The notes under the pieces are model-generated. The model saw only the letters and a list, made by a program, of their open reading frames with translations, made no database searches and was not told where the DNA came from. Shown here piece by piece: positions 1-64,000 of a stretch of DNA of 64,000 nucleotides (the stretch's first letter is position 1; every line of letters begins with the position of its first letter). A program made the translations under genes and the position numbers. This DNA is from Alistipes senegalensis (GTDB lineage Bacteria > Bacteroidota > Bacteroidia > Bacteroidales > Rikenellaceae): positions 1,034,169-1,098,168 of the forward strand of contig JAMPGH010000001.1 of NCBI GenBank assembly GCA_023664045.1. The letters are read 5' to 3'.

Positions 1-132
1 CGGGCGGCGGCCCGGCCCGGCGATGCCGTGCTGCTGTCGCCCGCCTGCGCGTCGTTCGACCTTTTCAAGAATTACGAGCAGCGCGGGGAACTCTTCAAGG
101 AGCGGGTGCTTGGGGACCGGAGCGACGTATAA
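1..132 (+). CDS. murD: UDP-N-acetylmuramoylalanine-D-glutamate ligase, C-terminal end (partial)
   Basis: Only the last 43 codons are inside the window; the reading frame is open from base 1 and ends with TAA at 130-132. The segment [17 protein letters not shown] is the conserved C-terminal block of MurD, the cytoplasmic ligase that adds D-glutamate to UDP-MurNAc-L-alanine in peptidoglycan precursor synthesis. It lies 33 bases upstream of ftsW in the same direction, the usual order in a division and cell wall (dcw) cluster. The identification rests on this short motif and the neighbour. Confidence 0.88.
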
Positions 133-165
133 TCGCCGTTTTTTGCATTTTAATTTTTCGCTGAC

Positions 166-1413
166 ATGAACGATGTTGCCGAACGAACGCCTTTCCGCCT
201 CTTTTCGGGCGACCGCGTGCTGTGGATCATCGTCGCCACGCTCTCGGTGATCTCGGTGCTGGTGGTCTATTCGTCGACCGCCAAGATGGCCTACGACGCC
301 CATACGGCCCGCACGACGGCGCATTTCCTGCGGCAGCAGCTCCTGATTCTGGGCGGCAGCCTCTTTCTGATGCTCGTCGTGCAGAAGATCAACAGCCGCG
401 TCTACAACTTCTTCTCGCGGCCGATCTACTACCTCTTCGTGCTGCTCACCGTCGCCACCTATTTCATCGGCATCTCGACCAACGGAGCCGCCCGCTGGAT
501 TCCGATCGGCTCGTTCCAGTTCCAGCCCTCCGAGGCGCTGAAAGTCGCGACGGTGCTCTTTCTGGCGCGGCAGCTGGCGGGGCGTCAGTCGAAGATCGAC
601 AAGATCCGCATCGTGCCTTCGTGGCGTTTCTGGACGTGGAGCGGATCGCCCGAGCAGCGGCGCATCTGGCGCGAAGGCACGCGGCCGATTCTGCTGCCGG
701 TGCTCGTGTCGTGTCTGGCGATCTTCCCGGCGCATTTCTCGTCGGCGCTGCTCGTCTTCGCCGCTTCGTGGGTGATGATGCTCATCGGACGCGTGCGCTT
801 CGGCGAGCTGGTCAAACTGTTGGGGCTGGCGCTGCTGGCCGTCGTCTTCGCCACGACCTCCAACATCTGGCGCGGCGAGACGGCCGAGGGTCGTATCTCC
901 ACCTGGGTCGATCTTTGGACCAACCCGCAGACCGAGAAGCCCATCGAGTACCTTACCGACACCGAGCGGTCGATGATCGCCATCCACAACGGCGGCATTC
1001 TGGGCGAGGGTGCCGGGCAGAGCGCCATGCGCGTCGAGATGATCCACCCCGAAAGCGACTATGTCTATGCTTTCTTCGTCGAGGAGTACGGCCTGCTGCT
1101 GGCGATCGTGCTGCTGATGCTCTATCTTTGGATCTTCTTCCGCGCGATCGAGATCTTCCGGCGCTGCGGCACGGCTTTTCCGGGGCTGCTGGTGCTGGGA
1201 CTGGCGCTGCAGATCACCTGTCAGGCGCTGCTGCACATCATGGTTACGGTGAACCTCTCGCCCGAGACGGGGCAGACGCTGCCTCTGATTTCGCGGGGAG
1301 GCTCGTCGGTGCTCTTTACGGCCATCGCCTTAGGCATGATCCTCTCCGTCAGCCGCCAGAACGACGAACGCTCGCACGACATGCCGAAGAGCGAAACGCT
1401 TTACGGAAATTGA
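166..1413 (+). CDS. ftsW: Cell-division SEDS glycosyltransferase FtsW
   Basis: A 415-residue polytopic membrane protein of the SEDS (RodA/FtsW/SpoVE) family, which polymerises lipid II glycan strands at the septum with a partner penicillin-binding protein. Visible family blocks are GAARWIPIGSFQFQPSE near residue 110, ESDYVYAFFVEEYG near residue 297, where the Asp lies in the region of the catalytic Asp of the family, and PLISRGGSS near residue 375. FtsW is preferred over RodA because the gene follows murD. There is a charged loop of about 35 residues after transmembrane segment 4. The expected next dcw gene, murG, is absent; an S4-domain gene follows instead. Confidence 0.93.
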   Translation: MNDVAERTPFRLFSGDRVLWIIVATLSVISVLVVYSSTAKMAYDAHTARTTAHFLRQQLLILGGSLFLMLVVQKINSRVYNFFSRPIYYLFVLLTVATYFIGISTNGAARWIPIGSFQFQPSEALKVATVLFLARQLAGRQSKIDKIRIVPSWRFWTWSGSPEQRRIWREGTRPILLPVLVSCLAIFPAHFSSALLVFAASWVMMLIGRVRFGELVKLLGLALLAVVFATTSNIWRGETAEGRISTWVDLWTNPQTEKPIEYLTDTERSMIAIHNGGILGEGAGQSAMRVEMIHPESDYVYAFFVEEYGLLLAIVLLMLYLWIFFRAIEIFRRCGTAFPGLLVLGLALQITCQALLHIMVTVNLSPETGQTLPLISRGGSSVLFTAIALGMILSVSRQNDERSHDMPKSETLYGN

Positions 1414-1563
1414 AAATGAAAAATTAAGAATTGAAAATGGTTGGATATACAATCGTTCGTTCGCATGTTTTGGGGCCGACGCGGTGTAGATAGTATTGGG
1501 CGGCCGATGAAAAGGCCGGTTTTGAAAATCGGATTTTTTATTCTTAATTTTTAATTATCAGAT
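1411..1563. repeat. AT-rich inverted spacer between ftsW and the S4-domain gene
   Basis: The space between the two genes begins with an A-rich stretch (1411-1441, core GAAAAATTAAGAATTGAAAA) and ends with its near reverse complement (about 1534-1560, core TTATTCTTAATTTTTAATTA). The middle is GC-rich and not obviously coding. The same bracketed layout with different middles occurs at 39259-39404 and 48709-48800, and looser versions elsewhere in the window. The function is unknown; the arms could pair as a stem or mark an insertion-type spacer. Confidence 0.55.
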
Positions 1564-1565
1564 AG

Positions 1566-1961
1566 ATGGACGCTATCCGTTTGGACAAATACCTGTGGGC
1601 CGTGCGGGTTTTCAAGACGCGCAGCGACGCCGCGGAGGCCATCCGCAACAACAAGGTTACGGTCGACGGCGCTTATGCCAAACCTTCGCGCGAGGTGAAG
1701 ATCGGCGACCGCATCGAGGTGCGTAAGATGCAGGTAACCTATGCGTACAAGGTTCTGGACCTCGTGTCGAGCCGCCAGCCGGCCAAGAACGTTCCCGCCT
1801 ACTGTCTCGACATCACCCCGCAGGAGGAGCTCGACAAGCTCAACATACCGCGCGAGACGATCTTCGTCTTCCGCGACCGCGGCACCGGGCGCCCCACCAA
1901 GAAGGAGCGCCGCGAGTTGGATTCGCTCATGGACGGAATCTACCTCGACGAGGAGGAGTAG
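1566..1961 (+). CDS. S4-domain RNA-binding protein (HslR/Hsp15-like)
   Basis: The protein has 131 residues. Residues 1-60 (IRLDKYLWAVRVFKTRSDA onward) form a single S4 domain like that of heat-shock protein 15 (HslR), which binds 50S subunits carrying stalled nascent chains. The tail is basic and then acidic, with a TGRPTKKERRELD segment typical of the Bacteroidota form. The ATG at 1566 follows an AT-rich spacer; no Shine-Dalgarno site is obvious. The gene appears to be a single unit that ends before a symmetrical terminator shared with the convergent yjbR gene. Confidence 0.85.
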   Translation: MDAIRLDKYLWAVRVFKTRSDAAEAIRNNKVTVDGAYAKPSREVKIGDRIEVRKMQVTYAYKVLDLVSSRQPAKNVPAYCLDITPQEELDKLNIPRETIFVFRDRGTGRPTKKERRELDSLMDGIYLDEEE

Positions 1962-2003
1962 CAGCGGTCATCGGTGGTGGAGACGGTATCGCTGAATGCA
2001 GAA

Positions 2004-2029
2004 AAGGCGGTCGCATATGCGACCGCCTT
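2004..2029. terminator. Bidirectional palindromic terminator
   Basis: This is a perfect 26-base palindrome: the left half AAGGCGGTCGCAT pairs with its exact complement. It lies between the convergent S4-domain and yjbR genes, with A-runs on the left and T-rich sequence on the right. It can serve transcripts from both sides. Confidence 0.8.
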
Positions 2030-2049
2030 CTTCGTCGGCGTTTCCCGAT

Positions 2050-2424
2050 TCAGGGCATCCGCAGCGCCTCCCGTTCTTTTTTCGGCAGGGTTGCCGCCAC
2101 GAGGTCGTACGATTGCCGGACGAGTTCCCGGATCGTCGTATCCGGCACGTCCTTGTCGAAATGGACGCTGATCCAGTGCTTCTTGTTCATGTGGTAGCCG
2201 GGCGTTACGCCTTCGTAACGGTCTTGCAGTTCGGCGATCCGCTCCGGCGGGCACTTGATGTTGCAGAAGTCGAAGAGGTCGATGTTCACGAAGCAGAACC
2301 ATTTGCCCGCGACCTCGAAGACCAGCAGGTTGCGGTCGTAGTCGGAGGCCGCCTTGCCGAACGGCATCTTTTCGCTTGCGCCCTCCATCGAGAGGCACCA
2401 CGCTCGGAAATCTTCGATGTTCAT
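2050..2424 (-). CDS. MmcQ/YjbR family protein
   Basis: A 124-residue protein of the MmcQ/YjbR (DUF1801-like, CyaY-fold) family. It begins [20 protein letters not shown] and contains the family blocks MPFGK, FCFVNIDLFDF and GYHMNKKHWISV. Members are small soluble DNA-binding-like proteins with no firmly assigned role. The ATG at 2424 overlaps the pth stop codon (TGATG), so translation is probably coupled. It is the third gene of the rplY-pth-yjbR operon, and it ends at the shared palindromic terminator. Confidence 0.88.
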   Translation of the reverse strand: MNIEDFRAWCLSMEGASEKMPFGKAASDYDRNLLVFEVAGKWFCFVNIDLFDFCNIKCPPERIAELQDRYEGVTPGYHMNKKHWISVHFDKDVPDTTIRELVRQSYDLVAATLPKKEREALRMP

Positions 2425-2987
2425 CACTTCTTGTTGAAAAGGTTCATGGTCCGTTCCGTGCCGATCGTGGCGAACGAGAGGATCGCCTCGCCGAAGATCT
2501 TCAGCCTTTCGGGCAGCGCCTCGCGCTCTTCGGAAGTCCACTCGCCCAAGACGTAGTCGACCTGATGGCCGCGGGGGAAGTCGCCGCCCACGCCGAAACG
2601 CATGCGGGCGAACTCCTCGCTGCCCAGAAGTTCGGCGATGTTCTTCAGGCCGTTGTGGCCGCCGGCGCTCCCTTTCTGCCGCATGCGTAGCGTGCCGAAG
2701 GGCAGGGCGATGTCGTCGGAGATGACCAGCAGGTTCTCGCGGGGGATCTTCTCCGTGTCGAGCCAGTAGCGCACGGCCTTGCCCGAGAGGTTCATGTAGG
2801 TCGAGGGCTTGAGCAGCACCAGCGTGCGGCCCTTGTGCTTCACTTCGGCGATGTCGCCGTAGCGGGCCGTGGTAAAAAGCGCGTTGGACGCCCCGGCCAG
2901 GGCGTCCAACACTTTGAAACCGATGTTGTGGCGGGTTTCGGCATATTCGGCGCCGATGTTGCCCAGCCCAACGATGAGGTATTTCAT
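2424..2987 (-). CDS. pth: Peptidyl-tRNA hydrolase
   Basis: The protein has 187 residues, the usual length for bacterial Pth, which releases tRNA from prematurely dropped peptidyl-tRNA. It begins [20 protein letters not shown], and the catalytic His is in the ETRHNIGF block near residue 20. The conserved [18 protein letters not shown] and [10 protein letters not shown] motifs follow. It lies 13 bases after rplY, a pairing common in many bacteria, and overlaps yjbR downstream by the shared TGATG. Confidence 0.96.
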
Positions 2988-3000
2988 GCCGCGTCAGCGA

Positions 3001-3576
3001 TTATTTGCCTTCGGCGGCAGCGGCGCCGCGCGAAGCACGGGTTACGCGGACGGCGCAGACGGCCGTGGTGGCCGGCGTGATGAACTTCAGGTTCTCGAAC
3101 TGGAGGTCGCCCACGAAGATGGTCTTGCCCACGCCCAGCGGCGTAACGTCGACGACGATCTCGTCGGGCAGGTTCTCGACCAGTGCGCTCACGGTGAGCT
3201 TGCGGGCCGAGAGAGCCAGCTTACCGCCGACCTTCACGCCCTCGGCGTTGCCGGTCAGACGCACCGGAATGGCGATCGACACCGGTTTGCCGGCGGCGAT
3301 GCGGTAGAAGTCGAGGTGCAGAATCTCCTCGCGGACGGGGTGGAACTGCGCTTCGCGCAATACGGCCTTCTCGGTCTTGCCGCCGAAGTCGAACTCCACG
3401 ATGTAGGAGTTGGGAGTGTAGATCAGAGGTTTGATCTCGCGGGGGTCGACCGAGAACGATACGGTCTGGCCGTTGCCGCACAATACGCAGGGGATCAGGC
3501 CCTCGCGGCGTACCGCTTTGGCGGCTTTCTTACCGAAGTCGGTGCGTTCGGTCGCTTTTACAGCAATGGTTTTCAT
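3001..3576 (-). CDS. rplY: 50S ribosomal protein L25 / general stress protein Ctc
   Basis: A 191-residue, two-domain L25 of the long Ctc/TL5 type. The N-terminal 5S rRNA-binding domain (residues 1-95) carries GKKAAKAVRREGLIPCVLCG and the HPVREEILHLDFYR block. The C-terminal domain (about 100-180) contains KLTVSALVENLPDEIVVDV. The ATG at 3576 was chosen because it gives the standard MKTIAVKA N-terminus and lies about 80 bases downstream of a full promoter; longer in-frame starts lack family similarity. It is the first gene of the operon with pth and yjbR. Confidence 0.95.
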   Translation of the reverse strand: MKTIAVKATERTDFGKKAAKAVRREGLIPCVLCGNGQTVSFSVDPREIKPLIYTPNSYIVEFDFGGKTEKAVLREAQFHPVREEILHLDFYRIAAGKPVSIAIPVRLTGNAEGVKVGGKLALSARKLTVSALVENLPDEIVVDVTPLGVGKTIFVGDLQFENLKFITPATTAVCAVRVTRASRGAAAAEGK

Positions 3577-3661
3577 AGAACTTTGATTTTTAAAGTGTTG
3601 CCACCGGCGGTTCTCAACGCGGCCTCGCGGACCGCATCCCATTTCCGCCTGTTTTCGCGGG

Positions 3662-3693
3662 CAAAGATAGAAAAAGCGAAGCGCAAAAACAAA
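3662..3693 (-). promoter_or_regulatory. Consensus Bacteroidota promoter of the rplY-pth-yjbR operon
   Basis: On the minus strand TTTG (3693-3690) is followed after exactly 20 bases by TATCTTTG (3669-3662), matching the Bacteroidota primary sigma consensus TTTG-N19-21-TAnnTTTG. The predicted start of transcription is near 3655, leaving a leader of about 80 bases before rplY. Confidence 0.8.
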
Positions 3694-3798
3694 TTTTCAC
3701 CGGGTCGAAGCCTTTTCGGGGGCCGGAAGTCGTGTGGCGTCCGTTTGGCCGTTCCCGAAAATTAGGCTATTTTCGCGGGGCGGGGGAGGCATTCTCGT

Positions 3799-6117
3799 AT
3801 GAAAAGAATTTTTTTGTTTTTTGCGGCGGTTTTCTTTTGCGGCGGGGCCTGGGCCCAGTCCGATGCCGCTTTCCGGCGGGTCGTCGTCGACGCCGGGGGC
3901 CGGCCGATGGCGTATTTCGACGTGCTGATTCTCGACCCGGCCGATTCCGTGCTCCTCTTCGGCGAGGCCTGTTTCGACGGCAGGTTGGAGGTGCCGAATC
4001 CGCCGGGCGAGGGGGCTAAGATCGTCTCGCTCCGCAGCCTCGGATTCCGCGATCTCGCGTTCGTCGAGGATTTCGCCCGTCCCGCCTCTCCCGACACCTT
4101 GGTCATGACCGCTGCGACCCTCGCTATCGGCGATGTCGTGGTTACGGCCGCGGCGCCCGCCGTCTCCGTCTCGGCCGGCAGGACCGTGGTGCAGGTCGCC
4201 GGTTCGGCTCTGCAGCACGTCGCGGAGATGGCCGATATCCTGCGCCGCGCCCCCGGACTGGAAGCCGACGATTCGGCTGTTACGGTGTCGGGCAAGGGCG
4301 AACCCCTGATTCTCATCGACGACCGCCGGAGCTCCTATGCCGAACTGCAGCAGCTCCGGCCCTCGCAGATCGTCTCGATCGAGATCGACCGCAACCCCTC
4401 GGCCCGCTACGAAGCCGCCTACAAGTCGGTGCTCCGTGTCCGCACGAAGCGAGCCCGTGCCGGGGTCTCCGGCCAGCTCTCCAACATCGCCTGGTTCGCC
4501 CGGCGTTTCAGCGACGCGGCCGGCGCGCAGGTGCAAATCGCCGGTGAAAAGTGGGTCAACTACCTCTCCTATGACTATTACGACGCCGCCAACCACGATT
4601 TCGTGGAGAATACCAATGCCATTCTCCTCTCCGGCAGCGAACTGTCCGACAGCGTCAGCACCGAGCGGGTTTATACGCAGCGGGTGCATTCGCTGCTCTA
4701 CGGCAGCACGCTCGATCTTTCGCCGCGCCATCGCCTTTCGTGGCAGTATGCGGGGCAGTTCCGTAAGGGTAGCTTCCGCAACGCCATTCGGGAGCGGGAG
4801 CAGCGGCCGGCGACACCGGTCGATTACCTCGAATCGCACGAGTCGCTGCACTCCCGGCGTCCCTCCCATGCCGCTCACCTCGGCTACCGCTTCGCGATCG
4901 ACTCCGCCCGCGTCTGGAGGGTCGAGGCCGACTATACCCATGTCCGCCCCGAGAGCGACCAGACCGTTCTGCAATTCCGTCCCGCATCGGAGCGCACCGA
5001 CCGCCTCGACCTCGGCAACCGCTCGCAGGCCGGGGTCTTCACGGCCCGGTCGGAGTTCGCTGCACCGCTGTTGGGCGCCGACCTGCTTGTCGGCGTGCAC
5101 TACGGCCGCATCGACAGCAAGACCTTTTCGACCTACGGCCTTTCGACGACCGACACCCGTCTGGCGAGCGACAATATCTCCCTCTATGCCACCCTCGGCC
5201 GTGAATACGGCAAATGGGGTTGGCAGGCGGGCCTGCGCGGCGAGTTCCAGAACGACCGCGTGCGCGTCGACGGCGTTTCGCTGCGCAAGGGCTGGGAGAA
5301 CCGGTGTTTCCCGTCGCTTCGGCTCCATACGACCCCGGAGTTGGTGCGCAACTTCGATTTTTCGCTCTCCTACACCAGCCGGGTCAGGCGCCCCTCGGTG
5401 AGCGATCTCGACCCTTCGGCGCTCTATATCAACAACATGGTCATTGAGCGCGGCAATCCGCTGCTGCGCTCCTCCGTTACTCACGGTCTCGGTTTCTTGG
5501 CTTCGTTCCGGCAGCGCCTCACGCTCAGCGTCGATGTCGAGTTCCGCGTGAACCCCAAGCTCGAAACGGGCGTCCTCGACGACGACGGGCAAGGCATCCT
5601 CTTCCAGCCGGTCAACATCGCCCGCTCGCGGTTCGGCACGGTCGACTTGGTTTACAGCAACCGCTGGGGCCGTTTCTCGATGACCCTCGATGCCGGAATG
5701 GAGTTCTCCCACGCCCGCATTCCCTACATGGAGGGTACGATCACGGTCGGCAAGCCGGCCTGGTACGCCTCGGCCGACTGCGATCTGGAGATCGGCAGGA
5801 ACACCTATCTGACCTGCGGATTCAGGTATTGGGGGCGCAACTACGAGCTGATGACCACTCTGGAGGCGACGAACAACCTCACGGCCGGCATCACGCAATA
5901 TTGCTTCGACCGGCGCCTGCAGCTCTCGCTCTCGGGCCACGACCTGCTGCGGGGCATGAGCGACCGCTGGTTCGACCGCTACGGCTGGTACCTGACCGCG
6001 CAGCGCAGCCGCCGCGACTACCGCTACGTGCGCTTCTCGGTGCGCTGGTTCTTCAACGGCCACAAGCAGCGCTACGTGGAGGCCGAACGGTCGGACGAGG
6101 CGTCGCGCATCGATTGA
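3799..6117 (+). CDS. Outer-membrane beta-barrel protein, TonB-receptor-like
   Basis: A 772-residue protein with a cleavable signal peptide (MKRIFLFFAAVFFCGGAWAQ). A carboxypeptidase-regulatory-like beta-sandwich occupies about residues 22-105 and a plug-like region about 125-200 (VAEMADILRRAPGLEADD, LILIDDRRS). The rest is beta-strand-rich barrel ending near residue 755, of the outer membrane beta-barrel family 3 type. Such proteins are related to SusC-type receptors but shorter, and their substrates are mostly unknown. There is no SusD partner next door, and no TonB box was identified. It converges on the phage-derived block with only 9 bases between stop codons. Confidence 0.8.
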   Translation: MKRIFLFFAAVFFCGGAWAQSDAAFRRVVVDAGGRPMAYFDVLILDPADSVLLFGEACFDGRLEVPNPPGEGAKIVSLRSLGFRDLAFVEDFARPASPDTLVMTAATLAIGDVVVTAAAPAVSVSAGRTVVQVAGSALQHVAEMADILRRAPGLEADDSAVTVSGKGEPLILIDDRRSSYAELQQLRPSQIVSIEIDRNPSARYEAAYKSVLRVRTKRARAGVSGQLSNIAWFARRFSDAAGAQVQIAGEKWVNYLSYDYYDAANHDFVENTNAILLSGSELSDSVSTERVYTQRVHSLLYGSTLDLSPRHRLSWQYAGQFRKGSFRNAIREREQRPATPVDYLESHESLHSRRPSHAAHLGYRFAIDSARVWRVEADYTHVRPESDQTVLQFRPASERTDRLDLGNRSQAGVFTARSEFAAPLLGADLLVGVHYGRIDSKTFSTYGLSTTDTRLASDNISLYATLGREYGKWGWQAGLRGEFQNDRVRVDGVSLRKGWENRCFPSLRLHTTPELVRNFDFSLSYTSRVRRPSVSDLDPSALYINNMVIERGNPLLRSSVTHGLGFLASFRQRLTLSVDVEFRVNPKLETGVLDDDGQGILFQPVNIARSRFGTVDLVYSNRWGRFSMTLDAGMEFSHARIPYMEGTITVGKPAWYASADCDLEIGRNTYLTCGFRYWGRNYELMTTLEATNNLTAGITQYCFDRRLQLSLSGHDLLRGMSDRWFDRYGWYLTAQRSRRDYRYVRFSVRWFFNGHKQRYVEAERSDEASRID

Positions 6118-6126
6118 CGGCGGGTT

Positions 6127-6528
6127 CTATTTCTCGAACAGCTCCCACCCTTTTTCCACCTGAGTCATGTCGGCGGCCATGCCGTTCTCCACTTGCGAAA
6201 TGGCTGCGGCGACGGGCACCATCGTCCGGCGGTCGCGGGTGTCGATCGGCTCGTCCGGCGCTATGCCCGTGTAGCGCGCCACAGCCCGGATGTAGGCCTG
6301 CGTACGGTTTTCGGAGGGCGGGGCCCAGCGTGCGATCATCTGCGCGACGGTGTGCAGTCCGTGCCGTACGCGGTAGGTGTCGAGCAGCACGAAGATCGCC
6401 CGGTAGCCCCATGCCAGCGAGCGGAACTGTTTGAACTCCGGGTCGCGCGAGGGCTGTACCTCGCCCTTGTATCGTACGGCGGAGCGGCGGATGTTGCCCG
6501 GGTTGCAGTTACTCAGTCCGCGTGCCAT
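6127..6528 (-). CDS. Phage structural protein P5-like / lysis-type protein
   Basis: The protein has 133 residues and begins MARGLSNCNPGNIRRS, followed by KQFRSLAWGYRAIFVLLDTY and ARWAPPSENRTQAYIRAVA. From memory this family is annotated in Bacteroidota as structural protein P5, and it resembles virion-associated peptidoglycan-degrading proteins (NPGN and WAPPSEN signatures). It probably binds or cuts peptidoglycan. It overlaps the preceding connector gene by 20 bases and is the last gene of the leftward phage-derived block. The catalytic residues are not established here. Confidence 0.72.
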   Translation of the reverse strand: MARGLSNCNPGNIRRSAVRYKGEVQPSRDPEFKQFRSLAWGYRAIFVLLDTYRVRHGLHTVAQMIARWAPPSENRTQAYIRAVARYTGIAPDEPIDTRDRRTMVPVAAAISQVENGMAADMTQVEKGWELFEK

Positions 6529-6988
6529 AGTCGGGAAGGAGTATGCCCCCGTCGATCGAGCAGCGGGCGGCGGGTTCGTACTCGGGGAAGAAGGTCTTGC
6601 ACGCGTTGAGGTACTCCGTGGCGCGGGTCAGCAGCGTGCGGGCCTGCCGCAGCAGCTGGCGGCGCAGCCGTTCCAGCGCCTCGTCGTCGGCCGGCTCTCC
6701 GTAGGAGGATTTCGGAGCGAGGGTGCCGCTCCGGTCGGTGCGGATGTTCAGCCGCGGCTGGATGAGCGCCCGCGTGAAGAGGGCGACGGGTGCCGCGAGG
6801 TATTCGGTGCGCAATTCCGGATAGCCCTCGGCGAGCAGCTTGTCGTGGAGCTTGCGGCCGAGTGCCGGGACGATCCAGCGCTCCTCGGCAGCCAGAATAT
6901 CCGCCTCGGAGATCGTCTCCGGCGGCAGGATCTCGCTGTCGCCGAAAGCCAGCCTGAGGGCCTGCAGCGGGGTGATAAGGGTTTTCAT
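6509..6988 (-). CDS. Phage head-tail connector-like protein (DUF6712-like)
   Basis: A 159-residue, mostly helical protein with MKTLITPLQALRLAFGDSE at its N-terminus and ADILAAEERWIVPALGRKLHD after it. It resembles small head-completion or connector proteins that follow capsid genes in Bacteroidota prophages; the family name is from memory. It has the position expected of a connector, immediately before a lysis-type gene, but is cut off from the portal gene by a 320-base spacer carrying a MITE-like element. The ATG at 6988 opens just after an AT-rich spacer. Confidence 0.6.
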   Translation of the reverse strand: MKTLITPLQALRLAFGDSEILPPETISEADILAAEERWIVPALGRKLHDKLLAEGYPELRTEYLAAPVALFTRALIQPRLNIRTDRSGTLAPKSSYGEPADDEALERLRRQLLRQARTLLTRATEYLNACKTFFPEYEPAARCSIDGGILLPDYGTRTE

Positions 6989-7028
6989 TCCAATTCATAA
7001 TTTATAATTCACATAATTCACAATTACC

Positions 7029-7290
7029 CGATCATATACTTTGATGCACCAGCGTTTCTCGACCTTTATTTTCAAATCCGGCCGTTGTAGTTCGCGGCCG
7101 ACGGCCGCGTATTCAGGTCTGACCCTCCCGTAGACTGCGGCAGCAGGTGAGCGCAATCGAGCTTGCTCGGATTGCCGAACCGCCACAGCAGAAGTGGAAC
7201 GCAAACCCCTCCTCGGAGGGGACTTCGGTCGGAAAGCCGAAACTATTCACTTTCTTGACCGTTGCGTTGGTACATCAAGGTATATAATCG
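7029..7290. repeat. MITE-like element, copy 1 (262 bases)
   Basis: The left end CGATCATATACTTTGATGCA and the right end TACATCAAGGTATATAATCG are imperfect inverted repeats. Two bases outside each end lies the same 8-mer CACAATTA (7019-7026 and 7293-7300), like a target duplication. The interior is a reverse-orientation match to the element at 56844-57030, including the blocks TTTTCAAATCC, GCGTATTCAGGTCTGACCCT and GGACTTCGGTCGGAAAGCC. Copy 1 carries about 74 extra bases (about 7130-7204), which contain a hairpin. No open frame of recognisable function is present, so it would be non-autonomous. Confidence 0.8.
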
Positions 7291-7309
7291 TCCACAATTA
7301 TTGTGAATT

Positions 7310-8536
7310 TCATTCGATGCTTCGGATGTTGTACTTCGTGATCTCCGAGAGGAAGGTCTGCTGCCGCTCGTCGTCGGGGTCGTAGTCCAGTCCGTCGGCC
7401 TTGCGGGCCTCCCAGACCTTCATGTAGATGGGTTTCGAACGCGTCGGGGGCCGGTTGACGATCTCCAGTGACGAGGCGTCGATGTCCAGAATCGAGGAGA
7501 TCGCCTTGCGGATCGGTTCCGTGAGCTCGGCCTGCTCGCCCAGAATCACCGTGTTGAGCGCTACTTCGTACTCGTGGAGGATGCGGTCGGCGTTGAAGCC
7601 GCCCGAGTAGTCGAGTCCGCTCAGCGTCCGGAACCACGAGTGCGCCACGACGATGTCGCCCACGGCCTGCTCGTGGAGCGCCTGCCAGTCGCCCTCGTTC
7701 TGCGAGGAGATGGGGATGAAGCGCGAATGGTCGTTCTCGCTGCCCTCGCGGATCACGAACATCACCTGCCCCGGATTGCCGGCGAACTTCTGCTCGGCCA
7801 GCCGCATGACCTTTTCCGCTTCGGCTTCGTTGTCGACCGCCGAGTCGAGGAGCAGCACGCCCGAGAGCTGGAACGAGTTGTCCAGACGCGAGATGTTCCA
7901 GCGGTCGGTCTTGTAGGCGATGGCCGAGACTCCGAAGCCGGCGATGTAGGGCGGTACGCCGTAGTGGGTGAACATGGGTTCGTAGTCCTTGTAGTGGATC
8001 ATGGCGCGCAGCGTGCCGTCGGCCTGCGCCTCGAACGCGGGGTAGAGCGGCAGCGTCTGCGCCTCGGCGGGATTGAAGGCCGCCCAGTCGTGGTGCAGCA
8101 GAATGCGGCGCTCGTCGCGGGCCACGCGGCAGCGCGAGGCGTCCTGATGATAGAGGGCCAGAAAGGAGTGTTTCGCATCGGTTACGATCTCCAGAAAGGC
8201 GTTGCCGAAGAGCGCCTTGTCGAAAGCCAGCTTGTTGAGCACCTGCCGCAGGCTCTCGCCCGAAGGGTTCACCCGGTCGATGAAGGCTTTCAGGCGGGGC
8301 TGCGCCGCCTCGTCGCAGACGAATCCCTTGCCCGAAATGTAGTCGGCCTTGTCGTTGATGATGCGGCGATGGGTGGTCGAGCGCCGGGCCATGAGCGCCA
8401 GCGCGCAAGGAAAGAGGTTGTCGTCGCCCCAGCGCCAGAATTTGTCGCTCTGCACCGTGCCGGCGCCCAGCATGATGTAGGGGTCGGTGCGCGCCGTAAC
8501 GCCTACGGAGGTTTTGCGTGTTTTTTCGTTGTGCAT
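7310..8536 (-). CDS. Phage portal protein
   Basis: A 408-residue portal-type protein: the dodecameric ring at the capsid vertex through which DNA passes. Evidence is the N-terminal DKFWRWGDDNLFPCALALMA block with RSTTHRRIINDKADYISG, and the helical C-terminal part with HEQAVGDIVVAHSWF and DYSGGFNADRILHEYE. These match the Bacteroidota prophage portal pattern as I know it. The nearest genes are the capsid gene upstream and, past the MITE, the connector gene downstream. The only GTGAC site I noticed in the window is inside this gene (7467-7471). Confidence 0.75.
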   Translation of the reverse strand: MHNEKTRKTSVGVTARTDPYIMLGAGTVQSDKFWRWGDDNLFPCALALMARRSTTHRRIINDKADYISGKGFVCDEAAQPRLKAFIDRVNPSGESLRQVLNKLAFDKALFGNAFLEIVTDAKHSFLALYHQDASRCRVARDERRILLHHDWAAFNPAEAQTLPLYPAFEAQADGTLRAMIHYKDYEPMFTHYGVPPYIAGFGVSAIAYKTDRWNISRLDNSFQLSGVLLLDSAVDNEAEAEKVMRLAEQKFAGNPGQVMFVIREGSENDHSRFIPISSQNEGDWQALHEQAVGDIVVAHSWFRTLSGLDYSGGFNADRILHEYEVALNTVILGEQAELTEPIRKAISSILDIDASSLEIVNRPPTRSKPIYMKVWEARKADGLDYDPDDERQQTFLSEITKYNIRSIE

Positions 8537-8603
8537 GGTCGGGATGTTTTTCGGATGGGAACCGCCCGCAGGAGCCGGTGGAAGAACCTGCGGGCGGAGC
8601 GGC

Positions 8604-9581
8604 TTACGCCCGGTAGGCGTAGGCCAGAAGATCTTCGTCGAGGATGTCGCAGCCGGCCATGAAGAGGGCGCGCTGGCGGTTCTCCATCTCGTCGGGGTTG
8701 TACCACATGCGCACTTCGTTGCCCGGGAAGTCCGCCGTGTTGACGGCCAGTACCAGATTGCGGCGGTCGGTGAGCAGGCAGAACGACTTGTGGAACAGGT
8801 TGTTGGTGAGATAGTTGTTCAGGTGTACGTCGACCACCGGAATGCCATGATAGGCGAGGTTCTGCCGGCCGTTCACCGCTTCGGCGTAGGCGGCCTCCGC
8901 GCCTTTCGAATCGAGGTATTTCTCGTAGAGGAAATAGAGATCCGACGTTACGAAGAAGGCCAGCTGTCCCTCGGCTTTGGCGTCCTGCACCCGCGAGTCG
9001 ACGTTCTTCCACAGGGCGTCGAAGATCTCGATGACGGCCGAGGGGTCGTTGAGGCTCGACTGCTCGTAGGGCAGCGTGTAGAACGTCTCGGCGGTCATGC
9101 ACTCGACGATGGTCTTCAGGAAGCCGTCGAAGGTGTTGTAACCCTTCGTCGAGGAGGTATCGCCCACCCACATCGTCGCGCGGATGCTCTCGGCCACCGA
9201 CTGGCGGAAGAGCGCCGTTTCGGCCTGTTCGAGTTCGGTGCCCGTCAGGTCGTCCATGTTGGCGTCGGCGCTTGCCGCGATCTTTTCGTAGACCAGCGAG
9301 AAGTAGTCGGAGGCCGAGAATCCCAGTTCGGCTTTCACGCGGTTGAGCGAGATGGTCTTCTGGTATTTGCGGGAGGCCGTGCCGCCCGTCCAGCCTTTGC
9401 CGGTGTGCTTCTGCAGGATGTCGGCCTCGCCGTCCCAGAGCTGGACGGTCGTCGGCACGGGCATGTTGTAGAGAACCCGCACGCCCAATTCCTGAGCCGA
9501 AGGGCCGGTCAGAAAGGGCCGGAAGAAGATGGTGTCCAGTTCGGCACCCGTGTACTGTTTTGCATTTTCCAAGAAACTCAT
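8604..9581 (-). CDS. Phage major capsid-like protein
   Basis: The protein has 325 residues, starting MSFLENAKQYTGAELDTIFF. It has the look of a HK97-type shell protein: central helix-rich region (FSASDYFSLVYEKIAASADA), then a beta-rich segment with GIPVVDVHLNNYL and VNTADFPGNEVRMWYNPDE. The ATG at 9581 is chosen because the in-frame extension to 9767 is low-complexity, Ala/Arg/Pro-rich and overlaps the protease gene. It follows the ClpP-type protease, which is the usual maturation partner. The capsid assignment is from position and general appearance, not a motif. Confidence 0.65.
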   Translation of the reverse strand: MSFLENAKQYTGAELDTIFFRPFLTGPSAQELGVRVLYNMPVPTTVQLWDGEADILQKHTGKGWTGGTASRKYQKTISLNRVKAELGFSASDYFSLVYEKIAASADANMDDLTGTELEQAETALFRQSVAESIRATMWVGDTSSTKGYNTFDGFLKTIVECMTAETFYTLPYEQSSLNDPSAVIEIFDALWKNVDSRVQDAKAEGQLAFFVTSDLYFLYEKYLDSKGAEAAYAEAVNGRQNLAYHGIPVVDVHLNNYLTNNLFHKSFCLLTDRRNLVLAVNTADFPGNEVRMWYNPDEMENRQRALFMAGCDILDEDLLAYAYRA

Positions 9582-9657
9582 AAGATAAAGGTTTTTGAAG
9601 GTGAAAAGTTGAAAGTCCGGTAGGCGGCGCGCAGGGTCCGCGTGCGCCTTGCGGTCG

Positions 9658-10542
9658 TTATTTCCGGAATCGCCGTGCGTCTTCGGCATAGGCCCGTTGG
9701 TTGGCCGAGCGGACCGTCTCGTTGCACGAGGGGTCTTCGCAGGGGCGGGTGCGGGTAGGCTCCGCACGGAGGAAGGCCTCTTCGGCCTCGACGGACGACT
9801 GCCGGCGAAGCGGCGTCTCCTCGTCGTGGAAGTGGAAGATGTTGCGGTCCTCGGCGGCGGGCATCTCCGGTCGGGGCTGGCGGACGCCGAGGCGGGTCAG
9901 CAGCCTCTGCCAGCCGCGCACCTCGTTTCGGGGTTCGGCCGTTGCTGCAGGTTGCCCGGGCGCCTCGACGATCGTGTCGGCCAGCCCTGCGGCGATCGTC
10001 TCCTCGGGCGAGAGCCAGCGGCCGTCGCCGTTGTTCTCGGACATCAGCGTCTCGAACTCCTCAGCGCTGCGGCCCGCTCGCGAGGCGTAGATCTCGGCCA
10101 GCCGGCGGTCGGTCTGCAGCAGCAGATCGGCCTTGCCGCTCAGCTCGGCGGCGTTGCCTTCGGTGGCGCAGACCGAGCGGTGGATCAGGTAGAGGGCGTT
10201 GGCCGAGATTTCGCGGCACCCTTCGCTCGCGGCCTGTGCGATGATCGTGGCGGCCGAGGCTGTGTAGCCGTAGCAGCGGGTGGTGATGCGCCCCTGCAGG
10301 TTGCGCAGGGCATCGTGGATCAGCAGGGCGTCGTTGACGTCGCCGCCCGTCGAGCGGATGTCGACGACCACCTCCGGCGCGTCGATCTCGGCGATGCGCC
10401 GGACGGCATCGCGGAATTTGTCGTAGGTGGCGACCCGTTGTTCGGGGTGTTCGAACTGCCACTCTTCGGGTACGCCGATCGTTCCTTCGATGTCGATGCG
10501 GCAGATGTCGGCGTTGTTGCGGATTCGAATGTTCGGTTGCAT
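9658..10542 (-). CDS. ClpP/S49-type phage prohead protease
   Basis: A 294-residue protein whose first 190 residues have the ClpP/crotonase fold pattern: VVVDIRSTGGDVNDALLIHD (oxyanion region), GYTASAATIIAQAAS with the probable nucleophile Ser, and LYLIHRSV with the probable catalytic His. The last 100 residues are charged and low in structure, as in scaffold-linked prohead proteases. It would cut scaffold or capsid N-termini during head assembly. It lies between tail-like genes and the capsid gene. Confidence 0.82.
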   Translation of the reverse strand: MQPNIRIRNNADICRIDIEGTIGVPEEWQFEHPEQRVATYDKFRDAVRRIAEIDAPEVVVDIRSTGGDVNDALLIHDALRNLQGRITTRCYGYTASAATIIAQAASEGCREISANALYLIHRSVCATEGNAAELSGKADLLLQTDRRLAEIYASRAGRSAEEFETLMSENNGDGRWLSPEETIAAGLADTIVEAPGQPAATAEPRNEVRGWQRLLTRLGVRQPRPEMPAAEDRNIFHFHDEETPLRRQSSVEAEEAFLRAEPTRTRPCEDPSCNETVRSANQRAYAEDARRFRK

Positions 10543-10617
10543 GTCGGTAAAGATGAAAGTTGAAAAAACGAAAGGTTGAAAGTGTCGCGGGAGGGTAGGG
10601 GCGGAGCTGCCGCCGGG

Positions 10618-12990
10618 TCAGTCTTCCGGCAGGCGGGTGAAGGTGCAGCGTACCGAGCCTTTCGCCGGGTCGTACTCCTCCACGGCGTGGAGCGTGGCCC
10701 GGACCGTGTCGCCGCCCGTGTCCAGAAGGAATACCGACCGGATGTCGGGAGCGCCCGTACCGGGAGCGAGCAGGGCTGCGAATTCGTGGGGCGCCAGCCG
10801 GAGCGAGAGGGTGATCCGCTCGCGGGTCGCCTCCTGCGCGGCTTGCCGGTCGTAGTAGCGGTGCAGCCCTGCGGCACCGTCGCGGTCCTCGAAACAGAGC
10901 GTGAAGGGGGCGAGCGAATCGTCGCCGGGGAAGTGGAACGCCGCCAGCGGATAGGCCGCTTCGTGGGAGGGGTAGCCCCAGCGTTCGCCTTCGGGCAGGG
11001 GGTGCATGCCCGTGTAGCGGACGATGCGGGGCGCGATCTCAGTGCCTTCGTGTCCGGTCGCATCGCGGTCGCCGACCTGCAGCAGCCGGGCCGAGGGGGC
11101 GTTCGCGTAGTGTCCCGTGCTGCTGAGCGTAGGGCGGAAGAGGGGGTTGCGAAGCACCTCTTCTCCCATTTTCGCGCCGTACGACTCCGTGCGGAAGCTC
11201 CAGACGCCCACTTCCGTGTCGTGCTCCGTTTCGTAGCGGGTTACTGCGCCGTCGCCCTCCTGATAACACCACGTGCGGAGTTCGTGGATCCCGGGTGCCA
11301 TCTCCTCCAGCACGACCGGTTGCGAGAAGTCGCTCTTCGCCCGCCAGTCGGCTTCGGTACCCGCTCCGAAGAAGTCGTCGGCCGGTTCGATGAAGACGCG
11401 GCGGGTAGCCTCTTCGGTGTAGAACCGCAGGTTGAAGAGGTGGCCGACCGCTTGCAGGAGTTCCGACTGCCGGATGCGGTGGCGGGCGACGTCGGCGAAG
11501 CGGATCGTCGAGCCGTAGCCCGGGCCGGAGAGGAACCGCGGCTGCAGCGAACACTCCTTGTGCAGGGTGAGCGACATGCCGGCTTCGGCGCCGAAAAAGT
11601 GGATCGCGTAAAAATATTTCGGCGATGCGGGCGAAATCGCCTCGGCGGCGGTGCGGATGCGCAGCTCGACGGTCGTGGTGCCCGTTTCGCCGATGTAGCC
11701 GTCGTAGAGCGCCCAGTCGCCCGCGTAGCGGACCCAGCCGCTGTCGCTGCGGACCCAGAGCACCGGATCGGTCGGAGTGCCGGATGCCGGGGTCGTAACC
11801 GCCGCCGAACGGGCCGAGAAGGTCGTCCAGAGGGTGTCGGCCGCTCCGTCGAGCGTGCAGGTCAGCCGGTATTGGGCGCCGGCGGCGTGGTCGAAGACGA
11901 TCGCCCGGTAGGCGTAGTCGGCCCGGATCGCCCGACGCCGGTCCTCGTAGCGGTTCGCCAGCGTGAAGCGCAGTTCCGACCCCGGCCCGAGGTAGACCGA
12001 GTCGAAGCCCCGCAGCTGCGTGCGGCTCAGAATCCGGTGGTCGGTCGTGTACTTCAGGTAGTATTCGAATCCTGCGCTGACCTGCGTCGGCACGACGAAG
12101 CGGATCATGCCGTTCTCCACGCCGAACGAACCGCCGTTGTTGAAGAGCCCCGGAATCGCCTCGCCGTCGGCATCGAGCGTCTGGGGCGTCGCCGTGTCGA
12201 CGAGGTTGCCGACCGTGTGGACCGAGGCTTTGGGATCGGCGTAGACCCAGCCGGCAGGGCTCGCCGTCGCGGTCGCGGGAGCCAGTCGCCGGGCGTAGAA
12301 ACCCATGCGGGCCTGCTGGGCCGTCGTGTCGCGCGACGAGTAGGCGCCGCTCAGGTAGAGCTGCCGGAAAAACGGGGTCTGCAGAAAGCGGCTTTCGATC
12401 CGGTAGCCGGCCTGCGCGAAGATCCTTTCGACGAGCGTGGCGACGTGCAGGAAGGGGTGGTAGTCGTCGACGGTGAGCAGCCGTTCGGCCGTCAGCAGAT
12501 CCTGCGAACTGTTGAGCTGCGGGTATTCGTCGCGGTGGATCGGGAAGAACTTGACGGGCGAGGAGTCGCTCCAGCTCCGGCGGATCGTTTCGGGCGAGAG
12601 CGTCTCCCGGTAGTCGATCTCCAGCGCGTCGAACATGCGGCGGGAGGCCTGCTCGGCCCAGCCGGCTCCGCCGTCGCGGATTTCGAGGGTGAATCCCTCG
12701 TCGGAAGCGGCCAGCAGGCGGACCGTTCCCGAGAGCAGGACGCTGCCCTCGGCGGCGAGTGTCGCCGTGCGGAGCGCCGCGTTGAAGCGGCTGCCCGTGT
12801 GCGGGTCGCGCGGATTGCCGAGCAGGATGCCGTTGCGGGACGTGGGAGGAATCGTGATTCGCAGCGAACGCCCTTCGCGGCAGGCGTCGACGTCGGCGAT
12901 CTTCGCAGCCGAATAGCCCGGGACGGCGCAGGCAGCCGTGCCGAGGTCGCACGCTTCGCCGTCGAGCAGAAGTTGCAGGGTCATTTCCAT
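10618..12990 (-). CDS. Large phage tail-associated (hub-like) protein
   Basis: A protein of about 790 residues. The first 110 residues show the pattern LDGEACDLG, RSLRITIPPTSRNG and FNAALRTATLAAEGSVLLSG, which recalls the N-terminus of large tail-hub or baseplate proteins in Bacteroidota phages. The remainder is beta-rich with many aromatic residues and no motif I can name. The start could be the ATG at 12990 or the one at 12984; the latter overlaps the upstream stop as ATGA. The tail role is inference from position and N-terminal pattern. Confidence 0.5.
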   Translation of the reverse strand: MEMTLQLLLDGEACDLGTAACAVPGYSAAKIADVDACREGRSLRITIPPTSRNGILLGNPRDPHTGSRFNAALRTATLAAEGSVLLSGTVRLLAASDEGFTLEIRDGGAGWAEQASRRMFDALEIDYRETLSPETIRRSWSDSSPVKFFPIHRDEYPQLNSSQDLLTAERLLTVDDYHPFLHVATLVERIFAQAGYRIESRFLQTPFFRQLYLSGAYSSRDTTAQQARMGFYARRLAPATATASPAGWVYADPKASVHTVGNLVDTATPQTLDADGEAIPGLFNNGGSFGVENGMIRFVVPTQVSAGFEYYLKYTTDHRILSRTQLRGFDSVYLGPGSELRFTLANRYEDRRRAIRADYAYRAIVFDHAAGAQYRLTCTLDGAADTLWTTFSARSAAVTTPASGTPTDPVLWVRSDSGWVRYAGDWALYDGYIGETGTTTVELRIRTAAEAISPASPKYFYAIHFFGAEAGMSLTLHKECSLQPRFLSGPGYGSTIRFADVARHRIRQSELLQAVGHLFNLRFYTEEATRRVFIEPADDFFGAGTEADWRAKSDFSQPVVLEEMAPGIHELRTWCYQEGDGAVTRYETEHDTEVGVWSFRTESYGAKMGEEVLRNPLFRPTLSSTGHYANAPSARLLQVGDRDATGHEGTEIAPRIVRYTGMHPLPEGERWGYPSHEAAYPLAAFHFPGDDSLAPFTLCFEDRDGAAGLHRYYDRQAAQEATRERITLSLRLAPHEFAALLAPGTGAPDIRSVFLLDTGGDTVRATLHAVEEYDPAKGSVRCTFTRLPED

Positions 12991-13958
12991 GAGAGGGCGT
13001 TTTTTTCTTGCAGTCGGATTTCGATTTCCAGCAGGCTCAGGGTGCCGTGCCGGCGGATGACGGCCCGGTCGGTCGTTACGTCGAGCGGGATGTAGCGGTC
13101 GCCCTCCGCCAGCCACACTTCGGGTGAGGCGACGATGCCGGCCAGCGCTTCCAGCACCTCCGGCGTTTCGTAGGCCGAGCGCAGCCGCAGGCACTGTTCG
13201 GTGGCGACGGCGACCGTCGAGCGGCCTTCGGCTCCGCGGATGCGGGTTTTCGAGACTTCGACCGTCGTCTCCGCTTCGGTGGGAAAGGTGTAGTGCTCGA
13301 TCGACCCGGCACTGCTGCGCCATGCGATCCGGCGGGCTCCCTGCGGTGCCGGCAGAACCGTGTATTCGACCTTGCCGCCCGAGCGGGATTCGACGGCGAT
13401 GCGCTCCGCTCCGGGGAAGTCGTCGGCATGGAGCCGGAACGGATTGACGTACGAATTGAAGGTGGTGAAGGTGCGCCGGGTCTGGCCGTCGGGACCCTCT
13501 GCCGTGATCGTGATCCACGGGGCCTCTTCGCTGAGCAGCGTCAGCTCGTCCTGTTCGCCGGGGGCGATGAGCCGTTGCAGGGGCATCGTGGTGATGAACG
13601 AGGGGACCGTTGCGCTTTCCGTGCCGGCATAGTAGACGCTCGCTTCCGAGACGGTCGGATGGTCCGGGTCGTCGGCCGAGACGGCCGTTGCGATTACGGT
13701 GCGGCAGCGGTCCTCCATGCCGACGAATCCCGAGGCCCGGGATCTTTTCGGCAGGAAGCGCAAATGGCGCCGAACGATCGGAGCGGCATCGAACCGTGCT
13801 TCGGCGACTTCCGCGAAACGCTTGGTACCCAACAGTTCGTCGGTCTGCGAGTCCGTCAGCCGGATATCGATCGTCTGCACTCGATCGGCTTCGATCCGGT
13901 ATTCGGCCCGTTGTCCCGCCGGAACCAGCGGGCCGGGGGTGATTTTGAAAGATAGCAT
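12981..13958 (-). CDS. Phage-associated protein, possibly a tail component
   Basis: A 325-residue beta-rich protein that begins MLSFKITPGPLVPAGQRAEY. Its C-terminal third contains RRIAWRSSAGSIEHYTFPT and RLRSAYETPEVLEALAGIVA, segments I associate with a hypothetical protein found next to tail genes in Bacteroides prophages. Function is unknown. It is the first gene of the leftward phage-derived block; its stop overlaps the start of the next gene. No tape-measure, tail-tube or terminase gene precedes it: 870 bases of non-coding DNA do. Confidence 0.5.
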   Translation of the reverse strand: MLSFKITPGPLVPAGQRAEYRIEADRVQTIDIRLTDSQTDELLGTKRFAEVAEARFDAAPIVRRHLRFLPKRSRASGFVGMEDRCRTVIATAVSADDPDHPTVSEASVYYAGTESATVPSFITTMPLQRLIAPGEQDELTLLSEEAPWITITAEGPDGQTRRTFTTFNSYVNPFRLHADDFPGAERIAVESRSGGKVEYTVLPAPQGARRIAWRSSAGSIEHYTFPTEAETTVEVSKTRIRGAEGRSTVAVATEQCLRLRSAYETPEVLEALAGIVASPEVWLAEGDRYIPLDVTTDRAVIRRHGTLSLLEIEIRLQEKNALSWK

Positions 13959-14419
13959 GATGGTTGATTGAAAAATGGAATCGGCGGGAAACCCCGATCC
14001 GCAGGATCGTCGGAGCGCGCGGATGTCGGGAGGGAGTCGGCGGTTCCGGGCGTTTCTGCCGGTGGACGGGTTCGGTTTTTCGGCTACCGCTGCCGCTTTC
14101 GAGAGAAGACGATGCGCCCGGTCGGTCTCCGCAAAAAAATACCCTTTCCGGAAGAAGATGTCGGAGGACCCGCCCGGAGGAAAAGTCCGACGATAGGGCG
14201 TCTTGAAAAAATGTGGATAACCGGTCGAAAGAATGTCGATAAGTGTCGGCGGCGATTCTTAATCGACTGAGAATCAGGAATTCGATTTTGTCGATAAGTT
14301 GTCGACGGACCGGTCGTTTCTGTGGAATCGCCGTGCAAATATAATTCGGCGCCTACCCCCTTGTCAAGTTTTCGGGCGGTTTTTTGTCGATTCAGTGTAA
14401 AAAACTACCGATTTTTGTA
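13959..14419. other. Non-coding stretch with DnaA-box-like sites
   Basis: No convincing gene is present between the phage-derived block and the corA leader. The frames that are open here have atypical composition. TGTGGATAA (14212-14220), a perfect DnaA-box complement, is followed by two TGTCGATAA sites (14234-14242 and 14289-14297) in the same orientation, and then by an AT-rich run at about 14330-14430. The arrangement could be a DnaA-binding or titration region or a minor origin element, or chance. Confidence 0.35.
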
Positions 14420-14427
14420 TAACTTTG
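14420..14427 (+). promoter_or_regulatory. Probable -7 element of the corA promoter
   Basis: TAACTTTG fits the Bacteroidota -7 consensus TAnnTTTG in an AT-rich context. No TTTG stands at the expected 19-21 bases upstream, so it would be a one-sided promoter. It implies a leader of about 400 bases before corA. Confidence 0.5.
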
Positions 14428-14459
14428 CATCGTAAACCAACTCGATTCATTCCGTATGG

Positions 14460-14560
14460 ACGATGGCCATAGTTCTGCGTATAGTCGCCGTATCGCGCTT
14501 CGGTGCGATGCCGAGCATCTATGGTGCGAAGCGAGCAGACGCCTCTGATCTGCGCGCCGA
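14460..14560 (+). ncRNA. Candidate structured leader RNA upstream of corA
   Basis: Nested pairings are visible downstream of the probable promoter. CCATAG (14467-14472) pairs with CTATGG (14519-14524) and encloses ATCGC/GCGAT (14492-14496 with 14505-14509). A second hairpin, GCAGA/TCTGC (14535-14539 with 14549-14553), follows. A long folded leader before a magnesium transporter gene suggests metal-responsive control, but I do not recognise the consensus of a known magnesium riboswitch. Purely a structural candidate. Confidence 0.3.
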
Positions 14561-14829
14561 ACGTTCGTCGTCCCTTTTCCTGCCAGTCATCCGTCGTTTT
14601 TCCGTCCCGCGGCCCGTCGAGGGGCTCGGGGAGGTCGTTCCGTCGTGCGAGGCCGTATTCCGGAGGTTCGACCGGATCTTCGAGTGTCAGAAACGGCAGG
14701 CGCTTCGGAAATTCTGGAATTCGGGGCTTCGAATCGCTCCGAGAGTCAATCCCGGCTGAAGAGGTTAGCGGGCGGACGCGTCCGTCTACCGTCGTCAACC
14801 GGATTTCAGAATTTTTCAAGCGAGCCATC

Positions 14830-15813
14830 ATGATTACCATTTACCTCAAGCAGTACAACAAGATCATCCGCAATGCCGACACCCGGCTTTTCGACGAACT
14901 GGGCTACGACGACATCCTGTGGATCGACATGTTGCTGCCGACCATCAAGGAGCAGAAGGCGGTCGAGAACTTCATGGAGATCAGTCTCCAGACCCGACAG
15001 CAGGTCGAGGAGATCGAATCGACGTCCAAATACTCCGAGAACGAGAATACTATCGTCTCCAACTCCAATTTCTTCGTTCCCACGGGCGATTCGTTTCTCG
15101 TCGAGCCGGTGTCGTTCATCATCTCCAACGAGGGCGTGCTGGTTTCGGTGCGCAGCGCCGAGTCGCGGACCTTCCGCGAGACCGAAAAGCGGCTGCAGAT
15201 GAACTACCGCAGCTATCCCACCGGCTACCACCTCTTCATTTCGCTGTTGGAGGTACGCATCGACTTCGATGCCGACATGGTGGAGCTGGTCTCCAAGCAG
15301 GTCGCCGCCCTCTCCAAAGCGATCAACTCCGAGGACACGATCGACAAGGAGGTGCTGCACCGCATCAGCGCCCTGCAGGAGAGCACCATGTCGCTGCGCG
15401 AGAATATTTTCGACCGCCAGCGCGTCCTGTCGGGCATCCTGCGCTCGGAGCGCTTTCCCAACGACATCTATCCGCGCCTGCAGCTGATGATCAAGGACGT
15501 CAATTCGCTTATCAACCACGCCGACTTCTCGTTCCAGCGTCTCGATTATATTCAGGATGCGGCCCTCGGCCTGATCAACATCGAGCAGAACGAGATCGTC
15601 AAGATCTTCTCCGTGGCCGCCGTCATCTTCCTGCCCGCCACGCTCATCGCCTCGATGTACGGCATGAACTTCAAGTACATGCCCGAGCTCGACTGGCACC
15701 TCACGCTGCCCAACGGGTGGATCGTGCCGCTGGGCTACTTCTTCGCCATCGGCCTGATGATCTTCTGCTCGGGCCTTACGATCTGGTTCTTCCGCTACAA
15801 GAAGTGGCTGTAG
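14830..15813 (+). CDS. corA: CorA-family magnesium/divalent cation transporter
   Basis: The protein has 327 residues. A cytoplasmic alpha/beta domain and long helices occupy residues 1 to about 255, followed by two transmembrane helices. The signature Gly-Met-Asn (SMYGMNF) is at residues 278-280, just after the first helix, where it forms the selectivity filter in the pentameric channel. The protein ends FRYKKWL, a typical basic tail. The ATG at 14830 is preferred over earlier in-frame starts because CorA similarity begins there (MITIYLKQY) and the upstream codons look random. It is a single-gene unit ended by a short hairpin. Confidence 0.93.
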   Translation: MITIYLKQYNKIIRNADTRLFDELGYDDILWIDMLLPTIKEQKAVENFMEISLQTRQQVEEIESTSKYSENENTIVSNSNFFVPTGDSFLVEPVSFIISNEGVLVSVRSAESRTFRETEKRLQMNYRSYPTGYHLFISLLEVRIDFDADMVELVSKQVAALSKAINSEDTIDKEVLHRISALQESTMSLRENIFDRQRVLSGILRSERFPNDIYPRLQLMIKDVNSLINHADFSFQRLDYIQDAALGLINIEQNEIVKIFSVAAVIFLPATLIASMYGMNFKYMPELDWHLTLPNGWIVPLGYFFAIGLMIFCSGLTIWFFRYKKWL

Positions 15814-15904
15814 ATCAAGTGAAAGAGGATCGGGCGTTTTCCGAATCACTTTCGTGTTTTCGCCTTCGTCCGCACGGCTTTTAAAATGGGCGGCGTCTCG
15901 GCAT

Positions 15905-15925
15905 CCCGCTAAGAGCGGGGATATT
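15905..15925 (+). terminator. Hairpin after corA
   Basis: CCCGCT and AGCGGG pair around a three-base loop, followed by an AT-rich run with four T residues. It lies about 90 bases after the corA stop, just before the 72-base promoter repeat. Confidence 0.5.
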
Positions 15926-15927
15926 TT

Positions 15928-15999
15928 AGATACTTCGGTCTCGGCAATGCTCAAATAAATTTGGCATTGCCCTCGGCTCTTCGTATCTTTGTCGAGTTA
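15928..15999 (+). repeat. 72-base palindromic repeat with embedded promoter, copy 1
   Basis: By eye this is identical over 72 bases to the reverse complement of 56112-56183. Its arms pair imperfectly from end to end: GATACTTCGG on the left with a TTCGTATC end on the right. The inner stem GGCAATGC/GCATTGCC is perfect, around an AT-rich loop. It ends 10 bases before the LysE-family gene. Confidence 0.85.
15960..15991 (+). promoter_or_regulatory. Consensus promoter of the lysE-cmk-ispH run
   Basis: TTTG (15960-15963), a 20-base spacer, then TATCTTTG (15984-15991) fit the Bacteroidota consensus exactly. The predicted start of transcription is near 15998, about 12 bases before the ATG of the LysE-family gene. 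The promoter lies wholly inside the 72-base repeat. Confidence 0.8.
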
Positions 16000-16009
16000 A
16001 AATGCGATC

Positions 16010-16687
16010 ATGTCATTCGAAATTCTGGAAGTCCTTTTCCGCGGCATCTGCGTAGGCATCGCGGCGTCGATCACCGTCGGCCCCGTCGCGGTGCTCTGCA
16101 TCCAGCGCACACTCTCCAAAAACCGGCGCTCGGGCATCGTCTCGGGCATCGGGGTCGCCTGCGCCGACACCTTCATGGCGATGGCCGCGTTCTTCTTCTA
16201 TTCGATGCTCCAAAGTCAGATCGAGCAGTACAACACCGCCCTGCGCATCGTCGGCGGTGCGCTGGTCATCATCGTGGGCATCTACATCTTCTCGCAGAAT
16301 CCCGTACCCCAGATCCGCCGCAACCGCGCCGGCAGAAGCTCGCTGTGGCAGGACTTCGTCTCGATCTTCGGACTGACGATCGCCAACTTCATCATGGTGA
16401 TCCCCTACATTCTGGCCTTCTTCGCCGTCTTCAACATCTCGAGCGGCGACGTTACGGGCGAAGGCTTCGGCGGTTTCCTGCGGGCCGTCTTCGTCATCGC
16501 CGGATTCTTCGGCGGGGCCGCCGCGTGGTGGACCTTTCTGGCCTTCTTCATCAACCTGTTCCGGCGGCGTTTCCGGCCGCGCCACATGCTCACGATCAAC
16601 CGGATCGCGGGCATCACGATCAGCATTCTGGGAATCTACACCATATTATCCACCTTTTTCGATATCTTCCCCCATGTCGGCCACTGA
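16010..16687 (+). CDS. LysE-family amino-acid exporter
   Basis: A 225-residue inner-membrane protein with about six hydrophobic segments. The family signature GIAASITVGPVAVLCIQRTL (residues 14-33) matches the conserved N-terminal GPV motif of LysE/RhtB translocators, which export amino acids or related small molecules. The loop near residues 100-115 is basic. The substrate cannot be told. It overlaps cmk by 14 bases and is driven by the promoter inside the 72-base repeat. Confidence 0.85.
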   Translation: MSFEILEVLFRGICVGIAASITVGPVAVLCIQRTLSKNRRSGIVSGIGVACADTFMAMAAFFFYSMLQSQIEQYNTALRIVGGALVIIVGIYIFSQNPVPQIRRNRAGRSSLWQDFVSIFGLTIANFIMVIPYILAFFAVFNISSGDVTGEGFGGFLRAVFVIAGFFGGAAAWWTFLAFFINLFRRRFRPRHMLTINRIAGITISILGIYTILSTFFDIFPHVGH

Positions 16688-17375
16688 TAAGAAAATCATC
16701 ATCGCCGTCGACGGCTTTTCGTCGTGCGGCAAAAGTACATTCGCCAAAGCCATCGCCGCGCGGCTGGGCTACATCTTCATCGACACGGGCGCCATGTACC
16801 GTGCCGTAACGCTCTACGCGCTGGAGCAGGGCGCCATCCGCTCGGGCATCGTCGACGAAGAGGCCGTCTGCCGGCTGCTCGGTCAGATCGCCATCACGTT
16901 CCGCTTCAACCCTGCGCGCGGGGCCAGCGACATCTACGTCAACGGCGATCTGGTCGAAGGCAAGATCCGCACGATCGAGGTGAGCAACTGCGTCAGTCAG
17001 GTAAGCGCCATTCCGGCCGTGCGGCAGAAGCTGGTGGCCATGCAGCAGGAGATGGGCCGGCGCCGCGGCGTGGTGATGGACGGCCGCGACATCGGCACGG
17101 TGGTCTTCCCCGACGCCGAGCTGAAACTCTTCATGACGGCCGATCCGGCCGTGCGGGCGCAGCGCCGCTACGACGAACTGACCGCCAAAGGCCAGCAGGT
17201 AACCCTCGAAGAGATCGAACGCAACGTCCGCGAACGCGACAAGGCCGACATGAGCCGCGCGATCTCGCCCCTGCGGCAAGCCGAAGATGCCGTGGTGCTG
17301 GACAACAGCCGCATGACCGTCGACGAGCAGATGGAGTGGTTTCTGAAGCTCTTCGCCGAAAAAACGAACGGATAG
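16674..17375 (+). CDS. cmk: Cytidylate kinase
   Basis: A 233-residue (d)CMP kinase, which phosphorylates CMP and dCMP with ATP. The P-loop GFSSCGKST lies at residues 14-22, and the substrate and lid blocks IFIDTGAMYRAVTLYA, DGRDIGTVVFPDAELK and RDKADMSRAISPL follow. The length is normal. The ATG overlaps the end of the LysE-family gene, and ispH starts 31 bases later, giving the common cmk-ispH pairing of Bacteroidota. Confidence 0.96.
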   Translation: MSATDKKIIIAVDGFSSCGKSTFAKAIAARLGYIFIDTGAMYRAVTLYALEQGAIRSGIVDEEAVCRLLGQIAITFRFNPARGASDIYVNGDLVEGKIRTIEVSNCVSQVSAIPAVRQKLVAMQQEMGRRRGVVMDGRDIGTVVFPDAELKLFMTADPAVRAQRRYDELTAKGQQVTLEEIERNVRERDKADMSRAISPLRQAEDAVVLDNSRMTVDEQMEWFLKLFAEKTNG

Positions 17376-17406
17376 CCGACCGGCCTTTCGCAGGCCCGTC
17401 CGACGC

Positions 17407-18285
17407 ATGCACATCGAGATCGACGATAAATCGGGATTCTGCTTCGGCGTAGTCCGGGCGATCGGCGAAGCCGAAAAGGCGCTTGCCGAGAGCGGTACGG
17501 TCTGCTCGCTGGGCGATATCGTCCACAACCGGATCGAGGTGCAGCGGCTCGAACGACTGGGGCTGCGCAGCATCACGCGCGATGAAATGGCCGCGGCGGC
17601 AGGCGGTCGCCTGCTGATCCGAGCCCACGGAGAACCCCCGACGACCTACGCTGCGGCGCAAAAACTGGGCATTCGGGTGATCGACGCCACCTGCCCGGTG
17701 GTGGCCCGGCTGCAGGCCCGCGTGAAGCAGGCCCACGCCCGGATGCGCCCCGTGGGAGGGCAGGTGGCGATTCTGGGCAAGCGGGGACATGCCGAAGTGG
17801 TGGGGCTCACGGGGCAGGTGGACGATCCGACGATCGTGGTGGAGAACGAGGAGGATCTTGCGCAGATCGACTTCGCACGTCCGGTCTATTTCCTCTCGCA
17901 GACCACGCAGAGCATCGCCCTCTTCGAACGGTTGGGTGCCGAGATGCGCCGGCGGGCCGCCGATCCCGCCGCGGTGAAGATCGACGACACGATCTGCCGG
18001 CAGGTGTCGGGCCGCGAGCAGCATCTGGCGGAGTTCGCCGCCCGGTTCGATGCCGTGGTATTCGTCTGCGGCCGCAAGTCGTCCAACGGCAAGGTGCTCT
18101 TCGAAGTGTGCCGCCGGGCCAATCCGCGGACCTACAACATCGAAGAGGCTGCCGAGCTGCGTCCCGAGTGGTTCGAAGGGGCGTCGTCGGTCGGGATTTG
18201 CGGTGCCACGTCGACCCCCAAATGGCTGATGCAGGAGGTGGCGGAGGCGGTCGGAAATTCACAATTCACGATTCACGATTCATAA
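17407..18285 (+). CDS. ispH: 4-hydroxy-3-methylbut-2-enyl diphosphate reductase
   Basis: A 292-residue LytB/IspH, the last enzyme of the methylerythritol phosphate pathway, making IPP and DMAPP with a [4Fe-4S] cluster. The three cluster cysteines are in place: C12 (SGFCFGVVRAI), C96 (DATCPVV) and C197 (TICRQVSGR). The Ser/Asn-rich blocks SSNGK and CGATSTPKW complete the active site. The end of the gene runs into an AT-rich repeat spacer. Confidence 0.96.
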   Translation: MHIEIDDKSGFCFGVVRAIGEAEKALAESGTVCSLGDIVHNRIEVQRLERLGLRSITRDEMAAAAGGRLLIRAHGEPPTTYAAAQKLGIRVIDATCPVVARLQARVKQAHARMRPVGGQVAILGKRGHAEVVGLTGQVDDPTIVVENEEDLAQIDFARPVYFLSQTTQSIALFERLGAEMRRRAADPAAVKIDDTICRQVSGREQHLAEFAARFDAVVFVCGRKSSNGKVLFEVCRRANPRTYNIEEAAELRPEWFEGASSVGICGATSTPKWLMQEVAEAVGNSQFTIHDS

Positions 18286-18350
18286 TTCGAGTTCTGCCCC
18301 AATTTTGTCCTATCCTGCAATTTACCTTTCAACTTTCATTTTCAATCGAC
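18258..18350. repeat. AT-rich spacer after ispH
   Basis: Short near-repeats of ATTCACGATT/ATTCACAATT type (18258-18290) cover the last codons of ispH and the bases after it. A TTTCAACTTTCATTTTCAAT stretch stands just before the next start. The composition contrasts with the GC-rich genes, and it belongs to the same loose class as the spacers at 1411, 6989, 39259 and 48709. Confidence 0.4.
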
Positions 18351-18351
18351 C

Positions 18352-18822
18352 ATGTATTTCATTCGCTCCGTAAAATATTTCGTCGCCCTGTGCGTGCTGT
18401 GCATCGCGCTGATGGCCCTGATGCTGGCGACCGGCACCTCGGCGCTGTCGCTCGACGACACGCTCTACGTCATGTTCCATACGACGCGCTACCTGACGCT
18501 CTTCGCAGCGATCGTCGTGCTGGCGGCGCTCTATCCTCGCTTCGGATTCGTCGCCCGCCGAATCGAGGGCGACATCGAACTCCACCGTCCGCAGATCCTG
18601 AACGCATTCAAGTCGGCAGGGTTTTCGCTGGAGAGCGAAGCCGACGGCAAGCTGATCTTCCGTGCCGAGGGATTTCCGCACCGGCTGATGCTGCTGTTCG
18701 AGGATCGGATCGAAGTTTCGCAATACGGACAATGGCTCGTCGTCGACGGCATCCGCCGCGGCGTGGCGAAAGTTCTCTACCGGCTCGACTCCTACATACG
18801 AATGACTGAACGCAATGAATAG
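18352..18822 (+). CDS. Small membrane protein of unknown function
   Basis: The protein has 156 residues and two hydrophobic segments (about 8-29 and 42-62). A soluble domain follows, with the blocks HRPQILNAFKSAGFSLESE and VSQYGQWLVVDGIRR. I do not recognise the family. It overlaps the S41 protease gene by 8 bases, so the two are likely co-translated; a role linked to that envelope protease is possible but unproven. Confidence 0.7.
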   Translation: MYFIRSVKYFVALCVLCIALMALMLATGTSALSLDDTLYVMFHTTRYLTLFAAIVVLAALYPRFGFVARRIEGDIELHRPQILNAFKSAGFSLESEADGKLIFRAEGFPHRLMLLFEDRIEVSQYGQWLVVDGIRRGVAKVLYRLDSYIRMTERNE

Positions 18823-20470
18823 AAAATACCTGCTTACGGCGGCCGCGGCTCTTGCGGCCGCAGGCCTTATGATCTTCGCCGGACCCAACGACTTCGGATT
18901 GGGCCGCAACATGGAGATCGCGGTCAACATGATGCGCGAACTCTCGCTCGAATACGTCGATCCCGTCGATCCGGACAAGCTGATGTCCGGCGCGGCGCAG
19001 GGCATGGTCCGCGATCTGGATCCCTACACGGAGTTCATTCCGGCGGACGAGATGTCCGACTTCGAGATGCTCACCACGGGGAAATACGGCGGCGTAGGAT
19101 CGCTGATCCGCAAGAAGGGCGACTGGGTGATCTTCGCCCAGCCCTATCGGAACTCGCCGGCCGACCGGGCGGGGCTCCGCATCGGCGACAAGATTCTGGC
19201 CATCGACGGCAAGAGCGCCGAGGGATTCACCACCGAGCAGGTGTCGGCCGCTCTGAAAGGCGACCCGGGCACCAAAGTAAAGCTCACGGTCGAACACCTC
19301 GACGGCTCGCAGCAGACCCTCACCCTCACGCGCGAACGCATCGCCATTCCGAGCATCCCCTATGCCGGGTGGGCGGCCGAGGGGATTGGCTACGTGCGCC
19401 ACGGCGACTTCACCGAAGGCTCCTACGAAGAGATGCGCGCCGCCATCGAGCGTCTGCGTGCGGAGGGCCGGCTTGACGGACTGATTCTCGACTACCGCTC
19501 GAACACGGGCGGCATCCTGCAGGAGGCGGTGAAGATCCTCTCGATGTTCGTGCCCAAAGGCACCGAGGTCGTCGCCACCAAAGGCCGCACCGAGGAGTCG
19601 AAACGCACCTACCGCACCGAGGCGGAGCCGGCATTCCCCGATCTTCCGCTGGTCGTGCTCGTCAACGGCAGTTCGGCCTCGGCGGCCGAGATTGTGGCCG
19701 GCGCCCTGCAGGACCTCGACCGCGCCGTGCTGATTGGCCAGCGCTCGTTCGGCAAGGGACTGGTGCAGGGGACCCGCCCGTTGGGCTACAACGCCATGCT
19801 GAAGCTCACCACGGCCAAGTATTACATCCCCTCGGGCCGCTGCATCCAGGCGATCGACTACTCGCGTTCGCAGCAGGGAGCGGTGAACACCGTGCCCGAC
19901 TCGCTGGTAAACGAATTTACGACCCGCGCCGGCCGCAAGGTCTACGACGGCGGAGGCATCATGCCCGACATCCGGACCGAACCCGAGTACATCAGCCGCT
20001 TCGCCGCGACGCTTTATGCACTGGGATTCATCGACGACTTCGGCGACGAATACATGCGCCGGCATCCCGAAAAACCGGCCGATCCGGCCTCGTTCTCGAT
20101 CACCGAAGCCGACTACGACGACTTCAAAGTCTTCATGAAAGACAAGCACGTGCCCTACGAATCGGATTCGCGGCGGGCGCTCCGGCAACTCAAGGAAGCG
20201 GCCAAAGCCGACCGTTTCGACGAGATCGGACGGCAGATCGAACGTCTCGAAGAGGAGCTCGAGGACGACACGCAGGCCAATCTGGAGACCTACCGCACGG
20301 AGATCGTCCGTTCGATCGACAACGACATCATCCTGCGGCACGGCTACGCCGAGGCGGTGGTCGCCCACTCGCTCCCCGCGGACAAGGAGGTGCAGCGCGC
20401 CGTAGAACTGCTGCGCGACCCGCAGGAACATGCCCGCATCCTCGCCGGGCAGGATACCGAGCGCAAATAA
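18815..20470 (+). CDS. S41-family C-terminal processing peptidase
   Basis: A 551-residue periplasmic protease. It has an N-terminal signal or anchor (residues 1-25) and a PDZ domain (about 85-170) with GGVGSLIRKKGDW and PADRAGLRIGDKILAIDG. The S41 catalytic domain carries the nucleophile in VNGSSASAAEIVAGALQD (Ser near residue 285) and the catalytic Lys in SFGKGLVQG (near 312). A C-terminal helical extension of about 110 residues follows. Such Ctp/Tsp enzymes trim or degrade envelope proteins from their C-termini. Located between a small membrane protein and a sensor kinase gene. Confidence 0.93.
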   Translation: MNRKYLLTAAAALAAAGLMIFAGPNDFGLGRNMEIAVNMMRELSLEYVDPVDPDKLMSGAAQGMVRDLDPYTEFIPADEMSDFEMLTTGKYGGVGSLIRKKGDWVIFAQPYRNSPADRAGLRIGDKILAIDGKSAEGFTTEQVSAALKGDPGTKVKLTVEHLDGSQQTLTLTRERIAIPSIPYAGWAAEGIGYVRHGDFTEGSYEEMRAAIERLRAEGRLDGLILDYRSNTGGILQEAVKILSMFVPKGTEVVATKGRTEESKRTYRTEAEPAFPDLPLVVLVNGSSASAAEIVAGALQDLDRAVLIGQRSFGKGLVQGTRPLGYNAMLKLTTAKYYIPSGRCIQAIDYSRSQQGAVNTVPDSLVNEFTTRAGRKVYDGGGIMPDIRTEPEYISRFAATLYALGFIDDFGDEYMRRHPEKPADPASFSITEADYDDFKVFMKDKHVPYESDSRRALRQLKEAAKADRFDEIGRQIERLEEELEDDTQANLETYRTEIVRSIDNDIILRHGYAEAVVAHSLPADKEVQRAVELLRDPQEHARILAGQDTERK

Positions 20471-20480
20471 TCCGCGGCCG

Positions 20481-21656
20481 ATGAACGTCCGTCATATCCT
20501 CTCGTTCCGCAACCGCGTGGTGGTGATCGTCGTCGGCGTGTTGCTGGGTGCGCTGTCGCTCCTCTACACCAACAACATGGCTCAGCGCCTCAAGGAGAAG
20601 GAGCAGCACGATGTGGCGTTGTGGGCCCATGCGATGGAGCGCGTGAACCGCGATGCGATGGGCGGCGCGATGGCCGATCCGCTGGTGGCGGATATCATGT
20701 CCAACAACAACAACATCCCTTTCATCATCACCGACGAGAATCTGGAGCCGATCACTTCGCACCTGATTCCCGACCGCATCATCGACCACCCCGACCTGCT
20801 GCGCCGCCGCATCGACGACTTCACCGAGGAGAACCCGCCGCTGCCGGTCCGCTTCTGGTGGCCCGACGAGCACTACCATATCATCTTCTACGGCAAGTCG
20901 AAGCTCCTCAAGTCGCTCTACTGGTTCCCCTACGTGCAGATTCTGGTCGTTACGGTCTTCATTCTGCTGGGATTCATCGCTTTCCGCTCGACCAAGCATG
21001 ACGAGCAGAACCGGGTCTGGATCGGTCTGGCCAAAGAGACGGCCCACCAGCTGGGCACGCCCACCTCGTCGCTTCTGGGCTGGATCGAGTATCTGCGTTC
21101 GCAGCCCGTCGACCAGTCGGCCGTCGAGGAGATGAACAAGGATCTCACCCACCTGATGAAGATCGTCGACCGCTTCTCGAAGATCGGCTCCGAAACTCCG
21201 CTCACGCCCGCCAACATCAACGAAACGGTGGGCGAGTCGGTCATGTACTTCCGCAAGCGCATCCCCCGCAACGTAACGCTCGACTACAACGGACTGGCCA
21301 TCGCCCCCGTGCAGGCCAACATCAACGCTGCGCTCTTCGAATGGGTCGTGGAGAACCTGATGAAGAACTCGCTCGACGCCCTGCAGGGCCACGGCGCCAT
21401 CGACGTGCGGATCCTCTCGGACGAGCGGCATGTGATGGTCGACGTCCGCGACACGGGCAAGGGGATTCCCAAAAGCAACTGGAAGCGCATCTTCGAACCG
21501 GGATTCACCACCAAGACCCGCGGCTGGGGATTGGGGCTCTCGCTCTCGCGCCGCATCGTCGAGGAGTATCATCAGGGCCGCATCGCCGTGATCGACTCCG
21601 AACCGGGCAAGGGAACGACGATCCGTATCACGCTCAAACGCATTTTCGAAACATGA
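20481..21656 (+). CDS. Membrane sensor histidine kinase
   Basis: The protein has 391 residues. Two transmembrane segments (about 12-30 and 150-170) bracket a periplasmic sensor of about 120 residues. The dimerisation H-box reads AKETAHQLGTPTSSLLGW, which differs from the usual HExRTPL. The ATPase domain has VVENLMKNSLDA (N-box), DTGKGIPKSNW (G1), FEPGFTTKTRGWGLGLSLS (F and G2). No response regulator is adjacent, so the partner is elsewhere. The ATG at 20481 gives the natural start; the DUF4271 gene follows with an ATGA overlap. Confidence 0.9.
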   Translation: MNVRHILSFRNRVVVIVVGVLLGALSLLYTNNMAQRLKEKEQHDVALWAHAMERVNRDAMGGAMADPLVADIMSNNNNIPFIITDENLEPITSHLIPDRIIDHPDLLRRRIDDFTEENPPLPVRFWWPDEHYHIIFYGKSKLLKSLYWFPYVQILVVTVFILLGFIAFRSTKHDEQNRVWIGLAKETAHQLGTPTSSLLGWIEYLRSQPVDQSAVEEMNKDLTHLMKIVDRFSKIGSETPLTPANINETVGESVMYFRKRIPRNVTLDYNGLAIAPVQANINAALFEWVVENLMKNSLDALQGHGAIDVRILSDERHVMVDVRDTGKGIPKSNWKRIFEPGFTTKTRGWGLGLSLSRRIVEEYHQGRIAVIDSEPGKGTTIRITLKRIFET

Positions 21657-22678
21657 CCTCCACGCAGCTACCCGACGACAACCCGAACACCCTGCCGACC
21701 TCCGCATCCGCCGCTCCGGCGGCATCCGTCCGTCTATCGGACGACGACCTGTCGACCACGGCCGCAGCGGAGCCCGCGGCCGACAGCCTGCGATCCGGTG
21801 CCGATTCGCTGCGCATTCTCTCCGGCGCCGATTCGCTGCAATACGGCGATTCGCTCCTCATGGCCGGATTCCGGCCTGCGGATTCGCTGGCTACCGATTC
21901 GCTGGCCGCCGCACCCCGGCCGCTCTATCGTCCGGCATCGGCCCGCGAAGTATTCGGCAGCACGTCGCTCACGGTCGTGGCGACCCCGAAGATCCGCATC
22001 GAGCCGGCCCGGCCGCTCACCGGAAATCCCTGGTTCGAAGGGTTGGTGTTGCTGCTGGCCGCGGCTTACGCACTGCTGCTTTACCGCCATATCGCCGATA
22101 TCAAGCTGCTTTTCTACCGCGTTTCGCACGAACGGACATCGGGAGAACGACTGATGGAAGACCCCGGCGGCAATACTCTGGCCAGATTCCTCAAGATCGC
22201 CACGGCCATCGGGCTGCTTTTCATCGGCATCGCTGCCGCGAAATACGCCGAAACGCTGCTGCCCCCCGAGACGCTGCCGGAGCTTCCCGGCGAGGTTGCG
22301 GGCGCCGTCAGCCTGCTTTTCGCCGCCGTATGGATCGCCGTCGTACTGTTCCAGTCGCTGCTGCTCTTCGCCGTGGGAGCCATCACCCTCTCGCGGCATT
22401 TCATGGTCCAGCTGAGGCTGCTCAAACGCACCTACTTCGCATTGGCGGTCATCTTCGCCACGCCCCCGCTGCTGCTCTTCGCCCTCTGTCCTCCCGGCAC
22501 CGGCAAGGCGTGGTTCTACGTTCTGATCGCCGAATGGGCCATAACGGCGATCTTATATGTCAGGGAGACGCTGCATCTGTTTCTCTCGAAAAAAATTCCG
22601 ATTTTGCATTGGTTTTTGTACCTTTGCACCGTGGAAATCTTCCCGTTCAGCCTCCTGTGGTTGCTCGCCGTAAGATAG
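21653..22678 (+). CDS. DUF4271-family membrane protein
   Basis: A 341-residue protein. The first 110 residues are Ala/Asp/Ser/Leu-rich with repeated DSL tripeptides (AADSLRSGADSLRILSGADS), looking disordered. The C-terminal 220 residues hold about six to seven transmembrane segments ending FPFSLLWLLAVR, as in the DUF4271 family of Bacteroidota, whose function is unknown. It overlaps the sensor kinase gene (ATGA) and precedes hemD, the usual neighbour of DUF4271. A -7-like TACCTTTG (22619-22626) near its 3' end may start a transcript for hemD. Confidence 0.85.
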   Translation: MTSTQLPDDNPNTLPTSASAAPAASVRLSDDDLSTTAAAEPAADSLRSGADSLRILSGADSLQYGDSLLMAGFRPADSLATDSLAAAPRPLYRPASAREVFGSTSLTVVATPKIRIEPARPLTGNPWFEGLVLLLAAAYALLLYRHIADIKLLFYRVSHERTSGERLMEDPGGNTLARFLKIATAIGLLFIGIAAAKYAETLLPPETLPELPGEVAGAVSLLFAAVWIAVVLFQSLLLFAVGAITLSRHFMVQLRLLKRTYFALAVIFATPPLLLFALCPPGTGKAWFYVLIAEWAITAILYVRETLHLFLSKKIPILHWFLYLCTVEIFPFSLLWLLAVR

Positions 22679-22714
22679 TCCGCCGAAGCTACCAACGTAA
22701 AAAGAGATTCCCAG

Positions 22715-23575
22715 TTGAAAATCAGCAGCGTATTGGTTTCGCAACCGAAACCGGCCATCCTTGAGAAATCGCCCTTCTACGAGCTTTCGCAAAAACACAA
22801 GGTCGACATCGTCTACCAGCCGTTCATTCGCGTCGTCGGCGTCTCGCTGAAAGAGTTCCGCGCCCAGCGGGTCGAAATTCTCGATCATACCGCCGTCATC
22901 TTCTCGTCGCGCACCACCGTCGACAGTTTCTTCCACATCTGCGAAGAGGCACGCATCACGGTGCCCGAAACCATGAAATACATCTGTCAGACCGAGGCCG
23001 TGGCGCTCTATCTGCAGAAATACATCGTCTATCGCAAGCGCAAGATCTCGTTTGCCGACGGTTCGTTCACATCGTTCATCGAACTGATAATCAAACATAA
23101 GGAGGAAAAGTTCCTGCTTGCGCTCAGCGAGCCTCACAAGCCCGAGCTGCCCGATGCGCTGTCGAAACTCAAGCTGGCGGTCGATCCCGTGATTCTGGCC
23201 CGCACGGTCGCTGCGGACCTCAGTGCCGTCCGCCTGCAGGACTACGGACTGCTGGCGCTCTATTCGCCCTCGGACGTCAAGACGCTCGTCGAGAAGTTCG
23301 GCACGGAGGACCTGCCCCCCGTGGCTGTTTTCGGCGACGGAACCCTGCGCGCCGCCATCGAAGCGGGGCTGCATGTCCCGGCCAATGCCCCGACGCCCGA
23401 AGCGCCGTCGATGGCCAAAGCCGTGGACCTCTACCTCACCAAAATCGGTCGCGGCGAGGAGGTCGAAGCCGTAACGCTGACGGCCGATACCCGCAAGGAG
23501 GAGTTCCTGCGTACGCAGCAGCACAAACTGGCCAAGAGCCGCACGCGCCGCACCGTCTCCGAGAGCCGCAAATAA
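22715..23575 (+). CDS. hemD: Uroporphyrinogen-III synthase-like protein
   Basis: The protein has 286 residues, with two alternating alpha/beta halves as in HemD (ISSVLVSQPKPAILEKSPFY at the start; ALYSPSDVKTLVEKF in the second half). It would cyclise hydroxymethylbilane to uroporphyrinogen III, or be the divergent Bacteroidota paralogue; no other haem genes are nearby. The frame opens with TTG at 22715. The C-terminal 45 residues are basic and extend beyond the usual fold. The order DUF4271-hemD-rnpA-yidD is familiar in Bacteroidota. Confidence 0.8.
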   Translation: MKISSVLVSQPKPAILEKSPFYELSQKHKVDIVYQPFIRVVGVSLKEFRAQRVEILDHTAVIFSSRTTVDSFFHICEEARITVPETMKYICQTEAVALYLQKYIVYRKRKISFADGSFTSFIELIIKHKEEKFLLALSEPHKPELPDALSKLKLAVDPVILARTVAADLSAVRLQDYGLLALYSPSDVKTLVEKFGTEDLPPVAVFGDGTLRAAIEAGLHVPANAPTPEAPSMAKAVDLYLTKIGRGEEVEAVTLTADTRKEEFLRTQQHKLAKSRTRRTVSESRK

Positions 23576-23582
23576 TCCTGCC

Positions 23583-23957
23583 ATGCCCGACCGCTCGCTT
23601 CCCCGTACCGAGCGGCTCCGCTCGCTCGGAGCCGTACGCCGGCTCTTCGAAAGCGGCGAAAGCGGCTTCGTCTTCCCGTTCCGTTACGTGTGGTATGCCG
23701 ATGCGGATGCCGCGGATTCCACGGAAGTGCTCTTCTCCGTGCCCAAGAAGTTCCACAAACGGGCCAACCGCCGCAATCTGCTGCGCCGCCGCACCAAAGA
23801 GGCCTACCGGCTCCAGAAAGGGATTCTGGCCGCCGTTCCGGGCCGCTGCACCAACCTCGACGTGGCGCTGATCTACTCCTCGAAGGAGGTGCTTCCCTAC
23901 AAACACATCGAACATGCCGTCCGCCGGATTCTGGAGTCGATTGCCGAGCATCTGTAA
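23583..23957 (+). CDS. rnpA: Ribonuclease P protein component
   Basis: A 124-residue basic protein that binds the catalytic RNA of RNase P and helps trim the 5' ends of pre-tRNAs. The signature RNR helix is clear in [19 protein letters not shown] (about residues 59-77), and the N-terminal [18 protein letters not shown] block is typical. It starts 7 bases after hemD, and its end overlaps yidD by 44 bases. Confidence 0.93.
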
Positions 23958-24174
23958 GCGGATCTGCGCCCTGCCGCTGATCGGTCTGGTGCGCTTCTAC
24001 CAACTCTGCATTTCGCCCCTTACGCCGCCTTCGTGCCGCTTTACGCCCACCTGCTCGCAATATGCGCTGGAGGCGCTGCGCCGTTACGGCCCGCTGAAGG
24101 GAGGGTGGCTCACGCTGCGGCGTCTCGCCCGCTGCCACCCGTGGGGCGGAAGCGGGTACGATCCGGTACCGTAG
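23914..24174 (+). CDS. yidD: Membrane protein insertion efficiency factor YidD
   Basis: An 86-residue protein with the diagnostic YidD core [20 protein letters not shown], followed by [20 protein letters not shown] and [14 protein letters not shown], matching the conserved three-part pattern. It acts with YidC in inserting inner-membrane proteins. It overlaps rnpA, as is usual. The N-terminal 15 residues before the helix [14 protein letters not shown] may be longer than needed, so the true start could lie slightly downstream. Confidence 0.93.
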
Positions 24175-24195
24175 TCGAAACAATAAGAAAGGAGG

Positions 24196-24229
24196 AGCCC
24201 TGCGAGAATTTCGCGGGACTTTTTTTCAT
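24196..24229 (+). terminator. Terminator of the hemD-rnpA-yidD run
   Basis: An imperfect stem pairs AGCCCTGCGA with TCGCGGGACT, followed by seven T residues on the plus strand. It lies between yidD and the convergent CDF gene. Confidence 0.7.
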
Positions 24230-24233
24230 GCGG

Positions 24234-25124
24234 CTATTCGCAGCGGCCGCTGCAATGCTCCGAGAGGGTTTCGCATTCGAGCGTCGCATGGAGGATGCCC
24301 GCCTCGGCGAGCAGGGCCTTGAGCTGCGGCTTCACGCGCACCAACAGACAGGGATCGGAGAGGACGACATGCGCCGTGAGGGCATTTTCGGTGGTGCTGA
24401 TGGCCCAGACATGGAGGTGATGCACGGCTTCGACCCCCTCGACCGCGATCATCCGTTGCTCCAGATCCGTTATGTCGATTCCTGCAGGCACGCCGTCGAG
24501 CGCAAGGCGCAGGCTGTCGCGCGTGAGCGACCATGCCGAAACCACGATCACGGCGGCGACGATCAGTCCGACGATGGGATCGACGATCGTCCAGCCCGTA
24601 TGGGAGATCACCACGCCCGAAACCAGCACGCCGACCGAGACCAGCGCATCGGCCATCATGTGGAGATAGGCTCCCTTGACGTTGAGGTCGTGTTTGCGAT
24701 TCTTCATGAAGAGCCATGCCGTGAAGCCGTTGATGAGAATGCCGACACCCGCCGTCCAGACGATGATGCTTCCCTGAACGGGCTCGGGATGCAGCATGCG
24801 TCCCACGCTTTCGGCGACGATCACCCCGACGGCGATGAGCAGAATCACCGAATTGAGCAACGAGATCAACACCGTGCTTTTTTTGTATCCGTAGGTATAG
24901 CGGGCCGAAGCATGCGCCTGAGCCAGCCGGAAAGCCAGCATGGCCAGCAGCAGGCTCGCCACGTCGGAAAGGTTGTGTCCGGCGTCGGACAACAGGCCCA
25001 TCGACCCGTACCACAGCCCCACGCAGAACTCCACGACCACGAACGAGACGTTGAGTCCGATGCCGATCAGAAAGGCTCGGTTGAGCGACGAAATCCGGTG
25101 GTTGTGGCGATGCGTGTGCGTCAT
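24234..25124 (-). CDS. Cation diffusion facilitator metal exporter (CzcD-like)
   Basis: A 296-residue CDF transporter with six transmembrane helices. Metal-site residues are visible: GLLSDAGHNLSD in helix 2 (HxxxD-type) and HMMADALVSVGV in helix 5 (HxxxD). There is a His-rich N-terminus (MTHTHRHNHR) and a C-terminal cytoplasmic domain with VHHLHVWAISTTENALTAHV. These exchange Zn2+ (or Cd2+, Co2+) for protons. The ATG at 25124 overlaps the stop of the hemerythrin-LuxR gene (ATGA), so the exporter is probably co-expressed with that regulator. Confidence 0.92.
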   Translation of the reverse strand: MTHTHRHNHRISSLNRAFLIGIGLNVSFVVVEFCVGLWYGSMGLLSDAGHNLSDVASLLLAMLAFRLAQAHASARYTYGYKKSTVLISLLNSVILLIAVGVIVAESVGRMLHPEPVQGSIIVWTAGVGILINGFTAWLFMKNRKHDLNVKGAYLHMMADALVSVGVLVSGVVISHTGWTIVDPIVGLIVAAVIVVSAWSLTRDSLRLALDGVPAGIDITDLEQRMIAVEGVEAVHHLHVWAISTTENALTAHVVLSDPCLLVRVKPQLKALLAEAGILHATLECETLSEHCSGRCE

Positions 25125-26050
25125 GCGGGGCTGTCCGTTATGGAATCCTTGATTTCGGAGAGTTCGACCAGTTTGTTGACGATGGCATAGATCGTCAGAC
25201 CGGCCGCCGAGTGGATCTGCAATTTCGATGCAATATTGCGTCGGTGCGTGATGACCGTGTGGGTCGAAATGCACAGCTCGTCGGCGATCTCCTTGTTGGT
25301 GAGCCCTTTGACCACGCAGACGATGATCTCCCGTTCGCGGGCGCTCAGCGGTTCGGAACGCTCTTCGACGGCGCCGTCGGCCGCCAGCCGTTCGACGGCG
25401 GGGATGAAGATCTCGTTCTCCACGGCGTTGTGCGACGCCAGCTCTTCCTCGCAGGTGAAGATGTCGTACAGGACGCCGTTGAGTTCGTTGGTGCCGCCCG
25501 AGGGGTAGTACTTGATGATGATGTTCTTCAGCTCGCGCAGCCGCTCCTCGACCTTGTCGTGATGACGGCGGAAGACATCGATCGAGTAGTCGGCTTTCTT
25601 CTCGCCGGAAAGCAGCGCCTCGACATAGGGGAAAACGGATTTCTCCTCGTAGGCCATGTGGCGGTCGACCTCGGCGACGTATTCGTCGAAATAACGCATG
25701 ATCGCGAACGACACGTCGCTCAGGCTGCAGTCCACGGCTTCGATCAGCTTGCGCCGGATGGCCGGCAGGCGGAAACCCAGAAAGTAGCCGTGGGAGTTGT
25801 GGAGATAGTCCAGAAGCGAGCGCACGGAGACCTCGGAGGCCTGCTCCTCGCCGCCGCTGCGGTTGACCGACATGTTGACGACGGCCAGAAAGGTGGTCGT
25901 GTCGACCTTGTGTTCCTCGCATACCTCGGCGACGGTCTTGTCGCCGAAACCCAATGCGATGCCGAAGCGGCTCATCACCTGCAACACCGGATAACGGCCG
26001 CACACCAGATCGCACATCCGTTCGTCCGGAGAATAACCCGATTTATACAT
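25121..26050 (-). CDS. Hemerythrin-LuxR fusion transcriptional regulator
   Basis: A 309-residue three-part protein. Residues 10-50 (CGRYPVLQVMSRFGIALGFG) resemble the DUF542 N-terminus of ScdA/YtfE iron-sulphur repair proteins, but without the usual CC pair. Residues about 80-225 form a hemerythrin-like four-helix bundle with iron-ligand candidates in YLHNSHGYF, DRHMAYEEKSVFPYVEAL, RRHHDKVEE and SHNAVENEIFIPAVE. Residues about 235-300 are a LuxR-type helix-turn-helix (PLSAREREIIVCVVKGLTNK). It probably senses oxygen, NO or redox state via a di-iron site and controls transcription; the targets are unknown. Confidence 0.85.
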   Translation of the reverse strand: MYKSGYSPDERMCDLVCGRYPVLQVMSRFGIALGFGDKTVAEVCEEHKVDTTTFLAVVNMSVNRSGGEEQASEVSVRSLLDYLHNSHGYFLGFRLPAIRRKLIEAVDCSLSDVSFAIMRYFDEYVAEVDRHMAYEEKSVFPYVEALLSGEKKADYSIDVFRRHHDKVEERLRELKNIIIKYYPSGGTNELNGVLYDIFTCEEELASHNAVENEIFIPAVERLAADGAVEERSEPLSAREREIIVCVVKGLTNKEIADELCISTHTVITHRRNIASKLQIHSAAGLTIYAIVNKLVELSEIKDSITDSPA

Positions 26051-26071
26051 GGTCTTGTTTTCTTGAACTTA

Positions 26072-26079
26072 CAAAAGTA
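26072..26079 (-). promoter_or_regulatory. Probable -7 element for the hemerythrin-LuxR and CDF pair
   Basis: On the minus strand TACTTTTG matches TAnnTTTG and stands about 22 bases before the ATG at 26050. No clear TTTG is found at -33. Confidence 0.5.
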
Positions 26080-26138
26080 TCCCGACGCCGCCGAACCGGC
26101 AATACCTAAAAAGGGGGATTTCCCGATCCGCCGGCGGG

Positions 26139-27983
26139 CTACCGTCGCCCGATGTCGACGTAGGTCGTCTGCAGCAGGGTCCGCCCGATGTCCGCAAGGC
26201 CGGGAGCGGTCTCGGAGAGGATCTGGCCCGTCGCTGCGTCGTAGATCGCTTCGCCCGAGGCGTCGACCACGCCGAATCCGTCGTTGAACGCATAGTAGGC
26301 GAATTTGGGCACGGCGGGGTCGAAAATGTCCTTGCTGTAGTCGAAGTCGTCGTGCGCGATGCCCAGCTGCCCCAGCAACGTGGCGCAAAGGTCGATCTGC
26401 GAGGCATACGCCTCGACCGTGCGGGAGGGGGCCGCAAGCGCGCCGCCGGTCCAGATCAGGGGGATGCGATGCCGCAGCGGTTCGTTGTAGGCGAGCATTT
26501 TCGGGTAGGGGAATCCGTGATCGGCGACGAGCACCACCAGCAGGTCGTCCCACGCCGGCGAGGCTTTCCACCGCTCGATCATCCGGCCGACGCACTCGTC
26601 GGAGAAAGCCATCGCGTTGAGTTCGCGATCCTCGAAGCGGTCGTAGGGGACTTCGAAGGGCGCATGGCTGCTCAGGGTGAGCAGTCCGGCCAGAAAAGGC
26701 TGCCCGGACTTTTCTGCCTCGGCGCTCCAACGGATCACCTCTGAGCCGAACCAGTCGCACATCACCCGGTCGTCGTAGCCCCACTTGGAGGTGGGGGCGT
26801 CGAACGCGAAATCCTTCTGCCAGAAGAGTTCCCGCCACCCCGTGGCGTACATGTAGGAGGCCTGATCGGTGAAGTTGAGGTCGCCGCCGTAGACGAAGCG
26901 CGTATCGTAGCCCTCGCGGCCCAGCGAACGGGCCAGCGACGGCAGATCGCGGCTCTTGGTCGGGAGCTTCATGATCGAAATGCGCGTCTGCGCCGGGAAG
27001 CCGCTCATAATGGCCACCTCGCCGCGGTCGGTGCGGAACGAATTGGCGAAGAAGTTCTCGAACCAAAGCCCCTCTTCCCGGAGCCGTTGCATGCAGGGCA
27101 TCACCGGCTCGCCGTCGACCTCCGCATCCATGATCGTGCGGGCGAAGCTCTCCAGAAGGATCAGCACCACGTTGGGCCGACGGGTCCGCAGAACACGCGT
27201 GTCGGGTGCCGAATCGGGGCGGTTTCCGCGCAAGGCGTCGAATCGCTCCGCGCGGGTCTCCTCATCGAAAAAGGGATATTCGGCAGCGTAATCCGTCCGG
27301 TCGCCCAAGCTCGAAAGAAACGAGAAGACCGGATTGATGGCCGCATGGTTCAGCAGCATTTCGGAGCTGAAGCAGACCTTCGAGACGTTGGCTACCGACG
27401 TTCCCGTGCCGCCGCGGATCGCCAGAAAATCGAATCCTGCGAGCAGCAGCATCCCGAAGCTGCAGGGCAGAGCGATCCGCCACCCGAGGGGCCGCCCGTC
27501 GAAGAGCTGCCCGATGCGGAGATAGACCCGAATCATCAGCGCGGCATAGGCCGCGAACAACAAGGTTTGCCGCACGCCGAGCCAGAAATCGACGCTGGCC
27601 ATCGCCTCGCGCGGATCGGCCAGATAGATCAGGATCGTCGAATCGATCCGGAAGCCCCAGTGCTCGTAGAGCCCGAGGTCGATCGCGAAAATCGCGGCCG
27701 CGACGATCGAAATCAGCGAAAAATAGACCGTGAACGCCCGCCGCATGATCCGTTCGGGCAACTCTACCCACAGCGACAGCAGCACCGCGAGCAGCGGCAG
27801 GGCCGTGATATACCCCGCGACGGTCAGGTCGAGCGACAGCCCGTGCCATACGACCCGCCACCAATCCGCCGCTCCGAATCCCTGTCCGGCGACGTACCAT
27901 GCCAGAAATACGGGTTTCTGCAGGGCCATCAGCCCGACCGTCGCGGCGAAGACCGCGATCAGGAAGAGGATCTTGCGTTTCAT
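26139..27983 (-). CDS. LTA-synthase/alkaline-phosphatase superfamily membrane enzyme
   Basis: A 614-residue protein with about five transmembrane helices (residues 1-225) and a periplasmic sulfatase-type domain. Motifs are RPNVVLILLESFARTIMD (metal-binding Glu), NSFRTDRGEVAIMSG with the probable nucleophile Thr, LLTLSSHAPFEVP and VLVADHGFP. Family members transfer phosphoglycerol or phosphoethanolamine onto envelope glycans or lipids. The exact substrate in this Gram-negative organism is unknown. Its start overlaps the upp stop by one base (TGATG). Confidence 0.88.
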   Translation of the reverse strand: MKRKILFLIAVFAATVGLMALQKPVFLAWYVAGQGFGAADWWRVVWHGLSLDLTVAGYITALPLLAVLLSLWVELPERIMRRAFTVYFSLISIVAAAIFAIDLGLYEHWGFRIDSTILIYLADPREAMASVDFWLGVRQTLLFAAYAALMIRVYLRIGQLFDGRPLGWRIALPCSFGMLLLAGFDFLAIRGGTGTSVANVSKVCFSSEMLLNHAAINPVFSFLSSLGDRTDYAAEYPFFDEETRAERFDALRGNRPDSAPDTRVLRTRRPNVVLILLESFARTIMDAEVDGEPVMPCMQRLREEGLWFENFFANSFRTDRGEVAIMSGFPAQTRISIMKLPTKSRDLPSLARSLGREGYDTRFVYGGDLNFTDQASYMYATGWRELFWQKDFAFDAPTSKWGYDDRVMCDWFGSEVIRWSAEAEKSGQPFLAGLLTLSSHAPFEVPYDRFEDRELNAMAFSDECVGRMIERWKASPAWDDLLVVLVADHGFPYPKMLAYNEPLRHRIPLIWTGGALAAPSRTVEAYASQIDLCATLLGQLGIAHDDFDYSKDIFDPAVPKFAYYAFNDGFGVVDASGEAIYDAATGQILSETAPGLADIGRTLLQTTYVDIGRR

Positions 27984-28639
27984 CAGATCTTCTCGCCGTA
28001 GGCCAGATCGCCCGCGTCGCCGATGCCGGGCACGATGTAGGAACGCGACGTGAGCTCCTCGTCGACGGCTGCCGCCCAGATCGTCGTGGTCTGCCGCGGC
28101 ATGTTCTTCATGACGTGATCGATGCCCTGTTCGCTGGCGATCACGGCAGCGACATGGGTATGGGCCGGCGTACCGCCCCGCTCGCACAGGGCTTCGTAGG
28201 CCAGCACGAGCGACGATCCCGTGGCCAGCATGGGGTCGACCAGCAGCAGCGTCTTGCCCTCCAGATCGCCGCACGAGATGTACTCGACCTTGACGGTGAA
28301 CTTGCCGTCTTTCGTGCTCTTGCGGTAGGCCGAGACGAAGGCGTTCTGCGCGTCGTCGAAGTAGTTGAGGAAACCCTGATGGAACGGCAGTCCGGCCCGC
28401 AGGATCGTGGCGATGACGATGCGGTCGTCGATGGTCTGGACGACGGCCTCGCCCAGCGGCGTCTCGACCGTACGGGGCGAATAACGGAGCGTTTTGGAGA
28501 GCTCGTAGGCCGTGATCTCGCCGATGCGCTCCAGATTGCGGCGGAACCGCATCGAATCGGTCTGCACCTGCCGGTCGCGGATCTGGGCGATGAACTTGTT
28601 GAGAACGGTGTTCTGCTGGCTGAGGATATGCAACTCCAT
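27983..28639 (-). CDS. upp: Uracil phosphoribosyltransferase
   Basis: The protein has 218 residues and salvages uracil to UMP using PRPP. The PRPP-binding loop LLVDPMLATGSSLVLA, the flexible-loop block TILRAGLPFHQGFLNYF and the C-terminal uracil-binding segment YIVPGIGDAGDLAYGEKI are all present. It lies downstream of hflX by 22 bases and overlaps the LTA-synthase-like gene. Confidence 0.95.
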   Translation of the reverse strand: MELHILSQQNTVLNKFIAQIRDRQVQTDSMRFRRNLERIGEITAYELSKTLRYSPRTVETPLGEAVVQTIDDRIVIATILRAGLPFHQGFLNYFDDAQNAFVSAYRKSTKDGKFTVKVEYISCGDLEGKTLLLVDPMLATGSSLVLAYEALCERGGTPAHTHVAAVIASEQGIDHVMKNMPRQTTTIWAAAVDEELTSRSYIVPGIGDAGDLAYGEKI

Positions 28640-28661
28640 GATATCGGGGATTTAGGGTTTG

Positions 28662-29876
28662 TCAATAGAGGAAGTCGTTGAACGGATAGCGGCCGGCGTG
28701 GATCTCGCGCACCATGCCGTAGAGGTCCGTGCGGAACTTCTCGAGGTTGGTTTTCATGCGGGCCGAGAGGAAGATGCAGGGCGACTCGGTCCGGGCCATC
28801 CAGCTGCGACGCAGGTCGTCGAGCGAAAGGTTTTCGCGCGTGGCGGGGGTGAGGTCGTCCGCCTCCTTCTCGACGTAGGTATAGGCGTCGATCTTGTTGA
28901 AGACCAGATAGACGGGTTTGTCGCCGGCGCCGATCTCCTGCAGGGTCTGCCTGACGACGGCGATCTGCTCCTCGAACTGCGGGTGCGAGATGTCGACGAC
29001 ATGCACCAGCAGGTCGGCTTCGCGCACCTCGTCGAGCGTCGACTTGAACGACTCGATAAGTTCGGTGGGCAGCTTGCGGATGAACCCCACGGTGTCGGAC
29101 AAGAGGAACGGCAGGTTGTCGAAGACCACCTTGCGAACCGTGGTGTCGAGCGTGGCGAAAAGTTTGTTTTCGGCGAAGACCTCGCTTTTGGAGATCAGGT
29201 TCATCAGCGTCGACTTGCCCACGTTGGTGTAGCCGACCAGCGCCACGCGCACCAGCTGCCCGCGGTTGGAGCGTTGCACGGCCATCTGGCGGTCGATCTT
29301 CTTCAGATCCTCCTTCAGCTTGGCGATGCGCCCCCGGATGATGCGGCGGTCGGTCTCGATTTCGCGTTCGCCGGCGCCGCCGCGGGTGCCCGTGCCGCCG
29401 CGCTGCCGTTCGAGGTGGGTCCAGAGGCCCGAGAGGCGGGGCAGCATGTATTCGTAGTTGGCCAGCTGCACCTGCGTCTTGGCATAGGCCGTCTGGGCCC
29501 GCGACATGAAGATGTCGAGGATCAGACGCGTGCGGTCGAGGATCCGGCAGGGCATGGCCTTCTCGATGTTGCGGGTCTGCGAGGGGGAGAGTTCGTCGTC
29601 GAAAATCACGACGTCGATCTCGTTGTCGCGGCAATAGTCGGCGATTTCCTCCAACTTGCCGGGGCCCACGTAGATGCGCGACGAGGGTTGCGGCAGCCGC
29701 TGCGTGAAGCGCCGCACGGCCCGGATGTCGGCCGTCTCGGCCAGAAATTCCAGTTCGTCGAGGAACTCGGCCTGCCGCGGCTCCTGATTGTCGCGCACGA
29801 CGGCGACCAGCACGGCGCGCTCGCACGCTGCGGGCGCGGAAACGGGGGTCGTATTTTTGTTCTCTTCCAAAGTCAT
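28662..29876 (-). CDS. hflX: Ribosome-associated GTPase HflX
   Basis: The protein has 404 residues. The N-terminal HflX domain contains YVGPGKLEEIADYC and VIFDDELSPSQTRNIEKAM, then a coiled segment with RGGTGTRGGAGEREIETDRR. The G domain has GYTNVGKSTLMNLIS (P-loop), DTVGFIRKLP (G3) and NKID (G4). HflX binds the 50S subunit and can split stalled or hibernating ribosomes. The leader of about 190 bases back to the tonB terminator contains imperfect direct repeats but no clear consensus promoter. Confidence 0.95.
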   Translation of the reverse strand: MTLEENKNTTPVSAPAACERAVLVAVVRDNQEPRQAEFLDELEFLAETADIRAVRRFTQRLPQPSSRIYVGPGKLEEIADYCRDNEIDVVIFDDELSPSQTRNIEKAMPCRILDRTRLILDIFMSRAQTAYAKTQVQLANYEYMLPRLSGLWTHLERQRGGTGTRGGAGEREIETDRRIIRGRIAKLKEDLKKIDRQMAVQRSNRGQLVRVALVGYTNVGKSTLMNLISKSEVFAENKLFATLDTTVRKVVFDNLPFLLSDTVGFIRKLPTELIESFKSTLDEVREADLLVHVVDISHPQFEEQIAVVRQTLQEIGAGDKPVYLVFNKIDAYTYVEKEADDLTPATRENLSLDDLRRSWMARTESPCIFLSARMKTNLEKFRTDLYGMVREIHAGRYPFNDFLY

Positions 29877-30070
29877 CGATTCTTTGTCCGGATCGGCGCC
29901 GGAGTTCCGTTGTTCGTTCCGGGTCCATTCCGGGGCGCCGGTTGTCGCAATCGGCGTCGGGGTCCCGTTGTCCGGCCGGCGCCGGGTGATTCCGCCGGGG
30001 GTTCCGAAAGGAGCAAATACGGTGCTACGTCCGAAACCGGCGGGCGAGGCCGGACGACCCGATCATAAAC
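29877..30070. other. GC-rich spacer between hflX and the tonB terminator
   Basis: No gene is supported in this stretch. Two related segments (starting near 29887 and 29948, sharing ATCGGCGnCGGnGTnCCGTT) form an imperfect direct repeat about 60 bases apart. No consensus promoter for hflX is apparent. Confidence 0.35.
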
Positions 30071-30101
30071 AAGGGTATCTGCCCGGAAGCGAGATACCCT
30101 T
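30071..30101 (-). terminator. Terminator of tonB
   Basis: A perfect nine-base stem pairs AAGGGTATC (30071-30079) with GATACCCTT (30093-30101), just downstream of the tonB stop on the minus strand, followed by a short T-rich run. Confidence 0.75.
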
Positions 30102-30121
30102 GATAAGTCGGAAAATGTGCC

Positions 30122-30805
30122 TTAGTTCTGCATGCGGAAGTCCACCGGCAGGGTGTACTTCACGCGCACCACCTGATTGCGCTGTTTGCCGGGGCTCCAC
30201 TTGGGCGACTTGTTCAGGACGCGGATGGCCTCCTCGGAGAGCGAACGGTCGGGGGTCTGGAGCACTTGGATGTTGGTCAGACGGCCGTCTTTCTCGATGA
30301 CGAACGTCAGCACCACGCGGCCCGAGATGCCGTTTTCGAGTGCGATCTGCGGGAACTTGACGTTCTGCTGAACCCACGTGCGGAACGTATTGAGGTCGCC
30401 GCCCTGGAACGAGGGCATGGTCTCGGCGATCAGGAACGGCTGGTCGTCCTCGACGACCTCCTCCTTGATCTCGACCATCTGCAGCACCTCCGTGTCGTCC
30501 TCGAAATCGAGGAAGTCGACGTTGGTGTCGATCTTGGTATCGTTGTTCACGACCTGCAGCAGGTCGGCGATCACCTTCACCTCGACCTTCTTGGGAGGTT
30601 CGGGCGGCTTCTGATCCTGACGGGTGATCTCGACGATCTCCTCCTCGACGGGACCGTAGTTCAGATCGACTTTTTCGATGCGATGCTCTTTCGGCGTATA
30701 GGCGAATGCCACGATCACCAGCGCCAGCGCGATGATGAGACCGATTTCGAGCAGAAGACCCCGCTTGTTCTGGAGGTCGGCTTTAGGCGATTTCTTGATT
30801 TCCAT
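30122..30805 (-). CDS. tonB: Energy transducer TonB
   Basis: The protein has 227 residues: a cytoplasmic tail, one transmembrane helix (about 21-39), a Pro/Lys/Glu-rich periplasmic linker (QKPPEPPKKVEVKV) and a C-terminal TonB domain. The domain includes PQIALENGISGRVVLTFVIE, then SEEAIRVLNKSPKWSPGK. It links the proton-motive force to TonB-dependent outer-membrane receptors such as SusC-type porins. No exbB or exbD is adjacent. Expression probably starts at a -7 box about 60 bases upstream. Confidence 0.93.
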   Translation of the reverse strand: MEIKKSPKADLQNKRGLLLEIGLIIALALVIVAFAYTPKEHRIEKVDLNYGPVEEEIVEITRQDQKPPEPPKKVEVKVIADLLQVVNNDTKIDTNVDFLDFEDDTEVLQMVEIKEEVVEDDQPFLIAETMPSFQGGDLNTFRTWVQQNVKFPQIALENGISGRVVLTFVIEKDGRLTNIQVLQTPDRSLSEEAIRVLNKSPKWSPGKQRNQVVRVKYTLPVDFRMQN

Positions 30806-30863
30806 CTATGAATCTGTTTTGATCGTTTCGGTTGGCGGCGTACCCGAGTACGCACTTACACCA

Positions 30864-30871
30864 CAAATATA
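30864..30871 (-). promoter_or_regulatory. Probable -7 element of tonB
   Basis: TATATTTG on the minus strand fits TAnnTTTG and lies about 60 bases upstream of tonB. The expected -33 region shows TTCG rather than TTTG. It is divergent from the rlmN promoter. Confidence 0.5.
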
Positions 30872-30925
30872 TGGATAAAATTTCAAAATCGAACGGCTGC
30901 CGGGAAAAAATCTTCAACTTTTGTC

Positions 30926-30933
30926 TATTTTTG
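30926..30933 (+). promoter_or_regulatory. Probable -7 element of rlmN
   Basis: TATTTTTG on the plus strand lies 28 bases before the rlmN ATG. No TTTG is seen at the ideal spacing. Confidence 0.5.
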
Positions 30934-30960
30934 TAGCCGGAGAGTACTTCCCGAATCGAC

Positions 30961-32034
30961 ATGACGGAGACCGAACACCTTTACGGACGCACCCCCGACG
31001 AGCTCGCCGCCCTCTGCGGCGAACTGGGCATGCCGCGCTTCGCTGCCGGGCAGATCGCCCGCTGGCTCTACGTGCGGCATCTCGAAGATCCGCTGAAAAT
31101 GAGCGACATCGCGGCGGTCCACCGGGCGGCGCTGGCCGAAAGGTTCCGTCCGGCGCTGAGCGCCCCGGTCCGGGTGTCGGAGTCGGTCGACGGAACGAAG
31201 AAATACCTCTTCCGCACGCAGCAGGGCGGCTTCGTCGAATCGGCCTACATCCCCGACGGCGAGCGGGCCACGCTCTGCGTCTCCTCGCAGGCGGGCTGCC
31301 GCATGGGCTGCCGCTTCTGCGCCACGGGCCGGCAAGGATTGCAGCATTCGCTCTCGACGGCCGGAATCCTGAACCAGATCGTCTCGCTGCCCGAACGCGG
31401 GAAGCTGACGAATCTGGTGTTCATGGGGATGGGCGAACCGCTCGACAATGCGGACCGCGTGCTGCGGGCCCTCGAAATCATTACGGCGCCGTGGGGCTTC
31501 GGGTGGTCGCCTACGCGCGTAACCCTCTCGACGGCGGGCGTCGTGCCGCAGCTGCGGCGGTTCCTCGACACGACGAAAGTACACTTGGCCGTGAGCCTGC
31601 ACAATCCGTTCCGCGAAGAGCGTGCCGAAATCATGCCGATCGAGAAGGCGTGGCCCATCGCCGAAGTCGCGGCGATCCTGCGCGACTACGACTTCACGCA
31701 CCAGCGGCGCGTGTCGTTCGAATACATCGTCATGGCCGGGCTCAACGATTCGCCCCGCCACATCCGCGGGCTGTGCCGCCTGTTGGACGGCATCAAATGC
31801 CGGATCAACCTGATCCGCTTCCACAAGATCCCCGGATCGCCCTACTTCTCGCCCGACGACGAGGCGATGATCCGCTTCCGCGACACGCTGACCGCCCGCG
31901 GCATCCAGACGACGATCCGCGCGTCGCGCGGCGAGGACATACAGGCGGCCTGCGGCCTGCTGAGCACGGCGGAGAAGGTGAAAGGGTGCGGAAATTGCAG
32001 CGGCCCGAACGAATCAAAAACAAGACGGATATGA
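30961..32034 (+). CDS. rlmN: 23S rRNA (adenine2503-C2)-methyltransferase
   Basis: A 357-residue radical-SAM methyltransferase that modifies A2503 of 23S rRNA (and often A37 of tRNA). The cluster motif CRMGCRFC is followed by ATGRQGLQHS, then MGMGEPLDNADRVLRALEI (SAM binding). Near the C-terminus ACGLLSTAEKV carries the second reactive Cys. The Cfr variant is unlikely because the context is housekeeping. The stop overlaps the next start as ATGA. Confidence 0.94.
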   Translation: MTETEHLYGRTPDELAALCGELGMPRFAAGQIARWLYVRHLEDPLKMSDIAAVHRAALAERFRPALSAPVRVSESVDGTKKYLFRTQQGGFVESAYIPDGERATLCVSSQAGCRMGCRFCATGRQGLQHSLSTAGILNQIVSLPERGKLTNLVFMGMGEPLDNADRVLRALEIITAPWGFGWSPTRVTLSTAGVVPQLRRFLDTTKVHLAVSLHNPFREERAEIMPIEKAWPIAEVAAILRDYDFTHQRRVSFEYIVMAGLNDSPRHIRGLCRLLDGIKCRINLIRFHKIPGSPYFSPDDEAMIRFRDTLTARGIQTTIRASRGEDIQAACGLLSTAEKVKGCGNCSGPNESKTRRI

Positions 32035-32435
32035 AAAAATGGATCTTTCTGCTGGCTCTGATGCTGGCGACGGCCGGCGCCGAGGCGCAGGTGAAATTCG
32101 AAACCCGATCGACGGACGCCGTACGCGAAATGGCGATCCGGGAAGGCAAGCTGGTCTTCATCGACCTCTACGCATCGTGGTGCCCGCCGTGCCGGATGAT
32201 GGAGCGCCACGTATTCTCGCGCAAGGATGTCGGCGAGTTCATGGCCGAGCGCTTCGTGGCGGCGAAGTACGACACGGACGGAGCGACGGGCAAGGCGCTG
32301 ATGAAGGAGTACGGAAGCGGCGCGATTCCCCTCTACCTGATCTTCACCACGGAGGGCGAGCTGCTCGGGCGCATACAGGGAGCCTCCTCGGCCGAGGAGT
32401 TCATGGGAAACATCCGGAAAATTCTGAAAAGGTGA
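32031..32435 (+). CDS. Secreted thioredoxin-family protein
   Basis: The protein has 134 residues, with a signal peptide MKKWIFLLALMLATAGAEAQ and a thioredoxin fold. The active site is ASWCPPCRMM (CPPC), with the cis-Pro in GAIPLYL. Probably a periplasmic thiol-disulphide reductant or a small TlpA/DsbE-type protein. It is co-translated with rlmN (ATGA overlap); the functional link between the two is unclear. Confidence 0.88.
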   Translation: MKKWIFLLALMLATAGAEAQVKFETRSTDAVREMAIREGKLVFIDLYASWCPPCRMMERHVFSRKDVGEFMAERFVAAKYDTDGATGKALMKEYGSGAIPLYLIFTTEGELLGRIQGASSAEEFMGNIRKILKR

Positions 32436-32561
32436 TTTTCGCTTCGCGCGATTGAAAATGCCGATCCCGGACGATCATTGCGGCCCGGGGCCGCAGGCGG
32501 CAGCGATCGGACTTGAACCCGACAATGCGAAAACAAGGGTATCGGGTTGATCGAAGGTAAT
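32436..32561. other. Convergent spacer with hairpins
   Basis: GCGGCCCGGGGCCGC is nearly self-complementary and lies in the middle. Further right, AACCCGA pairs with TCGGGTT across about 19 bases. Either could end transcription from the thioredoxin and rsmG sides. No gene is seen. Confidence 0.45.
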
Positions 32562-33188
32562 TCACCTCGAAGTATAGACCACCTTTTTGGTCTCGAAGAA
32601 ATCCTCCTCGAAGAAGCGCGGGATGTCGTAGAGGGTCCAGCGCCGGTGCGTGAGGGCCAGCTCCTCGGCCAGATCGCCCCCTTTGAGGTAGAGAATCCCG
32701 TTGGGCAGCGTTCCGCGCTGCCCTTTTTCGATCCGGTTCCACACCCATCCCACGAACTCGGGCATCGCCGTAACGGCCCGCGAGACCACGTAGTCGAACC
32801 GCTCGGACAGCGTTTCGGCGCGCGCGCAGCGAGGTGTCAGATTCTTCAGGCCCAGACCGGCGACCACCCCCTCGACGACCGTGATCTTCTTGCGAATGGA
32901 GTCCACCGCCGTAAACCGCACCTCGGGAAAGAGGATCGCCAGCGGCACCGACGGAAATCCGCCGCCGCAACCGACGTCCAGCACCCGGGCTCCGGCCTCG
33001 AACGTACAGACTTTGGCGATGGCGAGCGAGTGGAGGACATGGCGCAGGTAGAGCTGGTCGAAGTCCTTGCGCGAGACGACGTTGATCTTGGCGTTCCACT
33101 CGGCGTAAAGATCCCACAACGCCGCGAACTGCCGCCGTTGTTCGTCCGTCAGGTCAGGGAAATATTTGAGAATCCGATCCATTTTCAA
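32562..33188 (-). CDS. rsmG: 16S rRNA (guanine527-N7)-methyltransferase
   Basis: The protein has 208 residues. The SAM-binding motif GARVLDVGCGGGFPSVPLAI (about 67-86) and the N-terminal LWDLYAEWNAKINVVSRKDF are diagnostic of RsmG/GidB, which methylates G527 in the decoding region of 16S rRNA. Its ATG overlaps the end of rluD (ATGA). It is the last gene of the leftward tgt-to-rsmG series. Confidence 0.94.
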   Translation of the reverse strand: MKMDRILKYFPDLTDEQRRQFAALWDLYAEWNAKINVVSRKDFDQLYLRHVLHSLAIAKVCTFEAGARVLDVGCGGGFPSVPLAILFPEVRFTAVDSIRKKITVVEGVVAGLGLKNLTPRCARAETLSERFDYVVSRAVTAMPEFVGWVWNRIEKGQRGTLPNGILYLKGGDLAEELALTHRRWTLYDIPRFFEEDFFETKKVVYTSR

Positions 33189-34264
33189 TCTTCATTTTGG
33201 GCTCCGGAAGCGTAGCTGTCCCACTTGGCCAGCAGCGCCCGGAAATCGGCCGGGAGCCCGCTCTCGAACTTCGCCTCGCGATGCGTGGCGGGATGCTCGA
33301 ACCCCAGCGACTGCGCATGCAGGGCGTGGCGCGGCATCAGGGCGAAACAGTTTTCGATGAACTGCCGGTACTTGGCGAAGGTCGTGCCCTTGAGGATGCG
33401 GTCGCCGCCGTAGCGTTCGTCGTTGAAGAGCGGGTGTCCCTGCCACGCCATGTGGACGCGGATCTGGTGGGTGCGTCCCGTCTCCAGCCGGCATTCGACG
33501 AGCGTTACGTAGCCGTAGCGCTTCAGTACGCGCCAGTGCGTTACGGCATGCTTGCCGTCCGAGCCGTCCTCGAAAACATACATCTTCTGTCGCTCGCGGG
33601 GGCTGCGGCCGATATTCCCGGCGATCGTCCCTTCGTCTTCGGGGAAATCGCCCCACACGAGGGCTACGTAGCGGCGGTAGATCGTGTGGTCGAAGAACTG
33701 CTTGGCCAGCCGGGCGTGCGTCTGTTCGTTCTTGGCGACGACCAGCAGGCCCGACGTGTTCTTGTCGATGCGGTGGACCAGTCCGGCGCGCATCTCGCCG
33801 CTGTCGGCCAGCTCGGTGCCGCGCAGATGCCATGCCAGCGCATTGACCAGCGTCCCCGAGTGGTTGCCCACGCCCGGGTGGACGACCATGCCCGCCGGCT
33901 TGTCGACGATCAGCAGGTCGTCGTCTTCGTAGGGAATCTCCAGCGGAATATCTTCGGGACGGATTTCGTTGTCGCGCCGCGGATAGGGCAGCACGATCTG
34001 CACGCGGTCCAGCGGCTTGACCTTGTAGCTCGACTTGGTAGGCTTGCCGTTGACCAGAATGTTGCCGCTGTCGGCCGCCGCCTGAATGCGGTTGCGCGAG
34101 CAGTGTTCCATGCGGGCCACCAGAAACTTGTCGAGCCGCAGCAGGGTCTGCCCCTTGTCGGCCACCACCGCGAAGTGCTCGTAGAGCCCCTCCTGCTCGC
34201 AGTCCTCTTCGGCGAGCGCCGGGTCGTCGATCGGCTCCCCGTCTATGTAGCGCGGGTCGGTCAT
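33185..34264 (-). CDS. rluD: 23S rRNA pseudouridine synthase, RluD type
   Basis: The protein has 359 residues. An S4 RNA-binding domain (about 43-100, RLDKFLVARMEHCSRNRIQ) is followed by a pseudouridine synthase domain with the catalytic Asp in VHRIDKNTSGLLVVAKN and the substrate block LETGRTHQIRVHMAW. It probably makes the pseudouridines of helix 69 of 23S rRNA (RluD) rather than those of RluC. The ATG at 34264 overlaps the PASTA gene stop (TGATG); the longer open frame upstream is the PASTA gene read in another frame. Confidence 0.92.
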   Translation of the reverse strand: MTDPRYIDGEPIDDPALAEEDCEQEGLYEHFAVVADKGQTLLRLDKFLVARMEHCSRNRIQAAADSGNILVNGKPTKSSYKVKPLDRVQIVLPYPRRDNEIRPEDIPLEIPYEDDDLLIVDKPAGMVVHPGVGNHSGTLVNALAWHLRGTELADSGEMRAGLVHRIDKNTSGLLVVAKNEQTHARLAKQFFDHTIYRRYVALVWGDFPEDEGTIAGNIGRSPRERQKMYVFEDGSDGKHAVTHWRVLKRYGYVTLVECRLETGRTHQIRVHMAWQGHPLFNDERYGGDRILKGTTFAKYRQFIENCFALMPRHALHAQSLGFEHPATHREAKFESGLPADFRALLAKWDSYASGAQNED

Positions 34265-35220
34265 CAGTCGAAAAATCCTGCGTCGGGCTCCTCGGCCGGG
34301 GTCGGGGTCGGTTCGGCCGCTGCCGGTTTCTCGGCCGCAGAGGCCGCGTTCTTCTCCTCTTCGAGACGTTGCAGACGCTTGCGGAACGCCTCGTCGGCCT
34401 GCTCTTCCGCCTCCTGCAGACGCAAGGTTACCTTCTTCGTATCGAGCGTCAGCTGCAAGTTCACCTTCGCGCCCAGTACGGCATTCCGCTCGGCGACGGG
34501 ATTCTGCATGTAGACCCGGGCGTCCTTCTGGTTGAGCAGGTTGATGCCGTCGTCGAAGGCGACTTTCCCCACATTGAGCCCCAGCTCCCAAAGGCGGCTC
34601 TTGGCATCTTTGAGCGAGAGTCCGATGACCTGCGGCACGACCGTCGAGCGATGCCCGGGCTGCACGCCCACGTGGAGCGTTACGCCCGAACCCATTTCGG
34701 CTTCGATGCGGGAGGAGGGCGTGATGCGCTGCTTGCCGAGGTATTCGTCGAGGACGTAGTTGGTCGCCATGTCGGTGCGGTAGATCAGCTCGCCGATCTC
34801 CAGTCCGGCGATTTCGAGCATGTTCTTGGCCTGCCGCAGCGAGCGGTCGGCGACGTAGGGCACGGGCACCATCTTCTGCCGGAACGAGTTGATGGTGATG
34901 TAGACCGTCCGTCCGGGTTTCACCTCGACGCCTCCCTGCGGCAGCTGGTCGAGGACGATGCCGCCCTCGTAGGCGGGCACGAACAACGAGTCGTTGATCT
35001 GCAGCCTCAGGTCGTTTTTGCGCGCCATTCGCTGGGCTTCGAGCAGCGGAACGCCCGAGAAGTCGGGTACGCGGCGGCGCGAACCGTGGCGCGTGCCGAT
35101 GTGCATGGCCGCGTGGGCCGCGAGCGCCATCATGAGAATGATCGCGGCGATGATCGCCAGATTGAAGATCAGCGGATGTTCGTAACGGAACCGGTTGAGG
35201 AAAGACGAATATTTCTCCAT
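34264..35220 (-). CDS. PASTA-domain membrane protein
   Basis: A 318-residue protein with a short cytoplasmic start, one transmembrane helix (about 19-37) and three PASTA repeats. They begin near VPDFSGVPLLEAQRMA, VPVPYVADRSLRQAKNML and VPQVIGLSLKDAKSRLWE. The tail is charged and coiled, then Ala/Pro-rich. PASTA domains bind peptidoglycan or beta-lactams in Ser/Thr kinases and PBPs, but here there is no kinase or transpeptidase domain. The role is unknown, probably envelope-related. It lies between lptF/G and rluD. Confidence 0.88.
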   Translation of the reverse strand: MEKYSSFLNRFRYEHPLIFNLAIIAAIILMMALAAHAAMHIGTRHGSRRRVPDFSGVPLLEAQRMARKNDLRLQINDSLFVPAYEGGIVLDQLPQGGVEVKPGRTVYITINSFRQKMVPVPYVADRSLRQAKNMLEIAGLEIGELIYRTDMATNYVLDEYLGKQRITPSSRIEAEMGSGVTLHVGVQPGHRSTVVPQVIGLSLKDAKSRLWELGLNVGKVAFDDGINLLNQKDARVYMQNPVAERNAVLGAKVNLQLTLDTKKVTLRLQEAEEQADEAFRKRLQRLEEEKNAASAAEKPAAAEPTPTPAEEPDAGFFD

Positions 35221-35230
35221 CTCTTTCGGG

Positions 35231-36334
35231 TTATTTGGGAGCCTTCCGATAGAGGTAGACTCCGATGCAGAGGTAAATGATGTTGGGGAGCCAGACGGCC
35301 AGCCCCGGCGGCAGCGACCCGCTCTTGGCGAACTCCTCGAAGAAGCGGTTGAAGAGGATGTACGAGAAACAGAGGCACGTGCCGATGCCGATGTGGAGAC
35401 CCGTACCGCCGCGCACCTTGCGCGACGAAAGCGAGACGCCGATGAGCGTCAGGATGAACGTCGACAACGGATAGGCGTACCGGGCGTGGCGCTCGACCTC
35501 GATCAGACCGATCTCGTCGGAACCTTTGGCCCGCTGCTGGGCGAGGAACCGGTTGAGTTCGGCGATATTCATGGTCTGGATCAGCTCGTTGATACGTCCC
35601 AGCTCGTTGACGTTCAGATTGATGAGCGTATCCAAGTTGCGGTATTGCCCGAACTTTTCGGTACCCAGCGAATCGAACTCGCGCATGGTGTAGCGCGGAG
35701 CGGTCCAGCGGCGGGTCGCCGGGTCGAATTTCGTGTCGGCGGCCTCCAGCGAACGGGTCATCGCCCCCTCCTCGTAGTGCTCCAGCACGAAGAACGAGGC
35801 CTGATGCGACGCATCGCGATAGCCGCGGACATAGGCGAAAGTTCCCGGTTCGATCTGCCGGTAGATATGCAGATCGTATTGCGTATTCCTTTTTCGCTTG
35901 ATATACTGCGATTCGAACGCCACGATCTTGCGCTGCGAGAGGGGAATCAGCCAGAGGTTGAGCGTCAGCGACAGTCCGCCGATGATGAGCGCCCCCAGAA
36001 AATAGGGCCACATCAGCCGCCGGAACGACATGCCGCCCGAGAGCATGGCGACGATTTCGGTCTGGTAGGCCATCTTCGAGGTGAAGAAGATGCAGGCGAT
36101 GAAGGTGAACAGGCCGCTGAACTGGTTGATGAAGAAGGGAATGAAGTTGAGGTAATAGTCGAAGATCACCTTGCGGACCGGAGCGTGGAGCTCCGTGAAG
36201 TCGTCGATCTTCTCCACGTAGTCGAACAGCACGACCACGACGATGATCATGGCGATGGCGAAGAAGTAGGTCGAAAGGAACTTCCCCAGTATGTAGCGGT
36301 CCAGAATCTTGTATCCCGGGAATCGGAGTTTCAT
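35231..36334 (-). CDS. LptF/LptG-family permease
   Basis: The protein has 367 residues. Transmembrane helices are at both ends (FLSTYFFAIAMIIVVVVLFD near the start; three near the C-terminus), with a periplasmic beta-rich domain between (about 115-270). This is the YjgP/YjgQ pattern of LptF and LptG, which with the LptB ATPase extract lipopolysaccharide from the inner membrane. It cannot be told from sequence alone whether this is F or G. It lies 4 bases after tgt, the familiar tgt-lptF/G pairing of Bacteroidota. Confidence 0.9.
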   Translation of the reverse strand: MKLRFPGYKILDRYILGKFLSTYFFAIAMIIVVVVLFDYVEKIDDFTELHAPVRKVIFDYYLNFIPFFINQFSGLFTFIACIFFTSKMAYQTEIVAMLSGGMSFRRLMWPYFLGALIIGGLSLTLNLWLIPLSQRKIVAFESQYIKRKRNTQYDLHIYRQIEPGTFAYVRGYRDASHQASFFVLEHYEEGAMTRSLEAADTKFDPATRRWTAPRYTMREFDSLGTEKFGQYRNLDTLINLNVNELGRINELIQTMNIAELNRFLAQQRAKGSDEIGLIEVERHARYAYPLSTFILTLIGVSLSSRKVRGGTGLHIGIGTCLCFSYILFNRFFEEFAKSGSLPPGLAVWLPNIIYLCIGVYLYRKAPK

Positions 36335-36338
36335 ACGC

Positions 36339-37469
36339 TTACAGTCTTCGTTGGAGTCGGGGCACCATCATCTCTTTCCATGCCTTGAAATCGCCGGCGA
36401 CGATCCGCTCGCGGGCCATGCCCGCCAGACGCAGGTAGAAAGCGATGTTGTGCAGCGACGCGATTTCGGCCGCCAGCATCTCGCCGCAGACGCAGAGATG
36501 GTGGAGATAGGCTTTCGAGTAGAGCGTGTCGACGAAGGCCGTGCCCTGCGGGTCGATGGGCGAGAAATCGTCCTCCCACTTCTTGTTGCGGATGTTGATG
36601 ATGCCCTCGGCGGTGAAGAGCTGGCCGTTGCGGCCGTTGCGCGTGGGCATCACGCAGTCGAACATGTCGACGCCCCGGGCGATGCCCTCCAGAATGTTCA
36701 CGGGCGTACCCACGCCCATCAGGTAGCGGGGCCGGTCTTTCGGGAGAATGGCGTTCACGACCTCGATCATCTCGTACATGACGGGCGTGGGTTCGCCCAC
36801 GGCCAGTCCGCCGATCGCGTAGCCGTCGGCGTCGTATCGTTTCACGTTCTCGGCCGCCCGGGCCCGCAGGTCGGGATAGGTGCAGCCCTGCACGATGGGG
36901 AACAGGGCCTGATAATGACCGTATTTGGGAGCCGTCTGCGCATAGCGCTCGAAGCAGCGGTCGAGCCACCGCTCCGTCAGGTCGAGCGACTTGGCGGCGT
37001 ACTCGCGGGGCGCATCGCCCGGCGGGCACTCGTCGAAAGCCATCATGATGTCGGCGCCGATGCTCCGTTCGGTGTCGATGACGCTTTCGGGCGTGAAGAG
37101 GTGCTTCGAGCCGTCGATATGCGAGCGGAAGTGGCACCCCTCCTCCTTGAGCTTGCGGCAGGCCGCGAGCGAGAAGACCTGGAATCCGCCGCTGTCGGTG
37201 AGCATCGGGCCCTCCCACGTGGAGAAGCGGTGTACGCCGCCGGCCTTTTCGATGATCTTCATGCCGGGACGCAGGTAGAGGTGGTAGGTGTTGGCCAGAA
37301 TGATCTGCGCCCGCGCCTCGTCGCGTACGTCGCGATGGAAGAGACCCTTGACCGTCGCCGCCGTACCCACGGGCATGAAAATGGGCGTGCGGATGAAGCC
37401 GTGGTCGGTTTTGAGCAAGCCGGCCCGGGCCTCCGAAGCGGGGTCCTTGTATTGCAGGGTGAATTCCAT
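36339..37469 (-). CDS. tgt: Queuine/preQ1 tRNA-ribosyltransferase
   Basis: A 376-residue Tgt. The catalytic Asp region is GPMLTDSGGFQVFSL, the second nucleophile region is MFDCVMPTRNGRNGQLFTAE, and part of the Zn-binding cluster is seen in HHLCVCGEMLAAE. It exchanges G34 of GUN-anticodon tRNAs for preQ1. The ATG at 37469 (MEFTLQYKD) is chosen from the family start; one at 37475 would add two residues. It is divergent from the glycosyltransferase gene. Confidence 0.95.
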   Translation of the reverse strand: MEFTLQYKDPASEARAGLLKTDHGFIRTPIFMPVGTAATVKGLFHRDVRDEARAQIILANTYHLYLRPGMKIIEKAGGVHRFSTWEGPMLTDSGGFQVFSLAACRKLKEEGCHFRSHIDGSKHLFTPESVIDTERSIGADIMMAFDECPPGDAPREYAAKSLDLTERWLDRCFERYAQTAPKYGHYQALFPIVQGCTYPDLRARAAENVKRYDADGYAIGGLAVGEPTPVMYEMIEVVNAILPKDRPRYLMGVGTPVNILEGIARGVDMFDCVMPTRNGRNGQLFTAEGIINIRNKKWEDDFSPIDPQGTAFVDTLYSKAYLHHLCVCGEMLAAEIASLHNIAFYLRLAGMARERIVAGDFKAWKEMMVPRLQRRL

Positions 37470-37516
37470 GTTCATATTTCCCGCAAAAATAGGGAAAATA
37501 ATTCTGAATTGTTTTG

Positions 37517-37524
37517 TATCTTTG
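37517..37524 (+). promoter_or_regulatory. -7 element of the glycosyltransferase-sigma pair
   Basis: TATCTTTG fits the consensus and ends only 16 bases before the ATG at 37541, so the mRNA leader would be about 10 bases. A divergent TATTTTTG for tgt lies on the minus strand nearby. Confidence 0.6.
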
Positions 37525-37540
37525 CACATATTTCGGTATT

Positions 37541-38707
37541 ATGGAATTTTTCGAATCTTTGGCGGAGGCGTTTCTGACCTCGTACGGCTGGGAAGGCACG
37601 GCGCTGGCCGGTGTGCTGCTCATCCTGCTGGGCGTGCAGCTCTACTACTATATCGCGGTTTACGGACGCATCGCCGGCTACAAGAACAACCGGCGTGCGG
37701 AGCTTCTGGAAGCCGATCCTCCGGTCTCGGTAATCATTCCGCTTTTCGCCGAGGACTACGCTTTCGTCGAGGAGCGTCTGCCGCTGATTCTGGCCCAGAG
37801 CTACCCCAAGTTCGAAGTCGTGATCGTCTACGTGGGCGCCGATTCGGACTTCTACGAGGACCTCTCGCGGCTCAAGCAGTCGTTCCCCCAGATCACGACG
37901 ACCAAGATCCACCTCAACCCGCGTTTCCCCATTTCGCGCAAAATGGCCCTCAACGTGGGCATCAAGTCGGCCCATTACGAACACATGATCTTCACCTCGA
38001 CCGACGCCTGCCCGCAGACCGACCGCTGGCTGTCGCTCATGGCCAAAGGGTTCACCCGGGGCGAGATCGTCATCGGCTACTGCGGCGTGGAGCGGACCGA
38101 AGGGCTGACCAACTACCTGATGCGCACGTGGCGCATGATGCACGCCTCGGAGTGGTTGGGCCGCGCCGTGCGGCGCCGTCCCTACCGGGGCATGCTGCAG
38201 AACTTCGGCTTCACCAAGAAACTCTACTTCGGCAATAACGGCTTCAACCACCTCAACATGAACATCGGCGAGGACGATCTCTTCCTGCAGCAGGTCATGA
38301 CGCGCGACAACGTGAGCATCATCCTCTCGCCGCGGGCCACGCTCCGCGAAAAGGTGTGGGGCGGTCTGGGCTGGGGGCTGGGGCAGCTGCGCTATTTCGG
38401 CTCGGCATTCCGCTACTACCCTCGCGGAGCCCGCAACTACGTGCAGTGGGAGATCGGCTCGCGGCTGCTTTTCTTCGCGGCCGCGATCTGCGCCGTCTCC
38501 GTCATGCCGTTCGAATACAAGCTCGCGGCCGTGGCGCTCGTGCTGCTGCGCTACCTGATCGTGGCACTCGAAGTACGGCGCATCGCCAACCGGCTGGGCG
38601 AGCAGGGCATCGCCTGGCGCTACTTCCTCTACGACCTGCTGAGCATGCCGGGCGCCGTCGTGCTGAGCATCCTGACGCTGGGCAAAGACAAGCGCGTATG
38701 GAGATAG
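37541..38707 (+). CDS. Membrane glycosyltransferase, family 2-like
   Basis: The protein has 388 residues. One N-terminal membrane helix (about 20-40) precedes a GT-A domain with PPVSVIIPLFAEDYAFVEE, VVIVYVGADSDFYED and IGEDDLFLQQVM (where the catalytic base and metal-binding acids are expected). There are two or three C-terminal membrane helices (about 305-370). The probable product is a polysaccharide or glycolipid component. The last 10 bases overlap the sigma factor start, so the two are coupled. The acceptor is unknown. Confidence 0.85.
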   Translation: MEFFESLAEAFLTSYGWEGTALAGVLLILLGVQLYYYIAVYGRIAGYKNNRRAELLEADPPVSVIIPLFAEDYAFVEERLPLILAQSYPKFEVVIVYVGADSDFYEDLSRLKQSFPQITTTKIHLNPRFPISRKMALNVGIKSAHYEHMIFTSTDACPQTDRWLSLMAKGFTRGEIVIGYCGVERTEGLTNYLMRTWRMMHASEWLGRAVRRRPYRGMLQNFGFTKKLYFGNNGFNHLNMNIGEDDLFLQQVMTRDNVSIILSPRATLREKVWGGLGWGLGQLRYFGSAFRYYPRGARNYVQWEIGSRLLFFAAAICAVSVMPFEYKLAAVALVLLRYLIVALEVRRIANRLGEQGIAWRYFLYDLLSMPGAVVLSILTLGKDKRVWR

Positions 38708-39261
38708 CCGACTACATCGTGGCCGACGACCGGCAGCTGGTCGCGCGGGTGCTCGGCGGCGACGATGCGGCTTTCGAATACCTTTTCAACCGCTATCACG
38801 AGGCGATCCGCCGGCTCTTCGTCCAGCGCATGGGCGGAGCCAACGACGTGGACGACCTGCTGCAGGAGACCTTCATCAAGGTTTACATCAACCTGCACCG
38901 CTACGATAGCGGATTCACTTTCGGACAATGGGTCTATACCATCGCCCGCAACACGTTCATCGACTACGTACGGCGCCGGCAGGAGGACCTGCCGATCGAC
39001 GAACGCTTCGCCGCTCCGGTCTCGAACGCCCCGACCCCCGAAGAGAACGTCATCAACCTCCAGCAGCGGACGCAGATCGAGCACTGCCTCGACCGTCTTG
39101 CGCCCCGCTACCGCCAGCTGATCGTCATGCGCTTCTTCGACGGATACTCCTACGAGGAGATCGCCGCGAAACTCGCACTGCCGTTAGGGACGGTCAAAAC
39201 CCGGATCCACCGTGCCCGCGAACAGATGTGCGAACAGATCATCAAAGGAGAGACCGACTGA
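38698..39261 (+). CDS. RNA polymerase sigma factor, ECF-type
   Basis: The protein has 187 residues. Region 2 shows DVDDLLQETFIKVYINLHRY and FGQWVYTIARNTFIDYVRRR. Region 4 shows LAPRYRQLIVMRFFDGYSYE, then EEIAAKLALPLGTVKTRIHRA. This is the pattern of ECF sigma factors in the RpoE/SigW group. No anti-sigma factor gene follows; the next bases are an AT-rich spacer and then ygiQ. It overlaps the glycosyltransferase gene by 10 bases. Confidence 0.9.
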   Translation: MEIADYIVADDRQLVARVLGGDDAAFEYLFNRYHEAIRRLFVQRMGGANDVDDLLQETFIKVYINLHRYDSGFTFGQWVYTIARNTFIDYVRRRQEDLPIDERFAAPVSNAPTPEENVINLQQRTQIEHCLDRLAPRYRQLIVMRFFDGYSYEEIAAKLALPLGTVKTRIHRAREQMCEQIIKGETD

Positions 39262-39404
39262 GAATTAAAAATGAAGAGTGAAAAATTAAAAATGATACCG
39301 ACGCTGCTTAAAACATCCGGGCAGATTTTACAGGTTTCGAGTAAAACGAATTGGCAACGCCGGGATCTCCGAAACAATTCTTAATTTTTCATTTTTAATT
39401 GACC
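39259..39404. repeat. AT-rich inverted spacer between the sigma factor and ygiQ
   Basis: The left arm (39263-39296, containing GAAAAATTAAAAATGAT) and the right arm (39378-39402, containing TTCTTAATTTTTCATTTTTA) are near reverse complements. The interior is GC-richer and unrelated to that of the spacers at 1411 and 48709. Confidence 0.55.
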
Positions 39405-39406
39405 GC

Positions 39407-41122
39407 ATGTTTCTGCCAACGACGATAAAGGAAGTACGGGCCCGGGGCTGGGATGAGCTCGATGTCATCCTCTTCACGGGCGATGCCTACATCGACCACC
39501 CGGCGTTCGGCGCGGCGGTCATCGGCCGGCTGCTCGAAGCCGAGGGTTACCGCGTGGCGATCGTGCCGCAACCCAACTGGCGCGACGACCTGCGGGACTT
39601 CACCAAGCTGGGGACACCGCGTCTCTTCTTCGGCGTAACGGCCGGTGCAATGGACTCGATGGTCAACCACTATACGGCCAACCTGCGTCTGCGCCACGAC
39701 GACGCCTACACCCCCGGCGGCAAGGCGGGATTCCGCCCCGACTACGCCGTAACGGTCTACACGCGCATCCTCAAGCGGCTCTATCCTCACGTTCCGGTGG
39801 TCGTCGGCGGCATCGAGGCATCGCTCAGGCGCCTGACCCACTACGACTACTGGCAGAACACGCTGAAACCCTCGATTCTGGTCGAATCGGGCGCCGACCT
39901 GCTGATCTACGGCATGGGCGAGCGGGTGGTGCAGCAGGTGGCCCGCGCGATGCGCAACGGCTACAACGCCAAGCTGCTGCGCAAGATCAGGCAGGTGGCC
40001 TTTCTGGCCGACGAAGCCTACGTCTCGCGTCTCGAAGAGGCGACGACGATCCGTCTGCACAGCTACGAGGAGTGCTGCGCCGACAAACGGGTGTTCGGCG
40101 AGAACTTCACGATCATCGAAACGCAGAGCAACCTGCTGGAACCCGAAGCGACGCTGGCGGAGCGGGTCGGCGACCGCTATGCGGTGGTTACGCCCCCCAA
40201 CGCGACGCTGACGACCGAGGAACTCGACCGTTCGTTCGACCTGCCCTACGAACGGGCACCCCATCCGCGCTATGCGGGCAAGGGAGATATTCCGGCGTGG
40301 GAGATGATAAAACACTCGGTCAACATCCACCGCGGCTGCTTCGGGGGCTGCTCGTTCTGCACGATTTCGGCCCATCAGGGCAAGTTCATCCATTCGCGCA
40401 GCGAACGTTCGATACTGGCCGAAGTGGAGCGCATCGCGAAGATGCCGGGATTCAAGGGCTATCTGTCGGACGTGGGGGCGCCCTCGGCCAACATGTACCG
40501 CATGGGCGGCCGCGACCGCGAGCTGTGCCGCAAGTGCCGCCGGGCGTCGTGCCTCCACCCGACGAAGTGCCCCAACCTCGACGACGACCACCGGCCGCTA
40601 CTCGACCTCTACGCCAAGATCCGCGCCGTCAAGGGGATCAAGAAGGCGTTCATCGGCAGCGGCATCCGCTACGATCTTTTCGACGACTCGCCCTATCTGG
40701 AGACGGTGCTCCGGCACCACACCTCGGGCCGCCTCAAGGTAGCGCCCGAACATACCGAGGATAACGTACTGAAACTGATGCGCAAACCGCCGTTCGCGAT
40801 GTTCGAGCGGCTGAACGCCGACTTCCGCCGCATCTGCCGCGCGGAGGGGCTTCCCTACCGGTTGATCCCCTACTTCATCTCCTCGCACCCGGGATGCACC
40901 GAGCGCGACATGCGCTCGCTTTCGGAAAAGGTGCTGGGCAAGCTGCACTTCACGCTGGAGCAGGTGCAGGATCTCACGCCTACGCCGATGACCCTCTCGT
41001 CGGTCATGTTCTGCACGGGCGAGAATCCCTATACGCATGAAAAAGTCTACGTCGCCCGCTCGCAGGAGGAGAAACGCAGACAGAAAAGCTACTTCTTCAA
41101 AGATAAAAAGCCCCGCTTTTAG
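39407..41122 (+). CDS. ygiQ: YgiQ-family radical SAM protein
   Basis: A 571-residue protein. The N-terminal B12-binding-like domain has LDVILFTGDAYIDHPAFGAA, followed by a radical-SAM core with the cluster motif CFGGCSFC in NIHRGCFGGCSFCTISAHQG. The C-terminal part has RLIPYFISSHPGC and TPTPMTLSSVMFCTG. The family is widely conserved, and its reaction is not established. The stop codon TAG (41120-41122) lies inside the right half of the terminator hairpin. Confidence 0.93.
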   Translation: MFLPTTIKEVRARGWDELDVILFTGDAYIDHPAFGAAVIGRLLEAEGYRVAIVPQPNWRDDLRDFTKLGTPRLFFGVTAGAMDSMVNHYTANLRLRHDDAYTPGGKAGFRPDYAVTVYTRILKRLYPHVPVVVGGIEASLRRLTHYDYWQNTLKPSILVESGADLLIYGMGERVVQQVARAMRNGYNAKLLRKIRQVAFLADEAYVSRLEEATTIRLHSYEECCADKRVFGENFTIIETQSNLLEPEATLAERVGDRYAVVTPPNATLTTEELDRSFDLPYERAPHPRYAGKGDIPAWEMIKHSVNIHRGCFGGCSFCTISAHQGKFIHSRSERSILAEVERIAKMPGFKGYLSDVGAPSANMYRMGGRDRELCRKCRRASCLHPTKCPNLDDDHRPLLDLYAKIRAVKGIKKAFIGSGIRYDLFDDSPYLETVLRHHTSGRLKVAPEHTEDNVLKLMRKPPFAMFERLNADFRRICRAEGLPYRLIPYFISSHPGCTERDMRSLSEKVLGKLHFTLEQVQDLTPTPMTLSSVMFCTGENPYTHEKVYVARSQEEKRRQKSYFFKDKKPRF

Positions 41123-41130
41123 CGGGGCTT
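41108..41130. terminator. Terminator between ygiQ and yeiH
   Basis: A ten-base perfect stem pairs AAGCCCCGCT with AGCGGGGCTT around a TTT loop. Five T residues follow on the minus strand, so it works best for yeiH; it also contains the ygiQ stop. Confidence 0.85.
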
Positions 41131-41149
41131 CGAAAATCGACCTTGCACC

Positions 41150-42436
41150 TTATCCGAGCATCGGCTTCAGCACGCCGAACAGCAGGCAGGCCACGACGAG
41201 CGTAACGACGATGTTGAACGTCTGCGCTCCGAGGAAGGCCCACAGCGCATTGCGGTTCTCTTTGGAGACGATCTCCTTGAGCCGCGTATCGAGACCGATG
41301 CAGACGAACGCCAGCGAGAAGAAGACCGTGGAGAACATCTTGGCCACCCCCGGTTCGACGAGCTTGCCTCTCTCGGAGATGAAAATCCCGCCCGACTGAC
41401 AGAGACTGAAGACGAGCGATGCGGCGACGAATCCGAGGATGAACTTGGGGAACTTCTCCCAGACGATACCCAGCGAGGGGCGTCCGCTGCCGCTGCTCTG
41501 GCCGCCGCGCGTCGAGAGGTAGAGGGCGATGAAGAAGGCCACCACGCCGATCGGCACGTTCTGCGCCGCCTTGATGATGACGGCATGCTGGTTGGCGACC
41601 TCGCCGACAATGGTACTCGACGCGGCGACGCCCGACGTGGTGTCGATCGTACCGCCGATCCATGCTCCGGCAACCTCCTGCACGGTCTGCGGGTCATCGA
41701 AAATGAGCGGCAGCACCGTACCCGCGAGCCACGGCATGAGGTAGATCATCGGCACGACGACGATCAGCACCAGCGAGACGATGTACGAGAGCTTCTTGTC
41801 GTCGCCCCCGGCCACGCGGGCCGCCGTGATGCAGGCCGAGACGCCGCAGATCGAGACGCCCGACGAGAGGATCATGGCCGTACGTTCGTCGACCTTCATG
41901 CGGCGCGCGAGCTGGAAAGCGAAGAACCACACGATCGCCACCACGAGAATGGCCTGCACCAGACCGAATATTCCCGACTTCATGACATCGGAGAACAGGA
42001 TCGTGGCGCCCAGACAGACGACGCCGATCTTGATGTAGAACTCGCCCTGCACGGCGGGCTTCATCCACTCGGGAACATGCCACAGGTTGCGGATCAGCAG
42101 GCCGAAGACCACCGAGAAGAAAACCGACTCGAAGCCGTAATAGGATACCTGCGGGATCTTGGCCACGACCTGCGCCAGCAGCGAAACGGCGAAGACCGCG
42201 ACGAACGAGGGGAGCAATCCCTTCTTGGGGCGTCGCAGCAAGAGCGTGCCGACGTAGAGCACGGCCAGACAGATCAGGAAGAGCAGCACGATGTTGTACC
42301 ATGCGACGCTGCCGATCAGGGTCGACGGCACGCTGGGCAGCTCTTTCGGAATGAAGATCGCCAACAGCAGCAGCGGGATGGAGACCCAGACCACGACCCA
42401 GTCTTCGGTCCGGAGTTTTTCGAGCAAGTTTTTCAT
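41150..42436 (-). CDS. yeiH: YeiH-family putative sulfate/anion exporter
   Basis: The protein has 428 residues and about eleven hydrophobic segments. GVSICGVSACITAARVAGG and GAWIGGTIDTTSGVAASSTI are signature-like repeats of the conserved hypothetical 698 (PSE) family. The YeiH branch has been linked with sulphite or sulphate handling, but the substrate here is not known. It starts 25 bases after the end of the broken porin gene and may form an operon with it. Confidence 0.85.
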   Translation of the reverse strand: MKNLLEKLRTEDWVVVWVSIPLLLLAIFIPKELPSVPSTLIGSVAWYNIVLLFLICLAVLYVGTLLLRRPKKGLLPSFVAVFAVSLLAQVVAKIPQVSYYGFESVFFSVVFGLLIRNLWHVPEWMKPAVQGEFYIKIGVVCLGATILFSDVMKSGIFGLVQAILVVAIVWFFAFQLARRMKVDERTAMILSSGVSICGVSACITAARVAGGDDKKLSYIVSLVLIVVVPMIYLMPWLAGTVLPLIFDDPQTVQEVAGAWIGGTIDTTSGVAASSTIVGEVANQHAVIIKAAQNVPIGVVAFFIALYLSTRGGQSSGSGRPSLGIVWEKFPKFILGFVAASLVFSLCQSGGIFISERGKLVEPGVAKMFSTVFFSLAFVCIGLDTRLKEIVSKENRNALWAFLGAQTFNIVVTLVVACLLFGVLKPMLG

Positions 42437-42460
42437 GGTTTATCGATTTGTTTGCGAATT

Positions 42461-43531
42461 TCAGAACATGCCGGTGAACATCAGCGAAAGGACGTTGTTG
42501 CCCGAAGCGGCGGCGTAGTCCTCGTAGGTGTAGTCGAGCTGGCAGCGCAGATACTTGACCGGAGCCCACAGCAGCCCCACGGTGTAGTTGTTCTGCCGCG
42601 TGGCGGAGCGTCGGGCGGTGTCGAGCGTGAACTGCTCGACGCGGGCGACGGGCATCCAGCTGCGGGAAGCGCGCCACCCGGCCATGACGTACCAGCCGTC
42701 GCTGTCGAATTCGCCGTCGGCGCTTCCGGTTCGGCCGCCGATCCACTCGCTGCGGACGACGACGGCTCCGCGGTCGTAGCAGATGCCGGCAGCGTAGCGC
42801 TCGCGCTTGAGGCAGGAGGCGCCGTATTCGCCCTAATAGTAGGAGCCGGAGAGCAGCAGACCCCGGACCGGTTCGATCGTCAGCCGGGCGGCGATGTCTT
42901 TCGATTTGTTGGCATCCTTCGTGTTGATGCCTTCGCCGTTGAAGACGCTGAGGTCGTAGTTGACGATGCTGTAGCCCTCGCGCCGGAAGAAGCCGCCGCA
43001 GAGCGTGGCTCCCAGATCGCGGCCCGTGGCCGAGAGGCCGCAGACGTCGCTGAAGCCCATCAGCTTCTGCAGGACCATCGGGTACTCGATGAACTCCAGC
43101 TTGGTGGGCACGTAATCGGTATTCTCGATCGAGAAAGGAATCTTATACTGGCCGATCTTGACGTTGAGCTGATTGAAAGGCTTGTACCGGATGTAGGCGT
43201 CCACCAGCTGCGGCTTGCAGAACTCGAACTGGATCTTGTAGTCGAGTTTGTCGGCCACGATGTCGCCCGCGAGCGAGAGGCGCACGCGCTTGAGAAAGAA
43301 GGCGGACGCCAGATCGGAATACCGGTAGCCGGCCTGCACGTAGCCCGAGAAGCGGGGCAGGCGGGCGACGATCTTCTGCCATGCGGTGGTCTTGGTTTCG
43401 AGCTCGCCGAGCCGCGATTCGAGAGCCGGCACCCCGGTCGAACCGGCATTTCCGGGCGTTTCGGTCGCGGGGGTCTGCGCGACGGCCATGCCGCCGAGGA
43501 ACAGGAACAGGGATAGAAGCGGTTTCTTCAT
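42461..43531 (-). pseudogene. Phosphate-selective-porin-like (OprP/OprO) gene broken by an in-frame TAG
   Basis: The ATG at 43531 opens a signal peptide (MKKPLLSLFLFLGGMAVAQT), a coiled segment and a porin barrel. After SGSYY the frame meets TAG at 42835-42833. The same frame then stays open for 123 codons (GEYGASCLKRERY...) and ends with a proper C-terminal Phe signal (LMFTGMF). The two parts together give about 356 residues, the normal length for the family. One base change would explain it. Read-through, sequencing error or recent loss cannot be told apart here. Confidence 0.85.
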
Positions 43532-43617
43532 TGCTTGAGCGGTTTGATTTCCCCAGCAAAGGTCGCAACTATCCGGAAGAAAAAGATACGCGAAAATACG
43601 TAAAATCAAAGTAAAAG

Positions 43618-44343
43618 CTAAAACACCTCTTTCAGAATGCGCACCGACTGTACGGCGCTGATGGCGTCGAGGTGGTAGCCGAAGTAGACGAGCATGGCGT
43701 TGAGGAATTCGACGCGCTGCGAGCGGTTGAGGCCGATTTCGGACAGCCGGCGCACGTCGCACGCCAGCAGATCGCGCAGCACGGCGGCGCATTCGCGCGT
43801 CATGATCCCCGTATGGGGCGGCTGGATGGGCGTGAACAACCCTTCGCGGATGTCGAACCACGCGCCGGGCATGTAGTCGTTACCGGGGCAGAAACCCAAA
43901 AAACGGCTCAGGTTGGCCAAGAACCACAGGTGGAAATTGGCCACGCCCTCCTGCATGGCGTCCAGCGCCTCGACCGAGCCCCAGACGAAGTCGAACAGCG
44001 CCTCGTTGGGTTCGCTCTCGCGGACCAGCCGGTAGAGCACTTCGGCCATGAAGAGGGCCATCGTCGACTTGCGGACGTCGAACGGCGTGCTCTGCAGCGA
44101 AAAGGCGGTGCGGATCTCCTTGAAACGGTGCATCTGCTGTTTCGACGACTCCAAACCCTCGAACTCGACGGGAAACATGGGCTGGAACAGCGCCAGCTTC
44201 GACCCGCGGCCCGAGCGGCTGCGGACTCCCTGCACCATGTAGCTGCGGCGCCCCCCGACGTCGGTCAGCAGGTAGGCGACCATCGACGAATCGCCGTATT
44301 TGAGCGTGTGGAGAACGACCCCCCGCCCCTTGTAGGATTTCAC
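43618..44343 (-). CDS. recO: DNA repair protein RecO
   Basis: The protein has 241 residues. The N-terminal OB-fold has KGRGVVLHTLKYGDSSMVAY, the middle is helical, and LANLSRFLGFCPGNDYMPG is the conserved RecO block. The Zn-cysteine cluster of some RecO proteins is not obvious, as in many Bacteroidota. It loads RecA on SSB-coated DNA in the RecFOR pathway. It overlaps the prmA stop (ATGA). Confidence 0.92.
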   Translation of the reverse strand: MKSYKGRGVVLHTLKYGDSSMVAYLLTDVGGRRSYMVQGVRSRSGRGSKLALFQPMFPVEFEGLESSKQQMHRFKEIRTAFSLQSTPFDVRKSTMALFMAEVLYRLVRESEPNEALFDFVWGSVEALDAMQEGVANFHLWFLANLSRFLGFCPGNDYMPGAWFDIREGLFTPIQPPHTGIMTRECAAVLRDLLACDVRRLSEIGLNRSQRVEFLNAMLVYFGYHLDAISAVQSVRILKEVF

Positions 44344-45167
44344 GATCTGCGCACGTGGACCATCATCCAGCCGTCGCGCACGGCCGTGGCGACGAGGTGC
44401 ATACCTTCGGCTTCGGCCGCCGCGACCACTGCCTCGGTGTCGGCTTCGAGGAAGCCGCTCATCAGCAGATCGCCGCCCGGCAGCAGCGCTGCGGCGTAGG
44501 CCCGCATGTCGCGCAGGAGGATGTTGCGGTTGATGTTGGCGAGAATGAAGTCGTACGTCCGGCCGGCGATCCGCCCGACGTCGCCCAGCATCGGCTCGAC
44601 CAGAGCCTCCGCGCCGTTGGCGGCGATGTTCTCGCGGCAGTTAGCGTCGGCCCATTCGTCGATGTCGACGGCATCGACATGCGCTGCGCCGCACTTGGCC
44701 GCGACGATGGAGAGGACGCCCGTGCCGCTGCCCATGTCGAGGCCCCGGCGTCCGGCGACCTTCAGATCGAGCACGCCGCGGGCCATGAGCCAGGTGGTGG
44801 CATGCTGTCCCGTGCCGAACGACATCTTGGGCATGACGACGATCTCCGGCTCGCCGGCCGGGGCGGGTTCGTGGAACGGGGCGCGGATGCGCAGCCGCCC
44901 CTCAATGTCGGTGGCGGGGAAATTCTGCTCCCAAAGGGCGTTCCAGTTCTGCGCCTCGATGGAGATGTAGCGGCCCGCGACCCCGTAACGTCCCAGCAGG
45001 GCATCGACCTCCTGCTTGCAGTCGGCCAGCCGCTCCTGTGGAATGTAGGCCTTGAGGGTGCCGGTTTCGGTTTCGAAACTCTCGAAAGGCCATTCGGCCA
45101 GCTCGGCGGTCAGAATCTCGGCCTGCGCCTCGTCGACGACCGGAATATTCAATGCGACGAAATCCAT
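44340..45167 (-). CDS. prmA: Ribosomal protein L11 methyltransferase
   Basis: The protein has 275 residues. The N-terminal substrate domain is followed by the SAM-binding domain with MSFGTGQHATTWLMAR, GRRGLDMGSGTGVLSIVAAK and DFILANINRNILLRDM (the catalytic NxNxxxxL-type motif). It trimethylates ribosomal protein L11. The start at 45167 gives MDFVALNIPV. It is co-transcribed with recO and divergent from xerD. Confidence 0.93.
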   Translation of the reverse strand: MDFVALNIPVVDEAQAEILTAELAEWPFESFETETGTLKAYIPQERLADCKQEVDALLGRYGVAGRYISIEAQNWNALWEQNFPATDIEGRLRIRAPFHEPAPAGEPEIVVMPKMSFGTGQHATTWLMARGVLDLKVAGRRGLDMGSGTGVLSIVAAKCGAAHVDAVDIDEWADANCRENIAANGAEALVEPMLGDVGRIAGRTYDFILANINRNILLRDMRAYAAALLPGGDLLMSGFLEADTEAVVAAAEAEGMHLVATAVRDGWMMVHVRRS

Positions 45168-45272
45168 AACGATCTATCCGTAAAGCGAAAAACGGAGCGA
45201 TGCAAGCGGCCGGAATGAAAAAATCCGTCGACGGCATAGCTGAAAACGTATTCGCATTATGTAAATATTTTA

Positions 45273-45280
45273 TAACTTTG
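45273..45280 (+). promoter_or_regulatory. -7 element of xerD
   Basis: TAACTTTG fits TAnnTTTG in an AT-rich run and lies 46 bases before the xerD ATG. A TTCG stands 18 bases upstream in place of TTTG. Confidence 0.55.
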
Positions 45281-45326
45281 CAGCGGACAAAGTTAACGAT
45301 AATCCCGTAATAACCCAACCGGACCG

Positions 45327-46244
45327 ATGGCCGAAAACACGAAAAAATGGGAAGACGCCGGACGCCGCTACCGCACCTACATCAAGCTGGAGAAGCATCT
45401 TTCGGCGAATACCGTGGAGTCGTACATGCGCGACCTGCGGCAATTCGCCCACTTCGTCCTGCGCCTGTGGGACGTGCCGCCGCGGAAGGTGGAACGCGAG
45501 ATGATCGAACGCTACATGGAGCGGCTCTATGAACGCGGACGCGAAAAAACCTCGCAGGCCCGCAATCTGAGCGGCATACGCAGCTTCTACAACTTCCTGC
45601 TGCTGGAGGAGAAGATCGAGGCTTCGCCGGCCGAGTTCATCGAAACGCCCAAGGTCGGCCGCCAGCTTCCCGATATCCTGACCACCGAGGAGATCGACCG
45701 CATCATCGCGACGATCGACACCTCGACCCCCAAAGGACGGCGCGACAGCGCCATACTGGAGGTGCTTTACTCGTGCGGCCTGCGGGTCTCGGAGCTCACC
45801 TCGCTGCGGCTGTCGGACCTCTTCTTCGGCGAAGGCTACATCCGCGTGATCGGCAAGGGCGACAAACAGCGGCTGGTGCCCGTGAGCACGACGGCGCGCA
45901 ACAAAATCCGCCGCTGGCTGGAGGATCGCCGCGAAATGGAGGAGAAGTGCAAGAACGAAGATGCGGTCTTCCTGAACAACCGCGGCGGAAAGCTGACGCG
46001 CGTGATGATCTTCACGATCATCAAGCAGGCGACCATCCGCGCGGGCATCGACAAGCAGATCAGTCCCCATACGTTCCGCCACTCCTTCGCGACGCACCTG
46101 CTCGAAGGGGGCGCGAGCATCCGTCAGGTGCAGGAGATGCTGGGACACGAGAGCATCATCACCACGGAGATCTACACCCATCTGGACAACAAACACCTGC
46201 GCCGCACGGTGGAGGAGCATTTGCCCATACGGGTTAAGAATTGA
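45327..46244 (+). CDS. xerD: Site-specific tyrosine recombinase XerD/XerC
   Basis: The protein has 305 residues, typical of the chromosome-dimer-resolving Xer recombinases. The N-terminal core-binding domain has YIKLEKHLSANTVESYMRDL. The catalytic domain has Arg in CGLRVSELTSL (residue 153), Lys in VIGKGDKQR, the HTFRHSFATHLL block, His in LGHESI and the Tyr nucleophile in TEIYTH. The location beside prmA and recO suggests a housekeeping XerD, not a phage integrase. Confidence 0.93.
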   Translation: MAENTKKWEDAGRRYRTYIKLEKHLSANTVESYMRDLRQFAHFVLRLWDVPPRKVEREMIERYMERLYERGREKTSQARNLSGIRSFYNFLLLEEKIEASPAEFIETPKVGRQLPDILTTEEIDRIIATIDTSTPKGRRDSAILEVLYSCGLRVSELTSLRLSDLFFGEGYIRVIGKGDKQRLVPVSTTARNKIRRWLEDRREMEEKCKNEDAVFLNNRGGKLTRVMIFTIIKQATIRAGIDKQISPHTFRHSFATHLLEGGASIRQVQEMLGHESIITTEIYTHLDNKHLRRTVEEHLPIRVKN

Positions 46245-46282
46245 AGAACATCCGTTCGTACCAGAAGAGGCCGTGCCATCGG

Positions 46283-46315
46283 TGCGGGGATGTTTCGATA
46301 TCGCATATCCCCGCA
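46283..46315. terminator. Hairpin after xerD
   Basis: TGCGGGGAT (46283-46291) pairs with ATCCCCGCA (46307-46315) in a perfect nine-base stem, between xerD and the convergent small gene. No T-run is present on the plus strand. Confidence 0.55.
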
Positions 46316-46359
46316 GGAAAGGCCCCAAAATTTGGATCGGGCAGATAACTATCCGCCCC

Positions 46360-46695
46360 TCATGCTTTCTCGATCCGGGCGGCCGCAGTGAGACGCAAGG
46401 TCTCGTAGTCGAGCCCGGAAATCACGACAAGAATGCCGCCGCCCGGGCTGAGAATCGGCGGCAGCGACTCGAAGAGCGGCCGACCGGCCGGCAGCGAGCG
46501 GAACGCCGCGCGGAAATCCTCCGGAAAATCGGGCACGAGCAACCCGGCCCGGAATTCGACGAAAGGCAGCCGGTCGGGATCGGAGCAGGACCCGACCGAG
46601 AGCACGCGTCCGTCGCGTGCGATCTCGACGAGCGGACGGCGAATCAGCCCCTGCGGCGTCCAGAGCAGGTTAGAGGCTATCTTTCTTGAAAACAT
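46360..46695 (-). CDS. Small conserved hypothetical protein
   Basis: An 111-residue protein beginning MFSRKIASNLLWTPQGLIRR, with RPLVEIARDGRVLSVGSCSD and FRAGLLVPDFPEDFRAAFR. The pattern recalls the N-terminal beta-structure of amidohydrolase-type proteins found next to DUF4296 genes in Bacteroidota, but I cannot name a function. It overlaps the DUF4296 gene by 26 bases, and reading continues in that direction, so expression is linked. Confidence 0.65.
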   Translation of the reverse strand: MFSRKIASNLLWTPQGLIRRPLVEIARDGRVLSVGSCSDPDRLPFVEFRAGLLVPDFPEDFRAAFRSLPAGRPLFESLPPILSPGGGILVVISGLDYETLRLTAAARIEKA

Positions 46696-47500
46696 CGAAA
46701 AATTCGTCGGCGAAGATGCGGATGCCGAGCTGCTGCTCGTAGAGCTGCTCGACCGCCTCGCGCGTGCGAGGCGTATACTCGACCTTGAAATCGCGCACCG
46801 TAAGCGACGGCCGCCGGGGCTTGTCGGTGAAGGTGAGCAGCCGGATGCGCAGGCGCCGGTGCGTCGTGTCGGCCGTGAACTTGCGGGAGACGGTTCCCTC
46901 GTTGAGCCGCCGCAGGGTAACGGAGTAGCTCTGCGCCCGGGTGCTGTCGGAGCGTTCGAGCCACATCTGGCTGCGGAGGCTTTTGGTGTTGAGATCGAGC
47001 GAATCGACGAGGTATTTCAGCTGCACGCCGTATTCGCCCGGGGCGACGTCGAAGACGAAGTCGGTCAGGGCGGTATCGGCCACCGTCCGGATGCGGATCA
47101 GCGAATCGGTCCGGAGCGTACGGCGGGCCGTGCGCAGCGCCACGTTGTCGATCGTATCGAGTGCCGCGACCTCGCGGTTGTAATATTTGCCCTCGGCCTC
47201 CAGCAGGGCGATGGCACGCTCGACGACGTCGCCCAGCCGGGCGCTCTTGCGCTTGGAGAAGTTGCCGATGGTATAGTGGACATCCTCGGTGGTGTAGCCG
47301 TAGCGGGCGAAGATGGGCTCGTAGAGGTTCAGCGAATCGCCGATCGGGCTGCGGTTGCCGACGTAGGCGTTGGCCAGAAAGGCATCGTGGAAGATCAGCG
47401 CCAGCTTCTCGTCGGGGATGATCTTATGATGGGCGCACGCCGCGCCGCAGAGGGTCAGCAACGCACAGAACGAGGAACGGAGGAGGTGTTTCATGGTCAT
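46670..47500 (-). CDS. DUF4296-family lipoprotein-like protein
   Basis: The protein has 276 residues. The signal-like start (MTMKHLLRSSFCALLTLCGA) ends in a CGAAC region compatible with a lipobox. It contains the DUF4296 block EKLALIFHDAFLANAYVGNR and IFARYGYTTEDVHYTIGNFS, and a C-terminal beta-rich part. The function is unknown; the family is restricted to Bacteroidota as far as I know. The ATG at 47500 overlaps the upstream permease stop (ATGA); a second ATG at 47494 is also possible. Confidence 0.8.
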   Translation of the reverse strand: MTMKHLLRSSFCALLTLCGAACAHHKIIPDEKLALIFHDAFLANAYVGNRSPIGDSLNLYEPIFARYGYTTEDVHYTIGNFSKRKSARLGDVVERAIALLEAEGKYYNREVAALDTIDNVALRTARRTLRTDSLIRIRTVADTALTDFVFDVAPGEYGVQLKYLVDSLDLNTKSLRSQMWLERSDSTRAQSYSVTLRRLNEGTVSRKFTADTTHRRLRIRLLTFTDKPRRPSLTVRDFKVEYTPRTREAVEQLYEQQLGIRIFADEFFDVFKKDSL

Positions 47501-48702
47501 GAAATCTTTTTTATCATGCTGCGCACGGTGATATTCGAGAGAGCGAATGCCACGACGGCGAAAACGGCGATGACGGTCAGCAGGTCGGAAAAACGGAATT
47601 CCACGGGATAGCTCTTGGTGAGGAACGTTTCGGCGGGAATGGTTATCAATCCCAAATGCTGCTGCAGGAGCGTGGCGCCCACTCCCAGCAAGAGACCTAT
47701 GAGAGCTCCCAGACCGCAGATCAGCAATCCCTCGGTGCGGAAAATCGCCCTTACGAGCGTGCGGTCGGCACCCAGCGCGCCGAGCGTGAGGATGTCGTCG
47801 CGTTTGTCGACGATCAGCATGGCCAGCGCCCCGACCACCGAGAACGAGGCGACGACGAGCACCAGCAGGGCGATGAAGAAGATACCCCACTTCTCGTAGG
47901 TCATGATCCGATAGAACGAAGCCCGCATTTCGGAGCGGGTCCGCACCCGGAATCCGTCGCCGGCGATCTCCGCGACGGCTTGCCGCACCTGCCTTGCATC
48001 GGCTCCGGGCGACGTGCGGATCGAGAGGGCCGAAGTGCGCCCGGGATATGAAAAGAGATCGCGGGCCAGCCGGAGCGATACGAGCACATGGGAGCGCTCG
48101 CTCTCCAGATCGACGGAGAAAGCTCCGCCGACGGGCACCGTGCGCCGCGAATAGTTCTGCATGGGCAACAGCGACGAAAAGGAGCCGCGCCGCACGGCGT
48201 AGATGCGGACGTCGGCATCGGCCAGCGAACGGATGCCCAGCATGTAGGCCATCGCCTGTCCGACGACGAGACGCTCCAGATCGCCGATCCGCACGGCGGG
48301 AGCCCCGGCGGAAATACTCTCCGCGAAAGGGAAAACCTCGCCGTAACGATCGTCGACGCCCCGCACGGTGGCGGTAGCCTGCCGTCCGCCGTGTTCGAGC
48401 AGCGCGCTCTGCTCCAGCATGAAGGTCCACGCCTCGACGCCCGGTACGCGGGAGAGGGCGACGGTATCGATCGCCGCGGCATCGAACGTGCGGCCTTCGG
48501 CCGCGGAGAGCGTCAGATCGGCATCGAAGACGGAGCAGTTTCCCTTGATCAGCGTTTCGAATCCGTTGAAGACCGACAGCAGAACGATCATCGCCGCGAC
48601 GGGCACGGCCACGGCGGCGACGCTCAACCCGGAAATCAGGTTGACGACCGACCGCGAGGCGGGCGAAAAGAAATAACGTCGGGCGAAAAAGCGGGAAAGC
48701 AT
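47497..48702 (-). CDS. ABC transporter permease, LolC/LolE-like (FtsX superfamily)
   Basis: A 401-residue protein. One N-terminal helix (VAAVAVPVAAMIVLLSVFNG) is followed by a periplasmic MacB-type domain (about 45-265) and three C-terminal helices with the FtsX core (IVDKRDDILTLGALGADRTL). This is the layout of the lipoprotein-releasing permeases LolC/E. No ATPase gene (lolD) is adjacent. It could also be a related permease for another envelope task. Confidence 0.85.
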   Translation of the reverse strand: MLSRFFARRYFFSPASRSVVNLISGLSVAAVAVPVAAMIVLLSVFNGFETLIKGNCSVFDADLTLSAAEGRTFDAAAIDTVALSRVPGVEAWTFMLEQSALLEHGGRQATATVRGVDDRYGEVFPFAESISAGAPAVRIGDLERLVVGQAMAYMLGIRSLADADVRIYAVRRGSFSSLLPMQNYSRRTVPVGGAFSVDLESERSHVLVSLRLARDLFSYPGRTSALSIRTSPGADARQVRQAVAEIAGDGFRVRTRSEMRASFYRIMTYEKWGIFFIALLVLVVASFSVVGALAMLIVDKRDDILTLGALGADRTLVRAIFRTEGLLICGLGALIGLLLGVGATLLQQHLGLITIPAETFLTKSYPVEFRFSDLLTVIAVFAVVAFALSNITVRSMIKKIS

Positions 48703-48708
48703 CCGGAA

Positions 48709-48800
48709 TGAAGAATTGAGAATGAAAAATTAAAAATCACCGATCCGTCCGTGCGCTCCGGGGCATGTGGGTCGCACGGGACGATTTCCGATTCTTAATT
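48709..48800. repeat. AT-rich inverted spacer before the permease gene
   Basis: Left arm at 48709-48737 (GAAGAATTGAGAATGAAAAA core); shorter right arm at 48789-48800 (GATTCTTAATTTC). The layout resembles the spacers at 1411 and 39259. The right arm reaches the rbfA stop codon. Confidence 0.5.
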
Positions 48801-49145
48801 TCGTTTCAGCGCTTCGTCGATATGCTCGATATATTCGAGCGAATCGTCCAGAAAGAACTGGATCTCGGGAACGCTCCTCAGCTGGTTGCGGATGCGCTGG
48901 CCCAGCGCCCGGCGGAGGAACCAGTTGTTCTGCTCCAGCGTCCGCATGACCTCCTCGCACCGCTCGAAAGGAAAGATGCTGACGTAGATCTTGGCATAGC
49001 CGAAATCGGGCGAGATCCGCACGGCGGTAACGGTAACGAGCGATCCGCCGACGATCGGGGCACCCTCTTTCTGGAAGATTTCGGCCATGTCTTTCTGAAT
49101 CTGCCGGGCGATTTTCTGTTGACGGGTATTTTCCATAGGAATCAA
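48795..49145 (-). CDS. rbfA: 30S ribosome-binding factor A
   Basis: The protein has 116 residues. The KH-like fold is seen in RQQKIARQIQKDMAEIFQKE, then VTAVRISPDFGYAKIYVSIF and RRALGQRIRNQLRSVPEIQF, all standard RbfA blocks. It helps late maturation of the 30S subunit at low temperature. Followed in the leftward direction by the lolC/E-like gene across an AT-rich spacer. Confidence 0.94.
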   Translation of the reverse strand: MIPMENTRQQKIARQIQKDMAEIFQKEGAPIVGGSLVTVTAVRISPDFGYAKIYVSIFPFERCEEVMRTLEQNNWFLRRALGQRIRNQLRSVPEIQFFLDDSLEYIEHIDEALKRN

Positions 49146-49149
49146 GCGA

Positions 49150-49956
49150 TTACAAACCGTATTTGAAAACTTCGCGGGGTTTTTCCCGCTTGGGACGGGG
49201 TTTCCAGGTGCGGAACCCCTCCTTGTTGAAACGATAGCTCAGGCCGATGCTGATGTTCAGGTCGTCGAGCGGCGAACGCAGCGGGGTGGCCGCGAACGGA
49301 TTTTCGGCCCCGTCGACGGTGTTGCCGGCATATTTGGTCCGGTTGCGCAGGATGTCGGAGTAACCGAAGTAGTAGCGCACGCGGAAATTCAGCTCGAAGC
49401 GCCGGACGAGGATCGCCACGCCGCCGCCGCCGGCCAGTCCGTAGCCCCAGCGGTTGTCGCGCGCGGGCTTGAAGGGATAGTCGCCTTTCCAGTCGGCTTG
49501 TCCCCGCTCGTGGGCCGCCTCGTTCTCGTAGGTCGACGAGAGGTTGTAGGAGAAAGTGGCCGCCGCCTCCAGATAGACGCGCACGCGGTTGTGCGCCAGG
49601 TAGAAGTGGGGCTGCCAGACGATCGGCAGCATGATGGAGTTGATGCGCCGCGTATAATAAAGGTAATCGGACTTTTCGTCCACCTGCGAGGCGTTGACCG
49701 CATAGGAGAAACCCTGCTGCAGGAACTCCAGATCGGCGCCGAAGCCGCCGACGAAACGCTGGGAACCATAATAGCGCCACGTGAGGCCGCCGCTGTAGCG
49801 GCCCCAGATGGCCCGCGACTCCTGTTTGGGGTCGAGCCGCCCGTTGGCCATGCCGTAGCCGGCGACGAAGCCCAGCGTATGCTGCGCGGCGACGCGTTGC
49901 ACTCCCCAGCAGAGGAAGCACAGCAACGATGCGCAGAAGAGAATTCGAATTTTCAT
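49150..49956 (-). CDS. Outer-membrane beta-barrel protein (PorT-like)
   Basis: The protein has 268 residues, a signal peptide (MKIRILFCASLLCFLCWGVQ) and eight or so beta-strands ending SIGLSYRFNKEGF, with a short basic tail. It resembles the PorT/outer membrane beta-barrel domain family of Bacteroidota. The family includes a type IX secretion protein, but most members are uncharacterised, so PorT itself is not claimed. It lies between rbfA and the Ig-like lipoprotein gene. Confidence 0.75.
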   Translation of the reverse strand: MKIRILFCASLLCFLCWGVQRVAAQHTLGFVAGYGMANGRLDPKQESRAIWGRYSGGLTWRYYGSQRFVGGFGADLEFLQQGFSYAVNASQVDEKSDYLYYTRRINSIMLPIVWQPHFYLAHNRVRVYLEAAATFSYNLSSTYENEAAHERGQADWKGDYPFKPARDNRWGYGLAGGGGVAILVRRFELNFRVRYYFGYSDILRNRTKYAGNTVDGAENPFAATPLRSPLDDLNISIGLSYRFNKEGFRTWKPRPKREKPREVFKYGL

Positions 49957-49963
49957 ACGATCA

Positions 49964-52024
49964 TCAAAAAGTATTCGACATGCGGCCCGCAGAGCCCGTG
50001 CCGCCGAAGCCGCCCATGCTGCCGTTCAGGCCGCCGCCCGAGGATGCGGGCTGTCGGCCGCTGCCGCCGTTCTGCGGTCCCTCTTTGGCCTTCTTCTCCT
50101 CCTCGCGCCGCAGACGCTGCAGCTCGCGCTCGTCCAGCAGCCGCGAGAGCGACTGCATGGTAACGGGGGCGAAGATGCGGTTCATGTCCATTTCGAACTC
50201 GATCTCCCAGTTGGCTTTGGTGGCGAAAGTATCCTCGCCGGCGTCGTCCACGAAGAACTCGGCCCGTTCGGGCTGGCGCCGCAGCACGACATCGCCCGTG
50301 TCCCACCGGCCGTTGCCGTCCGAATCCTCGATGATGCGGAACTTGATCTCCCCGGCCGGCACGAAGTTGAACTGCACGGGGCCGGCGACCACGTCGCGCC
50401 GCTCCTGCTTGAGGGCGCCGCTGCCGTCGAGCAGCTGGACAATGTAACGTTTGCCCTCGTTTGCGCGGACGTCGATCTTCACCACGGCGAACTTTTCGGG
50501 GTCGAGGACGGTATATTTTCCGACGATGGAATCGTTCGCGAAGCCGGCGATGTCGGTGAACGTTCCGGCCGGCATGGTGAGGGTGTAGGTGCCGCCCGTC
50601 TTCCACGGAGCCTGCACGTACCAGCGCCGCAGCTGTGCCGTGTCGCGCACGAAACGGACGGGAACGTCCGAGACGGAGTTGTCGGGCATGGTAACGGTCA
50701 TCAGCAGCGCCGCGGAGTCGAGCCGCGCAAGGGGGTAGTCGAACTCGGCGACGAGGTGGTTTTCGGGGTTGACCTCGCCGGTGAGGGGCAACTTGACGTT
50801 GAACGGATTGGGCTTCGCCGGTTCGGTCCACTCCTCGCCGGCCTCCTCGGCCTTGCGGCGTTCGCGTTCGTTCTTCTCGCGCTCGCGCTCCTGCTCTTTG
50901 GTCTCGACGAAGCGCCATGAGAGCTTCAGCGGCTCGGTAACGCGCTGCAGCTCGTTTACGGAGTCGTGTTTATAATAGGTAACCGACCCGCGGATGGTGT
51001 CGGGCAGCTGGGCCGACGGCACGGTGAACCACAGGGCCAGCGTATCGCCTCCCTCGGTCTGGGGATCGACGATGAAGCCGTCGTCGGGAATGCTGTCGAA
51101 GCGGATGCTGTCGATCCGGGGATGGGGTGCGGAGAAGTAGAGCATGGCCTTGTGCTGCAGGGGCCGCTCGCTCTGGGAGAGCACCTGCCGCCTGAAAGCC
51201 CGGTCGGTGAACATGCGCAGGTACAACTGCGGCTCGGCGGAGACGTAACCCCGCAGGGAGTCGAACCACATGGCGAAATCGGGCAGTTCGGCGGGGTTGT
51301 AGGTCCCCTCGAGGAAGCCTACCTGATCGGCGCCGGGCTCGTAGAGCTGGTTGTCGTTCTTGTCTTGCACGGCATAGACCCGGTAAGGAATGGGCTTGAG
51401 ATTCTGGGCGATGAAGATGCCGTTGTTCTCGGCCCGGGCGATGACGGCGGGCTTGTACTTGAAGATCGTGGAGTCGTACTCGGGGCGGTCCTCGACCGAA
51501 TCGGCGGGGAAGAACCAGACGAACGTGCGCGAAACGGAGTCGGCCTTATAGCCGTCGGCCGTGTAACCCGAGAGGATCATGGAGTCGATCTCGGGACCGG
51601 TCGAGAAGACGTAGCGCATGGAGTAGAGCGGGTTGCCCTCGTTGTTGTCGCGCAGGGCCGTGCCGAAGTTCAGGGCGTAGGTCGTGTTGGGCTCCAGCGT
51701 ATCGCGCAGCTGGACGACGACTCCTCGGCCGCGCACGGTGAGCGTGGGTTTCTTCTTCATCTGCGGCGAGGTGAAGAACTCCTTCTGCTGATCCTTGAGC
51801 TGGACGTATTCGTCGAACTCGATGTAGATTTTCTGGTGGCCGACCGTCGGACGGTCGGTGGCGAAGTTGTCGGGCGTCATGTTGACGATCACGGGGGGCA
51901 GGGTGTCCTTCGGACCTCCCGTCGGCACCATCATGCTGGCGCAACGGCTCAGAAAGGCCGAAGCGAAGAGCAGGGCGACGGCCGTGCGCAGCACGACGAG
52001 CGTATGTCGGGAACGGGTATTCAT
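49964..52024 (-). CDS. Ig-like-domain outer-surface lipoprotein
   Basis: A 686-residue protein. The N-terminal signal ends in a lipobox-like FLSRCAS. The next domain has GGPKDTLPPVIVNMTPDNFA, the SbsA-type Ig-like fold common in Bacteroidota, then a beta-rich middle. A charged coiled segment (EREREKNERERRKAEEAGEE) follows, then more Ig-like domains and a Gly/Ser-rich tail. It is probably a surface lipoprotein. Its ATG overlaps the next lipoprotein gene's stop (ATGA). Confidence 0.8.
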   Translation of the reverse strand: MNTRSRHTLVVLRTAVALLFASAFLSRCASMMVPTGGPKDTLPPVIVNMTPDNFATDRPTVGHQKIYIEFDEYVQLKDQQKEFFTSPQMKKKPTLTVRGRGVVVQLRDTLEPNTTYALNFGTALRDNNEGNPLYSMRYVFSTGPEIDSMILSGYTADGYKADSVSRTFVWFFPADSVEDRPEYDSTIFKYKPAVIARAENNGIFIAQNLKPIPYRVYAVQDKNDNQLYEPGADQVGFLEGTYNPAELPDFAMWFDSLRGYVSAEPQLYLRMFTDRAFRRQVLSQSERPLQHKAMLYFSAPHPRIDSIRFDSIPDDGFIVDPQTEGGDTLALWFTVPSAQLPDTIRGSVTYYKHDSVNELQRVTEPLKLSWRFVETKEQEREREKNERERRKAEEAGEEWTEPAKPNPFNVKLPLTGEVNPENHLVAEFDYPLARLDSAALLMTVTMPDNSVSDVPVRFVRDTAQLRRWYVQAPWKTGGTYTLTMPAGTFTDIAGFANDSIVGKYTVLDPEKFAVVKIDVRANEGKRYIVQLLDGSGALKQERRDVVAGPVQFNFVPAGEIKFRIIEDSDGNGRWDTGDVVLRRQPERAEFFVDDAGEDTFATKANWEIEFEMDMNRIFAPVTMQSLSRLLDERELQRLRREEEKKAKEGPQNGGSGRQPASSGGGLNGSMGGFGGTGSAGRMSNTF

Positions 52025-52977
52025 CGGGCGGGGAGGGTTTGATTCTCTTCGTCGGGAACGGGCGCGCGGAGGTCGTCGACGAAACACCAGCCCTCCTCGA
52101 CGGCGATCCACTGCTCGCGCCACGGCCGGAAAAGCACGGAGAACGTAGGGCCGGTGCCGGTCAGGTCGACTTCGGCTTTCGTATAGGCGTACATGCGATG
52201 CGTGCGGTCCACGACGACGAGCATCAGGGGCGACGAAGTAACCTCCATGCTGTAGAGGTCGCTGTCGGGAACGGCGTAGGCCGGAAAATCGGGCGACGTA
52301 CGGGTCTGTCCCGACGACTTGGAGGTGATTACACCGTCGACGGCATCCTCGTAGGAGGCGATGCGCCACTGGGCGGTGTCGACGCCGTAGGCGTAGATCT
52401 TGGGCGATTCGAGCGGTTCGGCCGCCCCCTCCTCGACGGACTGGACCCGGGCATCGACGAAGCAGTCGACCCGCGAAGGATCGACGTAGAAGTCGTTGCG
52501 GAAGGACCAGTTGCCGTTCTTGTAGGACGAACCGGTTTTCCACGGCTGGAAGAGGACCGAGACGGTGAGCATCGGGAGGTTTTCGCCGATCTGCTGCTGC
52601 GTATAGGCGTAGAGCCGGTCGAGGGGATCGACCACGACGACCATCTGCCACTCGCGATCGAGCGGCAGGCGGATCCACCCGTCGGCGCCGTAAGGCTCGG
52701 AGAGGGCCAGCGGCGCAGTCTCCTTCACCGCAGGGTCGGCTTTGGAGGTGATGATGCCGTTGAGTGCATCGTCGTAGGAAGCGACGGTCCATTCGGCGGT
52801 GTCGGCATCGCAGACGAAAGCCGTGGCATCGGGAACGACTGCCGGATTCCGATCGTCGGAGGTAAGCTGCCGGAGCGGCTTGACGACATAGGTCGTCCGG
52901 AACGCCACCTCTTTGAAACACGAGACCGCCGAGAGCACGAAGATCAGAAAGACTACTATGTAACTTACTTTTCGCAT
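52021..52977 (-). CDS. Lipoprotein of unknown function with internal duplication
   Basis: The protein has 318 residues, with a signal peptide and lipobox-like SAVSCFKE. Two related halves are clear: TAEWTVASYDDALNGIITSK and TAQWRIASYEDAVDGVITSK, each followed by VVVD, RxYAYT and a VLFxPW segment. I do not recognise the family. It overlaps folK by 13 bases and is coupled to the Ig-like lipoprotein gene, so a shared surface role is likely. Confidence 0.75.
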   Translation of the reverse strand: MRKVSYIVVFLIFVLSAVSCFKEVAFRTTYVVKPLRQLTSDDRNPAVVPDATAFVCDADTAEWTVASYDDALNGIITSKADPAVKETAPLALSEPYGADGWIRLPLDREWQMVVVVDPLDRLYAYTQQQIGENLPMLTVSVLFQPWKTGSSYKNGNWSFRNDFYVDPSRVDCFVDARVQSVEEGAAEPLESPKIYAYGVDTAQWRIASYEDAVDGVITSKSSGQTRTSPDFPAYAVPDSDLYSMEVTSSPLMLVVVDRTHRMYAYTKAEVDLTGTGPTFSVLFRPWREQWIAVEEGWCFVDDLRAPVPDEENQTLPAR

Positions 52978-53480
52978 GATCCGTTGTTTTGTTGCACCCG
53001 CAGCGCGTCGAGCATCTCCCCCACGGAACGTCCTGAAACGGGATGCCGGCGGCTGCGCATGATTTCGCAGAGAGGCGCCAGCGCGAACTCGCGCTCGGCC
53101 AGCCGGGGATGCGGCACGGTGAGGCGTTCGGTGTCGATCACCTCGTCGTCGTAGAAGAGGATGTCGATGTCGAGGGGCCTCGAGACATACGGGGCTCCGG
53201 TCCGGGCCTTTTCGACCGTTTCGGCGGCGCGGTTGCGCCCCAGCTCCCGCTCGATCGCCTGCACGGCGTCGAGTACTTCGAGGGGCGAGAGGTCGGTGGA
53301 GACCTCCAACGCCTGATTGGAGAATTTCGGCGCGTCGTCGAAGCCCCACGGTTCGCTTTCATAACGGTGCGAACAGCGCAGCACGGCCCCGATGCGGGCG
53401 TTGACGAGCTGCTGCGCGGTCTGGAGGGTCCGTTTCACGTCGCCCAGATTGCCACCGAGAAGAAGTGTTGCACGTGCCAT
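52965..53480 (-). CDS. folK: Hydroxymethyldihydropterin pyrophosphokinase
   Basis: The protein has 171 residues. The FolK motifs LLLGGNLGDVKRTLQTA and SRPLDIDILFYDDEVIDTER (metal-binding DIDILFYD) plus LTVPHPRLAEREFALAPL are all present. It catalyses the ATP-dependent step of folate biosynthesis before dihydropteroate synthase. It overlaps the upstream lipoprotein gene and follows holB by one base. Confidence 0.95.
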   Translation of the reverse strand: MARATLLLGGNLGDVKRTLQTAQQLVNARIGAVLRCSHRYESEPWGFDDAPKFSNQALEVSTDLSPLEVLDAVQAIERELGRNRAAETVEKARTGAPYVSRPLDIDILFYDDEVIDTERLTVPHPRLAEREFALAPLCEIMRSRRHPVSGRSVGEMLDALRVQQNNGSCEK

Positions 53481-53481
53481 A

Positions 53482-54627
53482 CTACAGATGCTTTATCAGT
53501 TTGCTCACCGCGAGGGCGAAATGGGTGAAGACGATGGTGGGGTTTCCGTTCTGCGAGATCTGGGCCGCGGCCGACTCGATCTGCGCGACGAGCGCTTCGA
53601 TGTTGCGCGAGTCGACGAACGGCGCGAACTTCGAGCAGAAAGCGAGCTCTTCGCCCCAAAGATAGCCGATCTGAGGAATTCCGGCGTGGAGCATGTAGCT
53701 TTCGCGCAGGAGCCGTGCGGCATCGAGCAGGAACGTCCGCTGCTGCTCGCGGGAGAGCTGGGCGGCCTCCTCGGCCCACGCGATCAATTCGAGATGCTTG
53801 TCGTTGTAGCTCAGGCGCATCAGGGAGCAGAACAACTCGAAGTTCTCGTGCCGCAGGGCGTCGTTCTCGCCGGCTGCCAAATGCTGCAGCTCCAACAGGC
53901 TGCCGCCGGCCAGCCGGGCCATGTTGCGGGCCTGCACCGGATCGGAAATCCCTTTTTCGACGGCGACGTGCTCCAGCACCTCGGGGGCGAGGCGGGGTAC
54001 GGCGACCTCCTGCGTACGCGACAGGATGGTCGGCAGCAGCCGGTCGGGACGCTCGGAGACCAGAATGAAGAGCGTCCGCTCCCAGGGCTCCTCCAGAATC
54101 TTGAGGATCTTGTTGGCGGCCTCCTCGTTCATCGCCTCGGGGAGCCACACGAGCATCGTCTTGTACTCGGCCTCGAAGCTTTTGAAGGAGAGCTTGCGGA
54201 TGATCTCGTCGGCCTCGCGGGCCGAAATCATCCCTTTGAGGGTCTTGCCCAGATCGAGCCGGTCGTACCAGTCCTGCGGTGCGACATATCCCTTGCGCTC
54301 GGCGAAAAGCTCGCGGAACCGCGGGAGGAATTCGTCGCTGAGCATCGCTTCGCCGGACTTCTTGCCCTGCTTGTTGACCGGGAAAACCAGATGGAAGTCG
54401 GGATGGGCCAGCGCTGCGATCTGCCGGCAGTCGGGACACTCGCCGCACGAATCGCCGTCGTGGCGATGACGGCAGCACAGATATTGCACGTAGGCTACGG
54501 CCAATGCGAGGGCGCCGGCGCCGGCAGCTCCGGTGAAGAGCTGGGCATGGCTCACGCGGCCGGCATCGACCGACTGCGCCAGATGCCGCTTCAGCTCCTC
54601 CTGTCCTATGATCTCTGCGAAACGCAT
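53482..54627 (-). CDS. holB: DNA polymerase III subunit delta-prime
   Basis: The protein has 381 residues. The AAA+ fold starts with RFAEIIGQEELKRHLAQSVD. The P-loop is degenerate (TGAAGAGALALAVAY, no GKS/T), as is usual for delta-prime, the non-ATPase wrench of the clamp loader. The zinc-binding cysteines are in CCRHRHDGDSCGECPDC. The arginine-type block TLFILVSERPDRLLPTILSR follows. Its ATG precedes the flippase stop by only a few bases. Confidence 0.9.
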   Translation of the reverse strand: MRFAEIIGQEELKRHLAQSVDAGRVSHAQLFTGAAGAGALALAVAYVQYLCCRHRHDGDSCGECPDCRQIAALAHPDFHLVFPVNKQGKKSGEAMLSDEFLPRFRELFAERKGYVAPQDWYDRLDLGKTLKGMISAREADEIIRKLSFKSFEAEYKTMLVWLPEAMNEEAANKILKILEEPWERTLFILVSERPDRLLPTILSRTQEVAVPRLAPEVLEHVAVEKGISDPVQARNMARLAGGSLLELQHLAAGENDALRHENFELFCSLMRLSYNDKHLELIAWAEEAAQLSREQQRTFLLDAARLLRESYMLHAGIPQIGYLWGEELAFCSKFAPFVDSRNIEALVAQIESAAAQISQNGNPTIVFTHFALAVSKLIKHL

Positions 54628-54631
54628 TCGT

Positions 54632-56101
54632 TTATTTTCTTTTCAGAATCGCCTGCAACAAAGCCTTGACGTCGATCCGCTCGCGCCGCACGAGGTAGCA
54701 GGCATAGACCGCGAACAACACGATATCGAACGCATACCCCGCGAACATATTGTCCGTGAGGGATGTCAAAAATTCGGCCACGAAGAAGACGCCCAGCGCG
54801 ACGACGACGTATTCGCCGATGCGTCCCCATTCGTAAGGCGTCGGGAAGAACCGCCGGTTGAGCCACCAGCTCACGGCCACCATCGCCGTTTCGCTCGCCA
54901 GCCGGGCCCACGCGGCGCCGTAATACCCCCACATCGGGATGAACCAAACTCCGAAAACGAGCATGGCGACCAGCCCCGAACCGGTAACGACGATCGCCAG
55001 CGACGTCCGCTCCTCGCGCTTGTACCAGAACGAGAGGTTGAGCCACACCCCGGCCAGCACGTTGGCGCCGAGGACCACGGGCAGGATGCAGATTCCCTCG
55101 CGGAAATCGCGGCCTACGATCAGAGCGAACAAGTCGCGGAACAGGGCGATGCCCAAAAAGATGAGCATCGAGGCCATGACATAGTATTTCAGCGCCGCGG
55201 CGTTCATCTCCACGAAGTCGGACTTCTTGAAACTGGAGAGGAAGAAGGGTTCGGCCGCCAGCCGGTACATCTGATAGAAAAGCATCATCACGACGGCGAT
55301 TTTGGCGATAGCTCCGTAGACGCCCAGCTGGGCCATCGCCCCGGTCGGTACGAGGTACTTGATGAGCTGCCGGTCGATGAACTCGTTGGCCGTGCCGGCG
55401 AGCCCGCCGATCAGGAGCGGCAGCGAATAGACGAAGATCGCGGCGAGCAATGCCCGGTCGATGCGAGGCACGGTGCGGTCGACGGTCGCAAGCATGGCGA
55501 ACCACGTTACGACGCTGGCGGCCAGATTGGCGACGAAGACCCACCCGACCCCGAATTCCGAGGCGAACAGTCCGGCGGCACCGAAAGCGAAGGCCAGCAC
55601 AACGTTCAAAACGACGTTGAGGGCTTTGATCGCGACGAAGGTCAGCGCCCGGCCCTGCTCGCGCAGTCGCGAAAAGGGAATGCAGGCCCACACGTCGAAG
55701 AGGACGATGGCTCCGACCCAGATCACGTAGTCGGGATGAGCGACGTAGGCATCGCCCATCGCCCGGGACACCGGAGCACGGAACGCCACGATCAGCACGA
55801 AGAAGAGGAATGCCGCCAGAGAGGTTATGCCCCACGTCGTGGCGAACAGGCGCCGCTTGGCGGCCGCCACGTCGCCTCCGGCTTCGTCGGCGCGGGCGGA
55901 AAAGCGGAAATAGCCGGATTCCATACCCATCGTCAGGAGCGTGAGGGCCAGCGGAATAAGGGCATAGACGTCGGTAACGATGCCGTAGGTCTCCTGCCCG
56001 AACACACGGGTGTAGTAGGGCGTGAGCAGGTAGCTCAGGAACCTTACTACAATGGTGCTGATGCCGTAAACGGCAGTCTGTCGGGCCAACTTTTCGAGCA
56101 T
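54632..56101 (-). CDS. Polysaccharide/oligosaccharide flippase (MATE-like)
   Basis: A 489-residue protein with about fourteen membrane helices. It begins MLEKLARQTAVYGISTIVVR and has repeated helix pairs typical of the PST/MVF-type Wzx exporters, which flip lipid-linked sugars across the inner membrane. An upstream in-frame TTG would give a longer start but falls in the -7 box of the repeat promoter, so the ATG at 56101 is chosen. No sugar-transferase cluster is adjacent. Confidence 0.9.
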   Translation of the reverse strand: MLEKLARQTAVYGISTIVVRFLSYLLTPYYTRVFGQETYGIVTDVYALIPLALTLLTMGMESGYFRFSARADEAGGDVAAAKRRLFATTWGITSLAAFLFFVLIVAFRAPVSRAMGDAYVAHPDYVIWVGAIVLFDVWACIPFSRLREQGRALTFVAIKALNVVLNVVLAFAFGAAGLFASEFGVGWVFVANLAASVVTWFAMLATVDRTVPRIDRALLAAIFVYSLPLLIGGLAGTANEFIDRQLIKYLVPTGAMAQLGVYGAIAKIAVVMMLFYQMYRLAAEPFFLSSFKKSDFVEMNAAALKYYVMASMLIFLGIALFRDLFALIVGRDFREGICILPVVLGANVLAGVWLNLSFWYKREERTSLAIVVTGSGLVAMLVFGVWFIPMWGYYGAAWARLASETAMVAVSWWLNRRFFPTPYEWGRIGEYVVVALGVFFVAEFLTSLTDNMFAGYAFDIVLFAVYACYLVRRERIDVKALLQAILKRK

Positions 56102-56111
56102 GGGAAACGGA

Positions 56112-56183
56112 TAACTCGACAAAGATACGAAGAGCCGAGGGCAATGCCAAATTTATTTGAGCATTGCCGAGACCGAAGTATCT
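56112..56183 (-). repeat. 72-base palindromic repeat with embedded promoter, copy 2
   Basis: This is the reverse complement, by eye identical over 72 bases, of 15928-15999. It lies 11 bases upstream of the flippase ATG. Confidence 0.85.
56120..56151 (-). promoter_or_regulatory. Consensus promoter of the flippase gene
   Basis: On the minus strand TTTG (56151-56148), 20 bases, then TATCTTTG (56127-56120) match the consensus exactly. The predicted transcription start is near 56113, about 12 bases before the ATG at 56101. Confidence 0.8.
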
Positions 56184-56345
56184 TCGACGAAGTCAAAGAT
56201 ACGAATAAGCCGAGCGCAGAAACAAGCGATAGCTTAGTTATGCTGAGACGGAGTATCTTCGATGAAATCAAAGATCCGACTAAGCCGGGCTTCGTGCCGA
56301 ATTTATTCAAGCGAGAGTATCTTCGGCAAAGCCAAAAATACGAAA
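56178..56345. repeat. Tandem degenerate promoter-like units
   Basis: Three units begin near 56178, 56250 and 56317. Each starts GTATCTTCG and has a palindromic partner AAAGATAC or a decayed form of it. On the minus strand they read TATCTTTGACTTCG, GATCTTTG and TATTTTTG, like -7 boxes. No gene is seen between the flippase and the DUF3467 gene, so these units fill most of that gap. Confidence 0.55.
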
Positions 56346-56499
56346 AACATGGCGAACCGGTGCCGGGGATTCCGAAAAAGACGCGGAGCCTCTCCGAAAA
56401 GTGGGATATGTTGATAAAATATCGAAAACTTTGGCTTCCGACTTGTATAACGGGTGTCGGAAACGGATACTTTTGTAGTTGCAATCATTCCGGAAGCCT

Positions 56500-56805
56500 A
56501 TGGCAGAGATGAAACAATTCGGGCTCGATATCGAGCTGGACGAGCAGGTGGCTCAGGGGCACTACTCCAATCTGGCCATCATATCCCACTCCACTTCGGA
56601 GTTCATCATCGATTTCGCGACCGTGCTGCCGGGGGTGCAGAAGGCCCGCGTCAAGAGCCGCATCATCCTCACTCCCGAGCATGCCAAGCGGCTGCTGCGC
56701 TCGCTGCAGGACAACATCGTGCGCTACGAAAGCAATGTCGGCAAGATCGAAATTCCTTCGCCCCAGCAGGCGCCCGATGCCGGGCCCAAGATGGGAGAAG
56801 CGTAA
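56500..56805 (+). CDS. DUF3467-family protein
   Basis: The protein has 101 residues. The DUF3467 pattern is GHYSNLAIISHSTSEFIIDF, then FATVLPGVQKARVKSRIILT and PEHAKRLLRSLQDNIVRYE. The function is unknown. A -7-like TACTTTTG (56468-56475) stands 24 bases upstream. The gene is a single unit and ends at a strong hairpin. Confidence 0.88.
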   Translation: MAEMKQFGLDIELDEQVAQGHYSNLAIISHSTSEFIIDFATVLPGVQKARVKSRIILTPEHAKRLLRSLQDNIVRYESNVGKIEIPSPQQAPDAGPKMGEA

Positions 56806-56842
56806 CGAAAAAGGGAGCCGGAAGGTTCCCTTTTTTCGTTAG
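56803..56842. terminator. Terminator after the DUF3467 gene
   Basis: TAACGAAAAAGGGA pairs with its complement TTCCCTTTTTTCGTTA (one extra base) around a loop of about nine bases. T-runs lie in the right arm. The right arm reaches the MITE-like element. Confidence 0.75.
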
Positions 56843-56843
56843 A

Positions 56844-57030
56844 CGATTATATACCTTGATGTATCGACCATCAGGAAAGTAAATAGTTTCGGCTTTCCGA
56901 CCGAAGTCCCCTCCGAGGAGGGGATTTAGGGGAGGGTCAGACCTGAATACGCGGCCTTTAGCCGCGAACTACACCGGTCGGATTTGAAAATAAGGGGCAA
57001 TAAACACTGGTACATCAAAGTATATAATCG
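56844..57030. repeat. MITE-like element, copy 2 (187 bases)
   Basis: The ends are CGATTATATACCTTGATGTA and TACATCAAAGTATATAATCG, inverted repeats with one mismatch. Two bases outside are the near-direct repeats TTTCGTTA (left) and TTTTGTTA (right), 7 of 8 identical. The interior matches the other copy in reverse orientation but without its extra 74 bases. No protein-coding frame is credible. The region 57031-57117 is a short AT-rich stretch with nothing else recognised. Confidence 0.8.
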
Positions 57031-57117
57031 GGTTTTGTTATTTCCGATCAGGAGAATTGTTTTTCTCCGATGAATCATCCGACCGGAGTACTCTCCCCGA
57101 TTCTTAATTCCGGCGTT

Positions 57118-58407
57118 TCATAACGCCTCCGCCACCACGTAGGTGCTGCCGCCGATGAAGATCAGATCGTCGGGTGCGGCCAGCTCGCGGGCCCGGGCCA
57201 ATGCTTCGGGGACCGTGCCCACGGTCTCGCCCTGCAGACCGTAGATCGCCGCTTTGGCAGCCAGCTCGGCCGCCGGCAGCGCACGGTGGCTTTGGGCCGC
57301 CGTGAAGAGGTAGTGCGCATCCCGCGGCAGGAGCGGCAGAATATGCGCCAGATTCTTGTCGCGCACGAATCCCATGACGCAGTAGCGTTTTTTGCAGGGC
57401 GTGGCCTTGAGTTGTTCGGCCACGTAGGCGATGCCGTGGGCGTTATGTCCCGTGTCGCAGATGGTGAGCGGCGCTTCGGCGATCCGCTGCCAGCGTCCTT
57501 GCAGCGAGGTGAGGGCCGCCGCATGCCGGACTCCCTCCAGAAAGGCGCGGCGCGAGATGGTGAGCGGCGTCTCCTCGTGCAGGAAGTCGATGGCCGCGGA
57601 GGCGGTTACGATGTTGCGGCGTTGATAGTTGCCCGCCAGATCGAGTTGTACGTCGTAGAGGCGGTTGTCGCGGGTGCGGCGGATGCGGAAAAGCTGTCCC
57701 TGCTCGTTGTCCTGCTGCTGTTCGCACAAGAATGTCCGTTCGGCATAGATCACCTTCGATTTGTTGGCTGCGGCCGCCTGCTCGATCACCGGGTCGTAGC
57801 GGGGATCACTCTCGCCGATCACCACCGGAATGCTCTTCTTGACGATGCCCGCCTTTTCGGCGGCGATCTTCTGCAGCGTGTCGCCCAAGAGATCGGTATG
57901 TTCCAGTCCCACGTTGGTGATGACGCTCAGGATCGGTACGATGATGTTCGTGGCGTCGAGCCGGCCGCCCAGTCCCGTCTCGATCACCGCCACTTCGACG
58001 TCGCTTTGCGCAAAATAGTCGAACGCCATCGCCGCGGTCATTTCGAAGAACGAGAGATCCAGTTCGACCATCTTGTCGTGGTGCTTGTCCACGAAGTTGA
58101 CCACCTTCTGCTTGGGAATCATCTCGCCGTCGACGCGGATGCGTTCTCGGAAGTCCTGCAGGTGGGGCGAGGTGAAGAGCCCCGTGCGGTAGCCCGCCTG
58201 CTGAAGCACCGACGCGACGATATGCGACACGGATCCCTTGCCGTTGGTGCCGGCCACGTGGATCGTGAAGAAGTTGCGCTGGGGGTTTCCCATGTGGCGG
58301 CAGAACGCGGCGATGCGCTCCAGTCCCGGTTTGTAGGCCGTGGCGCCTTTGGTTTCGTAGGCGGGCAGGGCCTGGAAGAGGAATTCGAGGGTCTGGGAGT
58401 AGTTCAT
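57118..58407 (-). CDS. folC: Bifunctional folylpolyglutamate/dihydrofolate synthase
   Basis: The protein has 429 residues. The Mur-ligase-type ATP motif GTNGKGSVSHIVASVLQQAG and the block TGLFTSPHLQDFRERI are diagnostic. The Glu-type catalytic block VAVIETGLGGRLDATNI and TNVGLEHTDLLGDTL follow. It adds glutamate to folates in the cytosol. It ends 9 bases from lnt and belongs to the same leftward unit. Confidence 0.95.
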   Translation of the reverse strand: MNYSQTLEFLFQALPAYETKGATAYKPGLERIAAFCRHMGNPQRNFFTIHVAGTNGKGSVSHIVASVLQQAGYRTGLFTSPHLQDFRERIRVDGEMIPKQKVVNFVDKHHDKMVELDLSFFEMTAAMAFDYFAQSDVEVAVIETGLGGRLDATNIIVPILSVITNVGLEHTDLLGDTLQKIAAEKAGIVKKSIPVVIGESDPRYDPVIEQAAAANKSKVIYAERTFLCEQQQDNEQGQLFRIRRTRDNRLYDVQLDLAGNYQRRNIVTASAAIDFLHEETPLTISRRAFLEGVRHAAALTSLQGRWQRIAEAPLTICDTGHNAHGIAYVAEQLKATPCKKRYCVMGFVRDKNLAHILPLLPRDAHYLFTAAQSHRALPAAELAAKAAIYGLQGETVGTVPEALARARELAAPDDLIFIGGSTYVVAEAL

Positions 58408-58416
58408 AACCGAAGA

Positions 58417-59982
58417 TTATTGTACGAGGTAGTTTCGTTTCTTGACCCGGTAGGCGACGAAGTAGAGTACCGAAAGCAGGAGCACGTATTCGGCGATGCG
58501 GCCTATGTAGTCGCCGTAGCGGGTGTAGAAGGTCTTTCGCGTGTTGAGCGGTACGGAAGCCGAGATCGTGCCGCGCGCTTCCCAGCCGAGGGTTTCGCCC
58601 ACGTCGCCGCGCGCCGAGATGAATCCCGAACGTCCCGTGTTGGCCGAGCGGGCGATGGCCCGGCGGTGTTCGACGGCCCGCAGCCGCGAGATCGTGAAAA
58701 GATGACGGTAGCCCGGTGTGTCGCCCCACCAGCCGTCGTTGGAGATGATGGCCATGAACTGAGCCCCGCGACGCACGAAATCGCCGTAGAAGTCGCCGTA
58801 GAGACCTTCGTAGCAGATCGCCGGACCGACGGCGATGCCCTCGTGCGTGAAGGCCGTGCCGTGCTGTCCCACGCCGATCTGCCCCAGCGTGCCGCCCAGA
58901 TCGATCACCAGAAATTCGAGCCATTCGAAGAGCCACGGCATCGGGGTCTTCTCCACGCCGATCACCAGCCGGCCCTTGCGGTGCAGCTGACGACGGCCGG
59001 CCGAGTCGAGCCCCAGCGCCGCATTGAAAATGTCGTAGTAGCCGCGGCCGTCGGAGTAGGGGCGTGCCGTGCGGTTCTGCATGCCCGCCGGGTAGTTGCG
59101 CACGGTGTTGGCTCCCGTAACGAGTAGCGCTCCGGGGATGCGGCGGCGCAGCGTGTCGAGGAGTTCATCGAGAAATTCTCCGGCGATCGCCGGTTCGCGA
59201 TAGTAGCCCGGCAGCGCCGTCTCGGGCAGCAGCACGAACTGTGCGTCGGCCGGCACCTGCGTCAGCAGGTCGACGATGTTGCGTTCCTGCCGCCGGGCAT
59301 CGCTGTGGAACTTGTCGTAGCAATCCACATCGGGCTGGACGATCGTTACGCGGGCCGTTCCCTCGTCGGGCTGCCGCCACGAAAACCAGATGCCGAGCGA
59401 GATGCCGATCGGCACGAGCAGCATGCACCCGGCGGCGGCCCAGCGGCGGACGTCGCGGCGGGCCTGCCACGCTTCGAAGAAGAGGATGTTGCACACGAGC
59501 ACCCACAGCGATCCGCCGAAAACTCCCGTGTATTCGTACCACTGCACGGCCCATACGTCGTGCGAAAATCCGTTGCCCAGAATGAGCCACGGCCATGAAA
59601 ATTCGCCTACGGTATACCAGTATTCGGTGGCGATCCACGCCGCGACGAGCACGGTGTAGGCCAGCGCTTTCGGGGCTCTCTTCGCGACGGTGAAGTAGAG
59701 CATGAAAGCGATCAGATTCAGCGTCGTGGAGGCCAGCGTCGCCGCGACGGGTCCTACCGGCGTAGCATACCAGATCCACCAGATCGTCGCGGCGTTCCAT
59801 AGGGCGAACGCGAGGGTCGCCCAGCCCAGCATGCGCCGCCACGAGCGGCGCGAGGCATCGTAGGTCGAAGCGATCCACAGCAGCGGTACGAGGGCGAAAG
59901 GAAGCGTCAGTCCCGAAAGGGAGAGCCATCCCCCCGAGAGGAGAAGCACCGAACCGATGACCGCCGCGATTTTACGAGACAT
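58417..59982 (-). CDS. lnt: Apolipoprotein N-acyltransferase
   Basis: The protein has 521 residues. There are about seven N-terminal hydrophobic segments and a periplasmic nitrilase domain with the catalytic Glu in VLLPETALPGY, Lys in HRKGRLVIGVEK and Cys in GPAICYEGLYGDF. It adds the third acyl chain to lipoproteins at the inner membrane. A consensus promoter lies upstream. Confidence 0.93.
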   Translation of the reverse strand: MSRKIAAVIGSVLLLSGGWLSLSGLTLPFALVPLLWIASTYDASRRSWRRMLGWATLAFALWNAATIWWIWYATPVGPVAATLASTTLNLIAFMLYFTVAKRAPKALAYTVLVAAWIATEYWYTVGEFSWPWLILGNGFSHDVWAVQWYEYTGVFGGSLWVLVCNILFFEAWQARRDVRRWAAAGCMLLVPIGISLGIWFSWRQPDEGTARVTIVQPDVDCYDKFHSDARRQERNIVDLLTQVPADAQFVLLPETALPGYYREPAIAGEFLDELLDTLRRRIPGALLVTGANTVRNYPAGMQNRTARPYSDGRGYYDIFNAALGLDSAGRRQLHRKGRLVIGVEKTPMPWLFEWLEFLVIDLGGTLGQIGVGQHGTAFTHEGIAVGPAICYEGLYGDFYGDFVRRGAQFMAIISNDGWWGDTPGYRHLFTISRLRAVEHRRAIARSANTGRSGFISARGDVGETLGWEARGTISASVPLNTRKTFYTRYGDYIGRIAEYVLLLSVLYFVAYRVKKRNYLVQ

Positions 59983-60004
59983 GAAGGATCTTTTTTATCC
60001 GTCG

Positions 60005-60035
60005 CAAATGTAGTCAAACGGCGGCACATTTCAAA
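60005..60035 (-). promoter_or_regulatory. Consensus promoter of lnt-folC
   Basis: On the minus strand TTTG (60035-60032), 19 bases, then TACATTTG (60012-60005) match the consensus. It lies 23 bases upstream of the lnt ATG. Confidence 0.8.
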
Positions 60036-60283
60036 CAGAATGGAAACGAAAGATTTTTCGTGCCGCCGTTTTCCGATCCGGGGTCCCGGAACTCTGGGCG
60101 TCGCGGCCCCTGCGTTCGGGGACGGAGATCCGAAAAATCGGGATTCGGGACGGGAATCCGGAGAACAAAGTCGGGAAAAATCGCGGGATCTGCGAAAAAA
60201 TGGTTATATTTACCCGATTATTCGACGCCTCGGGCCGGGAGGCCCCGCCCGCTATGACCGGAACAACCTAAACATTCCATACT

Positions 60284-61414
60284 ATGAACACACAACTCAT
60301 CGTCGACAAGTTCGAGGAGCTTTACGGCCCGGGAGCCGAGCTTTTCGCATCGCCCGGCCGCATCAACCTGATCGGCGAACATACCGACTACAACGGGGGA
60401 TTCGTCTTCCCCGGCGCCGTCGACAAGGGCATCGTCGCCGCCATTCGGCTCAACGGTACGGAGCGCATGCGCGCCTATGCCCTCGATCTGGGCGAAAGCT
60501 CCGAATTCGGGCTCGGCGAGGAGGACAAACCCGCCGAGGCGTGGGCCTGCTACCTCTTCGGCGTCTGCCGCGAGATTATCAAACGGGGCGGCCGAATCGG
60601 CGGTTTCGACACGGTGTTCTCGGGCGACGTGCCCTTAGGTGCCGGCATGTCGTCGTCGGCCGCGCTGGAGTCGACCTACGCCTTCGCGCTCGACGAGTTG
60701 TACGCCTGCGGCATCGACAAGTTCGAGCTGGCGCGCATCGGCCAGTCCACCGAACACAACTACTGCGGCGTCAACTGCGGCATCATGGATCAGTTCGCCT
60801 CGGTCTTCGGCAAGAAAGGGTGCCTCATGCGGCTCGACTGCCGCTCGATGGAGTTCGAATACTTCCCGTTCGATCCGAAAGGCTACCGGCTGATGTTGGT
60901 CGATTCGCGCGTGAAGCACGAGCTGGTCGGTACGCCCTACAACGACCGGCGCGCCTCCTGCGAACGGGTGGCGAAGGTGCTGGGGCAGGAGTTCCTGCGC
61001 GGCGCCACGATGGAGCGGCTCGATGCGATCCGCGATCGGATCTCCGACGAGGATTACAAGCGCGCCCGCTATGTCGTGGGCGAGGAGCGCCGCGTGCTCG
61101 ACGTCTGCGACGCTCTGCAGCGGGGCGACTACGAAACCGTCGGCCACCGCATGTACGAAACCCACTGGGGCATGTCGGAGGACTACGAAGTGTCGTGCGA
61201 GGAACTCGATTTCCTGGTCCGTGTGGCCGAGGAGTGTGGCGTAACCGGCTCGCGCATCATGGGCGGCGGCTTCGGCGGCTGCACGATCAATCTGGTCCGC
61301 GAGGAGCTTTACGACCGCTTCGTCGCCGAGGCGAAAAAGCGCTTCGCCGAAAAATACGGCCATGAGCCGCAGATCTACGATGTAGTCATTTCCGACGGCG
61401 CGCGTCGGTTGTAG
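60284..61414 (+). CDS. galK: Galactokinase
   Basis: The protein has 376 residues. The GHMP motifs are GRINLIGEHTDYNGGFVFPG (galactose signature), PLGAGMSSSAALESTYAFA (ATP loop) and GSRIMGGGFGGCTINLV (motif 3). It phosphorylates galactose to galactose-1-phosphate in the Leloir pathway. The 5' leader of about 300 bases from the lnt promoter is mostly GC-rich with a TATATTTA-like site near 60206; no other gene is seen there. Confidence 0.96.
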   Translation: MNTQLIVDKFEELYGPGAELFASPGRINLIGEHTDYNGGFVFPGAVDKGIVAAIRLNGTERMRAYALDLGESSEFGLGEEDKPAEAWACYLFGVCREIIKRGGRIGGFDTVFSGDVPLGAGMSSSAALESTYAFALDELYACGIDKFELARIGQSTEHNYCGVNCGIMDQFASVFGKKGCLMRLDCRSMEFEYFPFDPKGYRLMLVDSRVKHELVGTPYNDRRASCERVAKVLGQEFLRGATMERLDAIRDRISDEDYKRARYVVGEERRVLDVCDALQRGDYETVGHRMYETHWGMSEDYEVSCEELDFLVRVAEECGVTGSRIMGGGFGGCTINLVREELYDRFVAEAKKRFAEKYGHEPQIYDVVISDGARRL

Positions 61415-61435
61415 CATAAAGTCGGCCATTGCAAG

Positions 61436-62461
61436 ATGAAAAAACAACGTGTTCTCATTTCCGGGGGTGCCGGTTATATCGGCACCCATACGGCCGTCGA
61501 GCTGGTCGGCGCCGGTTACGATGCGGTACTCGTCGACGACCTCTCCAACTCGGACGAGGCCGCCGTGGAGGGCGTCCGCCGCATCACGGGAGTCGAAGTG
61601 CCGTTCGAGCGGGTCGACACCTGCGATGAGGAGGCACTGCGCGGCGTCTTCCGCAAGTACGAGTTCGACTCGGTGATCCACTTCGCGGCCTACAAGGCCG
61701 TGGGCGAGTCGGTGGCCGAGCCGCTGAAGTACTACCGCAACAACCTCACGTCGTTCATGAATATCTGCGCTCTGATGCGCGAATTCGGGCGGCCGAACAT
61801 CCTCTTCTCGTCGTCGGCGACGGTCTACGGCGAGCCCGAAGCGCTGCCCGTTACGGAGCGGTCGAAGCGGCAGCCCGCCACTTCGCCCTACGGCAATACC
61901 AAGCAGATGGCCGAGGACATCCTGCGCGACTGCTGCGCCGCCTATCCCGAGATGCGGGGCATCGCGCTGCGTTACTTCAATCCCATCGGCGCCCATCCGT
62001 CGGCCCTGATCGGGGAGCTGCCGCGCGGCGTGCCCCAGAATCTGGTGCCCTACATCACGCAGACGGCCGCCGGCATCCGCGAATGCCTCTCCGTTTTCGG
62101 CAACGACTACCCCACGCCCGACGGCACCTGTCTGCGCGACTACATCGACGTGTGCGATCTGGCGCGGGCCCACGTAGCGGCCGTCGACCGCATGACCGGG
62201 AGCCGGATGAAATCGTCGTACGAGATCTTCAACGTCGGCACGGGACGTCCCGTCTCGGTGCTGGAGCTGGTCGAAGGATTCGAAAAGGCCAATAACCTGA
62301 AACTCAACTACAAGATCGTCGACCGCCGGCCCGGCGACGTGCCTGCTGTGTGGGCCGATACGACGCTGGCCAACGAGGAGCTGGGCTGGAAAGCCGAGCG
62401 CCCGTTGGAGGAGACGCTCCGCAGTGCGTGGGCTTGGGAAAAACGGGTCCGGGGCAAGTGA
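61436..62461 (+). CDS. galE: UDP-glucose 4-epimerase
   Basis: The protein has 341 residues. The NAD-binding motif GGAGYIGTHTAVELV and the SDR catalytic YGNTKQ (Tyr and Lys) with LFSSSATVYGEP are present. LRYFNPIGAHPSALIG is a substrate-site block. It interconverts UDP-glucose and UDP-galactose. It lies 21 bases after galK. Confidence 0.95.
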   Translation: MKKQRVLISGGAGYIGTHTAVELVGAGYDAVLVDDLSNSDEAAVEGVRRITGVEVPFERVDTCDEEALRGVFRKYEFDSVIHFAAYKAVGESVAEPLKYYRNNLTSFMNICALMREFGRPNILFSSSATVYGEPEALPVTERSKRQPATSPYGNTKQMAEDILRDCCAAYPEMRGIALRYFNPIGAHPSALIGELPRGVPQNLVPYITQTAAGIRECLSVFGNDYPTPDGTCLRDYIDVCDLARAHVAAVDRMTGSRMKSSYEIFNVGTGRPVSVLELVEGFEKANNLKLNYKIVDRRPGDVPAVWADTTLANEELGWKAERPLEETLRSAWAWEKRVRGK

Positions 62462-62538
62462 TCCGGATCCGGCGCTTGCCGCCGTTGGCGGCGAGGCGGA
62501 CCGATGACTGGAAAACAATCCAAACAGAGATAAGTGAT

Positions 62539-63438
62539 ATGAAACCTACGCTTTTTGTGCTGGCTGCCGGAATGGGTTCGCGTTACGGCGGTCTGAAGCA
62601 GCTGGACGGGCTCGGCCCCCACGGCGAGACGATCATGGACTATTCGATTTTCGACGCCGTGCGCAGCGGCTTCGGCAAGGTGGTCTTCGTCATCCGTCGC
62701 GATTTCGAACAGGATTTCCGCGAGAAGGTGCTCGCGAAGTATGAAAACCACATCCCCGTGGAGGTCGTTTTCCAGTCGACCGACGCCCTGCCCGAGGGAT
62801 TCGTCTGCCCGGCGGAGAGGACCAAGCCGTGGGGCACCAACCACGCCGTGCTGATGGGCAAGGAGGCGATTCGCGAGCCCTTCGCCGTCATCAATGCCGA
62901 CGACTTCTACGGCCGCGACGGCTTTCGGGTCTTGGGCGAATGGCTCTCGAAAGCCGAGGGCGAGAACCGCTATTGCATGGTGGGCTACCGCGTGGGCAAC
63001 ACCCTCTCGGAGAGCGGCACCGTGTCGCGCGGCATTTGCCGGACCGATGCCGAGGGTTACCTGACGGGCGTCGTGGAGCGCACCGACATCGCCCGCATCG
63101 ACGGCAAGATCACCTTCACGGGCGACGACGGGCAGCCTGCCACGACCGACGAGACGACGCCCGTGTCGATGAACATGTGGGGCTTCACGCCCGACTACTT
63201 CCGCTATTCGGAGGAGATTTTCCGGCGCTTCCTTGAGGAGAATATCGCCAAGCCCAAAGCGGAGTTCTTCATCCCGCTGGTGGTCAACGAGCTGATCGTC
63301 AGCGGCCGGGCTACGGTCGAGGTGCTCGACACCACGGCCCGCTGGTTCGGCGTAACCTATGCCGAGGACCGGCAGGGCGTCGTCGACAAGATCCGCGAGC
63401 TGATCGCTGCCGGCGAATATCCCGAGAAACTGTGGTAG
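62539..63438 (+). CDS. NDP-sugar nucleotidyltransferase-like protein
   Basis: The protein has 299 residues. The N-terminal activation loop LAAGMGSRYGGLKQLDGLGP and the acidic metal site INADDFYGRDGFRVLGEW fit the GlmU/GalU/RfbA superfamily. It probably joins a nucleotide to a hexose-1-phosphate and may supply UDP-sugar for the Leloir enzymes, given its place after galE. The exact sugar is not clear. The start at 62539 is the first ATG that gives this motif. Confidence 0.85.
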   Translation: MKPTLFVLAAGMGSRYGGLKQLDGLGPHGETIMDYSIFDAVRSGFGKVVFVIRRDFEQDFREKVLAKYENHIPVEVVFQSTDALPEGFVCPAERTKPWGTNHAVLMGKEAIREPFAVINADDFYGRDGFRVLGEWLSKAEGENRYCMVGYRVGNTLSESGTVSRGICRTDAEGYLTGVVERTDIARIDGKITFTGDDGQPATTDETTPVSMNMWGFTPDYFRYSEEIFRRFLEENIAKPKAEFFIPLVVNELIVSGRATVEVLDTTARWFGVTYAEDRQGVVDKIRELIAAGEYPEKLW

Positions 63439-63462
63439 ACACGTCGGTAGTTTCGGAAACGC

Positions 63463-63491
63463 AAAAAAGCCTGCCGACAAAGGAAGCAGGC
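63463..63491 (-). terminator. Terminator of prfC
   Basis: On the minus strand GCCTGC, an 11-base loop and GCAGGC are followed by six T residues. It lies downstream of the prfC stop and overlaps the 3' end of the galactose run. Confidence 0.75.
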
Positions 63492-63500
63492 ACTTCATAA

Positions 63501-63530
63501 AGAGAGGGCAGCGGTATCGCTGCCCTCTCT
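63501..63530. terminator. Terminator of the galactose genes
   Basis: A 13-base perfect stem pairs AGAGAGGGCAGCG with CGCTGCCCTCTCT around a GTAT loop, followed by CTTTT on the plus strand. It sits between the nucleotidyltransferase and prfC genes. Confidence 0.85.
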
Positions 63531-63533
63531 CTT

Positions 63534-64000
63534 TTAGAACTCGCTGGCGAACGAGAAGCGGATATCCTTGAAATTCTCCTGCGCTAAGGTCAGCGCATAG
63601 CTCGTGTCGGCCAGAAAGACGTCGCGGCCATGCTTGTCGACGGCCATGTTGGTGTGCTTGCGCTTCTTGAAGTCGGCAAGCTGCGCGGCGTTGTCGCTCT
63701 CGATCCAGCAGGCCTTGTAGATCGAAATGGGCTCCCAGCGGCACGAGGCGTTGTACTCGTGCTCCAGCCGGTATTGGATCACTTCGAACTGCAGGGCGCC
63801 CACCGTGCCGATGATCTTGCGGCCGTTGAGCGAGGAGGTGAAGAGCTGCGCCACGCCCTCGTCCATGAGCTGGTCGATGCCTTTGGCCAGCTGCTTGAAT
63901 TTCAGCGGGTCGGCATTCTCGATGTAGCGGAACTGCTCGGGTGCGAACGACGGGATGCCCGTGAACTTGAGCGCTTCGCCCTCGGTGAAGGTGTCGCCGA
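63534..64000 (-). CDS. prfC: Peptide chain release factor 3, C-terminal part (partial)
   Basis: The frame runs off the right edge of the window; the stop is TAA at 63536-63534. From the edge it reads GDTFTEGEALKFTGIPSFAP, then EQFRYIENADPLKFKQLAKG and GTVGALQFEVIQYRLEHEYN, all hallmarks of RF3 domain 3. RF3 is a GTPase that releases RF1 and RF2 after termination. The G domain is outside the window. Confidence 0.93.
   Translation of the reverse strand, partial: GDTFTEGEALKFTGIPSFAPEQFRYIENADPLKFKQLAKGIDQLMDEGVAQLFTSSLNGRKIIGTVGALQFEVIQYRLEHEYNASCRWEPISIYKACWIESDNAAQLADFKKRKHTNMAVDKHGRDVFLADTSYALTLAQENFKDIRFSFASEF

Follow-up and report, generated by a model that had tools for sequence, protein, structure and literature searches.

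Putative mobile promoter units at resident -7 boxes in Alistipes, two of which bound a 40-kb inversion

Why should one palindromic repeat of 72 nt stand, letter for letter the same, in front of two unrelated genes of Alistipes senegalensis some 40 kb apart? The copies lie in inverted orientation within the 64,000-nt stretch of DNA analysed here (the window), copy 1 before a lysE gene (15928–15999, plus strand) and copy 2 before a flippase gene (56112–56183, minus strand). An inverted-repeat search found their 72-nt arms to be 100% complementary with 40,112 nt between them; seven other inverted pairs of at least 30 nt, among the matches listed for the window, were 71–95% complementary. The flanks of both copies diverge outside the 72 nt, as the original prediction had it, and each copy carries the TTTG-N20-TATCTTTG arrangement described there (15960–15963 and 15984–15991 in copy 1). 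In both, the final 8 nt (TCGAGTTA) fall between the -7 box and the gene, the copy ends 10 nt before the gene and the ATG follows 18 nt past TATCTTTG. Given that the -7 box occupies positions -12 to -5 in a related flavobacterium (a section of PMC9723704), the leader would be about 14 nt long, near the 12 nt that had been claimed. The genes had also been named correctly: a LysE-type translocator (PF01810; 16010–16687, plus strand) lies behind copy 1 and a Polysacc_synt flippase (PF01943; 54632–56101, minus strand) behind copy 2. Copy 1 folds well both as plus-strand DNA (z -4.3; 1/200 shuffles equally good) and as minus-strand RNA (z -4.4; 0/200), and a search of the window with Rfam at the gathering threshold gave no match.

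Listing the copies, a check proposed at the outset, revealed a large family in the same genome, of which these two are members; the refuting case of a pair with no further copies therefore does not apply. BLAST with the 72-mer returned 52 matches at E ≤ 10 and 15 at E ≤ 0.001, and a covariance model (R1) returned at least 101 at E ≤ 1, a lower bound with 150 candidates scored. We examined 91 R1 matches, leaving out two on contig C2 and eight with E > 0.1; 71 of them end in a box-like 12-mer. Six of the 71 proved to be copies of a different repeat, which has a GTAAAGTTC end; once these were dropped, 65 promoter-type units remained, occupying 29 sites singly and 14 as arrays (43 sites in all). 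The unit, about 74 nt long, has a constant frame (GACTTCGTC-GAAGATAC-TCC-NCTCGGC ... GCNCTCGGCTTA-TTCGTATCTTTG) around a variable core, which takes several mostly palindromic forms in the 24 copies aligned; one further core resembles an intrinsic terminator (CCCCGTTAAGAACGGGG). Between different sites, ten unit pairs reach 95% identity or more along their full length, core included, and at three loci (C1:270753–270930, 1740955–1741132 and 1750478–1750655) a terminator-core unit is followed by the same hairpin unit, suggesting that units may have been copied recently and that several may travel together.

On the plus strand of the window, the full lysE unit spans 15917–15991 (C1:1050085–1050159; R1, 73.9 bits). 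It contains a palindromic core of type A (GGCAATGC-T-CAAA/TTTG-GCATTGCC; 15943–15971, from the folding of copy 1), a TTTG at the -33 position (15960–15963) and the TTCGTATCTTTG box (15980–15991) with its -7 element TATCTTTG (15984–15991), assigned from the consensus in parts of PMC7366714 and PMC9723704. Just 5' of copy 1, a stretch at 15897–15920 (plus strand; CTCGGCATCCCGCTAAGAGCGGGG) looks by eye like a remnant of the terminator-like core of the CCCCGTTAAGAACGGGG units. Three units, all found with R1 on the minus strand, precede the flippase gene: the gene-proximal one at 56120–56194 (88.9 bits; TATCTTTG at 56127–56120), a second with a different core, type D, at 56194–56269 (C1:1090362–1090437), and a shorter third at 56269–56333 with TTCGTATTTTTG before it.

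A secondary structure drawn by hand on the same 24 aligned copies pairs in 94.4% of cells, with both-side changes in 58 cells (23.1 ± 3.5 in shuffles), counts that represent sequences within a few core families rather than independent events and controls that leave kinship in; shifting the structure by 1–3 columns lowers pairing to 44% or less. The linker holds three further pairs that covary (GAC/GTC, GGC/GCC and GAT/ATC). Two of the five covariation measures were not above the shuffles, namely pairs with both-side changes (72/500 as high) and further pair types (500/500).

Other hairpin repeats were seen alongside the family. The repeat with the GTAAAGTTC end has no promoter box and occurs in six near-identical copies (C1:371662, 485272, 526367, 950245, 1487055 and 1727181). 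Related hairpins ending in GAAAACGTTC or similar lie at C1:1479027 and C1:498791, both with an identical 12-mer on either flank, and at C1:105372–105520, where they form a tandem pair 74 nt apart. The window contains a second inverted repeat pair (7026–7258 and 56871–57033; 107 nt at 88% and 56 nt at 95%), of which the 7-kb copy includes some 70 nt of additional hairpin-like sequence (7133–7202) that is absent from the 56.9-kb copy; similar sequences occur at C1:324693, 654182 and 1692717. In G084, one of the relatives compared below, four near-identical tandem units precede an open frame (L268, C1:316570–316875), the last ending in GCACTATCTTTG, and by eye this array is more uniform than most arrays of the A. 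senegalensis genome.

By position and consensus, the units are predicted to be promoters. The motif TAnnTTTG at -7 is a Bacteroidetes housekeeping promoter element according to parts of PMC7366714 and PMC9723704, and 54 of the 65 units carry this sigma-ABfr -7 motif exactly. A TTTG lies 17–23 nt 5' of the -7 box in 25/65 units, with about 10% expected by chance, and the -33 element therefore does not seem to be general in the family. An ATG opening an ORF of at least 100 aa is found within 60 nt on the gene side at 33/43 sites and on the far side at 9/43; it is missing on the gene side at the other 10/43. Gene starts were placed by this ATG rule, since the longest-ORF rule chose incorrect frames in places (recF and queD, for example). 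Judged by eye from their sequences, the proteins encoded behind units include what we take to be RecF, RecG, QueD, YchF, Dxs, MazG and MiaA. Near-identical units thus precede non-homologous genes in one genome, as is characteristic of mobile promoters, and the suggestion of a dispersed promoter in front of unrelated genes holds at the level of sequence and position (65 units, 43 sites). The shared control envisaged with it has an equal competitor: several of the genes that would be driven look like housekeeping genes, and a general promoter fits as well as a regulon. Could these simply be ordinary conserved promoters, read by one sigma factor and bound by one regulator, that have come to look alike by convergence? 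The -7 box is, in the sections of PMC7366714 and PMC9723704 cited above, that of a normal Bacteroidetes promoter, but convergence would have to account for the ten near-identical cross-locus pairs, cores included, and for orthologous genes that carry different cores or no unit, and we regard it as scarcely credible.

All 65 units end in a box on the gene side, and at many sites another box lies on the far side. Directly ahead of the first unit, a 12-mer sharing at least 8 of 12 letters with TTCGTATCTTTG occurs at 26/43 sites (26/49 before the six were dropped), against a background of 0.7% of positions 16–60 nt further upstream. At 17/43 sites no box is recognisable there, and a box in this place may be part of an undetected older unit. 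Orthologous loci show what such sites look like when empty. When empty sites were searched for automatically, most hits joined one repeat to another, and only lysE and mazG were usable. We compared 40 lysE orthologues (up to 96% identity, nearly all in Alistipes records). In A. muris (L073), the gene has a plain, unit-free promoter ...TCGCAGCTTTTTCGTATCTTCG (...TGTCGCAGCTTTTTCGTATCTTCG) followed by the leader. In two other orthologous loci (L036 and L038), the upstream DNA is homologous to that of A. muris as far as the box (10 and 9 of 12 letters, respectively), after which come one unit ending in TTCGTATCTTCG and then the homologous leader. The box is accordingly single in A. muris and stands on both sides of the unit in the other two, the duplicated sequence also belonging to the unit itself; the gene-adjacent variant at lysE, TATCTTCG, is the variant of A. 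muris.

At mazG, the A. senegalensis locus is occupied, and no unit was seen by eye in the 12 other orthologues printed; the leader in G009 resembles the A. senegalensis leader right behind the box. At this locus the original box has decayed, and the intact unit stands behind a damaged one. Alignment to an empty site covers both flanks at lysE (two species) and at mazG, and the leader side alone at the other loci; box junctions are seen in orthologues of a few genes. At C1:951816, the native box variant TATTTTTG of two relatives, G007 and G084, is kept beside the gene, and at C1:958838 the first 18 nt past the box are those of G084, where no unit was seen and about 160 nt of other DNA lie between leader and ATG. 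For queD, ychF and miaA, the distance from box to ATG is similar with and without units in close relatives. By eye, the ychF box lies further upstream in the more distant relatives G013, G019 and G078, and no queD box was found at that place in the distant relatives G020, G024, G027, G034 and G072. From these comparisons, units appear to sit at a resident -7 box and to leave the leader intact, most clearly at lysE. A direction of copying between lysE and flippase, considered on the basis of the 8 nt that the two copies share beyond the box, was dropped, because relatives' leaders of both genes already resemble those 8 nt.

Such a pattern might arise with no targeting at all, if units landed at random or were copied by microhomology-driven template switching and selection kept those at the promoter position, the shared box reflecting convergence or survival. 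We know of no dedicated enzyme for units of this kind, and a box of 8–12 nt is enough microhomology for template switching; the recurring pairs of terminator-core and hairpin units at three loci suggest copying of more than one unit. Random landing, however, predicts neutral insertions further upstream. Against it also stand the insertions at lysE (two species) and mazG, whose junctions coincide with the box, and the native box variants that persist beside the gene at lysE and C1:951816. Units confined to boxes are nevertheless what selection for functional promoters could produce, and we consider placement without targeting unlikely rather than implausible.

The two copies in the window add a second aspect. 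The original prediction held that inverted copies could allow inversion of the 40-kb segment between them, and comparison with two relatives bears this out as a past evolutionary event. In alignments of at least 250 nt, contig C30 of G007 carries the window in the order 64000 to 56372 (reversed), 16010 to 56198 (forward) and 15824 to about 1 (reversed), and contig C1 of G084 in the order 64000 to 56404 (reversed), 15926 to 56275 (forward) and 15809 to 3 (reversed); the segment 15992–56119 is thus inverted relative to both. Compared with G007, the breakpoints fall within 15825–16009 and 56199–56371, at the two copies. The DNA upstream of lysE (at least 200 nt, outside units) is that of window positions 56.4–58.5 kb in 32/40 orthologues and the corA-side DNA of the A. 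senegalensis arrangement in 0/40. Upstream of the flippase gene, corA-side DNA is found in 12/29 orthologues and 56-kb-side DNA in 0/29 (the A. senegalensis row was left out of this tally, and a looser rule gave identical neighbour counts). Neither side matched at 8/40 lysE loci and 17/29 flippase loci, among them one (L234) in which the sequence starts within the gene. These neighbours make the A. senegalensis order of the segment most simply the derived one. The flippase array now adjoins DNA at 56334–56440 (minus strand; AAGTTTTCGATATTTTATCAACATATCC...) that by eye resembles what is elsewhere the lysE promoter region, and the two copies are identical, as would be expected had they recombined. 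The inversion is seen in one assembly, and identical inverted repeats can cause assembly errors, although the contig that holds the window is 1.88 Mb long. In other Alistipes, the upstream neighbour of one lysE locus (L039) and one flippase locus (L238) is another part of the window, and the neighbours at these two and a further lysE locus (L035) hint at additional rearrangements.

An invertible promoter or phase-variation system, in which a recombinase reversibly flips the 40 kb and the copies are its sites, would likewise place identical inverted copies at the ends of a segment that is inverted relative to relatives, and invertible promoters are known in gut Bacteroides (part of PMC10939037). 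It seems to us very improbable: units are scattered across 43 sites, facing either way; lysE and the flippase gene keep an identical promoter either way, so flipping would switch neither; and G007, G084 and most lysE neighbours show the other order, as expected of a single past event.

We therefore favour, with a probability of roughly three in four, the explanation that these are short non-coding mobile promoter units placed at resident -7 boxes, and that two of them recombined and thereby inverted 40 kb. A unit would enter at a resident -7 box, such that the old box ends up upstream while some box stays near the former distance from the start codon, the unit supplying the sequence that adjoins the gene-side box. 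Repeated entry would produce tandem arrays. One or more units may be copied between box-length homologies, by a process that would target boxes rather than be merely filtered by selection. Units that are alike and dispersed would also recombine with each other, and an exchange between the lysE and flippase units would account for the identical copies and for the inverted 40 kb with the breakpoints observed there. On this reading of the sequences, the family may be described as promoter-targeted, REP-like mobile promoters.

How a box might be found is suggested by the hairpin itself, whose left outer-stem arm pairs with the box. In 7 of 12 chosen examples, the stem has 6–7 bp even though the box differs: AAGATAC/GTATCTT in the A. 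senegalensis unit, ACTTTAC/GTAAAGT and ACTTTGC/GCAAAGT in other repeats of the same genome, CGTTGC/GCAACG in another genome of the genus (L117), AGATAG/CTATCT in G084, AAGATAG/CTATCTT in G057 and ATATAC/GTATAT in G044, from another genus. In the other 5/12 it has only 3–5 bp. Such pairing across families could mean hairpin-guided targeting. A tentative and rather doubtful extension is that a hairpin superfamily picks its targets by base pairing, with an outer-stem arm complementary to the box and both changing together between families, the address of the present family being the core promoter box of housekeeping genes.

The same pairing, together with nested hairpins, dispersed intergenic copies and tandem arrays, would fit a REP/REPIN element moved in trans by a RAYT (Y1_Tnp), in which a hairpin bearing a guide sequence is cleaved and rejoined in single-stranded form; this proposal concerns mechanism only and could be combined with placement of mobile promoters at resident boxes. 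The short stems of the five examples above do not favour it. Moreover, the REP transposase domain PF01797, the one enzyme family looked for, gave no match in the 37 genus genomes searched (A. senegalensis 86% complete, the others 71–99%), although five of them have at least 12 BLAST matches to the unit; it is present in 19/24 genomes of other genera in the order. RAYT-driven spread was rejected on the lack of PF01797 matches in the genus sample, and we judge it improbable.

Among known systems, the element would function as mobile promoters do and has the appearance of a REP-type repeat, but it appears to sit on a promoter box. Mobile promoters and promoter propagation are reported to have been described by Matus-Garcia et al. 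in 2012 and van Passel et al. in 2014, both cited in PMC8049555. The likeness lies in promoter-bearing short repeats before non-homologous genes; the present unit would differ from that class in that its frame is constant, its palindromic cores are interchangeable, units follow one another head to tail and the seat is the resident -7 box. MITEs with outward promoters, for example those of Porphyromonas gingivalis, are non-coding, dispersed and partly palindromic and may drive neighbouring genes. The units share all of these properties, but their repeated flank is the promoter box itself and, in contrast to the usual target duplication of MITEs, the duplicated box is also part of the unit (papers on P. 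gingivalis include PMC4596501 and PMC5771137). REP/REPIN elements with RAYTs are likewise short, dispersed intergenic hairpins that are sometimes arrayed, and short palindromes in many copies are found in the present family too; the genus genomes searched gave no Y1_Tnp match (0/37), however, and the unit is about 74 nt long, has a promoter box and is flanked by boxes on both sides. In REP/REPINs, the hairpin tag is a GTAG or CGTC tetranucleotide, according to an excerpt of PMC3733652. Bacteroidales invertible promoters also have inverted repeats that bound a segment differing in orientation between genomes, but here the segment measures 40 kb and the repeats are themselves the predicted promoters. 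ERIC and BOX are short imperfect palindromes, as are the units, and BOX is modular; they are not known to have a dedicated enzyme, and they would be set apart by host and by the -7-box placement of the unit.

The family is unevenly distributed in the genus. At E ≤ 1e-8, R1 matched 55 of 151 Alistipes genomes, 19 of them with at least 20 matches (32 candidates per genome were scored, and per-genome counts are at least those stated), and gave none in 96. At E ≤ 1e-3, 33/61 relatives had matches, including 4/24 from other genera, and several of the best matches among those relatives end in other boxes. Unit-like hairpins with TATATTTG or CTATCTTTG boxes on both sides were seen by eye in other genera of the order (L113 in G044 and L119 in G057). 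Carriage by phages or plasmids was considered and set aside: a 64-nt unit gave no match in phages, one exact unit pattern had 0 matches in viral contigs, and the plasmid search returned a single weak 34-nt match, from Phocaeicola. Our literature search found no paper on this element or on such repeats in Alistipes.

What does this mean for the organism? The promoters of apparent housekeeping genes (recF, recG, ychF, dxs, miaA and mazG, names assigned by eye) appear to have been rebuilt by one mobile unit. Since such a unit appears to occupy the -7 box and approximately to preserve the distance to the start, the host could tolerate it and gain tandem promoters. Given that some Alistipes genomes are rich in units and 96/151 have none at E ≤ 1e-8, one could date the spread and look for what caused it. 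If targeting by base pairing is true, genes would be re-promoted one by one without a known REP-type transposase, and base-pairing hairpin elements would build hotspots for genome inversion. The 40-kb inversion that sits on two units ties promoter evolution to chromosome rearrangement, and is a concrete structural consequence of putative promoter units.
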